42,574 bases of DNA, taken from contig JAFLCD010000014.1 in the NCBI GenBank assembly GCA_017302715.1, forward strand, positions 1-42,574. The letters run 5' to 3'. Position 1 is the first letter of the stretch. Every line of letters begins with the position of its first letter. Below, one piece after another: positions 1-42,574 of this stretch. Source of the stretch: Deltaproteobacteria bacterium (GTDB lineage: Bacteria; Bdellovibrionota; UBA2394). Position numbers and translations under genes: made by a program. The notes under the pieces are model-generated. The model did not search any database. It saw nothing but the letters and a program-made list of their open reading frames with translations, and was not told the origin of the DNA.

Positions 1-168
1 GAACAATTTCAGATGAGACTTCATGCCTTCTTGGCAGATCCGACAGGTGAGCGAGTGATGATGGACCGAGCCATCGCGCCGATTGGTTATGGCGAGCAAT
101 TAGGCGAGGGGATGGCAGATCGCTTCATGCACTGTGGAGCCAAACGCATTCTTGATTTGGTCGGCTGA
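1..168 (+). CDS. hemC: Porphobilinogen deaminase (hydroxymethylbilane synthase), C-terminal fragment
   Basis: The first 55 codons are open from the window edge to a TGA. The fragment contains RAIAPIGYGEQLGEGMAD and ends in GAKRILDLVG, matching the C-terminal domain of HemC, which polymerises four porphobilinogen molecules into hydroxymethylbilane for heme. The dipyrromethane-attachment cysteine is not visible in this piece and its exact position relative to the edge is unknown. The stop overlaps the ATG of the next gene by one base (TGATG), and that gene looks like hemD, which uses the HemC product. The pairing is the main support for the call, since the fragment alone is short. Translational coupling of the two genes is inferred from the overlap. 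Confidence 0.75.
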   Translation, partial: EQFQMRLHAFLADPTGERVMMDRAIAPIGYGEQLGEGMADRFMHCGAKRILDLVG

Positions 169-854
169 TGAAAGTCGTCGTTTTCAAAGAGGCGAAAGAA
201 TTTTCTCGAGCTCAATCTCAGCTTAAACCTCTTCAAGTTTTAAAATGTCCGGCTATTTCAATTCGCGAAAAAAAAATGGCCGCCTTAACGGGCGAATTTG
301 ATTTTTTACTGGTGACTTCGGCGAATGCACTTCGGTTTGTACGCAATCGTCCCAAAGTAAAAACAGTGGTGGCAATCGGAGCAGAAACATCCGCCTCTAT
401 CCGCCTCAAGTCGGGCGAAAAATTGAAGGTTCTCAAAGAATCTCATGCTGGAGGTGTTTTAAAATTTTTCAAATCCAAAAAATCTGCACGTATTCTCTAC
501 TTAAGGGGAAGTCTTTCTCGTCGATTAGGAGATAAGCGTTTAGTTCCTGGTCTCAAAAAATGGGGGCATTCTCTTAAAATAGTAGAAACCTACCAGACCA
601 GAATTTTAAACATCAGAAGTCCGCTGCTGAAGATTTTAAAAGCGAAGTCCCCAGAATTTTTATTTCTGACGAGCCCATCGATGGTCGAGGCCTTTCGAAA
701 ATCTTTTACGCTCAAAGAGATGCGCTCTTTTAAAACTCAATGGATCGCGATTGGGCCTACGACCTTGAAAGCCGCAAAAAGGCTGAAGATTAAGGCTTTA
801 ATTCCTCCTCAAGCCAGTCTGAAAGCCATGAAGAAGCTCGCTTTACGTTCTTAA
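168..854 (+). CDS. hemD: Uroporphyrinogen-III synthase
   Basis: This 228-residue protein closes and inverts ring D of hydroxymethylbilane to give uroporphyrinogen III. HemD is poorly conserved, so recognition rests on several family signatures in the right order. These are LLVTSANALRFV near residue 45, a central ILYLRGSLSRRLGD, then FLFLTSPSMVEAF and IAIGPTTLKAAK toward the end. Together they match the two alternating Rossmann-like halves of the HEM4 fold. The length is slightly short of the usual 240-260. The start is fixed by a one-base overlap with the hemC stop. The protein is unusually lysine-rich. No membrane segment is present and it should be cytoplasmic. Confidence 0.85.
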   Translation: MKVVVFKEAKEFSRAQSQLKPLQVLKCPAISIREKKMAALTGEFDFLLVTSANALRFVRNRPKVKTVVAIGAETSASIRLKSGEKLKVLKESHAGGVLKFFKSKKSARILYLRGSLSRRLGDKRLVPGLKKWGHSLKIVETYQTRILNIRSPLLKILKAKSPEFLFLTSPSMVEAFRKSFTLKEMRSFKTQWIAIGPTTLKAAKRLKIKALIPPQASLKAMKKLALRS

Positions 855-881
855 GTATTTTGGGCATAGATTTGAGCCACT

Positions 882-1307
882 ATGAAAAAAAAATACGGTG
901 CCAAGCAGATCGAAGAGAATGAACTCGAGCCGATTCCTTTTCGCTACAAAGAACCTAAGACTCTGATTTCTTTTACTTGTCCTGAGGGGACAAGCGTTTG
1001 CCCACGTTCGGGTTTCCCTGATTTTTGGACGGCTCATATTTGGCTCGTACCTAAAAACTCTATCGTCGAGCTGAAGTCCTTAAAGCTTTATGTAAACTCA
1101 TATCGCGATCGAGCTGTTTACCATGAAGAGTTGCCGCATTTAATTTTGCAGGATCTTCAAAAAGCTTTAAAGCCCTCGTATTTAAAAATTGTGATGGATT
1201 ACACACGTCGAGGAAATATTCAGACAGATGTCATTTTAGAATACAAAGAGCCAGCTTATAAAGGACCTGAAGCTCCCGTTTGGGAAGTTCGTCGAAATTT
1301 TCGCTAA
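882..1307 (+). CDS. queF: NADPH-dependent 7-cyano-7-deazaguanine reductase (QueF, short type)
   Basis: QueF reduces the nitrile preQ0 to the amine preQ1 in queuosine biosynthesis. The 141-residue length fits the unimodular (type I) form. The catalytic cysteine is Cys40 in GTSVCPRSGFPDF, with the conserved Asp47 after it. The family motif for NADPH and substrate binding is visible as ELKSLKLYVNSYRDR, and TRRGNIQTDV follows near the C terminus. It sits 27 bases after hemD on the same strand. Its stop overlaps the end of the convergent gene by four bases. A second queuosine gene (queG) lies about 2 kb away on the other strand. The family call is firm. Confidence 0.95.
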   Translation: MKKKYGAKQIEENELEPIPFRYKEPKTLISFTCPEGTSVCPRSGFPDFWTAHIWLVPKNSIVELKSLKLYVNSYRDRAVYHEELPHLILQDLQKALKPSYLKIVMDYTRRGNIQTDVILEYKEPAYKGPEAPVWEVRRNFR

Positions 1308-2365
1308 TTAAAAGCTGGCGAGCGAGTAGGTCGAAGCATCATCAAGGTGCTTCGACAAAAAGAAGTGGCGGAAGCATACGAGGCTTTCACTAAATTTTTT
1401 GCTGAAGCAGTTTTAGAAAAATTCGTCTTTAAAGATTCTCTGAACTCTTTGAGATCTTGCGACATCCAAAAATAAGCGGGAATTCCCACCACTGACATAA
1501 TCCAATACGCGTAATAGCTAAACTCGGCGTTTGAAAGATTAGAAATCATAAGCACCGAAGACCAAATTCCTAAGGCGAAGAAAGAAGCCTTTCCAAGATT
1601 CCAGGCAAACTTAGGGCGATCTGGAAAATGCACGGGCAATCTTTCGGTTATTTTAGCGATGATCAAGCTGAAAGAACCTTCGCCAAGCCAGGCTAAAAAG
1701 GCGGTATCAAAGAAATGCTGCCCTAAAGTTTCAATACCCATAGAGACCGATGCCAGATGCACCACCCCCACATAAAAAAGTTGAAGGACATATTCTTTGC
1801 CCAGAGTAGATAAAAAGCTCGCCTTTACTTCATCTGAAATTTTAAAAAAGCCCTGCTGATTGACCCATCGAACGTACTGAGGAAAGAAAATCTGAAATCC
1901 ATAAGAAAGAACTCCGGAGGCGACCGCAGGGAGGAGCGCCTTGTCTAAAGGAATCTGATCGTGCTGAGTGAGATAAAGCAAAACCGCTGTGGTACTCGCC
2001 AAAGCTTCAGCTAATGCCCAGGCATGATCGCCCGGATTCATCAGCTTGGCCATTCGGTAAGCTTCTCCAAGTAACTGTTGCTCCGAAATCGCCGCTTGGA
2101 TCTTCATGCTTCTTGTCGGCTGAGCTGCGATGCTGATCGCACGTGCAAATATTTTAGGGTCAACAGGGACCTCTTGAGTAAAGTTTGAAACAAAAGAAGC
2201 GGGGTCTCTGAGAGAAGTCAGCGTCCTACGCTGGTGAGGTTCTTCACTTTCTTTAGCTAGGAGGGGGTCTAAGACTGCGGGTGCTGAAATGAGGCTGAAG
2301 GCAACGAGGAGGTTGATCATCTTTGGATTTTTCTGCCTTGCCTTTCGTATGAACAAATTTACCAC
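1304..2365 (-). CDS. Multi-pass membrane protein of unknown function
   Basis: I do not recognise this family. The protein has a basic N-terminal stretch (RKARQKNPK) followed by a hydrophobic signal-like segment ending near SAPA, then a soluble region of about 80 residues. Several hydrophobic stretches follow, including one around ALASTTAVLLYL, one around VLQLFYVGVVHLASVSMG, one around ASFFALGIWSSVLMI and one around YYAYWIMSVVGIPAYFW. It is probably an inner-membrane protein. An upstream TTG (2404) and a downstream ATG (2320) are also possible starts. I prefer the GTG at 2365 because a nine-base match to the ribosome-binding consensus lies just upstream and because it keeps the positive residues in front of the signal segment. 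The last four bases overlap queF tail to tail. Confidence 0.7.
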   Translation of the reverse strand: MVNLFIRKARQKNPKMINLLVAFSLISAPAVLDPLLAKESEEPHQRRTLTSLRDPASFVSNFTQEVPVDPKIFARAISIAAQPTRSMKIQAAISEQQLLGEAYRMAKLMNPGDHAWALAEALASTTAVLLYLTQHDQIPLDKALLPAVASGVLSYGFQIFFPQYVRWVNQQGFFKISDEVKASFLSTLGKEYVLQLFYVGVVHLASVSMGIETLGQHFFDTAFLAWLGEGSFSLIIAKITERLPVHFPDRPKFAWNLGKASFFALGIWSSVLMISNLSNAEFSYYAYWIMSVVGIPAYFWMSQDLKEFRESLKTNFSKTASAKNLVKASYASATSFCRSTLMMLRPTRSPAFN

Positions 2366-2374
2366 TTCGACCCC

Positions 2375-2383
2375 ATCACCTCC
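2375..2383 (-). promoter_or_regulatory. Strong ribosome-binding site deciding the GTG start at 2365
   Basis: On the minus strand this reads GGAGGTGAT, complementary over nine bases to the usual 16S rRNA 3' end. It lies nine bases before the GTG at 2365. The upstream TTG (2404) precedes this site and the ATG at 2320 has no comparable site. Confidence 0.5.
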
Positions 2384-2452
2384 GCAGCGTAAATTCTTAA
2401 TCAATTTAAATTTTCTTGTCGATTATAAATTCTTCAGTCACCACATTTCTCT

Positions 2453-3439
2453 ATGTCTTTTTTTGAAAATTTTATCGGCCGAAAAATTTTCGCCACCGCG
2501 GTTTTGGGTGTTTTGATTTTTGGAAGTTTGTCTCAGGCTCATGCGAGATGTTTTGATCTCGCTCGTCTACTTGGTTTGAAAAATTCCCATGTGCAGATGG
2601 GACAGCTGAAGCTGTCGACTCTTCTTGCGGAGGGAAAAGATCCACGGCGAGTATTTGCCAAATTTCTTAAGCAGAGACAGAGCGATCTTCCCCGCCTTTT
2701 TTCTGTAGCGGAGCGCGATCTGGATATCGATTTAGCAAATCGCCTCCCAGATCTTTTTAATCTGACCAATCTCCAGGCTTCACCTAAGGCACCCAGCGAG
2801 ATCACCTTGAGTGACTTGGCGGACACTTTGAGTGAACGCCGACTTGAGTATATCAAAATGGCTTCACGAGATCCGAATGCGACGGCTTTTCCCATGTGGA
2901 GTCGAAGCGCTTGGAGACGAACTCGCCCTATTTTGTACGGACTGCTCGGAGCCGCATTAATTTTTCCGGCTTATGGAATTTTTGGAGCTAGGTTTGCAGC
3001 TTATTTTGAAAATCCTACAGCAAATAATCGAATGGACGGCTATGCCTCCCAGCATGCCAAGGACTTTGGCGATCGCGCTCCTTTGAATAAATTTTCGACT
3101 GCTCAAGAGCGGGAGTGGTGGGAGATTTTTCTTAGGACTCAAGGCTCGAAGAATTGGTTACTTCAGAGTTCTTCGGACAAGGTTATTTATGTGCCCGGAA
3201 ATATCGCAAGCATCCAGAGGGCTTTAGTAGACGCTCGCGATCATCTTAAGAATCCGGAACTAGTTCGAAACTGGTTGAGAAGTCTTTATTATATGCAGAT
3301 CGATCATGCGGATTTTCTAAACTCCAGTCGAGGTGAGCCGAGCCGCAAGATTATCGAGCAAATTTTTACGGAATTCGATCGAGAGGGTTTAAGAGCTCAC
3401 TGGGAAGCTGAAACAACTTCTTTAGACTCCGCTCGTTGA
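2453..3439 (+). CDS. Exported or membrane-anchored protein of unknown function
   Basis: This 328-residue protein has a clear N-terminal export signal: basic residues at 10-11, a hydrophobic core at 13-25, and a plausible cleavage site after AHA at residue 31. A second hydrophobic segment at about 160-180 (ILYGLLGAALIFPAYGIFG) follows basic residues and could be a transmembrane helix. It would separate an N-terminal domain rich in short helices from a C-terminal domain of about 145 residues. No enzymatic motif was recognised. It is divergent from the preceding membrane protein (promoters in 2366-2452). Its 3' end overlaps queG by 43 bases tail to tail, so both C termini share sequence. Function is unknown. 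Confidence 0.7.
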   Translation: MSFFENFIGRKIFATAVLGVLIFGSLSQAHARCFDLARLLGLKNSHVQMGQLKLSTLLAEGKDPRRVFAKFLKQRQSDLPRLFSVAERDLDIDLANRLPDLFNLTNLQASPKAPSEITLSDLADTLSERRLEYIKMASRDPNATAFPMWSRSAWRRTRPILYGLLGAALIFPAYGIFGARFAAYFENPTANNRMDGYASQHAKDFGDRAPLNKFSTAQEREWWEIFLRTQGSKNWLLQSSSDKVIYVPGNIASIQRALVDARDHLKNPELVRNWLRSLYYMQIDHADFLNSSRGEPSRKIIEQIFTEFDREGLRAHWEAETTSLDSAR

Positions 3440-4338
3440 GATTCGATCCAATTTAGGTTTCGCTGCCAATTTTCTGGTCGAACATAAGAGAGCGCCTTTT
3501 CTTGGATACGCTCGGGCCAGGTGGGCGACTCGATATCAGACTTTGTAAGCTTTTGAAAACTTGGATCGAGAGCGGAGTTTTGGATGGGTACGAGTTTTTG
3601 ATTCCACGGGCAAACTTCTTGGCATATATCGCAGCCGGCGATCCAGTCGGAGAAGGCGGGCGTATTTGAATCGAACTCACCTCGATGTTCCAAGGTTAAG
3701 TACGAGATGCAGAGATCTGCTTTCAAAACATAGGGAGTGAGCGCCGAGGTGGGGCAGGCGTCGATGCAGCGGGTACATTTTCCACAGTGATCGCTGACAG
3801 GCATTTTGGCGGAGAAAGTGGTTAGCGGTAAGTCGGTGACGATTTCACCTAAAAATAAATACGATCCAAATTGAGGGCTTAAAAGCAGAGTGTTTTTTCC
3901 CTGCCATCCAAGACCCGCTTGAACGGCCAAAGTTTTTTCGAGCACAGGAGCCGTGTCGACACAGAGTCGGTATTTAAAATCTCCCAAAGTATTTTTAAGC
4001 GCGGCTGCTGTTTCTTCCAACTTTGCTTTTAGCTGAAGGTGATAGTCCTCGCCCCAAGCATAATTACTTACTTTGACTTCACCTGAAGCCCAACCTGGAA
4101 AATAAAACAGACCAAAGCAGAGGATGGATTTTGCATCTGGAAAGTAAGCCGTCGGAGTCAGACGTTCTTTTTGTCTCTTTTCAAGGTAGCTCATCTGACC
4201 GGCCGGTTTGTATTCGCGAACCCATTGCTCAAAAAATTTTTGCGAACTTTCAGGAATGCTCGGATCGCAAGCTCCCGCAACGGCCCATCCCATCTGGGTG
4301 GCAAAGTGACCTAAGTCAAAAGTGAAGGTGGAACTCAC
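3397..4338 (-). CDS. queG: Epoxyqueuosine reductase
   Basis: QueG removes the epoxide from epoxyqueuosine in tRNA, the last step of queuosine synthesis, using cobalamin and two [4Fe-4S] clusters. The 313-residue protein shows RLCVDTAPVLEKTLA with the catalytic-type Asp, and GLGWQGKNTLLL. It then has a ferredoxin-like pair, CGKCTRCIDACPTSAL and GCDICQEVCPWNQK, with a further cysteine in DLCISYLTLEHRG. This is the full QueG set. The length is shorter than QueG forms that carry a C-terminal HEAT domain, which is normal for the short type. It is the last gene of a minus-strand run after the PilZ gene (20-base gap). With queF nearby, the queuosine route appears split over two strands here. Confidence 0.95.
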   Translation of the reverse strand: MSSTFTFDLGHFATQMGWAVAGACDPSIPESSQKFFEQWVREYKPAGQMSYLEKRQKERLTPTAYFPDAKSILCFGLFYFPGWASGEVKVSNYAWGEDYHLQLKAKLEETAAALKNTLGDFKYRLCVDTAPVLEKTLAVQAGLGWQGKNTLLLSPQFGSYLFLGEIVTDLPLTTFSAKMPVSDHCGKCTRCIDACPTSALTPYVLKADLCISYLTLEHRGEFDSNTPAFSDWIAGCDICQEVCPWNQKLVPIQNSALDPSFQKLTKSDIESPTWPERIQEKALSYVRPENWQRNLNWIESQRAESKEVVSASQ

Positions 4339-4358
4339 AAGATCTCATAGGCGAGATC

Positions 4359-4904
4359 TTATTTGCCTCGCAAGAAGGCATGCAGGCGATTTTTCTCAGA
4401 TTCAGAAAGGTTGAGGAATTTACAGCCCATACCGGATGGATGATGTTCGCTCCATCGGTCTTGAACCCAAAAAACTTGGGCTTTTCCTTTGAGTTTGAAA
4501 TCGTCAGAGAGAACTAAAAGAAATGAAAAAACATCCTCCTTTTTAAGGGGAGGATTCATCCGCACATACATTCCGTTGCGAGAAATATTTCGAGTATTCG
4601 CTCGATGAACAAGATCGGGACCAAAAGGCATTTGAATGACAACATCGGCCTGGCGCTCGTAGCGAAAATCTTTGACTGGTTCGCTAGTAAGCTTTCGATA
4701 AAAATAATGATAGTAGCCGCGCAATCGAAACCAATTCTTAAGAGCGAAGGCCAAAATGACGATCAGAAAAATAAAAAGCGCCAAGCCTCCCATAAGCCAG
4801 GGAAGATTTTCTTTGGTGCGAGCTTCGCTGAAGCCGCGGCCCATCGATTCAACAAAACTCTTCTGATCGTTGTTGAAGTCCTTCACCGCTCTATTTTCGC
4901 ACAA
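4359..4904 (-). CDS. Membrane-anchored PilZ-domain protein
   Basis: A 181-residue protein has one transmembrane helix at about residues 35-58 and a C-terminal PilZ domain. PilZ features are the FRYERQADV start, the (D/N)xSxxG motif as NISRNGMYV, a hydrophobic strand around DVFSFLLVL, and the closing PSGMGCKFLNLSESEKNRL. PilZ domains bind cyclic di-GMP. Here the arginine motif is RYER rather than a clean RxxxR, so binding is plausible but not assured. The start used is TTG; a GTG six codons later is an alternative and neither has a strong ribosome site. It sits between the rlmD-like gene and queG with gaps of about 20 bases, so cotranscription is likely. A link to motility or envelope control is inference. 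Confidence 0.8.
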   Translation of the reverse strand: MCENRAVKDFNNDQKSFVESMGRGFSEARTKENLPWLMGGLALFIFLIVILAFALKNWFRLRGYYHYFYRKLTSEPVKDFRYERQADVVIQMPFGPDLVHRANTRNISRNGMYVRMNPPLKKEDVFSFLLVLSDDFKLKGKAQVFWVQDRWSEHHPSGMGCKFLNLSESEKNRLHAFLRGK

Positions 4905-4925
4905 AACGGCAAATCCCGCGAAGGA

Positions 4926-6083
4926 TCAGGTGCGAGACAAGGTAACGATAGATTCGATATGATGCGTCTGAGGAAACATATCGGCTACGGTCCAGCGCTT
5001 AATTTGGTACCCCCCCTTTTTATTCAAAAAAATGAGGTCGTGGATCAAGCTTTCAAGATGGCAAGAAACATAGACAATTTTTGTGGGCATTAATCGACTT
5101 AAAACCTGCACGGATTTGAGAGCTCCCGTTCGGGGGGGATCGAGCAAAACAAAATCAAAAAATTCATATTTAGATTCTAGTTCTAAAAGTTTTTCTTCGC
5201 AAAGCCCGCTTATCCAACGAATATTTTTCTTTTGAGCTTCAGAGTTTTTTCTCGCAAAGGCAATTGATTCACCTTCGGCTTCAATGCCCGTAACTTTTTC
5301 AAAATAATTTGAAAGCGGAAGGCTGAAATTTCCTATTCCGCAGTAAAGATCGAGCGCCGTTTTTTTCTGCTCGAGATTTTCAATATCTTCTAAGATGCGA
5401 AACCAAATTTGCTCGTTCACATCAAAATTAGTCTGAGTGAAACATTTTTCGTTATAAAAAATTTTGCAATCATCGAGCTCATAAAAAGCCTCACCTTCGA
5501 TGAGTTTTCCATTTGAAAAACTCTGATTCCAATCTTTCTGATCGGCAAGCGTGAGAGCTTTTTCCTGAAGTGCTTTTAAAAATCCATTTTGAAAAATCGG
5601 GCATTCCTCGATTTCAAAAATTTCATGAGAATGTGGTTTGAAAAAATGCACTCGACCATTTTTGACTTGAAGCCGAGCTCGATGTCGGTAGCCATATTCC
5701 TCAGGTGATTCGATTTGATCGAATGGAATTTTATCCAAAAGTGGCGCCAAAGAAGATCGACGAATCCAATGTTTGGTCATTCGTAATTTCCAATCGATTT
5801 GCTCTTGATAAGGCAGATGTTGAAAGTCGCATCCTCCGCATATTTCAAAATGTTTGCAGGCCGCAGGTACACGCAGCGGACTAGATTTTAAAATTTGTAG
5901 AGTTTTTGCGCGGAATCTATTCTTTTTGTTTTCGATAATTTCGATTTCAAGTTCATCCTGCGGCGCCACTTTAGGAATAAAAATCTCGGCTCCGTCGATT
6001 CGCGCGAGCCCTTCCCCAAGTGTACCAATGCCCTCCACTTTTACTCGCTGCTTAGAATGAAGGGGGAGATCAGTGTTTTTCAC
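4926..6083 (-). CDS. rlmD: TrmA/RlmD-family RNA (uracil-5-)-methyltransferase
   Basis: This 385-residue protein has an N-terminal TRAM domain (about residues 8-62). A [4Fe-4S] ligand set follows: Cys76, Cys82 and Cys85 in ACKHFEICGGCDFQ plus a later Cys in EECPIF. The SAM-binding segment is ALDLYCGIGNFSLPL and the catalytic region is FDFVLLDPPRTGA. The nucleophile is Cys341 in VYVSCHLESL, with the general-base Glu377 in HHIESIVTL. The Fe-S set separates it from TrmA and points to the RlmD/RlmCD group acting on 23S rRNA. Which uridine it methylates cannot be read from the sequence. It is somewhat shorter than E. coli RlmD (433). It is the first gene of the rlmD-PilZ-queG run. Confidence 0.88.
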   Translation of the reverse strand: MKNTDLPLHSKQRVKVEGIGTLGEGLARIDGAEIFIPKVAPQDELEIEIIENKKNRFRAKTLQILKSSPLRVPAACKHFEICGGCDFQHLPYQEQIDWKLRMTKHWIRRSSLAPLLDKIPFDQIESPEEYGYRHRARLQVKNGRVHFFKPHSHEIFEIEECPIFQNGFLKALQEKALTLADQKDWNQSFSNGKLIEGEAFYELDDCKIFYNEKCFTQTNFDVNEQIWFRILEDIENLEQKKTALDLYCGIGNFSLPLSNYFEKVTGIEAEGESIAFARKNSEAQKKNIRWISGLCEEKLLELESKYEFFDFVLLDPPRTGALKSVQVLSRLMPTKIVYVSCHLESLIHDLIFLNKKGGYQIKRWTVADMFPQTHHIESIVTLSRT

Positions 6084-6186
6084 GACCTATGATGCATAGC
6101 GAAAGTTAAAAACGCGTCAACGTCTTTTGAGTAAACTTAAAAATCTAAATAACGCGGCGCAGTTTGCTTAGATTTTTTGCAATTGA

Positions 6187-6195
6187 TGCTAAAAT
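6187..6195 (+). promoter_or_regulatory. Candidate extended -10 promoter for the FliT-like gene
   Basis: The sequence reads TGCTAAAAT, a TGn extension followed by a five-of-six match to TATAAT. Transcription would start about seven bases later, only a few bases before the ATG at 6206. No ribosome-binding site precedes that ATG, so the message may be nearly leaderless. No good -35 hexamer at 16-18 bases was seen. Confidence 0.35.
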
Positions 6196-6205
6196 AAATT
6201 TAATC

Positions 6206-6574
6206 ATGGAAGATTGGATAATTAAAAAGGATCGTATCGTAGAGAAGCTCATGTACTTTTCTGCACGCATGGCAGAAGAAGCCATCAATGGTCGACTTCC
6301 TCAATTCAATCAATTCGTCGAAGAACGCTCAAAATTATTTGATGAACTTGCAGAATGTGATCGACACCTTGTAGGTAAGCTTACTCCTAAAAATTTGATT
6401 TGGTTTAAAGAGCTAGAAAATTTGAAGAGAGTTGACTCGGAAATCGCAGAACATCTTCGCCATCATCAAAAACACATTCAAATTGAATTAGAGTCTTTAG
6501 GTCAGGCAAAAATGAACCTTCTGCAATCTGAAAATATCAATAGCAAGGGGCATGGATTAAGAACGCACGGTTAG
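6206..6574 (+). CDS. Small helical protein, possible FliT-like flagellar chaperone
   Basis: A 122-residue protein predicted to be almost all helix. The N-terminal part reads like FliT/FlgN-type chaperones: two helices around VEKLMYFSARMAEEA and FNQFVEERSKLFDEL, with the family habit of a small linker and an R-x-x-L-x-x-x-L core. FliT-type proteins hold filament-cap or hook-junction subunits before export. The resemblance is structural and weak, so this is a suggestion only. A TTG 14 codons upstream is open but I chose the ATG at 6206, since the added residues look unlike a natural N terminus and a promoter element lies just before the ATG. The next gene follows after 22 bases. A flagellin gene lies 34 kb away at the window end. 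Confidence 0.65.
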   Translation: MEDWIIKKDRIVEKLMYFSARMAEEAINGRLPQFNQFVEERSKLFDELAECDRHLVGKLTPKNLIWFKELENLKRVDSEIAEHLRHHQKHIQIELESLGQAKMNLLQSENINSKGHGLRTHG

Positions 6575-6596
6575 AGAAGAAGAGAGGAATAAGATC

Positions 6597-7238
6597 ATGG
6601 ATGCATCTTTAAAATCTTTAGAATTAGACGGACAAGTTCAGCACTTTAGTCCCGAAATGAAATTCGGTGAAATTTCAGAAGAAATTAAAACCAAATTAGG
6701 TGCGACCCGAGTTTTGACGGAGATTCGTCTCGACGGAAAGTCGGTTGATTTGGAAGAGGAAGAAGTTTTAAATACGAAGTCATTCAAGGATCTTGGAAAT
6801 ATTGTTTTTAAAACACGCCGAATCGATGAGCTATTTCGTGAGTCTCTTTTGTTAGCTCCAAAAATTTGCGAAGCCTTAAGAATGGATTGCGGAGATGTTG
6901 ATGGCTTCTTGGCAAAAGGTGAAGTTCGCGAAGCTCATCAAAGAGTTTCTGAGATGACTTCTTTGATGGAGTGGTTGCTTCAACTCATCGCAGGCATGCA
7001 ATCTTTAGGAAACGATAAACTTGAAGACATTCAATTTACTCAAGGAAAAGTGATGGACTCCGTAAATCGAATGCAAACTTTGCTCGCTAGTTTGCATGTC
7101 CATTTGGCTGGCGAAAAATGGAATGAATTCCGCGCTGTTCTCCAAGGCGATTTCTTTAATGAAGTTGGCGTTTGGCAGATTCTCTTTGAAGATGTTTCAA
7201 AGACATGGAATCCTAAATCTAGTTTGCTCGATTCTTAA
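6597..7238 (+). CDS. Unknown 213-residue protein, cotranscribed with the FliT-like gene
   Basis: I do not recognise this protein. Residues 1-75 look like a small mixed alpha/beta domain with many acidic residues (VDLEEEEVLNTK). Residues 80-200 look helical, with RIDELFRESLLLAP and a longer amphipathic run around MTSLMEWLLQLIAGMQS. It has no signal peptide or membrane segment, so it should be cytoplasmic. AGAGAGGAAT upstream gives a ribosome-binding site and the ATG at 6597 is the natural start. It follows the FliT-like gene by 22 bases and probably shares its message; a role in the same process is inferred only from that. Its last 20 bases overlap the convergent gene. Confidence 0.7.
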   Translation: MDASLKSLELDGQVQHFSPEMKFGEISEEIKTKLGATRVLTEIRLDGKSVDLEEEEVLNTKSFKDLGNIVFKTRRIDELFRESLLLAPKICEALRMDCGDVDGFLAKGEVREAHQRVSEMTSLMEWLLQLIAGMQSLGNDKLEDIQFTQGKVMDSVNRMQTLLASLHVHLAGEKWNEFRAVLQGDFFNEVGVWQILFEDVSKTWNPKSSLLDS

Positions 7239-7983
7239 ATCCGGGCAAACCTTTTGCATCATCTGATCGCGCAAAAGCCTTCGCCATTTTTTTGGCTTTG
7301 GATATATTTTTAAGCGGATCTACTTTTGCATTTTTCCAAATCTTGCGAAGTGCCACGGCCCACTGAAATTGCCAGTAAAGTTGGCCTTTAGGTTTTTCAA
7401 TCATACCTACATCTAAAAGATATTCTGCCATCGATCTGCCTGTATCATTCATAAGCCCACTGATGGGAGTCTCTTTTAAAACCTCGAGTAGCTGATCGTC
7501 TCTGAACCTTTCAAAGGTGGTAGGAGTTCCTCGCTGATTCAAAAGTAAAATTAATTTTTGCTCATTCATTTGTTCCCAAAAACTTCTCCAATTTAATTGT
7601 GAAAAATCGAGAGCTTCGTTGGCGTAGACCCATCGCTCATCCCAAGTTAAATTTTGAAGCGCTTGAATTCGATTCGCGGCTTCAACGTGATGATTTCCAT
7701 TCACCACAAAATAAAGTGGTTTGCCGTTTGAATCATTTGGACCTTTCACCGTGGTCACGGCGTTTTCTGTAAGATAATCTTTCCACTCGATTTTTTTATC
7801 TAGAAGATAAAGCCCTCTCTTAACGAGGTCATCTGTCATCTTTTCAACAGCAGTCATTCCTAAAAAAAGCTGTGTGCTACGAAGTTCGCGAAGATGCACA
7901 GCGCAGAATCCACGAGGTGCTGCATGCAAATTTAAGGTGAAAAGAGGAATCGCTAAAAGAGCGGCTGAAATAAATTTTCGCAT
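7219..7983 (-). CDS. Secreted ParB-like (ParBc_2 type) protein
   Basis: This 254-residue protein begins with a signal peptide (MRKFISAALLAIPLF, cleavage after HAA at residue 22). The mature part starts with LRSTQLFLGMTAVEKMTDDL. It then has TVKGPNDSNGKPLYFVVNGNHH (residues 78-99), written in full only here in part: the key residues are GP at 81-82 and NGNHH at 95-99. This order, a PTQ-like opening, a V-x-x-K helix, a GP turn and a D/N-x-HH motif, is that of the putative ParB-like nuclease family Pfam PF08857. The usual Asp of the DxHH motif appears as Asn. The rest is helical with a basic C terminus. Nuclease activity is not proven for the family, and export of a ParB-like fold is unusual. 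A substrate cannot be named. Confidence 0.65.
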   Translation of the reverse strand: MRKFISAALLAIPLFTLNLHAAPRGFCAVHLRELRSTQLFLGMTAVEKMTDDLVKRGLYLLDKKIEWKDYLTENAVTTVKGPNDSNGKPLYFVVNGNHHVEAANRIQALQNLTWDERWVYANEALDFSQLNWRSFWEQMNEQKLILLLNQRGTPTTFERFRDDQLLEVLKETPISGLMNDTGRSMAEYLLDVGMIEKPKGQLYWQFQWAVALRKIWKNAKVDPLKNISKAKKMAKAFARSDDAKGLPGFKNRAN

Positions 7984-8030
7984 TTGAAATGATTAAGACG
8001 ATTTAAAAACTTCAGCAAGTTTTTAGCACA

Positions 8031-8957
8031 TTATTCGGGTCTAATTTCGCGTCTCATCAATGATTGAATTGCGAGCTTTGGCTTCTTCTTTGAAAAACAG
8101 ATAAGCCCGACTTCTTGGCAGATGGGCAGATCAAGGCGGTATTTTTTTACCAAGTTCTGAATCTGTTTCGCGGTGTAAAGTCCTTCAACCGGACCTTTCA
8201 CTTTTTTAAGCGCCTGTTCTGCTGAATAGGATTTAGCTAGCAGCATTCCAAATTGTCGGTTTCGACTAAGCTCCCCAGTGGCGGTTAACCAGAGATCCCC
8301 TGCGCCAGCTAAACCAAAAACGGTGGAAGGTTTTCCGCCAAATCTTTTTACCACCGTAACCATTTCGCGAAGTCCGCGAGTAAGAAGCGCGGCTCGTGCA
8401 TTGTAGCCAAGCTTCAATCCATCTGAAATTCCGCACGCAATGGCTAAAACATTTTTAATCGCGCCGCAAATTTCGACTCCTTGCGGATCAAAACTTGGGT
8501 ACACTCGAAATTTAGAGGTCGTAAGCTGTTTAGAAAATTCCTTAGCAAATTTTTTATTCGCGCTTGCTAAAACGCAGGCCGAAGGCAGTCCTTCTAAAAC
8601 TTCCTGAGCAAACGTTGGACCGGACAAAGTTCCAAAAGGAGATTTCAAATATTTTTTAGCGAGCTCGCTAAAAGTGAATAAAGTTTTTCGATCAATTCCC
8701 TTAGAGGCATTGATGGCGCCTAAAATTTTTCGACCTTTCAAGTTTTGAAGAACATTTTCCATCGCTTTGAAAGGGCAACTTAAAATGCAAAACGTATTTG
8801 GACTTCGAAAGGCGTGATCCCAGTCTTGAGGGGTGGAGTTTTCATCGAGAACACGAATGCCAGATGTTTTCGATTTTGCGACTTTTGCTAAGGCACTTCC
8901 CCAGCGGCCTGGGCCAATAATCACGAGACTAGGTGCATTCTTGTTTAGCTTTTTCAT
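8031..8957 (-). CDS. gpsA: Glycerol-3-phosphate dehydrogenase [NAD(P)+]
   Basis: GpsA reduces dihydroxyacetone phosphate to sn-glycerol 3-phosphate, the backbone of phospholipids. The N-terminal Rossmann fold starts with VIIGPGRWGSALAKVA, where the usual first glycine triplet reads GPGRWG. The substrate domain carries SGPTFAQEV, the catalytic-lysine helix GAIKNVLAIACGISDG, and the family signature GLAGAGDLWLTATGE followed by LSRNRQFG. An ATG five codons upstream (8972) is possible. I prefer the ATG at 8957 because GGAG lies four bases before it, while the upstream ATG has its purine run directly against it. At 308 residues it is a little shorter than usual (about 330). The protein is cytoplasmic and central to membrane lipid synthesis. 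Confidence 0.93.
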   Translation of the reverse strand: MKKLNKNAPSLVIIGPGRWGSALAKVAKSKTSGIRVLDENSTPQDWDHAFRSPNTFCILSCPFKAMENVLQNLKGRKILGAINASKGIDRKTLFTFSELAKKYLKSPFGTLSGPTFAQEVLEGLPSACVLASANKKFAKEFSKQLTTSKFRVYPSFDPQGVEICGAIKNVLAIACGISDGLKLGYNARAALLTRGLREMVTVVKRFGGKPSTVFGLAGAGDLWLTATGELSRNRQFGMLLAKSYSAEQALKKVKGPVEGLYTAKQIQNLVKKYRLDLPICQEVGLICFSKKKPKLAIQSLMRREIRPE

Positions 8958-9040
8958 GCTGCTCCGCTTCATACCTCTGTCGCTGGTCTACGGCTACCTC
9001 TAGCCGCATAATCTGTCATAATATTCAAAGGAGCACCAGA

Positions 9041-9232
9041 ATGAATGGGTCTGATTCAAAATCGAAGCCCTTTCTCGGAATTATGTTTGAGTGCTGCCGT
9101 GTGTATTCGCGAATTTATCGCGAGCCGGACCAAGCCAGGTATGAAGGCCGATGTCCGAAGTGCATGAGAAAATTGACGGTTGCCGTGGATTCAAAGTCCG
9201 GAGTGGCGACTCGATTTTTAAAAGCGCGTTGA
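9041..9232 (+). CDS. Small CxxC (zinc-ribbon-like) protein
   Basis: A 63-residue protein with a clear ribosome-binding site (AAAGGAG seven bases before the ATG). It carries FECCRVYSRIYRE and then GRCPKCMRKLTV, giving two cysteine pairs that could bind one zinc ion, and ends in a basic ATRFLKAR. I recall similarly sized proteins with this pattern (FLG-x-x-F-x-CC ... Y-x-G-x-CP-x-C ... RFF) in Deltaproteobacteria-like and planctomycete genomes, without assigned function. The frame stays open upstream to 8933, but the residues there look random and overlap gpsA, so the ATG at 9041 is preferred. It precedes the cyclic-nucleotide-binding gene by 16 bases. Confidence 0.7.
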   Translation: MNGSDSKSKPFLGIMFECCRVYSRIYREPDQARYEGRCPKCMRKLTVAVDSKSGVATRFLKAR

Positions 9233-9248
9233 TATTTTTGAGGGGATT

Positions 9249-10505
9249 ATGCCTGTCGAAATGAAAGTTTGGGAAAAAATTGATCCACTCGTCGAGCGCG
9301 GGCGCTTTGAAGAAGCTATTCAACTTCTCGAAGGACAAATTCAAAAATGCGATAACCCCGAAGATCTTTGCAAAGTGGCGCGACGACTCGCACATCTTTA
9401 TCGATCGGGCTTAAAGAAAAAGGGAATTCCACGCGCCATCTCCTACGCCCTGATGGCGGGGCAAGCTTATGTAAAAGTAGGGCGAGTGGCTCCAGCCATT
9501 GCGATGCTCAGCTGGCTTAAAGAAATTCCCGAAGCCAAAAGCCAAGTGAAAGAATTAGAAAAATTGGTCAGCGAAACATTTTCGTTTTCGCCCGCTGGCG
9601 TGCAATTTAAACCCACCGATGAAAATATGCCGGTGCCTACGCCTTTTCAAAAAATAAAAGGCTTCGTCACTTTTGATCAAGAGGACGTCGAACTTTCGCG
9701 AGAGCAGTGGCGAGAGACGGTGAATCATCGCGCAACTTTGTTTTCGACTTTGAAACCACAAGAAGTCGCCAAGCTTATTCAGATGGCGACCATTCGCGAT
9801 ATCGGTCCAGGCATGGTTTTGTTTCGCGAAGGCGATCAACCTTTCGCATTTTATATTGTTGTCGATGGAGAAATGGAGCTCACTTCAAGCGTGGGTTTCA
9901 AAAAAACTTTTAGAGAAGGAGATTTTTTTGGGGAAGTCGCACTCTTTGGAAAAATGCCCCGCACTGCCACGTTAAAATCTAAGCAAGGTGCGAAAGTTTT
10001 AGAATTCTCTGAAAAAGATCTTAAAAAATGTTTTAAACAAATGCCGAATCTTGAGACCCGAATTCTCAATTTCTTTGAGTTTAGACTTTTTCTCAATGTC
10101 GCTTCTCGCGGAGAATTTTTTAAATCTTTCACCGAAGATGAACTCGAAAAAGTTTGGGATTTTATGACTCCGATTCATGTTCCTGCTGAAAGAGTTTTGC
10201 TCGAGCAAGGAGCTGCGAGTGATCGATTCTTTTTTGTGGTGAAGGGTTTTTGCGAAGTTCAAAAAGACGATTGGGTGATTACACGTCTAGGCCCCGGACA
10301 ATTCATCGGTGAGATGGGAATGATTCATCGAGCGCCGCGAACAGCGAAGGTTGTTGCGATGACGGATTGCCAACTTCTCGAATGTCATACGACGACCTTT
10401 CAAGAACTCTGCGAACAATTTCCAAAAATTCGTCGCATTCTCGAAGAGATTTCGAAGATGCGCGAGCCAGACGAAGAGATCACCGATAAAGTCGTCATCG
10501 ATTGA
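9249..10505 (+). CDS. Protein with an N-terminal helical-repeat region and two cyclic-nucleotide-binding domains
   Basis: The 418-residue protein has an N-terminal TPR-like helical region (about residues 8-100; GRFEEAIQLLEGQI and GRVAPAIAMLSWL). Two cNMP-binding domains follow. The first (about 160-270) contains FFGEVALFGKMPRTATL, a good phosphate-binding cassette with Glu and Arg in place. The second (about 280-395) contains FIGEMGMIHRAPRTAKV, also with both. No catalytic, DNA-binding or membrane domain is joined to them, so it is probably a cytoplasmic regulatory or scaffold protein. GAGGGG just before the ATG supports the start. Whether it binds cAMP or cGMP cannot be told from sequence. 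A link with the small CxxC protein upstream (16-base gap) is possible but not shown. Confidence 0.85.
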   Translation: MPVEMKVWEKIDPLVERGRFEEAIQLLEGQIQKCDNPEDLCKVARRLAHLYRSGLKKKGIPRAISYALMAGQAYVKVGRVAPAIAMLSWLKEIPEAKSQVKELEKLVSETFSFSPAGVQFKPTDENMPVPTPFQKIKGFVTFDQEDVELSREQWRETVNHRATLFSTLKPQEVAKLIQMATIRDIGPGMVLFREGDQPFAFYIVVDGEMELTSSVGFKKTFREGDFFGEVALFGKMPRTATLKSKQGAKVLEFSEKDLKKCFKQMPNLETRILNFFEFRLFLNVASRGEFFKSFTEDELEKVWDFMTPIHVPAERVLLEQGAASDRFFFVVKGFCEVQKDDWVITRLGPGQFIGEMGMIHRAPRTAKVVAMTDCQLLECHTTTFQELCEQFPKIRRILEEISKMREPDEEITDKVVID

Positions 10506-10536
10506 CTTTATTTCTATCTTCAAGCAAACGATTTAA

Positions 10537-11304
10537 ATGAATCTCAAAGGAAAACGCGCCCTCATCATGGGTTTAGCGAATGAACGAAGCATTGCATTTG
10601 GAATTGCCAAAGCTTTTAAAGAAGCAGGTGCTGAACTCGGATTTACATATATAGATGCCATTGAAAAACGAATGCGTCCCATAGCCGAAGAGCTCGGCGC
10701 CACTTTGATTACACCTTGTGATGTTTCAAAGGATGAAGATATTTCTAAGTTGGCTTCCACCATTCAAGATAAATGGCAAAATAAATTTGATATTTTAGTG
10801 CACTCATTGGCTTACGCTGAGCGAGAAGATTTAGAAAAAGAATTTGTTTTTACATCTCGAAAGGGTTTCGCAACCGCTTTAGATATTTCGGCCTATTCAT
10901 TGGTGGCAGTGACAGCAGCTTTGCTGCCTGCACTGGAAGCAAGCAAGGGTTCCGTGATCACTTTGTCCTATTATGGAGCGGAGAGAGTGGTTCCCAATTA
11001 CAATGTGATGGGAGTAGCGAAAGCCGCTCTTGAAGCGAGCACTCGCTACTTAGCGGCGGATTGCGGAGCTCGAGGCGTTCGAGTGAATGCCATTTCAGCC
11101 GGCCCGATTAGAACTTTGGCGGCGAGCGGAGTAAAAGATTTTCGATCTATTTTAACGAAGATCGAAACAGCTGCGCCACTTCGAAGAAATATCACGATCG
11201 AAGATGTAGGTCAGACGGCGTTGTTTTTAGCTTCGGATTCTTCGCGAGGGATTACTGGCGAAATCATGCATGTCGATAGCGGCTACAATATTATGGGGCT
11301 TTAA
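10537..11304 (+). CDS. fabI: Enoyl-[acyl-carrier-protein] reductase (NADH), FabI type
   Basis: FabI reduces trans-2-enoyl-ACP in the last step of each fatty-acid elongation round. The 255-residue protein shows the FabI-type cofactor loop ALIMGLANERSIAFGIA and the catalytic pair Tyr155 and Lys162 in NYNVMGVAKAAL (Y-x6-K). The preceding tyrosines in TLSYYGAERV match the FabI Tyr146 region. DILVHSLAYAER and RVNAISAGPIRTLA are also family-typical. The length is normal. It is 31 bases after the cNMP protein and may share its transcript. Its end faces the next gene with a one-base gap. It should be cytoplasmic. Confidence 0.95.
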   Translation: MNLKGKRALIMGLANERSIAFGIAKAFKEAGAELGFTYIDAIEKRMRPIAEELGATLITPCDVSKDEDISKLASTIQDKWQNKFDILVHSLAYAEREDLEKEFVFTSRKGFATALDISAYSLVAVTAALLPALEASKGSVITLSYYGAERVVPNYNVMGVAKAALEASTRYLAADCGARGVRVNAISAGPIRTLAASGVKDFRSILTKIETAAPLRRNITIEDVGQTALFLASDSSRGITGEIMHVDSGYNIMGL

Positions 11305-11305
11305 T

Positions 11306-12367
11306 TTAAGATTTTTTTGGAATCGTCATTCCGGATTGTGAAAGCCATTCAGCATTGTCGGTGAGAGCTGCCATAGCTGCAATGTCAGCTGAACCAAAAG
11401 CTAATCCATAGCGACCCGAAGCAAACTTCATCGAAAAATCATCACTCAAAATATTTTCGTCAAAGCTGTTCATTGTCTGTTGATCCACATTTTTAAGCTG
11501 ATCAAATAGATTTTTCAATTTTGCCTGATCGTCTTTAGGTAAATTGATTTGGATGGCCGTTTTTTCTGCCTGAGCCAGTGCATCACTCGTATTTCCAATT
11601 TGCGAGAGAGATATTTTTAGATCTTCAAAAAGATCCACGCCCTGAACTCCGAGCAAGCTTTGAATGTCATTTAAAATCGTATTCACATCGTCGCCTTGAA
11701 GGGCGTGATCCACAGAAACCGTTTGATAGTTTTCGCGAGCTTCAACGGCTGCGGCTTTGAGAGCGTCCTTATCTACTTCCGAGAGATCATTCGTCTCAAC
11801 CTGATCCGCTTGAACAGCGGAATAGCCCGCACCTAAATCTTCAATTCGAATATTAAAAATATCAGAGACTCCTTCGCCCAAGACAGAATCAATTTTATCT
11901 TTAAGTTCATCGGTTGAGCTTTGAGGATTGACGAGAAGATATTCTTTTGAAATTTCAAAAATAGCGCTGCGAATTTGCGTAGCGTCTGATTGGTTTGGAT
12001 CCTCCGAAAAATTTACCAAAGTGAGATCAGCGGGATTTGGATTTTCTTGCCCGCGAAAAAGAGATTCTGTCGAGAGCACAGGAGCATTGCTGGCTTCGAA
12101 ATCTCTTAATCCAATTCCTTTCGTGCTGTAATTGCGCGCTTGAGTATCAGAAGATTGAAAATTTGAAAAAGTGAGAGCTTGGCTGAGCTGAGTAGAAAGA
12201 CTCGTTTTAGAAGAAGAGGATTGAAAATTCATCGCACTCGCAAGTGTCGTCGAATCCGAAATATTTTCGGCTAGCGCATTCGGAGTAGCTTCAAAGCGAT
12301 TCTCGCGTTTGATCTTCTCAACCGTGCGAAGCGAATTTAGAAAAGTGGATAATCCTCTTATTCCCAT
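11306..12367 (-). CDS. Unknown Ser/Thr/Gln-rich protein
   Basis: I do not recognise this 353-residue protein. It has no signal peptide or membrane segment. The first 130 residues are rich in Ser, Thr, Asn and Gln and look disordered (MNFQSSSSKTSLSTQLSQAL). The middle (about 130-270) has alternating acidic helices and short strands (VLGEGVSDIFNIRIEDLG), with many Asp and Leu. The end carries a helix-rich part closing in SGMTIPKKS. Composition is acidic and unlike its basic neighbour upstream on the same strand. A 105-base gap separates it from the methyltransferase-like gene, so it may have its own promoter. Structural or secreted-by-other-route roles are possible; nothing in the sequence decides between them. 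Confidence 0.65.
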   Translation of the reverse strand: MGIRGLSTFLNSLRTVEKIKRENRFEATPNALAENISDSTTLASAMNFQSSSSKTSLSTQLSQALTFSNFQSSDTQARNYSTKGIGLRDFEASNAPVLSTESLFRGQENPNPADLTLVNFSEDPNQSDATQIRSAIFEISKEYLLVNPQSSTDELKDKIDSVLGEGVSDIFNIRIEDLGAGYSAVQADQVETNDLSEVDKDALKAAAVEARENYQTVSVDHALQGDDVNTILNDIQSLLGVQGVDLFEDLKISLSQIGNTSDALAQAEKTAIQINLPKDDQAKLKNLFDQLKNVDQQTMNSFDENILSDDFSMKFASGRYGLAFGSADIAAMAALTDNAEWLSQSGMTIPKKS

Positions 12368-12472
12368 CTAAGAGAGACTTCGACGCTCCGCAGCAAAACT
12401 TGAGCGATTTCTTCACAAGGCGAAAAAGTTGAATAAAAGCAGCAGTTTAAAACGGCTGAATTTTTGGACGAT

Positions 12473-13810
12473 CTAAGTACTGATTCTAGTTCTCTGGATA
12501 ATGGCCGCGAAGGTTCCATTCGTTCCGTGCATATCTGGAGACATCACGAAATAAGGATCAAACTCCATCAAACTTGAAAAAGTTTTTTCATCCCATTTGA
12601 ACTGAAGAAAATTTTCTAAATAAGGAACCAAAAAATCCTTCATAAAACTCGTGATCGGAACAAGTCGATAAGAGTTGTGGGTCGACTTTAAGAAATGCTC
12701 AATTTGCATTTCGTTTTCAGTCTTATTTAAAGTCGAAGTTGCATAAACCAAATAACCACCGAGTTTCAATTTTCGTGCGCCTTCTCTGAGTAAAGCAGCT
12801 TGAAGACGGTGAATGCGTGGCAAATCTTCCTTATGAAATTTCCATTTGGTTTCTGGATGTGCACCCAAAGCTCCAAGTCCACTTGAAGGGGCGTGAATCA
12901 AAACAGCATCCAAGCTTTTTACTTCAGCGATTTGGCTGTCTGTTAAAATTCTATAATTATCGATTCCAGCTCGAGTGGCCTTTTCTTTAAAAATTTTTGT
13001 TTTCTTAGGATCTGAATCGTAAACAAAGAGAGATCCTTTGTTTTTCATCATGAAAGAAAGGGCAAGGGAGGTATCGCCTTCGCCTGCACAGAGATCTAAA
13101 ACTCTTTGTCCCGGTCGAGCATTCACTAAAAGTGAAATCAATTGCGAAGCTTCGTCCTGAAAATCATAAAGTCCACGCTCATAAGTAGGATGCGTATAAA
13201 CTTCTTCAGATTTGGGAACTTCAAAAGCCCATGGGCTCATGATGGAGCGCTTAATTTTCAAATCTTTTGCGGTTTGGCTCAATGAAAATCCATTGATATC
13301 CACTTTCAACGTATTCAAACGAATGCTGGATTTTGGTTTCATCGACCAGATCGAAGACATTTTATGAATGCGATCTCGAGGAAATCTTTCGCCAAGTTGT
13401 TCTTCCATCGAGCCGGTTAGCGGCTCTTTTCGCATTTGAGTTTGAATTTTATCTTTAACCGAACGTTTATAGGCCTCGACGTCTTTGTCAGGAGAGGGAT
13501 ATTCAGCAAAAAGCTTATCTAAACCAGCCTCAAAACTCTCATTTTTAGGTTTCCACATTTGAATAAAGGTTTCGAAAGCATTTACCAAAACCTTCTTTTT
13601 AGCCTCTGGTTTTTTCGCTTCTGGCTTTTTAGGAGCCTCTTTGGCAGCAGTCTTTTTGACTTCAGCTTTTTTACCGGCTTTAGGTACTAGTTTGAGGTTC
13701 TTCTTCGCTTTGGGGGCTGAAGCCTTCTTGGCTGAGCTAGCTTTTTTGCTAACCGCCTGTTTTTTCTGAGCTTTTTTAGAGCTGGTAGCGCGGGCTGCTT
13801 TCATTTCCAC
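12473..13810 (-). CDS. NOL1/NOP2/Sun-family RNA methyltransferase homologue lacking both catalytic cysteines
   Basis: Residues 1-75 are a Lys/Ala/Pro tail like histone H1 or nucleolar tails. Residues 75-200 hold the RNA-binding part of the family, with RLNTLKVDI and YDFQDEASQL. The SAM-binding fold follows: VLDLCAGEGDTSLALS in place of the usual CAAPGGKT, then FVYDSDPKKTKIF. In m5C methyltransferases the two cysteines lie in a DAPCSG motif and a TCS motif. Here they read IHAPSSGLGALGAHPE and YLVYATSTLNKTENE, so both are serine and the motif Asp is His. The reading frame is intact over 445 residues, so this is not a recent pseudogene. Methyl transfer to cytosine by the known mechanism is unlikely. 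An RNA-binding or scaffold role is inferred. Confidence 0.8.
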   Translation of the reverse strand: MEMKAARATSSKKAQKKQAVSKKASSAKKASAPKAKKNLKLVPKAGKKAEVKKTAAKEAPKKPEAKKPEAKKKVLVNAFETFIQMWKPKNESFEAGLDKLFAEYPSPDKDVEAYKRSVKDKIQTQMRKEPLTGSMEEQLGERFPRDRIHKMSSIWSMKPKSSIRLNTLKVDINGFSLSQTAKDLKIKRSIMSPWAFEVPKSEEVYTHPTYERGLYDFQDEASQLISLLVNARPGQRVLDLCAGEGDTSLALSFMMKNKGSLFVYDSDPKKTKIFKEKATRAGIDNYRILTDSQIAEVKSLDAVLIHAPSSGLGALGAHPETKWKFHKEDLPRIHRLQAALLREGARKLKLGGYLVYATSTLNKTENEMQIEHFLKSTHNSYRLVPITSFMKDFLVPYLENFLQFKWDEKTFSSLMEFDPYFVMSPDMHGTNGTFAAIIQRTRIST

Positions 13811-13926
13811 TTAACCTTTCTCGATAAAAGCTCACGTTAAGAAGAGAAGGCTCTTCAATCAAGAGAGATTTCTTCTTATTTTTCAGGTTTTTCAACGAAG
13901 ATTTTGGGCTAGCTTGCGATTTACGT

Positions 13927-15762
13927 ATGTCTAACGAACTCGCTTTTGCATCTTCACCTTACCTTCAACAACATAAAGACAATCCTGTGGACTGGAAACT
14001 CTGGTCTGAATCCACGCTTGCTAAGGCGAAGGCTGAGAACAAGCCGATCTTTTTAAGCATCGGCTATTCTTCTTGTCACTGGTGCCATGTGATGGAGAGA
14101 GAAAGTTTTTCAGATTCTGAAGTCGCAGAGATTCTTCGAAAAAATTTTATCGCTATCAAAGTGGATCGCGAGGAACGCCCCGATCTTGATCATCTTTATA
14201 TGACGGCACTTCAAATGATGACGGGGCAGGGTGGTTGGCCGCTCAATATTTTTTTAACTCCTGATTTGCGTCCCTTTTTTGGAGGTACTTATTTTCCACC
14301 GAATGAACGTTATGGACGTCCGCCCTTTAAAGAAGTTTTGCAAAGATTGGCCGATGTTTTTCAAAATCAAAATGATTTGGTCGCAAAAAATGCACATCAG
14401 ATTTCTGGATTATTGGTTCAGCAAGGCCAATTTTTTGAAGCAAAAGAAAAATTAGAATCGAATATTTTAGAATTAGTACTTAAAAATTTAAAAGCTTCGG
14501 TGGATCCCGTTTGGGGTGGACTTGGCGGAGCTCCTAAATTTTTTCATGTGGATGGACTTAGATTTTTGCTTCGAGAGACAAAGCGATCTTCAGATGCAGA
14601 AATTTTAAAGTTAGTCGAAAATTCTCTGCAAAAAATGGCGATGGGTGGCGTTTACGATCAAATCGGCGGCGGATTTCATCGCTACTCAACCGATAAAGAA
14701 TGGCGAGTGCCGCATTTTGAGAAAATGCTCTACGATAATGCATTGCTCATCGTTTTATTTTGCGAAGCTTACGAACAAACTCAGAATATTTTTTACTTTC
14801 GAATCGCCGAAGAAATTTGTGGATGGCTTAAGCGCGAAATGACTGGCGAAGATGGATGTTTTTATTCGGCGATTGACGCCGATTCAGAGCATAAAGAAGG
14901 CGAGTTCTATACTTGGACAATGGAAGAATTGAAAAAACTTATTCCGGAAGAAATTCAAAATGAATTTTTTAAAGACTTTCATATTCAAGCTTCAGGAAAT
15001 TTTGAGTCGCGAAATATTTTTTATCTGGCTGAAATGCTCACCGAAGAAAAACAAACGAAATATCGAAAAGTTTTTGATCAACTTTTAGAAGTGCGAAACA
15101 AAAGAGTTTGGCCTCTGATTGATCGCAAAATTTTAACGAGCTGGAATGGATTGATGATTTCGGCTCTTGCAAAGATGGCTGCAGTGGCTCCGGATCAAAA
15201 AGTTCAGGCAAAAGAATATTTTGATATGGCAAAGCGCGCAGCGGATTCGATTTGGCAGAAAAATTATATAGCCACTAATAGCTTACAAAAAACTTTAAGG
15301 CATAGTCGGTTTGAAGAGCATTTAAATTCTGAATCTTTCTTAGAGGATTATGCATATTACACCGAAAGTTTATTGGATATTTTTGAACTTAATTGCGATG
15401 CACGATATTTAGATCGCGCCTCAGAGATGGCGAATCTTTTATTGAAAGAATTTTACGATTCAACGAGTGGGGGATTTTGGTCCACACCGGCCGGCAAAAA
15501 AGATTTGCTCGCGCGCACCAAAGAAATTCACGACGGCGCTATTCCTTCTCCTTATCATTTGGCTCTCTCCGTTTTGAATAGGTTATTTGCGATCACCGGT
15601 GAGCAGAAATATAAAGACGCTCTTGAAAAAAGTATGAAGGCGATTTTAGGTACGGCTGAAGAAAGTCCCGGAGGATTTCATCGCTTCGCTTTGGTCTATG
15701 ACGAAATGTTAAGGTCGGGGGAGAAATCGGCTCCGCATTGTCGAGTCGCTTCTTTTGCTTGA
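13927..15762 (+). CDS. Thioredoxin-domain DUF255 protein (YyaL/SSP411 family)
   Basis: The 611-residue protein opens with the family signature [13 protein letters not shown] thioredoxin-like domain follows with Cys50-His-Trp-Cys53 ([13 protein letters not shown]) and the conserved [14 protein letters not shown] and [12 protein letters not shown]. From about residue 190 it has the (alpha/alpha)6-barrel-like part with [33 protein letters not shown] and [13 protein letters not shown]. All key family motifs are present. The biochemical role of the family is not settled; the CxxC suggests redox activity. The usual length is near 650-690, so it is somewhat short at the C terminus, where its last 67 bases overlap panD tail to tail. 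No signal peptide is visible. Confidence 0.9.
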
Positions 15763-16130
15763 GTGGGCTTAGATTGGAAGAATTCTTTCCGCTGATTTTT
15801 TTCGTTTAAAATCAAAATTTTTGGTCCTTTAAAGTTGGTCACTTCATTTTCTAAAACCCATGCATAACAGGCGATGATCACTCGATCGCCTGGTCGAATA
15901 TGGTGAGCTGCAGCTCCATTACTTTCAAACCGACCTGAATTTTCGGGCAATTCAATCGCGTAAGTGCGAATGCGTGCGCCATTCGTGACATTATAAATTT
16001 CAACGGATTCAAAAGGTGCGATGCCGACTTGCTTCATAAAAGTCGCATCCATTCCAAAGCTTCCTTCGTATTCGAAATCAGCTGCGGTCACGGTGGCATT
16101 ATGAATTTTGGCTCTCAGAAATTCGCGCAT
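15696..16130 (-). CDS. panD: Aspartate 1-decarboxylase
   Basis: PanD converts L-aspartate to beta-alanine for pantothenate and coenzyme A. It is made as a proenzyme that cleaves itself between Gly and Ser to create a pyruvoyl group. Here the site is Gly23-Ser24 in [10 protein letters not shown]. Lys8 in [10 protein letters not shown], Tyr in IRTYAIEL and Asn in [10 protein letters not shown] match the family active site, and [11 protein letters not shown] closes the barrel. The residues after the cleavage Ser read FGMD instead of the common ITID, so cleavage may differ in efficiency. A 25-residue C-terminal extension beyond the usual end lies in the region overlapping the DUF255 gene. It should be cytoplasmic and tetrameric. 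Confidence 0.93.
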
Positions 16131-16212
16131 GCACCTTTTTATCTAGCTATGCTTTGTGATTCAACGATTGATTTGATTCGTGCGTAAGACTTATTCTAAT
16201 GCCCGAGCGGCG

Positions 16213-16755
16213 ATGTTTGTCATTATTAAAACCATCCATAGCATTCTTAAAGTTCTCAATTCAGAGACTCATCCTTCTCAGTTAGCAGCGGGAGTGGCTT
16301 TTGGTTTGCTTGTGGGATTGACTCCATTTTTAAGTCTTCACAATCTTATTTTCTTTTTAATCGTCTGTTTGTTTCGCATAAATTTATCGATCTTTTTTTT
16401 GAGCACGGCTTTTTTCTCTTTGATCGGTTGGGCGCTTGATCCGCTCTGGGATAAGATCGGCTATGCTTTGCTCGTCAATTTTAAAGCCGCTCGACCTGTT
16501 TGGATTGAACTTTCTACCGGGGCGATTTGGCCATTCTTTCGATTTAATAATACGATCGTGATCGGCTCGCTCGCCGCAGGGCTCGTTTTATTCATTCCAA
16601 TTTGGATCGAAACAGTCATCTTGGTGAAACTTTATCGTCGTACTTTGCGGGAACAAATTCGCGAATCAAAGTTTTTACAAATTTTAAAGGCGACACCCTT
16701 TTATACTTGGTATGACAAATATCAAACCTTAAGACAAAAGTTTGGACTCAACTGA
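16213..16755 (+). CDS. DUF2062/TIGR03546-like inner-membrane protein
   Basis: This protein of about 180 residues begins with IHSILKVLNSETHPSQLAAGVAFG, shown here by its key elements LNS, P-x-Q-x-A and GLLVGLTPFLSLHN. That opening is typical of DUF2062-type proteins, specifically the group I recall as TIGR03546. Three or four hydrophobic segments follow (ILFFLIV-like, FFLSTAFFSLIGWAL, IVIGSLAAGLVLFIPIWI), so it is an integral inner-membrane protein with a basic C-terminal tail. A GTG at 16180 is an alternative start; I prefer the ATG at 16213. Its TGA overlaps the next ATG by one base. As I recall, the TIGR03546 and TIGR03545 families often occur as a two-gene pair, and that pairing is seen here. 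The molecular function is unknown. Confidence 0.82.
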   Translation: MFVIIKTIHSILKVLNSETHPSQLAAGVAFGLLVGLTPFLSLHNLIFFLIVCLFRINLSIFFLSTAFFSLIGWALDPLWDKIGYALLVNFKAARPVWIELSTGAIWPFFRFNNTIVIGSLAAGLVLFIPIWIETVILVKLYRRTLREQIRESKFLQILKATPFYTWYDKYQTLRQKFGLN

Positions 16756-18662
16756 TGATCATTCGTCTTAAAGTTTTTATTCCGGTTGTTTTAGTAATCG
16801 CGACGACGTTGATCATCTCGTTTTTTTTCATCGATTTTTGGGTCAAAAATTGGATCGAAAATGGAATTTCTGCTGTCACCGGAACAAAAACAGATATTCG
16901 AGATCTTAAACTCTCTTTCAAAAATTCTAGTTTAAAGATCCGTCGACTTGAAATCGCATCAAAAGAAAAGGAATTTGAAAATTTTGTAGAGTTTGAAGAT
17001 GTCGTTGTCGATTTTCAGACTTTGCCCCTCTTAAAAAAGAGATTTGTCATCGATGAATTTTCAATTGAAGGCATTATGTGGGCAACGCCTCGTCGAACTT
17101 CCGGCAAGCTTTTGTTTCAGAAAAAAGTGGATGAACAGCCTTCTTGGATTTCGGATTTAAAAAACGAGGCGTTTGAATCAGTTAAAAATGAATTCGAAAA
17201 AATGCCGATTTCTAAATTGAGTGAATTTAGAATCCCTAATGATCCGCGGGAAATTGTGAGCTCTTTAGATTTAAAATCGACTGATGCTTATAAGACAGTG
17301 ATTGAACACGCCCAAGAGTTAAAGACAAAATGGCCCGAGAGATTTAAAGAAATTAAAAATACCTCAGAGCTTGAAGCAAAATTTAAGGAAGCCAAGGCGC
17401 TTGTCGAGAATGTTCCTCAAAATCCCCAAGAAATTTTAAAACGCATTGAGGGCATTAAGAGTGTAATTGAATTTTTTCAATCTGAGCAAAAAAGAGTTGA
17501 AGGAATCATCCATGATGTCAAAACCGATTCTGCAAAAATTCAAGCTGACTATGACTTAGCGACTCAAGCTCTGAACGATGATTTTAATCGCGCCAAAAAA
17601 TTGGTTAGCCTCGACGAGCTGAATGTTGGAAATATTTCTCGAATTCTTTTTGGCCCCGAATGGCTTCAAAAGATAGATCAAGTTTTAAAGTATCATCAGA
17701 TGCTTCGCAAAGCGCTTGCGAAAACAGAGAAAGATGAGGAGGTTCAGGTTCGTCAACGTGCGAAGGGACGAGATATTATTTTTATTGTTCCCAAGAAGCA
17801 GCCGAGTTTTGTACTCGCGAAATCTGAGTTCAGTGTTAAATCTTTAGACAGAGGTCAAAAAAATCTTGTCACTCAAATCTACGAACTCAGTCTTAGAGAT
17901 ATTAATTCGTCTCCTAAGCTCTATGGAAAGCCTACGAGCGTCGATTTTAAATCTGAATTTAAAAACGCCGTCATTGGCGGTGCAGAAGTTCAGCTGTTTT
18001 GGGATTACACAAAAGAGATTCCCGTAGATAAATACAAAGCTGACGTAAAAAAAATCGCGGCTAAATCTTGGCCGATGGGAGTACCGCAGTATTTTCCACT
18101 TCGTTTATCTTCGGGATTAGCGAATGCAGCCACAGAGTTTCATTTTGTAGGTGATGATATGAAGTGGCTGACGAAAGTTCAATTTAGCGATGTGCTTTGG
18201 GATTTTGATAATGCCCCTAAGCAATCCATCTTTTTTGATTTGCTTCGAGATGTTTTTTCAAAAATCAAAAATTTTCACCTCGACCTTGAGTTGAAATCAG
18301 TGGGAGAAAAATTAGATTTCAATGTGAAAACAGATTTTGATTCGGCTATTCAGTCGGCACTAACAGCAGCGATTGATAAAAAACTCGATGAGTTTAAAGC
18401 TCGATTAAAACTCGAAATAGAAAATCGAATATCGCAGGTGAAAACCCAGGCGATGAATTCGGTGACTCAATATAAGGAAGAAGTTGAAAAGCGAGCGCAA
18501 AATTATTTAGCGCAACTTACGAATTACGAAAACGAAACGATGAAGTTAGAAGATCAGCTTAAAAAGCGTTCTCAAAACGCTGTCCAAGATAAGATTAAAG
18601 AAGGCATCAAAGACATTCAAAAGGGCGATAATCCTTTGAAGAAGATGAAACTGCCGTTTTAA
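16755..18662 (+). CDS. TIGR03545-like protein with AsmA-like N terminus
   Basis: A 635-residue protein with one N-terminal transmembrane helix (about residues 5-28, FIPVVLVIATTLIISFFF). The following part reads like the start of AsmA/TamB-type proteins: ISAVTGTKTDIRDLKLSF, KIRRLEIASKE, VEFEDVVVDFQTLPLLKK and FVIDEFSIEGIMW. Residues about 130-300 are a long helical, coiled-coil-like section. Beta-rich segments follow, and a final coiled coil (about 540-625) ends in a basic tail. The bulk should be periplasmic. The start overlaps the upstream stop by one base, so the pair is probably translated together. AsmA-like proteins are linked to phospholipid movement between membranes; applying this here is inference from the N-terminal pattern only. 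Confidence 0.82.
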   Translation: MIIRLKVFIPVVLVIATTLIISFFFIDFWVKNWIENGISAVTGTKTDIRDLKLSFKNSSLKIRRLEIASKEKEFENFVEFEDVVVDFQTLPLLKKRFVIDEFSIEGIMWATPRRTSGKLLFQKKVDEQPSWISDLKNEAFESVKNEFEKMPISKLSEFRIPNDPREIVSSLDLKSTDAYKTVIEHAQELKTKWPERFKEIKNTSELEAKFKEAKALVENVPQNPQEILKRIEGIKSVIEFFQSEQKRVEGIIHDVKTDSAKIQADYDLATQALNDDFNRAKKLVSLDELNVGNISRILFGPEWLQKIDQVLKYHQMLRKALAKTEKDEEVQVRQRAKGRDIIFIVPKKQPSFVLAKSEFSVKSLDRGQKNLVTQIYELSLRDINSSPKLYGKPTSVDFKSEFKNAVIGGAEVQLFWDYTKEIPVDKYKADVKKIAAKSWPMGVPQYFPLRLSSGLANAATEFHFVGDDMKWLTKVQFSDVLWDFDNAPKQSIFFDLLRDVFSKIKNFHLDLELKSVGEKLDFNVKTDFDSAIQSALTAAIDKKLDEFKARLKLEIENRISQVKTQAMNSVTQYKEEVEKRAQNYLAQLTNYENETMKLEDQLKKRSQNAVQDKIKEGIKDIQKGDNPLKKMKLPF

Positions 18663-18737
18663 TTCTGGCCCTCGATATCCTTTACCTTTTTTAAGTTTCT
18701 AAGCTTGGCATAGAACTTGCCTATACCCCCCATAACT

Positions 18738-21700
18738 ATGGGGATAAAGTTAGGGAGACGTCGCCGGTTAGGGGCGGCCAAGTACCTTAAATTATTAGCA
18801 TTATTTTTGAGCCTGGGTGCTGGAATGGGCACTTTTGGCTTTTTTGGGTTGGGACATTTAAGTCCCATCTTCGCCCAGTCACTCGAGGGCCTAGAGTCGA
18901 CTGTTTATCAATTTAAGATTTCTGAGATCTCTGCCTTTTTTGGAGATAACGATGCGCGATCTTTTCAACTTCAAAAGACAGCGTCAGGAACTTGGGATCT
19001 TGCCGTCAAAGGTTTTGATCGACGTGCTACTGACGTTGCACTTTCAGATTTTCGAACTTCGGCAAATCGAATGTCGGCTTATGATACGGTAAGAAAAAAT
19101 TCAGGATTGCTTTCGGATTGGATTCTCACTTTTGATCCCCGACAAATTTTTACTTCAAGCAAAGCTCAGCTGACTTTTCCCCGCGCCAACAATCCTAAAA
19201 TCTATCTCGTTCATTTTGTAAAAGCTTGGAATGACTATTTGGCTCGCTTTCAAGAAGAGCTTGCCGCTTTTCAAACCAAACTTGTTCAAGAGGGGTATGC
19301 CACAACGGCGGAGTTTTATTTTTCAAAAAATCTCGTCACTCGAGGAATGGCAGCGGCGCTTACCGATGTCGAAGTGCAAAAGATTCTTAAGAATGCAATT
19401 TCAGACGCGGCTGCGTACATTCAAAAGCCAGACCCTTATGATTTCGACAAAGATTTTTTAACAGAAGTTAACGGAAATCTTTTAAAGACCAGAGTTGCAG
19501 GTTCGATCAAAGCACTTCCACAATTTAATTCTGCCGCACTTAAAGTTGAAATTTTGCCTGCGACTGAACAAGAGAAGGCAGAAATTTCTTCAGATATTTA
19601 TTTTGGAAAAATTCATATGGAGCTTCCACTTCAGGGGTTGTCGATTTCGATTCCAAGACTTTTGGTGAGCTCTGAAATGGCGCCGCGTCCGTTGCAGGTC
19701 GATGAATCGGATCAGTTAGAAATTAAACTTTCATTTGATGCTTCTCAGCCATTTTCATTGGATGCGGCGATCGTTTGGGATCGAGTGTTGAATTCACCGC
19801 AAATTCGGTTATCTAAATCGTCCATTAAATCTCCTTCGAAATCTTTAAAATTAAGCAGCGTTCGTTATCGAGGCAAAGCTTTGAAAGATTCTGGAAATTC
19901 GAAGCTGTCTGATTTCATTATGTCTTCTCTTTTTAGCGAGGTGCTGACCGAAAATGATTTTCTTCAAGGGATGATGGAGAAAGCCGCTAAAAATTATATT
20001 CAAGAACTCGGCGAGCCCATTCAAATTCAAAAAACTTTAGTCGCGATGACCAAAGACGAAGTCTTCTCGGATGTGCCAGCGGATATTGCGGTCTTCGATC
20101 TTGAAAATCCAGATTCAGATCCTGCTCGTAATCCTAAAATTTTTGCAAAGTTTGATATTCAAATTTCTCTTCGCATTCTCACGCCTAAACTTAAAGTCGG
20201 CAGTCTGACCAATATTAAAGTTTCATTTGAAGATGCCGCCGTTCATCTTTCGAATCTGCAGTTTTATTTTAGAGGGCGAACGATTCCGATGCAGACTTTG
20301 GGATTAGATTTTAATCTTATTTCTAAAATTTCGAAACCTACCACCATCGACGCGAATGCAACGGTAGCTGTGGGATCAAAGATCGATCTTCAATTGAAAG
20401 ACTTAAGCTCTAACTTTGAAGCTTTAGGAATCGATACCGTGAATTATCGTTTTGGCGGTAAGCGAATCGAGACGCCTAAGTTTCAGGTGAATATGTTGAC
20501 CGATAATTCGGCCTTCTTTCGACGTCAGATTGTTGCAAAACCCCCGATGACTCAGCCTCCACTGGGAGTGAGCTTGCAGACGGCGATTGTGCAAGAAGTT
20601 CGCTCGCAATTTGCCGAGCGGTTGCCCAAAATTCAGATACCAACCAATTTTATTAAAGTCGAAACCGCGATGGATGTGTGGAAGGCAAAACTTCAAGCCG
20701 GAATTTTAGGAACCAGCGGAAATTTCAATTTGCCTAATCTTCGTCTTCAAGAAGCGAATATTTTATTTAGAGATCTGAGTAAAAATTTTCCTAAGGATAA
20801 TTCTTATCTCATTTCGGTTCATGCCAATCTGGGAATCAACGACCCCATGATTATTCGCGGTAAAGATTTAAATTTTGATATTAAAATAGATGAAAAAAAG
20901 ACGAATATCGGATCTAAACTCAACGTCAGCATTAAAGATTTAACGGCGGTCGTTAAGCAAAGATCAAATCCTTCAAACGCTGAGCTGGGGTTCGATTTTG
21001 ATATTTTCTTAAAACCAAATCACACCGATCTCGAAATTCGTATTCGAGATTCTTATCACACTCTCGATCGAATCGAGTTTGTTGAACTTCAGACAAGCGG
21101 CGTGAAGGTCAAGGCCGATGGCAAGAAGCTAACCGATAAAGTTTTAAATTCGCTTTCAAGTTTAATGGGCTGGAGTGAGGAAAGCGTAAAAGGTGATCTG
21201 CGATTACAAAGATTATTGGAAGATGTGCTGATCTCGCAGCAAAAATTGATCGCCTCATTTATTCGAGATCAAATGAAAGATATTTTTACTGAAAAAATTC
21301 CACTGTATTTGAAATCTCCCGAAGTCAAAACTGCATTAGAAGAAGGATTGATGCGAGTGAACTCTTTGGAAGATCAAATTTCTCTGATGACTTGGAACTT
21401 AGGCGAACTTCTCAAAAATCCTTTAGAAAAATTGATGAAGGATCAAATTCAGTCAATGATCACCGAAAAATTACCTGAATTAAATGCTGTTTATACAAAA
21501 CAAAAAAATGTTTTAGACGAAAGCTTAGAAAATCTCGGCCTCTGGGCGAGCCAGGATATTGAAAATATTCTTTACTCTTCTTTAACAGATCTTTTTCAGG
21601 GTTCTTCATCTGCGACAGCGATCCGCTTGGCCATTGATCAAACTTTAAGACCTTTCGTAGGCTCCGATAAAATTATGCGAGATCTAGGTCTTCAAGGCCG

Positions 21701-22778
21701 TGATCCTGATATCGAAATTTTAAAACGAGATGTTTCTGTTCTTCGAAAAGTATTTGAACTGGCTTCTGTCATCGATGCTTGTCCGTTCGCAGATCCTGTT
21801 GCTTCGCGAACAAGGGCCGTCGAAAAAATTAATTCTTATTCAAAAGAACTTTCTGCAAAAACGCGAATGGATTTAGTGAAGATCGTAGATTCACGATGTG
21901 TTTCGCCAAACGCTTCTGAGCTCGAAGGTTTAGTTCCCAGTCTTTATAAAAAAGGTATTCGCAATTTAAATGAATTTTTGCTCGCGGCTTCCACCGCCAA
22001 AGAAGAAAGGCCTTCGAAAGACGAGCCATCGATTGTCGATAAAATTCAAGGAATTTTACCTCTTCAAGTTCCTCAAAAATCTTGGCCCACGAGTTTGGAT
22101 GAAAAAGCCATTCGCGACCCGCTTAAAGTTCAGATGCAATTTTCTCGAATGGAACTTGTTTCGCCTTGGACAACTCAACCCGATTCCGAAATTTTTAGAG
22201 TGGTGATGACGGCTCCTCAAATTTCAAATTCTCAGATGTCGAATGTGATTAGTCCGACTGTTCTCAAAGTTCTCGAAGCAGGTGAGCAAAATATGGTTTT
22301 GCGTTTGCCGCGAACCACGCCCAACCAAGCTTTAGCTAAAATTGACTGGGATGCATTGAGTCAAAGCTTTGCGGATAAAGTTAAAATTCGTTTAACTAAA
22401 ATTCCTGTCATCAATCAAAACGGACAAATCGAATTTGGAGTTTCAGCGAGAGCGCTCTTAGGTATTGGCGCCGATCTCGACGGGCATATCAGTGTTTCTT
22501 TACAAGTTTCAGCCGATGAAAATGGCCAGGCCAAAGTGCAAGTCATGCTGGATCCGCTTCAGATTGAAAAATTAAAAGCTAATATTCCTTTTATCGACGG
22601 GATCATTCGCCATTTCCTAAATGTGGCCGTTGACTCTGTGAATCAATTTATTAAATCCAAACTCGCGGAGCTTGGTTCTGTGCCCGCACTTTCAAAATAT
22701 TCGAATCAGATTTCCCTCCAAAATATCTTGATTGAAAATGGTGATATTTACGTTATCGCCCGTCGAACTTCGATCTAG
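18738..22778 (+). CDS. Very large secreted/periplasmic protein of unknown function
   Basis: At 1346 residues this is the largest gene in the window. A very basic start (KLGRRRR) and a hydrophobic core lead to a plausible signal cleavage after PIFA, so the mature protein is outside the cytoplasm. The body is mostly predicted beta, with repeated amphipathic strands of the style KIHMELPLQGLSISIPRLL and LTNIKVSFEDAAVHLSNLQF. A central helical part lies around residues 790-960, with the final strands at the end. I do not recognise a family. A TTG at 18717 is also possible; the ATG at 18738 keeps a compact signal. It follows the TIGR03545-like gene by 75 bases (54 from the TTG) and likely belongs with it. 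A groove-forming, lipid-handling protein is one possibility; there is no direct motif. Confidence 0.75.
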   Translation: MGIKLGRRRRLGAAKYLKLLALFLSLGAGMGTFGFFGLGHLSPIFAQSLEGLESTVYQFKISEISAFFGDNDARSFQLQKTASGTWDLAVKGFDRRATDVALSDFRTSANRMSAYDTVRKNSGLLSDWILTFDPRQIFTSSKAQLTFPRANNPKIYLVHFVKAWNDYLARFQEELAAFQTKLVQEGYATTAEFYFSKNLVTRGMAAALTDVEVQKILKNAISDAAAYIQKPDPYDFDKDFLTEVNGNLLKTRVAGSIKALPQFNSAALKVEILPATEQEKAEISSDIYFGKIHMELPLQGLSISIPRLLVSSEMAPRPLQVDESDQLEIKLSFDASQPFSLDAAIVWDRVLNSPQIRLSKSSIKSPSKSLKLSSVRYRGKALKDSGNSKLSDFIMSSLFSEVLTENDFLQGMMEKAAKNYIQELGEPIQIQKTLVAMTKDEVFSDVPADIAVFDLENPDSDPARNPKIFAKFDIQISLRILTPKLKVGSLTNIKVSFEDAAVHLSNLQFYFRGRTIPMQTLGLDFNLISKISKPTTIDANATVAVGSKIDLQLKDLSSNFEALGIDTVNYRFGGKRIETPKFQVNMLTDNSAFFRRQIVAKPPMTQPPLGVSLQTAIVQEVRSQFAERLPKIQIPTNFIKVETAMDVWKAKLQAGILGTSGNFNLPNLRLQEANILFRDLSKNFPKDNSYLISVHANLGINDPMIIRGKDLNFDIKIDEKKTNIGSKLNVSIKDLTAVVKQRSNPSNAELGFDFDIFLKPNHTDLEIRIRDSYHTLDRIEFVELQTSGVKVKADGKKLTDKVLNSLSSLMGWSEESVKGDLRLQRLLEDVLISQQKLIASFIRDQMKDIFTEKIPLYLKSPEVKTALEEGLMRVNSLEDQISLMTWNLGELLKNPLEKLMKDQIQSMITEKLPELNAVYTKQKNVLDESLENLGLWASQDIENILYSSLTDLFQGSSSATAIRLAIDQTLRPFVGSDKIMRDLGLQGRDPDIEILKRDVSVLRKVFELASVIDACPFADPVASRTRAVEKINSYSKELSAKTRMDLVKIVDSRCVSPNASELEGLVPSLYKKGIRNLNEFLLAASTAKEERPSKDEPSIVDKIQGILPLQVPQKSWPTSLDEKAIRDPLKVQMQFSRMELVSPWTTQPDSEIFRVVMTAPQISNSQMSNVISPTVLKVLEAGEQNMVLRLPRTTPNQALAKIDWDALSQSFADKVKIRLTKIPVINQNGQIEFGVSARALLGIGADLDGHISVSLQVSADENGQAKVQVMLDPLQIEKLKANIPFIDGIIRHFLNVAVDSVNQFIKSKLAELGSVPALSKYSNQISLQNILIENGDIYVIARRTSI

Positions 22779-22782
22779 TTTT

Positions 22783-22810
22783 TAGAGCGTATTCTTAGCT
22801 TTACGCTCTA
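22783..22810 (+). repeat. Perfect 8-bp inverted repeat between the large envelope gene and etfB
   Basis: TAGAGCGT at 22783-22790 is mirrored by ACGCTCTA at 22803-22810 around a 12-base loop. It starts just after the stop of the 1346-residue gene and ends 23 bases before etfB. No T-run follows on either strand, so an intrinsic terminator is doubtful. It may be an operator or an RNA processing or stabilising stem. Confidence 0.5.
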
Positions 22811-22833
22811 GTTTCAAGACGTTACGCTTGGTT

Positions 22834-23610
22834 ATGGCTTTAAAAATTGGCGTACTTTTAAAACATGTTCCAGACACTAATTCTCGCATTCAATTAAAAG
22901 GCGAGATGATCGATGAAACCGATATCAAATATGTCATCAATCCTTACGATGAATTTGCGATCGAAGAAGCGATCAAGACCAAAGATTTATGGGTCAAAGG
23001 TGGCGAGCAGGTAGAAATCGTTGGAATTTGTTTGGGCCCAACGGCTGCGCAAAAATCTTTGCGAGATGCTTTTGCAGTTGGAGTCGATCGTGGCATTCAT
23101 ATTCTCGATAACGATAAAAAAGCAATAGATGCGAGAAGCGTTTCTCAGGCTTTGGCTAAAGTTTGCGCTGAAGAAAAATTCAATCTGATTTTCGCTGGAA
23201 AACAAGCGGTCGATACCGACGCTCACGCCGTTGCTCAGATGGTGGCTGAACGTTTGAAGATGCCTCACATCGCCGTCGTTTCAAAATGTGAATGGACAGG
23301 AGCGACCTCTGCCAAAGTCGAGCGTGATATCGAAGGTGGAATGAAAGAAATTTACACCGTAAAAATGCCAGCTCTTTTAACAGCGAACAAAGGGCTTAAT
23401 AAAATGCGTTTGGCATCTTTGCCCGGCATTCGAGCGGCGAGCAAAAAAGAAATCAAAGAAGTTCCGCTTCCTGAAGTGAAGGCTGGATACAAAGTAAAAG
23501 GTTGGTCGCTTCCTCCCGAGCGAGGAAAAGTAAAATTGATCGAAGGTGAACCCGAAAAACAAGCAGCTGAGCTTGTGCGTTTACTTCACGAAGAAGCGAA
23601 GGTGGTTTGA
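22834..23610 (+). CDS. etfB: Electron transfer flavoprotein, beta subunit
   Basis: EtfB pairs with EtfA to carry electrons from acyl-CoA dehydrogenases to a membrane quinone reductase. The 258-residue protein shows the classical opening ALKIGVLLKHVPDT, then VINPYDEFAIEEAI and the AMP-site region FAGKQAVDTDAHAVAQMVAE. PALLTANKGLNKMRLAS also matches the family's P-x-L-x-T-x-x-x-GLN-x-x-R signature. The start is taken as the ATG at 22834 rather than the TTG two codons earlier, because it gives the family-typical N terminus. No obvious ribosome-binding site precedes it. The etfA ATG follows three bases after the stop, so the two subunits are probably made together. Confidence 0.95.
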   Translation: MALKIGVLLKHVPDTNSRIQLKGEMIDETDIKYVINPYDEFAIEEAIKTKDLWVKGGEQVEIVGICLGPTAAQKSLRDAFAVGVDRGIHILDNDKKAIDARSVSQALAKVCAEEKFNLIFAGKQAVDTDAHAVAQMVAERLKMPHIAVVSKCEWTGATSAKVERDIEGGMKEIYTVKMPALLTANKGLNKMRLASLPGIRAASKKEIKEVPLPEVKAGYKVKGWSLPPERGKVKLIEGEPEKQAAELVRLLHEEAKVV

Positions 23611-23612
23611 TC

Positions 23613-24578
23613 ATGAAAAAAGTTCTTATTTTAGCTGAACACAAAAAAGGAAGTTTAAAAAAAGCGAGCCTCGAGTTGACCGGCGCTTCGAAGGGCATGG
23701 AAGTTTCTGCTATCGTCTTCGGTTCAGATGCAAAAGCAGCCGCGGATGATCTCGCTGCCAAAGGCGTGCAAAATGTTTTTTGGGTGAAGGATGCAAAATT
23801 TGATCACTATCATCCTGAAGCTTATGCCGCCGCGATGGATCAAGTGGTATCGCAAGTAAAACCCAATATTATTTTGGGAAATGCTTCGAGTTTAGGAAAA
23901 GATTTGATCGCCAAAATGGCGGCGCGTTTAGATGCTCCTTTGGCTGCTGATTGTACTGAAGCGACCATTCAACCTGATATCAAACTTCGACGTCCTTTTT
24001 TTTCGGGCAAAGCTGTAGGCACGATAGAATTTGAACCTGCAGAACTCGTTTGCATCACCGTGCGACCTAACTCACTTGCTCCAGGAGAAGTTTCTTCTAC
24101 AGCAGGAAAAGTAAATGAGCTCGCGGTCAATTTTGATTTTGCTTCTTCAGCCGTTCAATTTGTCGGAAAAACCGAAGGCTCTTCAGACAAACCTGATCTT
24201 ACCGAAGCCGCTATTATTGTCAGTGGTGGTCGTTCGATGAAAACGAAAGAGAATTTCAAAATTTTAAATGAACTCGCCGATGTTCTTGGGGCCGCTGTGG
24301 GAGCTTCACGCGCTGCTGTTGATGAAGGCTTAGCTTCTCACGATATGCAAGTTGGACAAACTGGGAAGACGGTAAATCCAAAACTCTATATCGCAAACGG
24401 AATTTCGGGAGCAATTCAACATTTGGCAGGGATGAGAACAAGTAAAGTGATTGTAGCGATTAACAAAGATGCTGCAGCCCCACTTTTCCAAAAGGCTGAT
24501 TATGGAATCGTCGGAGATTTATTTGTGATTGTGCCGCTCTTAACGAAGGAATTTAAAAAACTTTTAGGGAAAGCCTAA
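23613..24578 (+). CDS. etfA: Electron transfer flavoprotein, alpha subunit
   Basis: EtfA holds the FAD of the ETF heterodimer. The C-terminal FAD-binding part is clear: [15 protein letters not shown], then [20 protein letters not shown], then [27 protein letters not shown] and [20 protein letters not shown]. The N-terminal domain begins [16 protein letters not shown]. Full family length at 322 residues. AAGGTGG, inside the end of etfB, lies about eight bases before the ATG at 23613. The next gene, a membrane Fe-S oxidoreductase, starts four bases after the stop. The protein acts in the cytoplasm and delivers electrons to a membrane-bound partner, which the neighbouring gene could be. Confidence 0.95.
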
Positions 24579-24581
24579 TTC

Positions 24582-26606
24582 ATGACGGTCTTCCAAATCT
24601 CGACCATCACGCTTTTGGTTTTATCGTTTGGAATTTTTTCCTTAAGTTTTGGAAGAATCGTCAGAATTATTTCACTGGCAAAGCCTCGAAATCGCTTTCG
24701 CGATTTTCTTAAGCGAGCTTTTGTTTTTAACGAACATGTTTTGCTTCACAAAAAAATGTTTCGCCAGTTTGTTCCTGGACTCTTGCATTTCATTATTTTT
24801 TGGGGCTTTGTCATTCTTACGGCCGGCACCATGGAGTGGATGTATTACGGCATCACTGGTGGGCAGCATTTTCATTTTCTAGGACACACGGGATACGCGG
24901 CTTTTAGTTTTGCCGAAGATCTTTTTAACTTTCTCGTTTTTCTAGCAGTGGCTGCCGCTTTTTATCGCCGCATTGTCATTAAACCTAAGCGAATGGCCGA
25001 CAATTCTTTTAAATCAAAAGCCGATGCTTATTTTATTTTGTCTTTGATTTGGGGATTGGTGATCACAAACTTGCTCACTCATTCAATCTCCATTCACAAT
25101 GGCACGGATGAGTTTGCCGCTTATCAACCTATCGCTGCCGCTCTTGCTCAGATTTGGCCTCAAGGTCCGGTGAGTGAGAATGTATATTTATTTTTTTGGT
25201 GGGCACACTTAGCCATCGTACTTGGATTTTTAAATTTTCTTCCTTATTCGAAGCATTTTCATGTGATTGTGGCGGCTCCTAATGTTTGGTTTTCAAAATT
25301 GGAGCCTCGCGGTCAACTTTCGTTTCCTAATTTAGAAGATGAGACGATCACCAAATTTGGCGCCGAAAAAGTAAACGATCTTTCGTGGAAAAATCTTTTG
25401 GATTCTTATGCGTGCACTGAGTGTGGACGCTGCAATGAGTTTTGCCCGACGACAACGACGGGCAAAGAACTCAGGCCCAAAACTCTGATGATTAATTTGA
25501 GAGCAGCGGTCACAGAGCAAGCTCCGATTTCTTTAGCACTAAATGGCAAAGTCGCAGATGAAGCGGCTTTGGCGAAGATGAGCCCGGAACAAAGAGCTTG
25601 TTACGAAAAAGAACTTGTTCCTGGAACTTTTAGTGATCAATTCATTTGGGATTGCACCACTTGCGGAGCTTGCGTCGAAGCTTGTCCTGTTTTGATTGAT
25701 CACGTCGATGCGATCGTCGATATGCGACGAGCTTTAGTTTTAAATAAAGGATCGAATCCTGAAGAGGCAACCACTGCCTTTAGAAATTTCGAAACCGTTT
25801 CAAATCCCTGGGGATTTAATGAGAGCACTCGTCAAGAATGGCTGACTGAGAAAGGCGTTCCACATTACGAAGCCGATCAAAATTTTGAATTTCTCTATTA
25901 TATTGGCTGTGCCGGAAGCTTTGACGATCGAAATAAAAAAGTTGTCGATTCAGTAGTGAAAATTCTTCAGAGCGCGAATGTGAAGTTCGGCATTTTAGGC
26001 AAAGAAGAAAAGTGTAACGGTGAAACCGTTCGTCGAATGGGAAATGAATATCTTGGTCAGCAGATGATGAAGGCGAATAAAGAAACTTTAGAAAAATATA
26101 AAGTTTCAAAAATTCTTACCTCGTGTCCGCATTGTTTTAATACATTGAAAAATGAATATCCTGAGATCGGCGGAAGCTGGGAAGTGATTCACCATTCCGA
26201 ATATATCAATGAGTTGATCGCAGCCGGCCGTATTAAGCCCGATGGCGGCAAAATGAAAAATGTAACGTACCATGATTCTTGTTATATCGGCCGATATAAT
26301 AAAATTTACGATGAACCTCGAGAAATTATTGAAGCCGTCACCAAAGAAAAACCAATTGAAATGGAGCGCTCCAAAGAAAAAGGTTTTTGCTGTGGGGCGG
26401 GTGGCGGTCGAATGTGGATGGAAGAAAAGACCGGCACTCGAATCAATGTGAATCGAGCTGAAGAAGTTATTGCTTCAAAAGCCGAGACAGTTTGCGTAGC
26501 TTGTCCGTTCTGTATGACGATGGTCACCGACGGACTTAAATCAAAAGCTCGAGAAGATATTAAAGTCCGCGATATTTCTGAAATTGTCGCGGAGGCTTTG
26601 CCTTGA
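24582..26606 (+). CDS. Membrane Fe-S oxidoreductase of the HdrD/GlpC type (probable ETF:quinone link)
   Basis: The 674-residue protein has four or five transmembrane helices in residues 1-230, resembling a NarI/DsrM-like diheme b module with several His. Two [4Fe-4S] ferredoxin motifs follow: CTECGRCNEFCP (278-289) and CTTCGACVEACP (358-369). Two CCG domains close it, with YIGCAGSF, LTSCPHCFNTLKNE, YHDSCYIGRYN, GFCCGAGGGRMWMEE and VACPFCM. This is the layout of proteins known in several bacteria as alternative ETF:quinone oxidoreductases (EtfD-like). Its place directly after etfA, four bases away, supports electron transfer from ETF to quinone. The acyl-CoA synthetase start overlaps its stop. 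No direct proof of the electron donor can be had from sequence. Confidence 0.88.
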   Translation: MTVFQISTITLLVLSFGIFSLSFGRIVRIISLAKPRNRFRDFLKRAFVFNEHVLLHKKMFRQFVPGLLHFIIFWGFVILTAGTMEWMYYGITGGQHFHFLGHTGYAAFSFAEDLFNFLVFLAVAAAFYRRIVIKPKRMADNSFKSKADAYFILSLIWGLVITNLLTHSISIHNGTDEFAAYQPIAAALAQIWPQGPVSENVYLFFWWAHLAIVLGFLNFLPYSKHFHVIVAAPNVWFSKLEPRGQLSFPNLEDETITKFGAEKVNDLSWKNLLDSYACTECGRCNEFCPTTTTGKELRPKTLMINLRAAVTEQAPISLALNGKVADEAALAKMSPEQRACYEKELVPGTFSDQFIWDCTTCGACVEACPVLIDHVDAIVDMRRALVLNKGSNPEEATTAFRNFETVSNPWGFNESTRQEWLTEKGVPHYEADQNFEFLYYIGCAGSFDDRNKKVVDSVVKILQSANVKFGILGKEEKCNGETVRRMGNEYLGQQMMKANKETLEKYKVSKILTSCPHCFNTLKNEYPEIGGSWEVIHHSEYINELIAAGRIKPDGGKMKNVTYHDSCYIGRYNKIYDEPREIIEAVTKEKPIEMERSKEKGFCCGAGGGRMWMEEKTGTRINVNRAEEVIASKAETVCVACPFCMTMVTDGLKSKAREDIKVRDISEIVAEALP

Positions 26607-28402
26607 GTGACCTAGTTAAGGGGAGCACGCTTCCAGAAGCCTTTTACAATCGCTATCTCGAAAGCCGCGATACAGAATTTTATTTCTCCAAACGAAATGG
26701 CAAATGGGTTGGTACAACCTACGCTCAAAATTTTGAATTTGTTCGTAAGACGATCGCTGGATTAAAAAATTTAGGGTTCAAACACGGACAAAAAATCGCC
26801 ATTCTCTCGGACAATCGCGAAGAGTGGATGATGACGGATTTTGCGGCCCAGTGGTTGGGTGGGGCGACGGCTGCGATTTATGTTACAAGTACACCTGAGC
26901 AAATTAAATATATTCTCAATGAATCCGAAGCTGTTGTGCTTTTTGTGGCCAATGAAACAGCGGCCAATCGTCTTTCTCATTTAACAGAATTAAGTCACCT
27001 CAAGCATATCGTCGTTTGGGATCCGATTAAAACTGTCAAAGCTCCTGAAGGAGTTAAGGTTTTAGCGAGAGAAAATTTTCTTTTGGGAATCGTAAGTGAA
27101 GAAGAGGCCAGATCACTTTTAAAAAGTTTAAATCCGCAAGATCTTTGCATTTTGCTTTATACCTCTGGCACAACGGGTGAGCCCAAGGGTGTGATGCTTA
27201 CGCACTTTAATTTTGTGTCTAATTTGCATCAGATGTTGGATGCGATTCCTGAGGCTGTTCCGGGTAAGGCGACGATTTCATTTTTACCTCTAAGTCATAT
27301 CTATGAAAGATCTCTGCATTGCTTGGGCGTGATGACGAATTTTAGAATTCATTTTGCTGAGAGCATGGACAAGCTCATCGATAATTTAAGTGAAGTGCAT
27401 CCGCAAATCATGAGTGCGGTGCCTCGAATTTTTGAAAAAATTTATGCAAAAATTATGGAGAGGATTAAAAACGCTTCTCCCATTCGCAAAAAAATATTTT
27501 TCTTAGCTCTTGAAGTCGGCAAAGCAACTTTTGATCGCCGACAACATCAAAGACCTTTGCCTATCCACTGGAAAATTTTATATGGGCTCTCGGATTTACT
27601 CGTCTTTAAAAAAATTCGAGCGATTACGGGTGGAAAAGCCGAGCTCTTTATCAGTGGGGGAGCTCCACTGGCGCAAGAGATCGCCGAATTTTTTTATACC
27701 GCCGGTTTTACGATCATCGAAGGCTATGGTTTATCCGAAACTTGTATCTTGTGCGTGAATCGATCCAATCGTTTTAAATTTGGAACGGTGGGAATTCCTT
27801 TTAAAGATACTGAGTTTAAAATTGCGGAGGATGGAGAAATTCTCGTTCGTGGACCTCAAGTGATGAAGGGGTACTATCGACGCCCCGATGCAACGGCTGA
27901 AGTTTTTAACGCGGATGGATTTTTTCACACAGGCGATATCGGCGAATTTGATTCTGATGGATTTTTAAAAATTACGGATCGAAAGAAAGAGCTTATCGTC
28001 ACGGCCGGCGGAAAAAAAATTGCTCCGCAGCCAATTGAAAACACATTGAAAAAGGATCCATTGATTGAAAGCGTTTGCATCGTCGGAGATAAACGAAAAT
28101 ATGTTTCAGCTTTGATTGTTCCTAATCTTGAACTTTGTAAATCTTGGGCACAACTGAAGGGCTTAAGTTTTTCGTGTTTAGAGGATTGCGCAAAGAGCGC
28201 AGAGCTTCGTGTGCATTTTCAAAAAGAAATTGATGATCTCAATGCCGAGCTTCCTAAGTTTTCAACCATAAAAGATTTTCGAATTGTTCCCTCAGTTTTT
28301 TCAATTGATGGGGGAGAGCTCACTCCCACTTTGAAACTCAAGCGCCGAGTGATTCAGCAAAAATACGAATCTTTGATCGCCTCGATGTACGCGAACGAGT
28401 GA
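26603..28402 (+). CDS. Long-chain fatty-acid-CoA ligase (AMP-forming)
   Basis: This 599-residue enzyme activates fatty acids to acyl-CoA through an acyl-adenylate. Motifs in order are the P-loop YTSGTTGEPKG (186-196), FLPLSHIYER, VPRIFEKIY, ISGGAPL, IIEGYGLSET, then GEILVRGPQVMKGYY, FHTGDIGEFD and ITDRKKELIVTAGGKKIAP. The last carries the hinge and the catalytic-type Lys. It belongs to the FAA1/FadD15-like long-chain group, with the linker region near residue 300 typical of that group. It starts at TTG, overlapping the upstream TGA by three bases, with GGAGG seven bases before it, so the start is well supported. Coming after etfBA and the Fe-S oxidoreductase, it completes an apparent fatty-acid oxidation operon, although no dehydrogenase or thiolase is in view. 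Confidence 0.93.
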   Translation: MSDLVKGSTLPEAFYNRYLESRDTEFYFSKRNGKWVGTTYAQNFEFVRKTIAGLKNLGFKHGQKIAILSDNREEWMMTDFAAQWLGGATAAIYVTSTPEQIKYILNESEAVVLFVANETAANRLSHLTELSHLKHIVVWDPIKTVKAPEGVKVLARENFLLGIVSEEEARSLLKSLNPQDLCILLYTSGTTGEPKGVMLTHFNFVSNLHQMLDAIPEAVPGKATISFLPLSHIYERSLHCLGVMTNFRIHFAESMDKLIDNLSEVHPQIMSAVPRIFEKIYAKIMERIKNASPIRKKIFFLALEVGKATFDRRQHQRPLPIHWKILYGLSDLLVFKKIRAITGGKAELFISGGAPLAQEIAEFFYTAGFTIIEGYGLSETCILCVNRSNRFKFGTVGIPFKDTEFKIAEDGEILVRGPQVMKGYYRRPDATAEVFNADGFFHTGDIGEFDSDGFLKITDRKKELIVTAGGKKIAPQPIENTLKKDPLIESVCIVGDKRKYVSALIVPNLELCKSWAQLKGLSFSCLEDCAKSAELRVHFQKEIDDLNAELPKFSTIKDFRIVPSVFSIDGGELTPTLKLKRRVIQQKYESLIASMYANE

Positions 28403-28482
28403 GACATTCCGTCCTCAGATGAGGCATGGCTGTCCCAATTGACTCCGTCACCCCTTAAAAAAGTTAAATTATTTCAATAGCT

Positions 28483-28488
28483 TATAAT
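28483..28488 (+). promoter_or_regulatory. Candidate -10 box for the 509-residue secreted protein
   Basis: A perfect TATAAT lies 30 bases before the ATG at 28519. No convincing -35 hexamer sits at 16-18 bases. It lies in the 116-base gap after the acyl-CoA ligase, suggesting that the secreted protein has its own transcript. Confidence 0.4.
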
Positions 28489-28518
28489 TTGGATGCTGGC
28501 ACAGAGGTTGCAGCTTAG

Positions 28519-30048
28519 ATGCCGAGGAGATTGGCGTCTGTGATTTTGAGAATAGCACTCTATTTTAGCTTTCTTGCTTTGCTCTTAGCCGGACAGAGTT
28601 TTCTTTCCGCTACCTATGCCGAAGATCTGCAATGTAATGATCCTTCAAAGATCGATCAGACAAAAAATGAACTCCAAGATATTTTAAAAAACGCATCTGA
28701 TAAAAAAGATTCTAAATTTGAGATTAAAAATATTTCAAATTCAGTTTCAAGTATGGTGACTCAAGATGGCGGAAAGAAAAAAGCTTTCACGATCACCCCT
28801 GATGGAAAATTAATTCGTTTAATCGAAGGTTCTGACCAAGTCGAAGTTCGACAACTCCCCAAAGAATTTATAGAACATATGGGCACCACAGAATTTTCGA
28901 GCGATAAAACTTTGCAATTAGATATAAGCCCTGAAACTGAGCTTGCGAAGGAACTTCAAGATCTTCTTACTTTCGCTCAAGACGGTGAGACGGCTCACTT
29001 GGATCTTGATAAAGTTTTTGAGAGTGCAGATCCTTTTCGTTCGAGTAGTCCAAGCGTTGCAGAAGCAGCGCCTGCGAATATAAAATCTGCCGAGAGAACT
29101 AATGAAGTCGAAAATTCTCACGCTCTAAATTCCTTTTTAAACAGCAATCAAATCGCAGAACTTGAAAGAGAAGTTCTTAGAGATTTAAATACCGCACCTA
29201 AAGCTGATAAACCTCTTTGCTCTAAAGTACCTGCGGCTCATCAAGCGGCTGATATTTTATCCGGAGCTTGCATCAATGATTTATCAAACGTTCAACTCGC
29301 CCAAAATATCTTTGAAGGAATGAAGGATTTATTTACTACAGGCTTTGGTTCAATGACTGGCTCACTAAATTCTTTCACAAAATCTCTAACTTCTTCTGAA
29401 AATATAAATATTGATTCATCTTCTGAACTTGCTTCTTCTGTAGATTCAAATTCGAACATTACTTCGCCTTCAAATGAATCATCCACCGCAGTCACAGAGC
29501 AAGCTGGAGATTCTTCTGCAAAAGGAGATTTAGGTGCGCCAGAAAGTTTTGATCCCCGCTTAAGTATGACGATGACTTCACTTGCAGAACAATCTGCTCT
29601 TAATGGCGGCGCTGAATCAGATAAAGGATTTGGCGTTTTAAACGAAGATTTTTTAGCTCCGACTATCGTCACTCAGAACTCAGACGAAATGATTATGGGT
29701 TTAGCCGACAGTTTGCTTTCTCAGATGTCCGAAAATGATGTGAATGCAGGATTGCAAGCTTCTTCCTTTATTTCGGCTTCTTCTGTCAGCCAAAAATTAA
29801 AAGCTTTAAAAATTTCTTCAGCTGTTTCATCGGCTGAAGTTTTAAAATTTTTGGAATCTGCTAAAAAATCGGTTCGATCCAAAGCTGGCTGGAAACTTTT
29901 AGAAGATGGCACTTTGGTTCCTGTAAAAAATTGGGTCTCTCAAAAATTAAATTCTTCGAAGTCCAAAAAATCGTCTAAGGCAGATAAAGTTTTTGAATAT
30001 CCTAAAGACTTAGCTATTTTGAGAACTCGTCGTAAAAAACAATCTTAA
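28519..30048 (+). CDS. Secreted Ser-rich protein of unknown function
   Basis: A 509-residue protein with a clear signal peptide: Arg3, Arg4 and Arg11, a hydrophobic core at 12-31 and cleavage after ATYA at residue 34. The mature protein is rich in Ser, Asp, Glu and Asn, with a long low-complexity section around residues 290-335 (SSELASSVDSNSNITSPSNE). Five cysteines at most are visible, one just after the cleavage site (DLQCND) and others near LCSKV and SGACIND. The C terminus turns strongly basic (SKSKKSSKADK, RTRRKKQS). I see no enzyme motif. It has a perfect TATAAT upstream and a bidirectional terminator after it, so it is probably transcribed alone. An envelope or secreted structural role is only a guess. 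Confidence 0.72.
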   Translation: MPRRLASVILRIALYFSFLALLLAGQSFLSATYAEDLQCNDPSKIDQTKNELQDILKNASDKKDSKFEIKNISNSVSSMVTQDGGKKKAFTITPDGKLIRLIEGSDQVEVRQLPKEFIEHMGTTEFSSDKTLQLDISPETELAKELQDLLTFAQDGETAHLDLDKVFESADPFRSSSPSVAEAAPANIKSAERTNEVENSHALNSFLNSNQIAELEREVLRDLNTAPKADKPLCSKVPAAHQAADILSGACINDLSNVQLAQNIFEGMKDLFTTGFGSMTGSLNSFTKSLTSSENINIDSSSELASSVDSNSNITSPSNESSTAVTEQAGDSSAKGDLGAPESFDPRLSMTMTSLAEQSALNGGAESDKGFGVLNEDFLAPTIVTQNSDEMIMGLADSLLSQMSENDVNAGLQASSFISASSVSQKLKALKISSAVSSAEVLKFLESAKKSVRSKAGWKLLEDGTLVPVKNWVSQKLNSSKSKKSSKADKVFEYPKDLAILRTRRKKQS

Positions 30049-30053
30049 AAAAT

Positions 30054-30093
30054 AAAAAGCCCCTTCTCCGTGCTTCAGAAAAAGGGGCTTTTT
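30054..30093. terminator. Bidirectional rho-independent terminator
   Basis: AAAAAGCCCCTT at 30054-30065 pairs perfectly with AAGGGGCTTTTT at 30082-30093 around a 16-base loop. The 12-bp stem has a GC core and a T-run on the plus strand. The A-rich 5' side gives a T-run on the minus strand. It lies between two convergent genes (stops at 30048 and 30108) and suits both. Confidence 0.9.
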
Positions 30094-30107
30094 GATGGTT
30101 TAGAAAT

Positions 30108-30359
30108 TTATTTGCTCTTTCTATGCTCTCGTCTGAGTTCTCGACGATCATGTCTCAATTGATGCTTATCTTTTTTAAGCTGTTTAACGTCGCTTTTCAT
30201 TTTTTCAAGATCGGCTTTGAGAGCTTTTTTATCTTGTTGAAGCTGTTCTTTACCCTGAGCACTTGGGGCCACTGCATTATCTTCGGCGATAACGGGTGCT
30301 AACCAAAGTGAAGTTATACTTAAAATTCCTAAACCTAAATTTTTCATAGATGCTTTCAT
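30108..30359 (-). CDS. Small secreted Lys/Arg-rich coiled-coil protein
   Basis: About 83 residues: a signal peptide (KASMKNLGLGILSITSLWL, cleavage likely after PVIA) and a mature part that is nearly all charged, with QLQQDKKALKADLEKMKSD and an Arg-rich end RRELRREHRKSK. The heptad-like pattern suggests a short coiled coil. An ATG four codons upstream (30371) is possible. I chose 30359 because GGAG lies six bases before it. I know no family by sight; small basic periplasmic proteins of this style occur in many Proteobacteria. A terminator follows it, shared with the convergent gene. Confidence 0.65.
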   Translation of the reverse strand: MKASMKNLGLGILSITSLWLAPVIAEDNAVAPSAQGKEQLQQDKKALKADLEKMKSDVKQLKKDKHQLRHDRRELRREHRKSK

Positions 30360-30408
30360 ATTTGACTCCATTTAATGCGCTTCCGACGAAAATCTTTTCT
30401 TCGCCGAT

Positions 30409-30457
30409 TGGTTGGGTAGCTGAATGCTTCGCGCACTCGCATTCAGTCCTCTAACCA
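30409..30457. repeat. Extended inverted repeat in the gap between rlmH and the small basic protein
   Basis: CTGAATGC at 30420-30427 pairs with GCATTCAG at 30439-30446 around an 11-base loop. Beyond an internal loop of six bases on each side, TGGTT (30409-30413) pairs with AACCA (30453-30457). No T-run follows on either strand. It lies within the 145-base gap (30360-30504) downstream of rlmH and upstream of the small secreted protein. Its role is unknown. Confidence 0.45.
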
Positions 30458-30504
30458 GAAGACGGTTTTGGCTGAAATTTCGTTTCAGAATTTATAAAAG
30501 ACGT

Positions 30505-30930
30505 TTATTTCACGAAAGGATGGTTTTTAAGCATACATACGGATCGATAGATGCTTTCGGCAAGTACCAAATGGGCGAGCCCGTGGGTAAGCGTCAATGG
30601 CGACAAAGAGATCTTTCCTAAAGCTGCCTTATAAAAATCCTGGTGAAACCCGACCGCTGGTCCAATGACCAGATGTCTTTCGGAGCTTTGAAAGCACCAC
30701 CTATAAAATTGATTTGAATCAAAAGATTTTCCGTCGGCATCCAAAAGAAAAAACGGAGATGCATTTTTTAAAAACTTTATTTCTTCTGGAAGCAATTGCG
30801 AAGGCCGCTGATCGGGGCACTTCTTTAGAGGAATTTCATTCCACTCAAACGGCATCATGGTTTTAATGCGTTTGATATAACGATCACGAAGTTCATTTGG
30901 CGTTTTGCCAAATGCAGTAACAAGAATCAC
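30505..30930 (-). CDS. rlmH: 23S rRNA pseudouridine-1915 N3-methyltransferase
   Basis: RlmH is a small SPOUT methyltransferase acting on assembled 70S ribosomes. The 141-residue protein has FFLLDADGKSFDS, the SAM-binding trefoil-knot part HLVIGPAVGFHQDFYKAA and the family ending LTLTHGLAHLVLAESIYR with LKNHPFVK. The common IGGA-x-G loop reads IGPAVG here. It is slightly shorter than the usual 155-160. The start is a GTG six bases after the rsfS stop. There is no strong ribosome site, so coupled translation with rsfS is likely. It is the last gene of the rplU-rlmH block, whose order is conserved in many bacteria. Confidence 0.92.
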   Translation of the reverse strand: MILVTAFGKTPNELRDRYIKRIKTMMPFEWNEIPLKKCPDQRPSQLLPEEIKFLKNASPFFLLDADGKSFDSNQFYRWCFQSSERHLVIGPAVGFHQDFYKAALGKISLSPLTLTHGLAHLVLAESIYRSVCMLKNHPFVK

Positions 30931-30936
30931 AAAATT

Positions 30937-31320
30937 TTAAAGCGAACCGGCGAGAGGAGATTTGTTGATCTGCTCCCAATCCACTCGAGGACATTCTTTC
31001 CAAAGGTCTTCGAGATTGTAGAGTTGGCGAATAGGTTCATCAAAGACATGCAAAATCACGTCTCCAAAATCGGCAACCACCCATCCCGTTGCTTTACCTT
31101 CAACACAATGAGCAGGAAATCCACTCGATTTCAATTCTTTGCAGGGTGCATCGATCAAAGTCTCCAGGTGGGTAGAACTCGTACCAGAAGCAATAATCAT
31201 AAAATCGGTTACCGATGATCGGTTGCGTACGTCAAAAACGAAAATACCTCGTCCACCTTTTTTATCTAGAAGTTGGCTCATCCAGCAGGCGAGTTCTAAG
31301 CCAGAGTTTTTTTCGGTCAA
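30937..31320 (-). CDS. rsfS: Ribosomal silencing factor RsfS
   Basis: RsfS binds ribosomal protein L14 and blocks joining of the subunits when nutrients are scarce. About 127 residues: LELACWMSQLLDKKGGRGIF, VTDFMIIASGTSSTH, CVEGKATGWVVADFGDVI and a closing RQLYNLEDLWKE all match the family. The TTG at 31320 overlaps the nadD stop by four bases (TTGA) and has AAAGGGGA about seven bases upstream, so this start is preferred. A longer frame from 31389 would overlap nadD by about 70 bases and add an unusual tail. The nadD-rsfS-rlmH order is classic. Confidence 0.93.
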   Translation of the reverse strand: MTEKNSGLELACWMSQLLDKKGGRGIFVFDVRNRSSVTDFMIIASGTSSTHLETLIDAPCKELKSSGFPAHCVEGKATGWVVADFGDVILHVFDEPIRQLYNLEDLWKECPRVDWEQINKSPLAGSL

Positions 31321-31979
31321 TGCAGGTCCCCTTTCATGAGTGGTTGATAGGTTTCTAAAACTTCTGTTTTGATGGATTCTGGAATCCATTGAAAAATTTC
31401 ATTTTGATCATTTGATTTGGCATTTTTTTTACCCAGTGCCAATCGAATTTCTGTAGATGAAATACTGTCTCGCATTTTTACATCGGCAACTTCGTAAGCC
31501 GTTGAAGTTTTGGCCAAACGTCGGCTCAGAACACCCCAGTTTCTTTGAAGTGGGGTGGCTTTCTCTCTAGGAAGCACAATCCATTCTAACTTTCGTCCGT
31601 AAGCATCAATATTTTTCCAAAATGAAAGTTGTTGCCATTGATCTTCGCCCAGAATCCAAAAGTAATTGGCCTTTGGGTTTTTAAGACTCAGCTGAGAAAA
31701 AATTTCTATTCCAAAAACGGTTTGATTTGAATTTTTTTCGAGATCACTTACTTCAAAAGGTGATGAGCTAAAAATTTCTCGGCACCAACGCAGTCTTTGT
31801 TCGAAGCTTGCAAGTGGAGTTTTTTGCGGTGGAAAATGCGATGGCACGATCCATATTTTTTGAAATTTAAATTCTTTCTGAACTTCTTCAAGTAATTCGA
31901 AATGGGCAAGATGAGGGGGATCGAAGGAGCCTCCGAAAATGGCGATTCTTTGCTCGGCTACAGCTTGTGACGTACTAAT
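31317..31979 (-). CDS. nadD: Nicotinate-nucleotide adenylyltransferase with a non-canonical start codon
   Basis: NadD joins nicotinate mononucleotide and ATP to make deamido-NAD. The nucleotide-binding signature IAIFGGSFDPPHLAHFELL is intact, followed by WIVPSHFPPQK, YFWILGEDQWQQLSFW and the phosphate-binding SISSTEIRLAL. Between the in-frame TGA at 31988-31986 and GGSFDPPH there is no ATG, GTG or TTG. The first such codon (GTG at 31847) lies after the active-site motif and would give a dead enzyme. Candidate starts are ATT at 31979 (just after GAGGAG), ACG at 31973 (eight bases from it) and ATC at 31946. I place the start at the ATT, which overlaps the upstream stop. The predicted 220 residues is normal. 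The exact start is uncertain. Confidence 0.85.
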   Translation of the reverse strand: MSTSQAVAEQRIAIFGGSFDPPHLAHFELLEEVQKEFKFQKIWIVPSHFPPQKTPLASFEQRLRWCREIFSSSPFEVSDLEKNSNQTVFGIEIFSQLSLKNPKANYFWILGEDQWQQLSFWKNIDAYGRKLEWIVLPREKATPLQRNWGVLSRRLAKTSTAYEVADVKMRDSISSTEIRLALGKKNAKSNDQNEIFQWIPESIKTEVLETYQPLMKGDLH

Positions 31980-32643
31980 GACTCCTCATTAACGATTCTG
32001 AAAGTTGTTTCTCGGTCACTTTTCCACGGTCTAAAATTTCGTAGGTCGATTGAATATTCACTCGAGTTTTCGCGTCGGCGATAAGCTTTCCTGTCATATT
32101 AATTTTAACGTTTTGATCTTTATCAAATTCAGCCGTGATCTGATCGCCCTCTGCATTTTTCAAAGGTTCTTTAAGACCTTTCAAACTCGAAATCCATTCT
32201 GACAAAGTCATATCGGATTTTGCTAAGCTCCATTGTTGAGCAATTCGAAGGGGAGAGATCAGTGCTTCCATCCAAACCGTTTCACTGACGGCCTCGCGAG
32301 GTTCGGATGCACGATTTGAAGGTGTCATTTGCATCACTCGATCTTTTTGAAAAAGATATTCTTTGGTCGCATTCAGAAAAGGTAATTCTCTTCGCACTCT
32401 CCACTGAGTCGGAGATACATACACCACTTCATTGGTGATTTGACTGGCTCGTTGAATACCGGACGCTGCTTCTGTTCCGTCTAAGCTAATTTTAGAAATT
32501 TCTCGCATTCGAAAAGGTTCCGATATGATCTTCGAAACCAAAGGACGCAATTTCTCTGGATCTTCGGCGGAGGCAAAAAGATTCAATGAAACTAAAGATG
32601 TGAAAAGAAAGGCGTTAAAATGAAAGAAAAAGTTTAATTTCAC
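31975..32643 (-). CDS. Periplasmic protein, possibly LolA-like
   Basis: A 222-residue protein with a signal peptide (FFFHFNAFLFTSLVSLNLF, cleavage after ASA at residue 26). The mature part has the rhythm of LolA-type lipoprotein carriers: an early helix, then strands such as TNEVVYVSPTQWRVRRELP and EYLFQKDRVMQMTPS, then a helical middle and strands at the end (VKINMTGKLI, VNIQSTYEIL). The resemblance is general and no signature residue proves it. The start is a GTG without a good ribosome site, nine bases after the obgE stop. Its end overlaps the proposed nadD start by five bases. It is an extra gene inside the usually conserved obgE-nadD block. Confidence 0.7.
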   Translation of the reverse strand: MKLNFFFHFNAFLFTSLVSLNLFASAEDPEKLRPLVSKIISEPFRMREISKISLDGTEAASGIQRASQITNEVVYVSPTQWRVRRELPFLNATKEYLFQKDRVMQMTPSNRASEPREAVSETVWMEALISPLRIAQQWSLAKSDMTLSEWISSLKGLKEPLKNAEGDQITAEFDKDQNVKINMTGKLIADAKTRVNIQSTYEILDRGKVTEKQLSESLMRSH

Positions 32644-32652
32644 GCTGCTTTA

Positions 32653-33696
<1,044 letters not shown>

Positions 33697-33742
33697 TTAG
33701 CACGCCCCCGTTAAGATTTCATCTGACTTGTTAAAAAGAAAT

Positions 33743-33997
33743 TTAGCCGGCCAAAACGCTGACTTTTTTACGGTCTTTTCCAAGACGTTCAAAGTGAACT
33801 TTGCCGTCGATCATAGAAAAGATAGTAAAATCACGAGCTAAACGCACATTGATGCCTGGGTGGATTTTAGTTCCCACTTGGCGAACGATGATGGTTCCTG
33901 CTCGAACGCTTTCGCCACCGTATCTTTTGACTCCACGATACTGAGGATTTGAATCGCGTCCGTTTCGTGTACTACCACCTGCTTTTTTATGTGCCAT
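33743..33997 (-). CDS. rpmA: 50S ribosomal protein L27
   Basis: An 84-residue protein with the L27 opening [16 protein letters not shown], then [20 protein letters not shown] and [18 protein letters not shown]27 lies near the peptidyl-transferase centre, its N terminus reaching the tRNA acceptor ends. There is no Firmicutes-type N-terminal cleavage extension. It lies 28 bases after rplU, and a purine-rich AGAAGGAA precedes the start. Length and order are normal. Confidence 0.97.
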
Positions 33998-34025
33998 AAA
34001 ATTTTCCTTCTAAAATTCTCTAAAG

Positions 34026-34361
34026 TTACGCCGCTTGGATCGCTTCAATTTCAACTGTTGTAAAAGCACGGCGAGAACCGACTTTTCGGGTGTAACCTTT
34101 TCGACGCTTTTTCTTGAAAGCTAAAACTTTTTTCTCTTTGCCTTGCTCAACTACTTTTGCAACGACGCTTGCGCCAGCTAATAAAGGAAATCCGATTTTA
34201 GCATCGGCTCCTTCGGCAGTTCCTAAAAAAAGAACGTTTGTAAAAGTGATTTTTGTTCCCTCAGGAGTGTCCTGATTATTTTCAGAAATGCGATCGACTT
34301 TAATTTTGTCGCCAACGCTTACTTTGTATTGTCTTCCGAGAGTTTCGATAATTGCGAACAT
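34026..34361 (-). CDS. rplU: 50S ribosomal protein L21
   Basis: A 111-residue protein starting FAIIETLGRQYKVSVGDKI and ending KKKRRKGYTRKVGSRRAF with TTVEIEAI, the standard L21 pattern including the basic 23S-binding loop. AAGGAT upstream of the ATG is the ribosome site. It is the first gene of the minus-strand block running to rlmH. The region 34362-34500 upstream holds promoter-like hexamers and an inverted repeat, described separately. The C terminus is slightly longer than in E. coli (103 residues). Confidence 0.97.
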   Translation of the reverse strand: MFAIIETLGRQYKVSVGDKIKVDRISENNQDTPEGTKITFTNVLFLGTAEGADAKIGFPLLAGASVVAKVVEQGKEKKVLAFKKKRRKGYTRKVGSRRAFTTVEIEAIQAA

Positions 34362-34412
34362 TTTATTTATCCTTCACTATTGGACTCCGGCCTTTAAAAA
34401 AGGTGCCCAATT

Positions 34413-34441
34413 TTTAAATTAAGTCCTTAGATAGGTATCAA
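34413..34441 (-). promoter_or_regulatory. Candidate sigma-70-type promoter for the rplU block
   Basis: On the minus strand TTGATA (34441-34436) is followed after 17 bases by TTTAAA (34418-34413), matching the consensus hexamers at five and four positions. Transcription would start near 34406, leaving a leader of about 45 bases before rplU. A second -35-like TTGAAA lies at 34460-34455 with a poor -10. Confidence 0.35.
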
Positions 34442-34500
34442 AACCTTAAAAGCTTTTCAAAGACTTATTCCTGTTTAATCGAAGGCTATCTTTAGATATC

Positions 34501-35136
34501 ATGAAGGTTATGGGGAAGTCGCTTAACTTAAGCGCGGGTTTGATGGGATTAGCAGCTTTATTATTTTCGGCCTGTGGGGCGGATAATAAGACCATCGCCG
34601 TCGAATATACAGTAGCCACTGGTGCCAGTTCAGCTCCCAATTTGGTCGTTTTGATAAGCTTATCTCCCGATCAATCGACTTTTAGTCAAAACCTCAATCC
34701 TCGCGATGGACACTACTTTTACGATTCAGCCGAAAATCTAAAGAAATGCGCGGTTAATCTGGGATTTATCAAAGCGGATGGCTTTGTGACGGGTTCCACC
34801 ACGGGATCTTGCGATAGTTTTGGTACGAGCTTAACGAGTGGGGCTGTGGGAACCGCAGCCGTAAATCTTCCCAATGACCCGCTTTCGACGGACGCTTACA
34901 ACCTCATCGATTCCTCAGACGGCTATGTTTTTATGCTTTTTCTCTATAACGCCAATATCGCCAAATCGGCGACTCCAGGGGTAAGGTGCTTTGAGCTCTG
35001 TGCCGCCCAGGTACAGTCTAAACGCTTCCTGATCTACGATTCCCTGACCACTAGCTTAACGCCTGCAGATACGTTAAATTGTACTTTGTACCGTAAATCT
35101 CCAAGTGATCACAATTCTAGATGTTTCGATTACTAA
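34501..35136 (+). CDS. Probable lipoprotein of unknown function (first of a tandem pair)
   Basis: A 211-residue protein with a lipoprotein-type signal: hydrophobic core at 8-22 and LLFSACGADN with the lipid-bearing Cys25. Asp at position +3 (CGAD) does not follow the strict Asp+2 inner-membrane retention rule, so an outer-membrane place is possible. The mature part is beta-rich, with six further cysteines that could form disulfides (KKCAVN, GSCDS, VRCFELCAA, LNCTLY, RCFDY). I do not recognise a family. Alternative start Met4 is possible. The second lipoprotein starts 18 bases after its stop. It is divergent from rplU, sharing the 139-base gap for promoters. Confidence 0.72.
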   Translation: MKVMGKSLNLSAGLMGLAALLFSACGADNKTIAVEYTVATGASSAPNLVVLISLSPDQSTFSQNLNPRDGHYFYDSAENLKKCAVNLGFIKADGFVTGSTTGSCDSFGTSLTSGAVGTAAVNLPNDPLSTDAYNLIDSSDGYVFMLFLYNANIAKSATPGVRCFELCAAQVQSKRFLIYDSLTTSLTPADTLNCTLYRKSPSDHNSRCFDY

Positions 35137-35154
35137 ACGGGTGGGGCTAAAAAT

Positions 35155-35781
35155 ATGCGAATAGGATTCAAAGCCGTCGATGGGCTTGTCTTAGGAGTTG
35201 GGATGATTCTGAGTGCGATAGGCTGCGCCGAATCTTCAACTTCGGTCAGTTTTAATATTCGATATGACAGCAGTGTTTCTAGTTTAGTTTCCGCCTCTCT
35301 TACAGGAGCGAGCACTCCTCTTTACGTTCGAATGTTTTATACCTTCGATGGCTTAAATGTTTCGGACGGAAATGCAACTTATTCGGCTTCGGTTGTTCAA
35401 CCCATCGAAACGGCGCCTTTGACAGCGGTGGTGGGATCGGGAAATTCAGCGGTGACTCGCGACAATTGGGCGACTGCACAAAATCCAGGACCCATTCGAG
35501 TGGGCGTTAACGAGATCGAGTTAATTGCATTACCTTTGGGACATACCAACACTCAGATGGCGATTGAATTTACTCAAGCGCGAACGGTGAATGTAAATGG
35601 AGCCAGCGTGGTTCAATATTATGTGGTGGCTGCAGGATGTTTAACAATTCCTGAGAAGCTTACGAAAGAAGTTCTCCAATCTTATTTAGGAAATCCCATC
35701 ACAATGGAGAGAAAACGAACCTGCGGTAATTGCACCAAGCTCGCTGCAACAGCTGACGTTACTTCGTTTTGTACAAACTAA
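35155..35781 (+). CDS. Probable lipoprotein of unknown function (second of a tandem pair)
   Basis: A 208-residue protein whose signal ends ILSAIGCAES, with lipid-bearing Cys24. The mature part is Ser/Thr/Ala-rich and beta-predicted (STPLYVRMFYTFDG, VNEIELIALPLGH). It has four or more cysteines near the end (AAGCLTI, RTCGNCTK, SFCTN), again suggesting disulfides. It differs in sequence from its upstream neighbour but shares length, export route and cysteine-rich end, so they may work together. GGTGGGG precedes the ATG by about seven bases. Its stop lies seven bases from the end of the RNase E/G gene. No function can be given. Confidence 0.72.
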   Translation: MRIGFKAVDGLVLGVGMILSAIGCAESSTSVSFNIRYDSSVSSLVSASLTGASTPLYVRMFYTFDGLNVSDGNATYSASVVQPIETAPLTAVVGSGNSAVTRDNWATAQNPGPIRVGVNEIELIALPLGHTNTQMAIEFTQARTVNVNGASVVQYYVVAAGCLTIPEKLTKEVLQSYLGNPITMERKRTCGNCTKLAATADVTSFCTN

Positions 35782-35800
35782 AAAATCTTAACCGATTTTT
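35781..35800. terminator. Weak AT-rich hairpin at the junction of two convergent genes
   Basis: AAAAATC (35781-35787) pairs with GATTTTT (35794-35800) around a six-base loop and overlaps both stop codons. It would read as a short hairpin with T-run on either strand. The stem is AT-rich, so termination efficiency is doubtful. Confidence 0.3.
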
Positions 35801-37701
35801 GTCTGCGACTGATCATCTGGGTTCGTAGACTGAGCTGTCGAATCTTCATCTTCGCCATCTACATCTACGTCCGCATCCTCCGCTTCCCAGCTCGTTTCTT
35901 TTTTCTCCGCTTCTTCTTTGGAGCGAATGACAGGAGCTTCGATTTCGAGATCGGGCGCATCTTCAGCGTCAGGCAATTCATCGGCCTCAGCGCGCGCCAT
36001 TTCAGCAGCGGCTCGAGCAGCAATTTCTTCTATCTCTCTCTGCTTAGCTTCGCGATTGGATTTAATCGCCGCGACATCGGCTTCGTATTCTTTAAGATCG
36101 TCTTCATCGTCTTCTTCAACTCGCGCCACTTTTTTAGGACTGACGAGTGGAGGCAGCGGAGCCACTTTGCCTTTAGGTAGATCTCCAGAAACGAGAGAGA
36201 CTTGCTCAAGATGGAAATTGGGATCCGCTACTAATCGAATTCCTTTTTGAAATTGTTTTTCCATCGCGACCAAATTTTCATTTTCGTAAGACTTAAGCAG
36301 CGCATACACATCAGGATGCATCGTCACATAGACGTGGTCTTCCTGAAGAGTAGGCAGCTCACGACGAATATCTCGCAACACTTGATGAGCAACGGCAACG
36401 CGGCTCTTGATAAAACCTCGTCCTTCGCAAGTTGGACATTGCTCAGTCATATAGCGAAGCACAGATTCTCGAGATCGTTTTCGAGTCATTTCAACCAGAC
36501 CGAGATTTGAAATTCTCAAAATCGTCGTCTTCGATTTATCTTCGCGCAATAAATTTTCGAGGAATCGATAAACTTGTTCTTTCGAAGAATCTCGTTCCAT
36601 ATCGATGAAGTCGATGATGATGATTCCACCGATATTTCTTAAGCGAAGTTGTTTAACGATTTCTTCAGCAGCTTCGATATTTGTTTTAAGAATGGTTTCT
36701 TCTAAAGTTTTTTTGCCGACGAAGCGGCCCGTGTTTACATCGATCGATGTCAGCGCTTCGGTGGTTTCGATAATCAAATAGCCACCGCTTTTTAACCAGA
36801 CGCGCTTACTTAATATACGATGAATTTCTTGCTCAATATTATAGCGATCGAAAAGAGGAGTATCGTCTTGATAAAGTTCTACCTTATCTCGAAGAGCAGG
36901 ATTAAAATTTCGGATAAATCTTAAAAGTCGTCGATGTTCAAATCGAGAATCGACAATCAGTTTTTCGATATCATCGTCTAAGAAATCGCGAATTACACGA
37001 GTGGTTAAGTCGAGATCGTAGTGCAAAAGCTGAGGAGCGGAACTCGATTGAAATTTACGTCCGATTTTTTTCCAGAGGTTTAATAAATAATCGACGTCTG
37101 ATTTGATGTGTCTTTCGTTGATGCCCGAAGATGCGGCGGTTCGAACAATGAATCCGCCTTCTTTGGTTCGATAATTATCGATGATCTTTTTTAAACGTTT
37201 GCGAAGATCGTACGACTCAATTTTTCGAGAGACGCCGTTATGTTTAAGCGTCGGCATAAAGACCAAATTTCTACCGGGAAGCGAAATATGGCAGGTAAGG
37301 CGAGCACCTTTGGTGCCAATCGGCCCTTTGGCTACTTGAACAAGGATCTCTTGGCCTTCGCGAACCAGTTCGGCAATCGGTGGAACGGGTTCGTAGCCAC
37401 GGCGTCGTCTTCGGTTCTCGTTATTTTCGAGATTTTCTTCCTCATCGAGGTCGAGATCTTCGACATTATGCTTCGATTTATGAAAATCTCCGGCATATAA
37501 AAATGCCGCGCGTTCGTGACCGATATCAACGAAGGCCGCCTGCATTCCAGGAAGCACACGTACGACTTTTCCTTTGTAAATATTTCCGATGATGCCTTTG
37601 TCGGCATTTCGTTCGAAGAAGAACTCCGATACTCTTTTATCTTGGACTAGGGCAATGCGCGTCTCCTGGGGAGTGGCATTGATTAAAATTTCTTTCGACA
37701 C
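35788..37701 (-). CDS. rng: Ribonuclease E/G family endoribonuclease
   Basis: This 637-residue protein has an N-terminal S1 domain (about 36-125). It then has the RNase H-like and 5'-sensor parts (FIVRTAASSGINERHI) and a DNase I-like catalytic domain with Asp321 in TSIDVNTGRFVG and Asp364 in IIIIDFIDMERD. The zinc link is CPTCEGRG with Cys422 and Cys425. A charged insert at residues 74-104 (acidic run then five Arg) interrupts the S1 domain. The tail from about 515 is acidic and disordered. It lacks the long RNase E scaffold, so it is closer to RNase G in layout. It starts at GTG. It matures rRNA and turns over mRNA, cleaving AU-rich single strands. Confidence 0.93.
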   Translation of the reverse strand: MSKEILINATPQETRIALVQDKRVSEFFFERNADKGIIGNIYKGKVVRVLPGMQAAFVDIGHERAAFLYAGDFHKSKHNVEDLDLDEEENLENNENRRRRRGYEPVPPIAELVREGQEILVQVAKGPIGTKGARLTCHISLPGRNLVFMPTLKHNGVSRKIESYDLRKRLKKIIDNYRTKEGGFIVRTAASSGINERHIKSDVDYLLNLWKKIGRKFQSSSAPQLLHYDLDLTTRVIRDFLDDDIEKLIVDSRFEHRRLLRFIRNFNPALRDKVELYQDDTPLFDRYNIEQEIHRILSKRVWLKSGGYLIIETTEALTSIDVNTGRFVGKKTLEETILKTNIEAAEEIVKQLRLRNIGGIIIIDFIDMERDSSKEQVYRFLENLLREDKSKTTILRISNLGLVEMTRKRSRESVLRYMTEQCPTCEGRGFIKSRVAVAHQVLRDIRRELPTLQEDHVYVTMHPDVYALLKSYENENLVAMEKQFQKGIRLVADPNFHLEQVSLVSGDLPKGKVAPLPPLVSPKKVARVEEDDEDDLKEYEADVAAIKSNREAKQREIEEIAARAAAEMARAEADELPDAEDAPDLEIEAPVIRSKEEAEKKETSWEAEDADVDVDGEDEDSTAQSTNPDDQSQTKIG

Positions 37702-37748
37702 CTCAAAAAACCTTTCGTTTCAGAGGTTCAAAAAGTTATTTCAGAATT

Positions 37749-37976
37749 TCATCTCATCAACGGTCTAAAGCGTAGACGTAACGGATCAATCTTTCGACTG
37801 ACCGAAAAATGAATCGGATGAAGCATCAAGCTCAGCGAGCTGACGATCGAAAACTTTTTTGAACCTTCTTTGTTAAATTTAAATTCCTCAAAACCCGAAG
37901 TCTTTTTCTGCTGAAATAAGCCAGCGCCAAAAAAAGCAAAGACTAAAGCGATTAATATGAGGGCCATTGAAATCAT
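37749..37976 (-). CDS. Small single-span membrane protein (tentative)
   Basis: A 75-residue frame with one hydrophobic helix at residues 3-20 (SMALILIALVFAFFGAGLF) followed by a polar, basic tail (SRKIDPLRLRFRPLMR). It lies 47 bases upstream of rng on the same strand. There is no good ribosome site; Met4 is an alternative start. The hydrophobic-then-basic layout is gene-like, but a chance frame cannot be excluded. Confidence 0.45.
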   Translation of the reverse strand: MISMALILIALVFAFFGAGLFQQKKTSGFEEFKFNKEGSKKFSIVSSLSLMLHPIHFSVSRKIDPLRLRFRPLMR

Positions 37977-38032
37977 GGTGTTTTCAAAATACCTAAGCTT
38001 CTTTGGATGGTCAATGGAGCAGGAGTTGGGTT

Positions 38033-38368
38033 TTAACTGGCTTTAGCCTCGGTTGGTGCAGGAGCTGCAGCTGGTGCGGGTGGTTTATTTAGATTTTCTA
38101 TTTCTTGGATTTTTACTTTCAAACTTTCCTCGGCTTTCTGAAGCTCTGTCTCAAGTTTTTGAACTTTCGCTTGAAGGGTCAGGGCTTCTTGATGTTCCTG
38201 CTCAAATTGGTTTTGAAGTTGATTTCGTTCGTTAAATAATTTTTCAAAGTCCTCGTCGGCCGGAGGTTGCTTTGTTTGCGTGATATAGCGAGAGAGCAAA
38301 ATGAGCGCATTGAACAACGCGATTGAAGCCACTGCAAAAAGAGCATAAAGGGCCGTATACGAGAGCAT
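38033..38368 (-). CDS. Membrane-anchored coiled-coil protein
   Basis: A 111-residue protein with one transmembrane helix at about residues 5-27 (TALYALFAVASIALFNALIL). A coiled coil follows at about 42-92 (QNQFEQEHQEALTLQAKVQK), and the end is Ala/Pro-rich (PPAPAAAPAPTEAKAS). It recalls small envelope proteins with a LapA- or PspB-like layout, but no family is certain. ATG start without a clear ribosome site. It lies 56 bases upstream of the small membrane frame and on the same strand as rng. The orientation of the coiled coil (cytoplasm or periplasm) cannot be settled here. Confidence 0.65.
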   Translation of the reverse strand: MLSYTALYALFAVASIALFNALILLSRYITQTKQPPADEDFEKLFNERNQLQNQFEQEHQEALTLQAKVQKLETELQKAEESLKVKIQEIENLNKPPAPAAAPAPTEAKAS

Positions 38369-38441
38369 GTCTTATTTTAGCTTAAATTTTAAAGGAGCAG
38401 GCATATGGGGCGGAGCCTCTGGAATAAGAGGGGATTAGCGG

Positions 38442-38822
38442 CTATTTATAGGGCTTAGAATATTTTTTTAACCAAGCCGCTGTTGCTAAAAGTTCGCAGC
38501 GATTTTTAATTATTTCGCCGATGAGAAATCTTTCAGCTTCTTCTGTTTCAACCTGTAAATGAAAACCATTTGCTAAAAGAAAAACTTTTGTTGCCGAAAA
38601 AGAAATTCTTTTATTTCCATCTAAAAAGACGTGATTTAAAGCGAGAGATTCCATTAAAGCGGCTGCTTGCTCGAATAGATTTTCGTAATAGCCGGATTGG
38701 GGGCGATGCAGAGCACTCTCTAATAAGCCACGATCTCTAATTCCCGCTTGCCCGCCGAATTCTTTGATCAACAGCTCATGAATTTCTAGGACTTCATCAG
38801 AAGTGAGATAAACAATATTCAT
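38442..38822 (-). CDS. Fic/Doc-family toxin of a toxin-antitoxin pair
   Basis: A 126-residue protein with the Doc-type opening LTSDEVLEIHELLIKEFGG, the region IRDRGLLESALHRPQ and the active-site loop HVFLDGNKR at residues 64-72, matching HxFx(D/E)xNKR. Doc proteins phosphorylate elongation factor Tu and stop translation, while Fic proteins add AMP; the loop and small size favour Doc. Its ATG overlaps the antitoxin stop (ATGA), so translation is coupled. No inhibitory helix is seen in the protein itself, consistent with control by the separate antitoxin. Such modules move between genomes, but its base composition does not stand out from its neighbours here. Confidence 0.9.
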   Translation of the reverse strand: MNIVYLTSDEVLEIHELLIKEFGGQAGIRDRGLLESALHRPQSGYYENLFEQAAALMESLALNHVFLDGNKRISFSATKVFLLANGFHLQVETEEAERFLIGEIIKNRCELLATAAWLKKYSKPYK

Positions 38823-39037
38823 TTCGCGAGACGTTCAAGCAATTCTCGATTTTCACGAATGACTTGTTCTGCGTAACGCATAACTTCAGGTCGAACTCTA
38901 CGACTTTTAAGAAATTGTTTACCCATTTCAGAATAAACGCTCGAGAGAGTTTGGCCGGTCTCTTTAGCATAGGCTTCCAATTCCTTTTTGATTGCAGCGT
39001 CTATTTGACCACTAAATTTTACTAATTTCGTTGCCAT
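38819..39037 (-). CDS. Ribbon-helix-helix antitoxin
   Basis: A 72-residue protein starting ATKLVKFSGQIDAAIKKELE. A short strand, a first helix KKELEAYAKETG and a second helix SSVYSEMGKQFLKS fit a ribbon-helix-helix DNA-binding fold. The rest (about 45-72), RYAEQVIRENRELLERLAK, is a helix that would embrace the toxin. A frame eight codons longer (from 39061) is open. However, the -10 box TATAAT lies inside that extra stretch and transcription is predicted to begin at the ATG at 39037 itself. A leaderless start there is therefore preferred. It should repress its own operon through the 18-bp palindrome upstream. Confidence 0.85.
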   Translation of the reverse strand: MATKLVKFSGQIDAAIKKELEAYAKETGQTLSSVYSEMGKQFLKSRRVRPEVMRYAEQVIRENRELLERLAK

Positions 39038-39043
39038 GTCCCC

Positions 39044-39071
39044 ATTATACAGAAATTTCATGAAATTTCAA
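39044..39071 (-). promoter_or_regulatory. Promoter of the toxin-antitoxin operon
   Basis: On the minus strand TTGAAA (39071-39066) and TATAAT (39049-39044) are separated by 16 bases, matching consensus at five and six positions. The start point seven bases on falls at about 39037, the A of the antitoxin ATG. Confidence 0.65.
39052..39069. promoter_or_regulatory. Perfect 18-bp palindromic operator
   Basis: GAAATTTCATGAAATTTC is its own reverse complement and is itself two copies of the palindrome GAAATTTC separated by AT. It fills the spacer and overlaps the -35 box of the toxin-antitoxin promoter, the usual site for repression by the antitoxin or its complex with toxin. Confidence 0.7.
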
Positions 39072-39109
39072 GATGCGTAAAATCAGCGTATAAGTGCCCA
39101 GCGCGTGGA

Positions 39110-40189
39110 TCAGCTAGCGGGCTTAGCGGCGGCATCCACCTTTTTGAGCATTCCGCAGGCGGCGAAAATATCGTTGCCGCGATTTTTGCGAGTGAAAACG
39201 GCATTGTCGTACTGAAGCATGGTGGAGTGGAATTTTGCGATTTGTTCGTCTGAGGGGCGTTTGAATTCGGTGAACGGACTTTCGTTGTAGGGAATTAAAT
39301 TAATTTTACACGAAATATCGGCGGTGAGTTTTCCGAGGCGATGAGCATCTTCGACAGAATCGCTTACATCTTTCATTAAAATATATTCGAAGGTGACTCG
39401 TTTGTTGGTGCGCTTTGAATATTCGCGACACGCCGACATCAGCTCTTCGATTTTCCATCGGTTATTGATGGGCATGATCTTCGAGCGAATTTCGTTGGTG
39501 GTTCCGTTCAAAGAAATCGCAAGTTTGAAAGGATCTTCTTTCGTAAGAGCATTTATTTTTTCAACAATGCCCACCGTTGAAACCGTGATTTTTCTGGCGG
39601 ATTTATTAAAACCTTTGGGATGGGTGAGAATGCGAGTCGCTTTTTTTACCTCGTCAAAATTATCGAAAGGTTCGCCCATTCCCATGAAGACAATATTTGT
39701 GATTCTGCGAAGTTCGGGCTCTTGCTCGACGGTCCAAATTTGTCGAACAATATCTCCAGCGGTAAGCGAATGCTTAAATCCAAGCTGTGCGGTGAGGCAA
39801 AATTTACAGGCCATCTTGCATCCGACTTGAGAGCTCACACATAAAGTCACTCGCTCAGGATCAGGCAAATAAACACATTCAATTTGTTCAGGACCTTTGG
39901 GGGTTTGAACTTGAAGCAAGAACTTCACGGTTCCATCGACGGAGATTTGTTTTTTAAGAATCGGCAATGGAGAAATATCAACGAGGTCTTTTATTTTTTC
40001 GCGAGCGTCGGCAGGAATGCTAAACATTTCGTCCGTCTTAGCTTGGTAGTGTTTGTAAACATACGAAGCAAAACTACTGCCATGAAATTTTTTTCCGATC
40101 AGCTCGCCAACTGTGCGCTCGGCTTCTTCGATTTCTAAATTAAAGAAATCAATGACTGGTTGATCGGATAGGACGATCGCTGGATTCAT
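39110..40189 (-). CDS. rlmN: Dual-specificity 23S rRNA/tRNA adenine C2-methyltransferase
   Basis: RlmN is a radical-SAM enzyme that methylates A2503 of 23S rRNA and A37 of some tRNAs. The 359-residue protein shows the cluster-binding C-x3-C-x2-C at Cys124, Cys128 and Cys131 (GCKMACKFCLTAQLGFK). The other two functional cysteines are Cys117 (VTLCVSSQVG) and Cys345 (DIFAACGMLKK), the methyl-carrying residue. NIVFMGMGEPFDNF, KITVSTVGIV, LAISLNGTTNE and INLIPYNESP are also typical. It follows ndk by six bases and is probably cotranscribed with it. Start ATG and length are normal. Confidence 0.97.
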   Translation of the reverse strand: MNPAIVLSDQPVIDFFNLEIEEAERTVGELIGKKFHGSSFASYVYKHYQAKTDEMFSIPADAREKIKDLVDISPLPILKKQISVDGTVKFLLQVQTPKGPEQIECVYLPDPERVTLCVSSQVGCKMACKFCLTAQLGFKHSLTAGDIVRQIWTVEQEPELRRITNIVFMGMGEPFDNFDEVKKATRILTHPKGFNKSARKITVSTVGIVEKINALTKEDPFKLAISLNGTTNEIRSKIMPINNRWKIEELMSACREYSKRTNKRVTFEYILMKDVSDSVEDAHRLGKLTADISCKINLIPYNESPFTEFKRPSDEQIAKFHSTMLQYDNAVFTRKNRGNDIFAACGMLKKVDAAAKPAS

Positions 40190-40195
40190 AAAAAA

Positions 40196-40609
40196 TTATT
40201 GCAATTCAAAAGCGTTGAAAAAATATCGTGTTTCAAAAGCCGCTGTTTCAGGAGCGTCGCTGCCGTGAACGGTATTCGCTTCGATGCTTTCAGCGAAGTC
40301 GGCGCGAATCGTGCCTTTAGCGGCGTCTTTTGGATTCGTAGCTCCCATGATATCGCGATTTTTTTTGATGGCGCCTTCGCCTTCCAAAACAGAAATCACC
40401 ACAGGACCGCTCGTCATATAAGAGACGAGGGATGCGAAGAAGGGGCGTTCGCGGTGAACAGAGTAAAATCCTTCTGCCTGGGCTTTGGTTAAAGTGACTC
40501 GTTTGATAGCGAGGATTTTAAGACCGGCGGTTTCAAATCTTTCGAAGATTTTTCCGATAAGGTTTCGTTTAACGCCGTCTGGTTTAATAATGCTTAAAGT
40601 TCTTTCCAT
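40196..40609 (-). CDS. ndk: Nucleoside diphosphate kinase
   Basis: Ndk moves the gamma phosphate from ATP to other nucleoside diphosphates through a phosphohistidine. The 137-residue protein has [20 protein letters not shown] at the start. The family signature around His115 is [15 protein letters not shown], with FF-x-x-E at the end as RYFFNAFEL. The length is slightly short of the usual 140-150. No ribosome site is obvious before the ATG. It precedes rlmN by six bases. Confidence 0.97.
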
Positions 40610-40728
40610 GCAGGGGTTCTAGCACAAGACTTTCAATTCGCGAAGCTTCAGAGGTGAGTTTGGTGCGGGGCGCAGACGCGCTTTCAGCATCTCTGGCTAA
40701 GTGATGAAAAGATTTAGAAATATCGCGG

Positions 40729-40769
40729 GGCGTCAGCGGATTTTAAAGCGAATTTTAAGGCATGACGCC
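40729..40769. repeat. Inverted repeat in the flagellin upstream region
   Basis: GGCGTCA (40729-40735) is mirrored by TGACGCC (40763-40769), 63 bases before the flagellin start. Between them are two similar AT-rich steps (TTTTAAAGCGAA and TTTTAAGGC). It could be an operator for flagellin control. The rest of the 222-base gap (40610-40831) shows no gene. Confidence 0.35.
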
Positions 40770-40820
40770 GACATGCAAATGAATGTTGCGCATTTATAAA
40801 AACTTAGACGCACCGCTTTC

Positions 40821-40830
40821 AAGAGGAGAG
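40821..40830 (+). promoter_or_regulatory. Strong ribosome-binding site of the flagellin gene
   Basis: AAGAGGAGAG lies immediately before A-ATG at 40832, with AGGAG about six bases from the start. Strong initiation suits a highly made filament protein and fixes the start. Confidence 0.7.
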
Positions 40831-40831
40831 A

Positions 40832-42574
40832 ATGTTGAGAATTAATTCTGACCATCTCTCGCTCTTGGCACAGCGCCAACTTTCTCAGTCGCTAAAAGCG
40901 ATTGAAAAAGCTTTGGCTCGTTTAAGTACGGGTGAACGAATCCATTCGGCAAAAGACGATGCTGCTGGTCTGGCGATTCGAACAAAACTGGATACTCAAA
41001 TCAAGACTCAAGCTCGGGCGGCTTTGAATGTCACTCATGCAAATTCTCTGCTTCAAGTCGCCGATGGTGTTCTCGAATCGCAAACGCAAATAGTGCAGCG
41101 TATGAGAGAGCTAGCCGTTCAAGCTTCAAACGGAATTATTTCATCAAGTATGAGGACGACTATAAATTCTGAATTGAACCAACTTTATTCGGAGTTCGAG
41201 CGAGTCATGGCGACTTCAAATTTTAATGGCATACGTCTTTTTGATGGCAACCTTCTGGATCGCAGAATTCAAGTCAGTCGAGATGCTATTGATAATTTTA
41301 ATTTCAACCTGGGATCTGTAGATTCTGCGTCGATTTTTACCAAAATTGGCGCATCAGGAAATTATTCAACTCGCGCCACATTAACGCCCGGATTGGGAGC
41401 TGCTGGTCCCTCTTCTTCGACGGCAGTCGGCGATCTCGATGGCGATGGCTATGCCGATATGGTTGCGGTGGATACTCAAACAACCACTCTTTCAGTATTT
41501 CTACATTCTTCGGCAGATACTTTTGGTTCTCGCTCCGTGATCAATGTAGGCTCTCTACCGAGAGACGTAAAACTCGCCGATTTTGATGGCGACGGAAATC
41601 TCGATGTTATCAATAGCGATTCATCTTCAACAACCGTCTCTCTTTCGTTGGGTAACGGCGATGGAACTTTTCAATCGAGAACAACCGTATCTACCGGCAC
41701 CACTCCTTCGAAAATTCGCGTCGGAGATTTTGATAAGGATGGCAATCAAGATTTTGCAGTTACAGAAAATGGTTCAACGACCATCGGCATTTTCTTAGGA
41801 AATGGAGATGGGTCATTTCAAACGCGGACGTCGGTGGATTTAACAGTCACTCCCGCTTATATGGCACTCGCTGATATTGATAATGATGGTCAACTTGATA
41901 TTGTCGCCGGAGATTCTGCCGGAACAATTTCTAAATTTTTAGGTAATGGCGATGGAACTTTTCAATCTCGCGCGACGATTGCCACAGGCGCATCCGTATA
42001 TGGCTTGGAACTTGGAGATTTAAATAATGATGGGGTCTTAGATCTCGTTCAGTCGGCATGGGTCGTTGGCGTAGGAGCTAAAATTTATCTGGGAACAGGT
42101 GGCGGCAACTTTAGTTCAGCGTCTTCGACTGTCGGGAGTTCTTGGAATGGAACGATCGGAATTGCCGACGTCGACAATGACGATATTCTCGATCTCGTAG
42201 GAGCTTCAACTTTTACCGGTCGTGCACAGGTTCTCAAAGGTCGAGGGGATGGAACTTTTTCGTTTCTCTCTCAAACGACCGGCACAACTTTTTATGGTAA
42301 CCTTACTCTGGCCGATCTCAACGGGGATGAGGCTTTTGATATCATCTCTAGAGATGCGACAAATTCCACGACGCTGTCGTACTATCTCAATGACATTGGT
42401 AGTTCCTCTGGTGTTTCAGATATTTCAGTGACGACTCAATCAAAAGCGCAGAGGCTTTTAGGAATTTTAAGTAATGCGCTCGATAATATTTCAGAGCAGC
42501 GCTCGCTTATTGGCGGACAATTAAGTCGCTTAGAATTTTCTGAATCTACTCTTTTGACTCAACGCGAGTCTCTC
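40832..42574 (+). CDS. Flagellin with an inserted seven-repeat FG-GAP/VCBS propeller (3' end outside the window)
   Basis: 581 residues are visible. Residues 1 to about 150 are the flagellin N-terminal D0/D1 region: INSDHLSLLAQRQLSQSL, RLSTGERIHSAKDDAAGLAI, LLQVADGVLESQTQIVQRM, RELAVQAS and NFNGIRLFDG. From about 177 to 525 come seven repeats. Their metal loops begin at Asp201, 250, 299, 348, 396, 446 and 495 (DLDGDGYAD, DFDGDGNLD, DFDKDGNQD, DIDNDGQLD, DLNNDGVLD, DVDNDDILD, DLNGDEAFD), a period of 48-50. GNGDGTFQSR-type hairpins separate them. This is the FG-GAP/VCBS pattern of seven-bladed integrin-like propellers, which bind calcium. From about 532 the flagellin C-terminal region starts (AQRLLGILSNALDNISEQRS, IGGQLSRLEFSESTLLTQRE) and leaves the window. 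The frame is open throughout. A filament protein with a surface-exposed propeller is inferred. Confidence 0.93.
   Translation, partial: MLRINSDHLSLLAQRQLSQSLKAIEKALARLSTGERIHSAKDDAAGLAIRTKLDTQIKTQARAALNVTHANSLLQVADGVLESQTQIVQRMRELAVQASNGIISSSMRTTINSELNQLYSEFERVMATSNFNGIRLFDGNLLDRRIQVSRDAIDNFNFNLGSVDSASIFTKIGASGNYSTRATLTPGLGAAGPSSSTAVGDLDGDGYADMVAVDTQTTTLSVFLHSSADTFGSRSVINVGSLPRDVKLADFDGDGNLDVINSDSSSTTVSLSLGNGDGTFQSRTTVSTGTTPSKIRVGDFDKDGNQDFAVTENGSTTIGIFLGNGDGSFQTRTSVDLTVTPAYMALADIDNDGQLDIVAGDSAGTISKFLGNGDGTFQSRATIATGASVYGLELGDLNNDGVLDLVQSAWVVGVGAKIYLGTGGGNFSSASSTVGSSWNGTIGIADVDNDDILDLVGASTFTGRAQVLKGRGDGTFSFLSQTTGTTFYGNLTLADLNGDEAFDIISRDATNSTTLSYYLNDIGSSSGVSDISVTTQSKAQRLLGILSNALDNISEQRSLIGGQLSRLEFSESTLLTQRESL

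Follow-up and report, generated by a model that had tools for sequence, protein, structure and literature searches.

The open reading frame at positions 40832–42574 (+) of the stretch of DNA analysed here (the window, 42,574 nucleotides) almost certainly encodes a flagellin that has a closed seven-bladed FG-GAP β-propeller in place of the usual outer D2/D3 domain. It belongs to a large family that occurs in two uncultured groups of Bdellovibrio-like bacteria; a single genome may have as many as about 19 such proteins, with nearly constant shafts and very different heads. No description of a flagellin carrying an FG-GAP/VCBS propeller was found in the open-licence literature, in line with the initial annotation, to which no complete propeller insert was known. 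As far as the literature was searched the family is previously unreported, flagellins with inserted domains being already known.

The window corresponds to contig C6 in full; the genome has 19 contigs totalling 2.39 Mb, and this contig ends exactly at 42574. The gene has an ATG start with a good ribosome-binding sequence upstream, and is open up to the window end, so that 581 codons are visible before the contig end cuts it. Residues 1–140 (40832–41251; this and all following features of the gene are on the plus strand) form the N-terminal flagellin D0/D1 helices, which are predicted as helices by AlphaFold2 and matched by Pfam Flagellin_N over residues 4–140 (5e-33). Pfam FG-GAP_3 matches the protein in seven stretches (4.5e-47). 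Ahead of the first complete blade there is an N-terminal half-blade, residues 178–184 (41363–41383), which is a strand in the model and whose equivalent in paralogues is detected as an extra partial blade. Blade 1 spans residues 195–241 (41414–41554), with the calcium-type loop DLDGDGYAD, and is followed by blade 2, residues 245–291 (41564–41704; DFDGDGNLD), blade 3, residues 293–338 (41708–41845; DFDKDGNQD), blade 4, residues 343–387 (41858–41992; DIDNDGQLD), blade 5, residues 390–436 (41999–42139; DLNNDGVLD), and blade 6, residues 441–486 (42152–42289; DVDNDDILD). Blade 7 is represented by strands A–C at residues ~489–526 (42296–42409; DLNGDEAFD), and does not have its own GNGDGTF/strand D. 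The chain then enters the C-terminal D1 helix, residues 536–581 (42437–42574), identified from the model (helix at 536–580) and from alignment with six intact paralogues. The DxDxD-type loops lie at residues 201, 250, 299, 348, 396, 446 and 495, a spacing of 48–50 residues, and five or more of them never arose in 20,000 shuffles of the middle region. Pfam matches above threshold are limited to flagellin and FG-GAP families; no enzyme domain was detected in the protein, and the metallopeptidase that marks flagellinolysin is not among the matches.

Pfam Flagellin_C gives no score on the window copy, because contig C6 stops at 42574. The initial annotation described D0/D1, seven repeats and the C-terminal domain in one frame; the N-terminal D0/D1, the seven blades and the C-terminal D1 helix are all present, but the C-terminal D0 helix lies beyond the contig end, with about 50 residues missing by comparison with the six intact paralogues. 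These paralogues are further flagellins of the propeller build in the same genome (seven copies in total), all scattered single genes. They are intact to the last D0 residue, with Flagellin_C matches of 6e-11 to 2e-16 and the usual terminal QAN...LL helix, and neither a stop nor a frameshift interrupts the stretch corresponding to that beyond the window end. The missing 3′ end was not recovered elsewhere in the genome, where each of the 11 Flagellin_C matches belongs to some other gene with an N-terminal half of its own. Elsewhere in the window, at 38442–39061 (−), there is a gene of the Fic/Doc family (5.9e-16), overlapped by 4 bases by a small upstream gene, and the two probably form a Doc-type toxin–antitoxin pair.

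The number of blades is nearly invariant. They were counted with a purpose-built blade profile in 119 proteins from 22 genomes in which both flagellin ends were recognised. Exactly seven were found in 113 of these, eight in three and six in three. In the proteins with eight hits the extra hit is partial and lies just before blade 1, which fits seven blades plus the N-terminal half-blade, while those with six hits have one blade-sized gap, which fits seven with one blade missed. Even in a 1596-residue flagellin (G025, L176:850-5640, −), where an insert of ~980 residues separates three blades from four, the total is still seven. Open arrays of repeats are not expected to hold their copy number, and a closed ring must; the fixed number therefore points to a closed ring. 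The insert in this long protein contains tandem repeats of ~90–100 residues between blades 3 and 4, and an 889-residue propeller flagellin of genome G033 (L187:427-3096) has a further stretch of more than 200 residues separating D1 from the propeller. A ~3,900-residue open frame in genome G340 (L252) has many FG-GAP blades, making up several propellers, without recognised flagellin ends. Outside the window's family, FG-GAP proteins of Bdellovibrionota (L112–L119, L129) have 13–14 blade hits, and are probably two seven-bladed propellers in tandem.

Structure prediction leads to the same conclusion. The AlphaFold2 model of the window protein has a mean pLDDT of 82.9, with most of the propeller at 84–96, and that of a complete relative (L028) has a mean of 83.9. 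In the PDB, Foldseek matches the model to flagellar filaments and to the seven-bladed propellers of the LGI1 EPTP domain (TM 0.81), BBS1 (0.73) and PVL lectin (0.57), whereas the solved chains nearest to the propeller by sequence are only distantly related (7.5e-5 and 0.005). Blade counts, model and structural matches agree on a predicted fold that is a closed, Velcro-sealed seven-bladed propeller, which bears out what the initial annotation had proposed from the repeats. The calcium-type loop is kept in 783 of 812 blades, in the strict DxDxDGxxD form in 735, and since the ligand residues are present, calcium is predicted to be held in the loops.

The model also suggests how the head is mounted. 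The strand at residues 178–184 resembles strand D of the other blades and precedes blade 1, and blade 7 has no strand D of its own; this strand is predicted to supply the outer strand D of blade 7, a Velcro closure of the sort found in many propellers. If so, the chain comes in where strand D begins and goes out where strand C finishes, both points being on the calcium-loop face, and we infer that both D1 linkers would leave from this face, with the opposite face pointing away from the filament. In 816 pooled blades the A–B loop (D at 99%, 98% and 99%) and the C–D loop (GNGDGTF) are conserved, and the B–C and D–A loops vary in both sequence and length, with high entropy. The face attached to D1 would thus be conserved and the opposite face variable. 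This is consistent with a binding face but is not proof of one, because the same pattern is typical of any FG-GAP propeller, and no conserved ligand motif was found in the propellers.

The search for homologues combining the two flagellin ends with a propeller, proposed in the initial annotation, returned at least 119 proteins in two lineages. One is the window's own family, which among the genomes examined is the whole of its class and includes Bacteriovoracaceae bacterium UBA2394 and Deltaproteobacteria bacterium CG11 45_16. All five of its species have propeller flagellins, and they are the only ones with the full architecture among 291 genomes drawn from the window's phylum, where up to four candidates per genome were scored. 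The propeller flagellin of CG11 45_16 (L029:4925-6862) is interrupted in that assembly by a frameshift or a stop. The second lineage, reached via 'Bdellovibrionales bacterium HKST-UBA19', has propeller flagellins in 19 of 46 species, with 1–19 matches each, the maximum of 19 being in G340. It is probably a different GTDB phylum from the window's, because its phylum-level group consists of the same 46 genomes and has none in common with the 291-genome sample. At E 1e-65 no propeller flagellins were found in samples of 398 Pseudomonadota and 392 Planctomycetota genomes, for which three candidates were scored per genome and there was no built-in positive control. A scan of a genome collection found the propeller only in the same two lineages among the best 80 loci listed.

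A contrast between the ends and the middle of these proteins is seen in G340. Four adjacent genes of this genome are 88–95% identical in D0/D1, whereas their propellers are 36–38% identical, which is the background level for unrelated copies (median 36%). The four genes form an operon-like run (L244:263-7700), with Shine-Dalgarno sequences inside the 3′ end of the preceding gene. In the first three of them the stop codon precedes the next ATG by one base, and the genes are therefore probably co-translated. Recent gene conversion is not needed to account for the similarity of the G340 shafts, which are mostly 73–94% identical in DNA and mostly 80–100% identical in protein. A nearly unchanged protein encoded by diverged DNA implies strong constraint on the shaft, that is, selection against change.

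The genomic context bears on how much of the filament the propeller flagellins could make up. The window's genome also has two conventional flagellins in flagellar loci: one adjoins fliD, and the other follows flgK and a flgL-like gene. The standard filament genes are thus separate from the propeller flagellins. The initial annotation expected a dense array of propellers on the filament. With plain flagellins in the flgKL/fliW and fliD loci, and the propeller genes scattered singly outside them, it is more likely that the propeller flagellins are minor or mosaic subunits. Nothing in their codon usage points to high expression, and no clean match to classical sigma-28 promoters was found. A promoter-like block of 58 nucleotides (GCCGA...GACGCACCGC) at 40761–40818 (+), beginning at −71 from the start codon of the window gene, is common to the upstream regions of four other propeller-flagellin genes of the genome. 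In a leave-one-out matrix scan, five of the seven propeller genes fell in the top 0.3–1% of random 160-mers, and none of four plain flagellin genes reached that level (best 3.5%); the block was picked from the same sequences on which it was scored, and is best regarded as a lead. Directly upstream of the C12b propeller flagellin there is a Maf-type flagellin glycosyltransferase gene (MptE-like 8e-31, Maf N 5e-7) together with a PseB-like dehydratase gene (L019:209-4439). A plain flagellin in L023 is likewise preceded by MptE-like genes, and flagellin glycosylation is likely.

We hypothesise that a propeller flagellin would be exported and polymerise with plain flagellins into a mosaic filament, that its calcium-loaded propellers would act as rigid heads presenting an outward recognition face (for a surface, a glycan or a prey cell), and that the many paralogues would equip each cell with an assortment of heads mounted on a shaft that hardly varies. 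The proteins are likely to assemble into filaments, and recognition is the most likely role of the heads, with about even chances; adhesion or attachment to prey would be a reasonable function for them. The complete proposal is a display system with constant shafts and variable heads, in which co-expressed flagellins make mosaic flagella bearing divergent calcium propellers, and whole propellers also move to pilin-like proteins. We put this forward tentatively, as one possible account. The flagella of Bdellovibrio are membrane-sheathed (PMC2791853), and if such a sheath is present here, the heads might face the sheath and not the outside.

Three other explanations have been considered. The calcium loops and the rigid closed ring would suit a structural role, in which neighbouring heads pack on the filament, possibly in a calcium-dependent manner, and stiffen it or alter its waveform for viscous habitats, with no foreign ligand. 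There are parallels for this: according to two reports (PMC8931119, PMC10256154), other flagellins have outer domains that form dimers or networks by which motility in viscous media is tuned, and multiple flagellins are common, shaping a tapered filament in Bdellovibrio (PMC2791853). However, packing should keep complementary surfaces, and here heads encoded side by side are only 36–38% identical and the face away from the calcium loops is the most variable, which makes the structural role less likely than recognition. Strong divergence of the heads beside conserved shafts, in many copies per genome, would be expected if the heads were diversified only to escape attackers of the flagellum (phages, predators or immune-like recognition) and bound no ligand, the exposed outer domains of flagellins being known targets. 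Yet in systems of the antigenic type a single variant is usually expressed at any one time, whereas these genes are in tandem and probably coupled, as in G340, or have a common upstream block, and the seven-bladed ring and its calcium loops are preserved with a strictness far beyond what a mere decoy needs. Evasion on its own is rather unlikely, although, like the structural role, it is a serious rival to recognition.

It has also been considered that the proteins pass through the flagellar apparatus without entering the filament, as secreted adhesins, or that they lie inside a membrane sheath and touch it. The scattered gene positions would fit this, as would the occurrence of the same head on a prepilin-like protein, and in Bdellovibrio the flagellum is sheathed and flagellins can be released unpolymerised (PMC2791853). 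In every intact copy, however, both D0/D1 halves are conserved up to the last residues, which would be needless in a merely secreted protein, and we give this explanation little credence.

In trees of D0/D1 the two lineages' propeller flagellins fall into distinct clades, and a topology that unites them is rejected by an AU test (p = 0.006), so that a single common origin of all propeller flagellins is not supported. The propeller tree, by comparison, is star-like with the two lineages mixed. Two insertions at the same site and exchange of heads between lineages would both fit these trees. The heads do appear to move, in that the same type of propeller is carried by flagellins and by a prepilin-like protein of 1070 residues in the window's genome (L017:2548-5760, G000 C12:136547-139759), whose seven-bladed propeller is 52% identical to that of the C9 flagellin and its clear sister. 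The pilin nature of this protein rests on its N-terminus and on a neighbour with sub-threshold PilW and N_methyl matches. No full-length relative of it was found in the other four members of the class. A widely conserved pilin-like FG-GAP protein was considered as the donor and rejected, the FG-GAP proteins of ~1,100 residues elsewhere in the phylum being not pilin-like and having 13–14 blades. A viral origin was likewise rejected: a scan of viral contigs gave only matches to the flagellin N-terminus, and the structural matches among viruses are propellers of a generic kind.

Should the heads bind something, flagella in this uncultured, predator-related group would serve for recognition in addition to being part of the motor, and if the display system is real, the flagellum would be a multivalent recognition organelle with a genome-encoded repertoire of heads. 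A propeller flagellin would be a natural scaffold for dense display of propellers on a filament, and what drives the spread of flagellin paralogues in the lineage becomes a testable question.

The fold of the head is familiar from other proteins. Integrin alpha has a seven-bladed propeller of the FG-GAP type, and the propellers of integrin alpha, PVL lectin, LGI1 EPTP and BBS1 resemble the predicted ring in having seven blades and DxDxDGxxD-type loops of the FG-GAP kind. Those propellers sit on receptors, lectins and trafficking complexes, whereas the ring described here is inserted in a polymerising flagellin. Any likeness to an integrin-like adhesin would be in the way it works. The sialidase fold is itself a propeller. 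In a 2017 survey, 61 insert domains are reported in flagellins, and the ten most frequent include vWFA and sialidase, not FG-GAP (PMC5595980). The flagellinolysin described there is, like the propeller flagellins, a foreign folded domain in the hypervariable region between conserved D0/D1 segments, in many species; it is a zinc metallopeptidase, reported in 86 sequences from 74 species, hence usually one per genome, scattered over distant phyla. The propeller flagellins differ in having a calcium-loop propeller with no match to an enzyme family, in occurring in two lineages as far as sampled, and in reaching ~19 copies per genome. The filaments of the large-outer-domain flagellins of E. coli H7 (7sn4), Azotobacter (9n59) and Geovibrio (9au6), which are the top structural matches of the model, have the same D0/D1 core and the same insertion point, but align poorly over the whole chain (TM ~0.3 in Foldseek), the propeller aligning instead to propellers that are not from flagellins. 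Finally, the related Bdellovibrio bacteriovorus likewise has several scattered flagellin genes, which there build one filament (PMC2791853), whereas within the 291-genome sample of the phylum the propeller architecture occurs only in the window's own family.
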